From Caldithrix sp. (lineage in GTDB: Bacteria > KSB1 > UBA2214 > DYKH01): a DNA stretch of 5,208 nt. The notes beneath the pieces are model-generated. The model worked only from the letters and a program-made list of their open reading frames with translations. It was not told the origin of the DNA and searched no databases. The position numbers and the translations under genes were made by a program. Every line of letters begins with the position of its first letter. Positions within the stretch are counted from its first letter, which is position 1. Positions 1-5,208 of this stretch are shown piece after piece. The stretch lies in assembly GCA_020722685.1 (NCBI GenBank), contig DYKH01000040.1, positions 35,707-40,914 of the forward strand, written 5' to 3'.

Positions 1-20
1 TCCTAATCGTAATCCTACTC
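1..20 (-). repeat. Left hexamer array (inverted copy of the right array)
   Basis: Three consecutive 6-base units of the form NTAATC are visible at 3-8, 9-14 and 15-20; the third has one change. Bases 1-2 (TC) fit the end of a further unit, so the array probably continues outside the window. Reverse-complemented, 1-20 matches 430-449 at 18 of 20 positions, so it is the inverted partner of the array after the small gene. Read in the frame of that gene, it gives TAA stops at 4-6 and 10-12, which limits how far upstream the gene could start. Confidence 0.75.
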
Positions 21-30
21 GAAGGCGCCC

Positions 31-429
31 ATGCAACCATACTTCGATCACGAGAAATTGCGTGTCTACCAAGAAGCGATACGGTTCCTATCTCTGGTTG
101 AGGAAATCTCGAAAAAGACCGACAAAAAACTGCCTGTTCTCGATCATCTCGACAGGGCCTCAACATCCATTGCTCTCAACATCGCAGAAGGCAACGGCAA
201 GTTCACTGCTTCTGACCGCTGCAAATTTTTCGATATTGCAAGAGGGTCTGCTCTGGAAGCAGCAAGCGCTTTGGATGTGCTCGTGGCAAAAAAAATACTT
301 GCACCCGGAGAAGTTAAGGCAGGGAAGGAAATCCTCCACGGAATTGTGTCGATGATTGTTGGGTTGATCAAAAGCAACTCGGGCAGAGTTTACGACGGAC
401 GTGATGAGTATGGTGCGAAAGACGATTAG
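31..429 (+). CDS. Four-helix-bundle protein, S23/23S rRNA intervening-sequence family
   Basis: This 132-residue protein matches the small four-helix-bundle family (S23 / 23S rRNA intervening-sequence protein). It has the N-terminal block with HEKLRVYQEA (residues 7-16), RASTSIALNIAEGNG (42-56) and ARGSALE (70-76), followed by two further predicted helices to about residue 115. The length is typical. The molecular role of the family is not settled: members sit in 23S rRNA insertions, and the related Avd protein binds RNA in diversity-generating retroelements, so nucleic acid binding is a reasonable guess only. The ATG at 31 is preceded by AAGG (22-25) at 5 bases, and in-frame TAA codons at 4-6 and 10-12 rule out a much longer start. 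The tail after residue 116 is polar and acidic and ends Asp-Asp, where the coding sequence runs into the hexamer array whose first unit supplies the TAG stop. No signal peptide or membrane segment is seen. Confidence 0.85.
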   Translation: MQPYFDHEKLRVYQEAIRFLSLVEEISKKTDKKLPVLDHLDRASTSIALNIAEGNGKFTASDRCKFFDIARGSALEAASALDVLVAKKILAPGEVKAGKEILHGIVSMIVGLIKSNSGRVYDGRDEYGAKDD

Positions 430-459
430 GATTAGGATTACGATTAAGATTACGGTTAA
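424..459 (+). repeat. Right hexamer array, six GATTAN units
   Basis: Six uninterrupted 6-base units with consensus GATTAN run from 424 to 459; only the last departs from the core, reading GGTTAA. The units are in frame with the upstream gene, and the first supplies its TAG stop (427-429). Further in-frame stops follow at 433, 445 and 457. Bases 430-449 match the reverse complement of 1-20 at 18 of 20 positions. The array ends 4 bases before the ribosome binding site of lpdA, so it occupies the place where an lpdA promoter or leader would be expected. Confidence 0.85.
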
Positions 460-463
460 GAAT

Positions 464-467
464 GGAG
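464..467 (+). promoter_or_regulatory. Ribosome binding site of lpdA
   Basis: GGAG lies 7 bases before the ATG at 475, a standard spacing, and supports that start. It follows the hexamer array almost directly. No separate promoter can be seen between the small gene and lpdA, so transcription must come from within or before the cassette. Confidence 0.7.
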
Positions 468-474
468 ACAGTAA

Positions 475-1902
475 ATGCCCCTTGAAAACGAATCCACCCA
501 GCTTGCCGTCATCGGCGCGGGACCCGGAGGCTACGCTGCCGCCTTCCTTGCGGCTGATCTGGGAATGCAAGTCACTCTCATCGATCCGGAAGCAAATCCG
601 GGCGGAGTCTGCCTCTTTCGCGGCTGCATCCCATCCAAAGCGTTGCTGCATGTCGCCAAGCTGCTCCATGAAGCCAAAGAGGCGAAGAACTGGGGAATCG
701 AGTTCGCCGAACCGCAAATCAAGCTGGATCGCCTACGGGTATGGAAAGAGGGGGTAGTTAAAAAGCTCACCGGCGGCCTCGGACAGCTCAGCAAGCAGCG
801 GCACGTCAGCTTTGTTCAAGGTCACGCTACGCTGTTGGACCCACAGAACCTGAAGGTTACGCTCAATGACGGGTCTGAACAAAAGATCACTTTCGACCAT
901 GCGATTTTAGCCACCGGTTCTAGCCCGGCTTCCCTCCCCGGACTGTCTATTCAAAGCCACCTCCTCATGGACTCTACCGGCGCTCTGGAGCTGCGAGATA
1001 TTCCCAAAACTTTGCTGGTTATCGGCGGCGGCTACATCGGCCTGGAATTGGGATCGGTCTACGCCGCCCTGGGTTCGCAGGTCACCGTTGTTGAAATGAT
1101 GCCTGGGTTATTGCCCGGAGCCGACCGGGACATGGTGAAATTTCTTAACAGTCGATTGGAAAAAAGCTTTCATTCCATTCTGTTGAATACCAAAGTAGTC
1201 GAGATGACCGAAGCCCGAAACGGCATCAAGGTCAGGTTTGACGATCCCGACTTGCCTGCTACCGAGCAAACCTTTGACCGGGTGCTCGTCTCTGTTGGAC
1301 GCAAGCCAAACTCCACAGGCTTTGGCTTGGAGAATACCAAAGTAGTTGTCAATAAGCGCGGCTTTATTTCCGTCGATGAGCAGCGGCGCACGGCGGAACC
1401 TACCCTATTCGCTATCGGCGACGTAGTCGGCGAGCCCATGCTGGCGCACAAGGCCTCCCACGAGGGTCGCGTGGCCGTCGAAGCCATTGCCGGGCACAAG
1501 GTAGCTTTCGAGCCGCGTGCGATTCCGGCTGTGGTCTTCACCGATCCGGAAATCGCTTGGTGCGGCTTGACGGAAACGCAGGCAAAAGAACAGAATCGCC
1601 CCGTTCAAGTCGCCCGCTTTCCTTGGGCGGCGTCCGGTCGGGCTATGACCATGGATCGCACCGACGGTTTGACCAAGCTGATCATCGATCCGGAAACGGA
1701 GAGGATCTTAGGCGTCGGACTAGTCGGCGCCGGAGCCGGAGAAATGATCGCCGAGGGCGTGCTGGCCATAGAAATGGCTGCAACGGCTGCGGACCTCAGG
1801 CTCAGCATCCATCCGCACCCGACACTCTCCGAGACCATCATGGAAGCGGCAGAAGTGTTTTTTGGGCAAAGCACGCATGTTTATCGTCCGATAAGAAAGT
1901 AA
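475..1902 (+). CDS. lpdA: Dihydrolipoyl dehydrogenase (E3)
   Basis: A 475-residue cytoplasmic flavoenzyme that reoxidises dihydrolipoamide on the E2 or H-protein partner of 2-oxoacid dehydrogenase or glycine cleavage complexes, passing electrons through FAD to NAD+. Motifs in order: FAD-binding GAGPGG (14-19), redox disulfide in [13 protein letters not shown] (43-55, Cys46 and Cys51), ATGS (146-149), NAD-binding GGGYIG (184-189), second FAD motif AIGD (313-316), and the C-terminal dimerisation domain ending in HPHPTLSE (446-453) with the catalytic pair His448 and Glu453. Length is normal for the family and there is no N-terminal lipoyl domain. The two residues before Gly50 are Phe-Arg, where many homologues have Asn-Val. 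No E1 or E2 gene is in view, so which complex it serves cannot be told. It is followed by topA after 38 bases with no terminator visible. Other members of the disulfide oxidoreductase family (mercuric reductase, glutathione reductase) are less likely given the overall pattern. Confidence 0.93.
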
Positions 1903-1930
1903 GACTAACCTTCAACCTCCCTGCAGAAAG

Positions 1931-1935
1931 AAAGG
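1931..1935 (+). promoter_or_regulatory. Ribosome binding site that fixes the topA start
   Basis: AAAGG, within a purine-rich run from 1926 to 1935, lies 5 bases before the ATG at 1941. The reading frame is open further upstream to 1557, but that part overlaps lpdA in another frame and shows no topoisomerase sequence. Homologous sequence begins exactly at this ATG. Confidence 0.65.
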
Positions 1936-1940
1936 CGCGC

Positions 1941-4556
1941 ATGGCCAAGTCTCTCGTCATCGTCGAGTCTCCAGCCAAAGCCAAAACCATTAACAAATAC
2001 TTGGGCAGCGACTACATCGTTTCCTCCAGCATGGGGCACATCCGCGACCTGCCCACATCGGGATCGACCAAGTCAAAGTCAGCGAGCAAGAAAGAGTCCA
2101 CATCAACTACAAAGGGGAAAAGGGGCGACACCAAGCTTGGTGAATATGAAAAGCTGGTTCGCAGTATGGCCATCGATCCTGAAAATGGCTGGAAAGCGAG
2201 GTATGAGATTTTGCCGGGAAAGATGAAGGTCCTGATGGAGCTCAAAGCTCTTGCTGCCAAGGCCGATTCCATCTACTTGGCCACCGACCTCGATCGCGAG
2301 GGCGAGGCCATTGCTTGGCATTTGCGAGAATCCATTGGCGGCGAGGAGCGGCGCTACAAACGGGTCATTTTCAGCGAAATCACCAAGCAAGCCATTCAGC
2401 AGGCCTTTGCTTCGCCGGGGCAATTGAACATGGATCGGGTCAACGCCCAGCAAACCCGGAGATTTCTCGACCGCGTCGTGGGATACATGCTTTCCCCTTT
2501 GTTGTGGAAAAAGGTCGCGCGCGGGCTTTCTGCGGGACGAGTGCAATCCGTGGCCGTTCGGCTTATTGTCGAAAGAGAACGTGAAATTCGCGCCTTTGTA
2601 CCGGAGGAATACTGGAAAATATTTGCCCTCCTCAAAGCCAAACCGCCTTTCCGGGCGCAGGTCAGCAAGTACAAAGGCAAGACTTTTTTGCCTAAGAACC
2701 AGCAAGAAGCAGATGCGGCCTTGGCGGAGCTGCAAAAATCCACTTATGTTGTAGCCGATTTCAAACAGACGCCTACCAAACAAAATCCATATCCTCCCTT
2801 TATCACCACGACGCTGCAGCAAGCCGCCAGCCTCCGTCTTGGCTTTAGCGTCAAAAAAACGATGATGCTGGCGCAGCATCTTTATGAAGCCGGTCTGATC
2901 ACCTATATGCGTACCGATTCCACGCAATTGAGTCATCAATCCGTGCAGGCGTGCCGGAGCTTTATCAAAGCCACGTTCGGTGACCGCTATTTGCCGGACA
3001 CCCCTCGCGTCTATGCCAGCAAGAAAGGTGCGCAGGAAGCCCACGAAGCCATCCGGCCCAGCTATGTGGAAAACACACCGGAACGCATGGATCGCTTGGA
3101 TCGAGATCATGCCCGGCTTTATGAACTGATCTGGCGGCAATTCGTCGCTTGCCAGATGCCGCCGGCAGAATTCGACAGCACCAGCATCGTCATCACCGCC
3201 GGGGACTATGAACTGAAGGCTACCGGTCGGGTCATGCGCTTTGACGGGTGGATGAAGGTCCTGCCCCCGGTAGCCAAGAAAGACGAGGAAGCTGCTGAGC
3301 TGCCGGAAGTGAAGGTCGGCGAAATCCTTCCGCTCATCAAGCTGGAACCCAGCCAGCATTTCACCAAGCCGCCGGCTCGTTACACCGAAGCCAGTCTCGT
3401 TCGTGAGTTGGAAAAGCTGGGCATCGGACGGCCTTCGACCTATGCGCCCATCATTTCCACCATTCAGGAGCGCGGCTACGTCCAGCTCATCAAGCGGCGG
3501 TTTTTTGCGCAAAAGATCGGCGACATCGTCACCGATCGCTTGGTGGAAAATTTTAACAACCTGATGGACTATGGCTTTACTGCTTCGATGGAAGAGGAGT
3601 TGGATCAAATCGCTATGGGCAAGCGACAATGGCGGGCTGCTTTGGACGAGTTTTATGCGGATTTCAAGAAGCAACTTGCCGCAGCAGACCAATCTATGCG
3701 GCGCAACGAGCCGGTGCGGATTCCCGCCATCTCCTGTCAAACTTGCGGCAAACCGATGATGGTTCGCACCGGCGGCACCGGCGTTTTCCTGAGTTGCTCC
3801 GGTTATGAGCTTCCGCCCAAGGAACGCTGCAAGCAGACCATCAATCTCATTCCCGGCGAGGAAACCCTCGCGGTAGTCAGCGATGAGGATGAGGGAGATG
3901 CAACGGAATTGCTGCACCGTCGTCGCTGTCCCATTTGCGGCACGGCCATGGACAGCTATTTGGTGGATGCGCAGCGCAAGCTACACATCTGCGGCAATAA
4001 CCCGGACTGCAAGGGCTATGAAGTCGAAGTCGGCAATTTTAAAATGAAAGGCTATGACGGTCCGGTCATTGTTTGCGACAAGTGCGGCGCGGACATGGTG
4101 CTGAAAAAGGGCCGCTTCGGCAAGTTCTTTGCCTGCACCAAGTACCCGGAGTGCAAGAATACCCGCAAGCTGCTGCGCAATGGTCAGCCGGCGCCGCCGA
4201 AAGCAGATGCCGTGCACATGCCGGAGTTGAAATGCGCCAAATCCGATGCCTACTTTGTCCTGCGCGACGGCGCCGTCGGGCTGTTTTTGGCGGCGCACAC
4301 TTTTCCAAAGTCGCGGGAAACCAAGGCGCCTTTGGTAGAAGACCTGATTCGGCATCGCGAGGAATTGGACCCAAAATTCGATTACTTGGTTCAAGCCCCG
4401 GTGACGGATCCGGACGGTAACAAGGCTGTCATCCGCTTCAAGCGGAAAGAACGCATTCAATACTTGATGACGGAATACGACGACAAGCCGACCGGTTGGG
4501 AGGCGTACTACCAGGATGGAAAGTGGGAATGGAAGAGGATGCGGACGAAAAAGTAA
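1941..4556 (+). CDS. topA: DNA topoisomerase I (type IA, omega protein)
   Basis: An 871-residue type IA topoisomerase that relaxes negative supercoils by cutting one strand through a 5'-phosphotyrosine link. The Toprim domain has Glu9 in [11 protein letters not shown] and the acidic triad Asp116, Asp118 and Glu120 in [13 protein letters not shown]. Between the two lies a Ser/Thr/Lys-rich insert (about 41-65), as in the E. coli enzyme. [13 protein letters not shown] (195-207) is conserved. The active-site tyrosine is Tyr322, followed by Arg324, in [16 protein letters not shown] (368-374) and [11 protein letters not shown] (494-504) follow. The C-terminal half carries three four-cysteine zinc ribbons: Cys599/602/619/630, Cys663/666/684/690 and Cys712/715/732/738. 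A cysteine-poor domain (about 760-871) with [13 protein letters not shown] and a Trp-rich end completes the E. coli-type layout, against 865 residues in E. coli. All catalytic and metal-binding residues are present, so the enzyme should be active. It probably shares a transcript with lpdA. No clear terminator follows. Confidence 0.96.
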
Positions 4557-4697
4557 TGCAGAGCTTTCACGGGTCTCATGAATGCCACCGGGAAAATACG
4601 CTGACAAAACACTTGGCTTATAAGTTAGGTTTGTTAAATTATTCCGAGGGGAATTTCCTCATTGCATGTTCTCTGAATAACAGTAGCGAGGTAAGCT
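4557..4697 (+). other. Intergenic gap between topA and the broken antitoxin gene
   Basis: This stretch of 141 bases holds no convincing gene. A short imperfect fold with GAGG/CCTC arms at 4646-4660 contains G-T pairs and is not followed by a T-run, so it is a poor terminator candidate. AT-rich sequence at about 4618-4645 could hold a promoter for the downstream gene, but I find no pair of -35 and -10 boxes at good spacing. Confidence 0.4.
4688..4692 (+). promoter_or_regulatory. Intact ribosome binding site before the broken antitoxin gene
   Basis: GAGGT lies 5 bases before the GTG at 4698, a strong site at good spacing. It fixes the GTG as the ancestral start and shows that the translation signal survives although the reading frame is stopped after ten codons. 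Confidence 0.6.
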
Positions 4698-4946
4698 GTG
4701 GAACAGATTGCGGAAAATGAAAATATTTGACGTCAGCTTGATGAACTTCCAGCCGAGGCGAGGCGCGAAGTACTCGATTTCATCTCTTTCTTGCGGACGC
4801 GCTATCAAAAAGCAAATCGCAAAAAATCCACCAAGATGTTAAGACTATCTGATGAGCCATTTGTAGGCATTTGGAAAGACCGCGAAGACTTGAAAGATAG
4901 CGTCAGTTGGGTTCGCGGCGTTCGAAAACGCGAATGGACGAGCTAA
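4698..4946 (+). pseudogene. VapB/DUF2281-like antitoxin, broken by an early stop codon
   Basis: Read from GTG at 4698, this frame gives ten residues (EQIAENENI after the start), a TGA at 4728-4730, then 71 uninterrupted codons to TAA at 4944. The part after the stop has the features of DUF2281/VapB-type antitoxins: LDELPAEARREVLDFISFL (residues 13-31), a basic linker, and the C-terminal block EPFVGIWKDRED followed by a SWVR and an EW near the end. In the family the N-terminal part is the DNA-binding and dimerising region and the C-terminal part neutralises a PIN-domain toxin. One base change at the TGA would restore an 82-codon gene of normal length. No other ATG, GTG or TTG follows until TTG at 4791 and ATG at 4836, so most of the protein should be lost unless the stop is read through. 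No VapC-like toxin follows. A sequencing error at 4728-4730 is the main alternative. Confidence 0.7.
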
Positions 4947-4981
4947 GATGGACAGATTTGCTTTGGCTGATTTGCTCCGGC

Positions 4982-4996
4982 GTGAGACCTTCTCAC
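4982..4996. repeat. Short perfect hairpin
   Basis: GTGAGA at 4982-4987 is exactly complementary to TCTCAC at 4991-4996 across a 3-base loop. No T-run follows on the + strand and no clear one precedes it for the minus strand, so it is not a standard terminator. It lies between two broken genes that converge on it and could act as a weak bidirectional stop, or be chance. Confidence 0.35.
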
Positions 4997-5021
4997 ATAA
5001 AACGTCCAGTTATTTCTCCAA

Positions 5022-5162
5022 TCAGTTTTCCCCCGGCCAAGGATTTTCAATATCCAGCACCACCTTCCATCCTTCTGCTTCTTTCCTCCAAATTCGCATA
5101 TAGCTGCTGCGTCGCGTTGTTCCATCCGATTCGCAGTTAGAAGTTCCATACGTGGTACATAT
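5022..5162 (-). pseudogene. C-terminal fragment of a DUF4440/SnoaL-like (NTF2-fold) protein
   Basis: On the minus strand the frame ending in TGA at 5024-5022 reads SYMRIWRKEAEGWKVVLDIE and then NPWPGEN. This resembles the last two beta strands of DUF4440/SnoaL-like proteins of the NTF2 fold, where a pattern of Tyr-x-x-[IV]-Trp-[RK]-[RK] then GWKVVLD is common. The preceding part (TYGTSNCESDGTTRRS) fits the strand and turn before it. An in-frame TAA at 5165-5163 closes the frame upstream, and the N-terminal two thirds of a normal protein (about 130 residues) are missing. Another minus frame may hold a little more (LAKYV just upstream), which would need a frameshift. The remnant ends close to the REP-like repeat at the window edge. 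The only internal ATG (5099-5097) would give 25 residues, so a working protein is unlikely. The family call rests on a short stretch and could be wrong. Confidence 0.45.
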
Positions 5163-5182
5163 TTAGCCAACTGAATAATTGT

Positions 5183-5208
5183 GTCATTTCGAACGGAGTG
5201 AGAAATCT
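5183..5208 (+). repeat. REP-like dispersed repeat, cut by the window edge
   Basis: The last 26 bases follow a pattern I recognise from short dispersed repeats in many environmental bacterial genomes, of the kind GTCATTTCGAnCGnAGnGAG followed by AAATCT. ATTTC (5186-5190) and GAAAT (5202-5206) are complementary and could form a short stem. Only one copy is in this window, so repetition in the genome is not shown here and is inferred from general familiarity. The sequence runs to the window end. Confidence 0.5.

Follow-up and report, generated by a model that had tools for sequence, protein, structure and literature searches.

A four-helix-bundle protein gene between inverted hexamer arrays upstream of lpdA, a probable old member of a family of very small mobile cassettes

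The stretch of DNA analysed here, which we call the window, comprises 5,208 nucleotides of a contig assigned to a Caldithrix sp. (DYKH01000040.1, positions 35,707 to 40,914). It opens with a short gene that is enclosed by inverted arrays of a hexanucleotide and is followed by two longer genes, as listed below.

1..20, minus strand: left inverted array, with three NTRNTC units at 3-20
31..429, plus strand: four-helix-bundle (4HB) gene of the S23/23S rRNA-intervening-sequence protein family, FDHEKL/NIAEGNGK subfamily, 132 aa
424..453, plus strand: right array of five exact GANYAN hexamers, containing the 4HB stop codon
454..459, plus strand: degenerate sixth unit, GGTTAA
475..1902, plus strand: lpdA (dihydrolipoyl dehydrogenase; TIGR01350, 513 bits), a co-directional neighbour outside the cassette
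1941-4556: topA, downstream of lpdA
about 4698-4946: small frame, with a TGA in frame close to the start, presumably resembling a short antitoxin-type protein
5180-5208: final bases, which we take to resemble an intergenic repeat common in metagenome bins

The family assignment made in the initial annotation is upheld by profile searches, in which the encoded protein exceeds the cut-offs of both PF05635 (66.3 bits versus 33.8) and TIGR02436 (59.1 bits versus 24). A structural model of the protein resembles 2rld and 2gsc, as expected for a four-helix bundle, and matches S23 structures as well as Avd structures. By analogy with solved relatives, the protein is probably a pentamer.

Inspection of the letters alone had suggested three NTAATC units before the gene and six GATTAN units after it. 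Three upstream units are indeed present, two of them exact and one reading NTACTC (GAGTAG GATTAC GATTAG on the minus strand at 3-20), and downstream five units are exact while the sixth is degenerate. The claimed complementarity between positions 1-20 and 430-449 proved exact on a base-by-base check (18 of 20 bases), and the 4HB gene is, as had been noted, the sole occupant of the space between the arrays, with no transposase of its own. The TAG stop codon falls within the first downstream unit, an arrangement found at 25 of 76 loci including the window. Neither the inverted-repeat score of the two arms nor the run of five GANYAN units was reached by any of 2000 dinucleotide-preserving shuffles of positions 1-473. 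Exact GATTA occurs at only one site outside the arrays, at 4380, when both strands are counted; the total of eight was equalled in 71 of 200 shuffles, and thus it is the clustering rather than the count that is unusual. Given that the window starts at base 1, the left array may be cut at the edge.

The 4HB stop codon is separated from the lpdA start by 45 nt. A 4HB protein 73% identical and an LpdA 77% identical to those of the window each lie on a contig of 124,287 nt, which suggests, without proving, that the pair has been inherited together. Among 80 related loci, lpdA lies directly 3' of the 4HB gene in five (L005, L023, L039, L043 and L063) by crude ORF calls, and so the possibility considered at the outset that the same gene is fixed before lpdA in distant relatives is borne out in part. 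In a weakly resolved tree, the 4HB proteins of these loci and of the window fail to group as a single clade. A terminal repeat of the kind described below is absent to the right of the window copy, whose left end lies outside the view; we judge this copy to be old, fixed and probably immobile.

A search with the window protein gave at least 7996 relatives. On genome contigs 374 were confirmed, of which the best 80 were kept; their titles name Verrucomicrobiota, Ignavibacteriota, Bacteroidota, Planctomycetota, Kiritimatiellota, Lentisphaerota, Desulfobacterota, a deltaproteobacterium and SAR324, and some bin names look doubtful, including the label 'Akkermansia muciniphila' of the genome with the most copies (G004). 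Outward-pointing GANYAN arrays stand on both sides of the gene at 56 of the 75 loci with enough flank to be testable (the window dropped out because of its short left flank), versus 1 of 75 with a reversed-pattern control, and 12 of 75 loci have an inward-sense score on both sides; several loci share one genome, and the counts are therefore not independent. In tandem gene settings, as judged by crude ORF calls, 37 of 43 cassettes are co-oriented with the transcription of their neighbours.

The same arrays also occur without a gene. A four-unit GANYAN pattern was present in 20 of 23 whole genomes, with reversed-pattern counts of 0 to 3 per strand. Gene-less arrays often form hairpins, and the outward order was observed in 11 of 17 close pairs and in all but one of the gene-less array regions picked by pattern. 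For the hairpins of G014 and Ignavibacteria, the match between a hairpin's own arms is no closer than that with other arms from its genome (p=0.42), and terminal repeats and target duplications are not above background. The match between arms at a given locus thus partly reflects a genome-wide preference for one unit, and we rejected locus-specific arm pairing, which is strong between loci and absent within genomes.

The composition of the unit is well defined. Across 633 units from 119 arrays of at least three units, position 4 holds T (555) or C (78), position 3 mostly T (454) or G (115), and position 6 is free; the search pattern itself set positions 1, 2 and 5. Exactly five units make up 38 of 66 distinct gene-flanking arrays upstream and 22 of 63 downstream, and a GA continues the array in 33 of these 38 and 16 of these 22. 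The middle unit of the five-unit arrays departs most at position 3. Gene-less arrays have no peak at five (22 arrays of four units, 18 of five and seven of six). The difference between the two sets gives a Fisher p of 0.0014 upstream and 0.021 pooled under differing count rules, and it is weaker when one strict rule is applied to both (p=0.014 upstream, p=0.10 for both arms pooled).

Evidence for mobility comes from relatives of the window copy. One genome has four copies that share 98.7-99.6% identity over a stretch from about position -100 to the gene end, with the match stopping upstream (two of the four run into a contig edge). G004 holds six near-complete copies (91-100%) together with 24 copies that have lost internal sequence through one of two kinds of deletion and retain the same outer parts, fused to each other, and its end sequence occurs 130 times, versus 0 for the reversed control. 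Direct repeats of at least 7 bp adjoin the ends of 10 of 22 complete elements, nearly all of them from G004, versus 0.24 expected; the repeats measure 8-14 bp, four of them exactly 9 bp, and the other 12 elements have no clear target duplication. End repeats of 9 bases can also be read at L021, L024 and L072. The comparison of filled and empty sites that had been proposed could be made in relatives of L011, at an intergenic site that precedes a histidine-kinase gene. Among 21 readable loci of 28 fetched, five are filled, two carry a shortened gene, one a gene-less remnant, and 13 lack a cassette in the 230 nt that precede the histidine-kinase gene.

The initial annotation had pictured a self-contained unit that spreads with its hexamer ends. 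Its account of spread agrees with the inverted arrays found across phyla, the recent copies at differing places in relatives, the deleted derivatives and the target duplications of about 9 bp. In the recently mobile copies the hexamers themselves are not the ends, which are formed by outer terminal repeats that lie beyond them. The same observations bear on a non-mobile reading, in which the structure would be a regulatory terminator or a riboswitch-like device of the downstream gene. Co-directional neighbours and the adjacency to lpdA would suit such a device, whereas copies at differing places, target duplications and empty sites would not, and for the family as a whole this reading, which we consider very improbable, is largely refuted.

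Selection on the gene fits an element. Nine between-lineage pairs have dN/dS values of 0.05-0.13, three of them with dS above 1.5. Within genomes, three pairs have a dN/dS of 0.85 or non-synonymous changes only, values derived from as few as 1 and at most 11 differences in a pair, and a fourth pair, which lies inside a 4.3-kb duplication, gives 0.27.

Longer direct repeats were also observed across some cassettes, at 12 of 74 loci with a score of at least 14, versus 0.22% of cross pairs. In five of the ten loci read in detail, the repeats lie outside the arrays: 57 nt in L037, 45 nt in L058, 40 nt in L078, 31 nt in L022, where the repeat itself resembles a terminal repeat, and 25 nt in L044. 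At the remaining loci read they involve the arrays, tandem copies or an element with terminal repeats. The direct repeats of L058 and L078 appear to include the start of the next gene. An array element at L249 likewise lies between direct repeats, and together with the other five loci the range is 24-57 nt.

A plausible source of the transposase was found in a small number of genomes. In G079, a 1.9-kb element whose ends coincide with those of that genome's 4HB elements encodes a DUF6788 protein and a 436-aa transposase, which scores 176 bits against the ISKra4 profile NF033572 (below the cut-off of 205) and 27.5 bits against PF06782 (above the cut-off of 24.3). A 22-nt tip is present with at most one mismatch in all nine G079 element loci examined. 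In G003, a related insertion sequence (IS) is flanked on both sides by CATCAGGAA, a 9-bp duplication, and it has 22 nt (by script) at the left and 25 nt (by reading) at the right in common with the 4HB element of that genome. The IS is also present in G078, flanked by TGCAAAAGA, and the local 4HB element loci examined there lack the tip. A gene-less array element of G006 has similar ends and a 9-bp duplication. At L299, the G079 IS lies inside a near-perfect inverted duplication (7-254 and 2054-2298) that reaches about 180 bp beyond its ends on each side.

Given that the ends match a resident ISKra4-family IS in two genomes, the enzyme is probably supplied in trans, as the initial annotation had offered as one option, and on these sequence matches we regard trans-mobilisation as well supported for one lineage. 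An ISKra4 transposase query had matches in 7 of 28 host genomes and none in G004; matches along most of the query were limited to G079, G003 and G078 (100, 92 and 83%). An autonomous IS with the ends of the G004 elements was sought by reading 52 ends at 40 loci: 46 lead into the element or its derivatives, and the six that were flagged as low look by eye like truncated elements or gene-less hairpins.

Canonical members of the 4HB family carry other repeats. The initial annotation had asked whether related 4HB genes lack such arrays, and for GANYAN they do, with none at the 47 canonical genes of the same genomes that have an HMM score below 70 (one of which, in L073, is a doubtful 4HB gene). 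Two thirds of canonical genes nonetheless have inverted repeats of other units. A flanking inverted repeat with a score of at least 12 is present at 67 of 101 distinct canonical loci (a set that includes one truncated FDHEKL member, L396), versus 2.2% of cross pairs. By the same test the value is 2.0% for 606 other genes, for which ORF calls were crude, 3.6% for 166 small genes, and 63% for the 76 4HB genes of those same control loci.

The arm period in the 67 canonical loci is 7 or 14 in 35, 8 in ten and another value in five, with none detected in 17, and 57 of 93 periodic arms span 28-42 nt. Heptamer arrays mostly contain four or five units (20 and 27 of 70) and octamer arrays four (12 of 23). 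Examples of the units are AGAATTC (L105), AGTGGYC (L082), AAAGGCAC (L083, L114 and L391) and GAGACNNN (L091, L353 and L363). Relatives of canonical 4HB proteins are encoded on 32 plasmid records. Of the 17 records that were read, with L402 and L403 as near-duplicates of each other, 14 carry a flanking inverted repeat that scores at least 12, versus 7.8% of cross pairs. The units are CAGRAGT on plasmids of Nostoc C052, Trichormus, Scytonema and Aulosira, ACAGGTG on a plasmid of Anabaena sp. 90, AGGGAAC on one of Nostoc edaphicum, and TAGGGTG on one of Calothrix brevissima. At L406, L408 and L409, a 4HB cassette lies between cas genes (cas10/cmr3, cas6/cas4) and is co-directional with them.

Unit length and unit sequence follow the protein clade. 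The nearest protein relative has the same unit length at 87% of 53 clear-period loci, a value not reached in any of 2000 label shuffles (39 of the loci have period 7, and same-genome pairs are included). Protein and array similarity correlate on the same strand (rho 0.257) and are uncorrelated on the opposite one (rho -0.026), with 0 of 1000 Mantel permutations; this is based on 3159 pairs that share less than 80% protein identity and, as far as genome labels go, come from different genomes. The set used 14 chosen FDHEKL loci of the 80, and genome labels cover the canonical loci. For canonical loci alone rho is 0.155. Co-descent of the gene and its ends contributes to this correlation and would by itself also produce one. 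Despite that contribution, the fixed and free positions of GANYAN are constant across phyla.

We consider the most probable explanation, with a likelihood of roughly two in three, to be that the window copy belongs to a widespread group of very small non-autonomous mobile cassettes, of which it would be an old and probably immobile representative; these cassettes would be mobilised in trans and would include a putative array-binding 4HB protein and gene-less miniature derivatives. Each cassette would comprise one S23/IVP 4HB gene and, on either side of it, inverted arrays of a unit of 6 nt (GANYAN) or, in other clades, of 7 or 8 nt, and a transposase would act in trans on the outer terminal repeats. 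The 4HB protein, a ring of five bundles if it is built like its solved relatives, is a candidate binder of its own array, and we predict that it contacts about five consecutive units on one strand, with each subunit taking one unit, or else a total of about 32 nt. Such binding may aid or control the element, and it would explain how the gene can be under purifying selection between lineages and decay within a genome. The gene-less hairpins of the same unit may be miniature derivatives of the cassette.

A simpler proposal is that the 4HB gene and its arrays are plain passengers, cargo of ISKra4-type mobile insertion cassettes or MITEs, in which case the arrays would be products of slippage and the protein would serve the host or nothing. 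This would account for the ends held in common with resident ISs, for the 9-bp duplications and for the spread of copies that are gene-less or deleted. However, the same layout is present in the 21 of 28 genomes where the ISKra4 query found nothing and recurs with other units in other clades and phyla, the unit tracks the protein clade, and the gene is under purifying selection between lineages. We therefore regard the passenger proposal as unlikely.

Somewhat less probable still, in our estimation, is an RNA-level element like the intervening sequences (IVSs) of 23S rRNA, whose arms would pair in the transcript so that RNase III excises the stem and leaves the insertion harmless, and which would move through RNA and a reverse transcriptase acting in trans. 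In the IVS of Coxiella, as described in the portion of the report available to us, a terminal stem of 28 bp encloses an S23 ORF that is preceded by tandem heptamers (PMC4990558). The resemblance of the fold to DGR Avd, the co-orientation of cassettes with their neighbours and the direct repeats of 25-57 nt at five loci point in the same direction. Against these stand the terminal repeats and duplications of about 9 bp, which are marks of DNA transposons, and the lack of any Rfam rRNA match in the window and in the 19 of 80 loci scanned. Of 25 host genomes, many of which are draft bins and may be incomplete, only 15 yielded a reverse-transcriptase domain, and the RNA-mediated spread raised as an alternative in the initial annotation is thus unsupported; we set aside a reverse transcriptase in trans on this count. 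Other vehicles were also considered and rejected: viral contigs gave no confirmed relative, phages gave no match, and plasmids gave one weak record for the window's own protein.

The cassettes, in the mobile reading that we prefer, share features with several known systems. REP elements that are associated with RAYT transposases place palindromic repeats around one gene and have many gene-less copies; here too repeats flank one gene and gene-less copies are numerous, but the gene product is a 4HB protein. Like 23S rRNA IVSs, the window has one S23-family ORF between complementary terminal repeats; unlike them, the window copy precedes lpdA, and its relatives bear the signs of DNA transposition. 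The model of the window protein is predicted to be similar in fold to DGR Avd, whereas sequence identity is only 8-10% and 10 of 25 host genomes have no reverse-transcriptase match. As to genomic context, lpdA and topA lie downstream of the window gene, and the view begins at base 1. Mobile insertion cassettes (MICs; the term is used in the part of PMC4133298 that we consulted) and MITEs are comparable in movement, in that relatives of the window copy have terminal repeats matching a resident IS, target duplications, no transposase and deleted derivatives. They differ in that here one protein family is accompanied by its own sub-terminal repeat unit across phyla.

Short 7-nt arrays have also been described in cyanobacteria, Xanthomonas and Beggiatoaceae, those of Xanthomonas partly as inverted pairs, in the sections available to us of two reports (PMC4692102; PMC4679880), the main texts of which do not contain the words S23 or four helix. 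Our 417 loci contain no tandem pairs of GGGAATC or TAACTGA, the exact units of those reports, and thus a link to the published heptamer arrays is a prediction. A literature search that covered few subscription journals returned no paper tying S23/4HB genes to such arrays. In the excerpt we had of one report, S23 proteins are stated to have no known function (PMC4990558), and S1, Csp and CsrA-type proteins are named as candidate binders of 7-nt tandem arrays in the accessible part of another (PMC4679880).

The origin and the binding partner of the short 7-nt arrays of cyanobacteria and other bacteria are unsettled. The linkage of gene and array makes both the function of S23 proteins and the origin of heptamer arrays directly testable, by challenging each protein with its own unit. 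As a tentative generalization, which we put forward as a possibility rather than as the expected outcome, S23/IVP proteins may be ring-shaped, unit-specific readers of nucleic acid, each clade having its own code of 6-8 nt. Many unexplained heptamer and hexamer arrays might then be ends or footprints of their cassettes, rRNA IVSs might be members that landed in 23S rRNA, and some cassettes, besides borrowing IS transposases, might insert by a second route that leaves direct repeats of 25-57 nt. If it is true that these proteins bind their own units, a comparison of clades would reveal a natural protein-repeat code.
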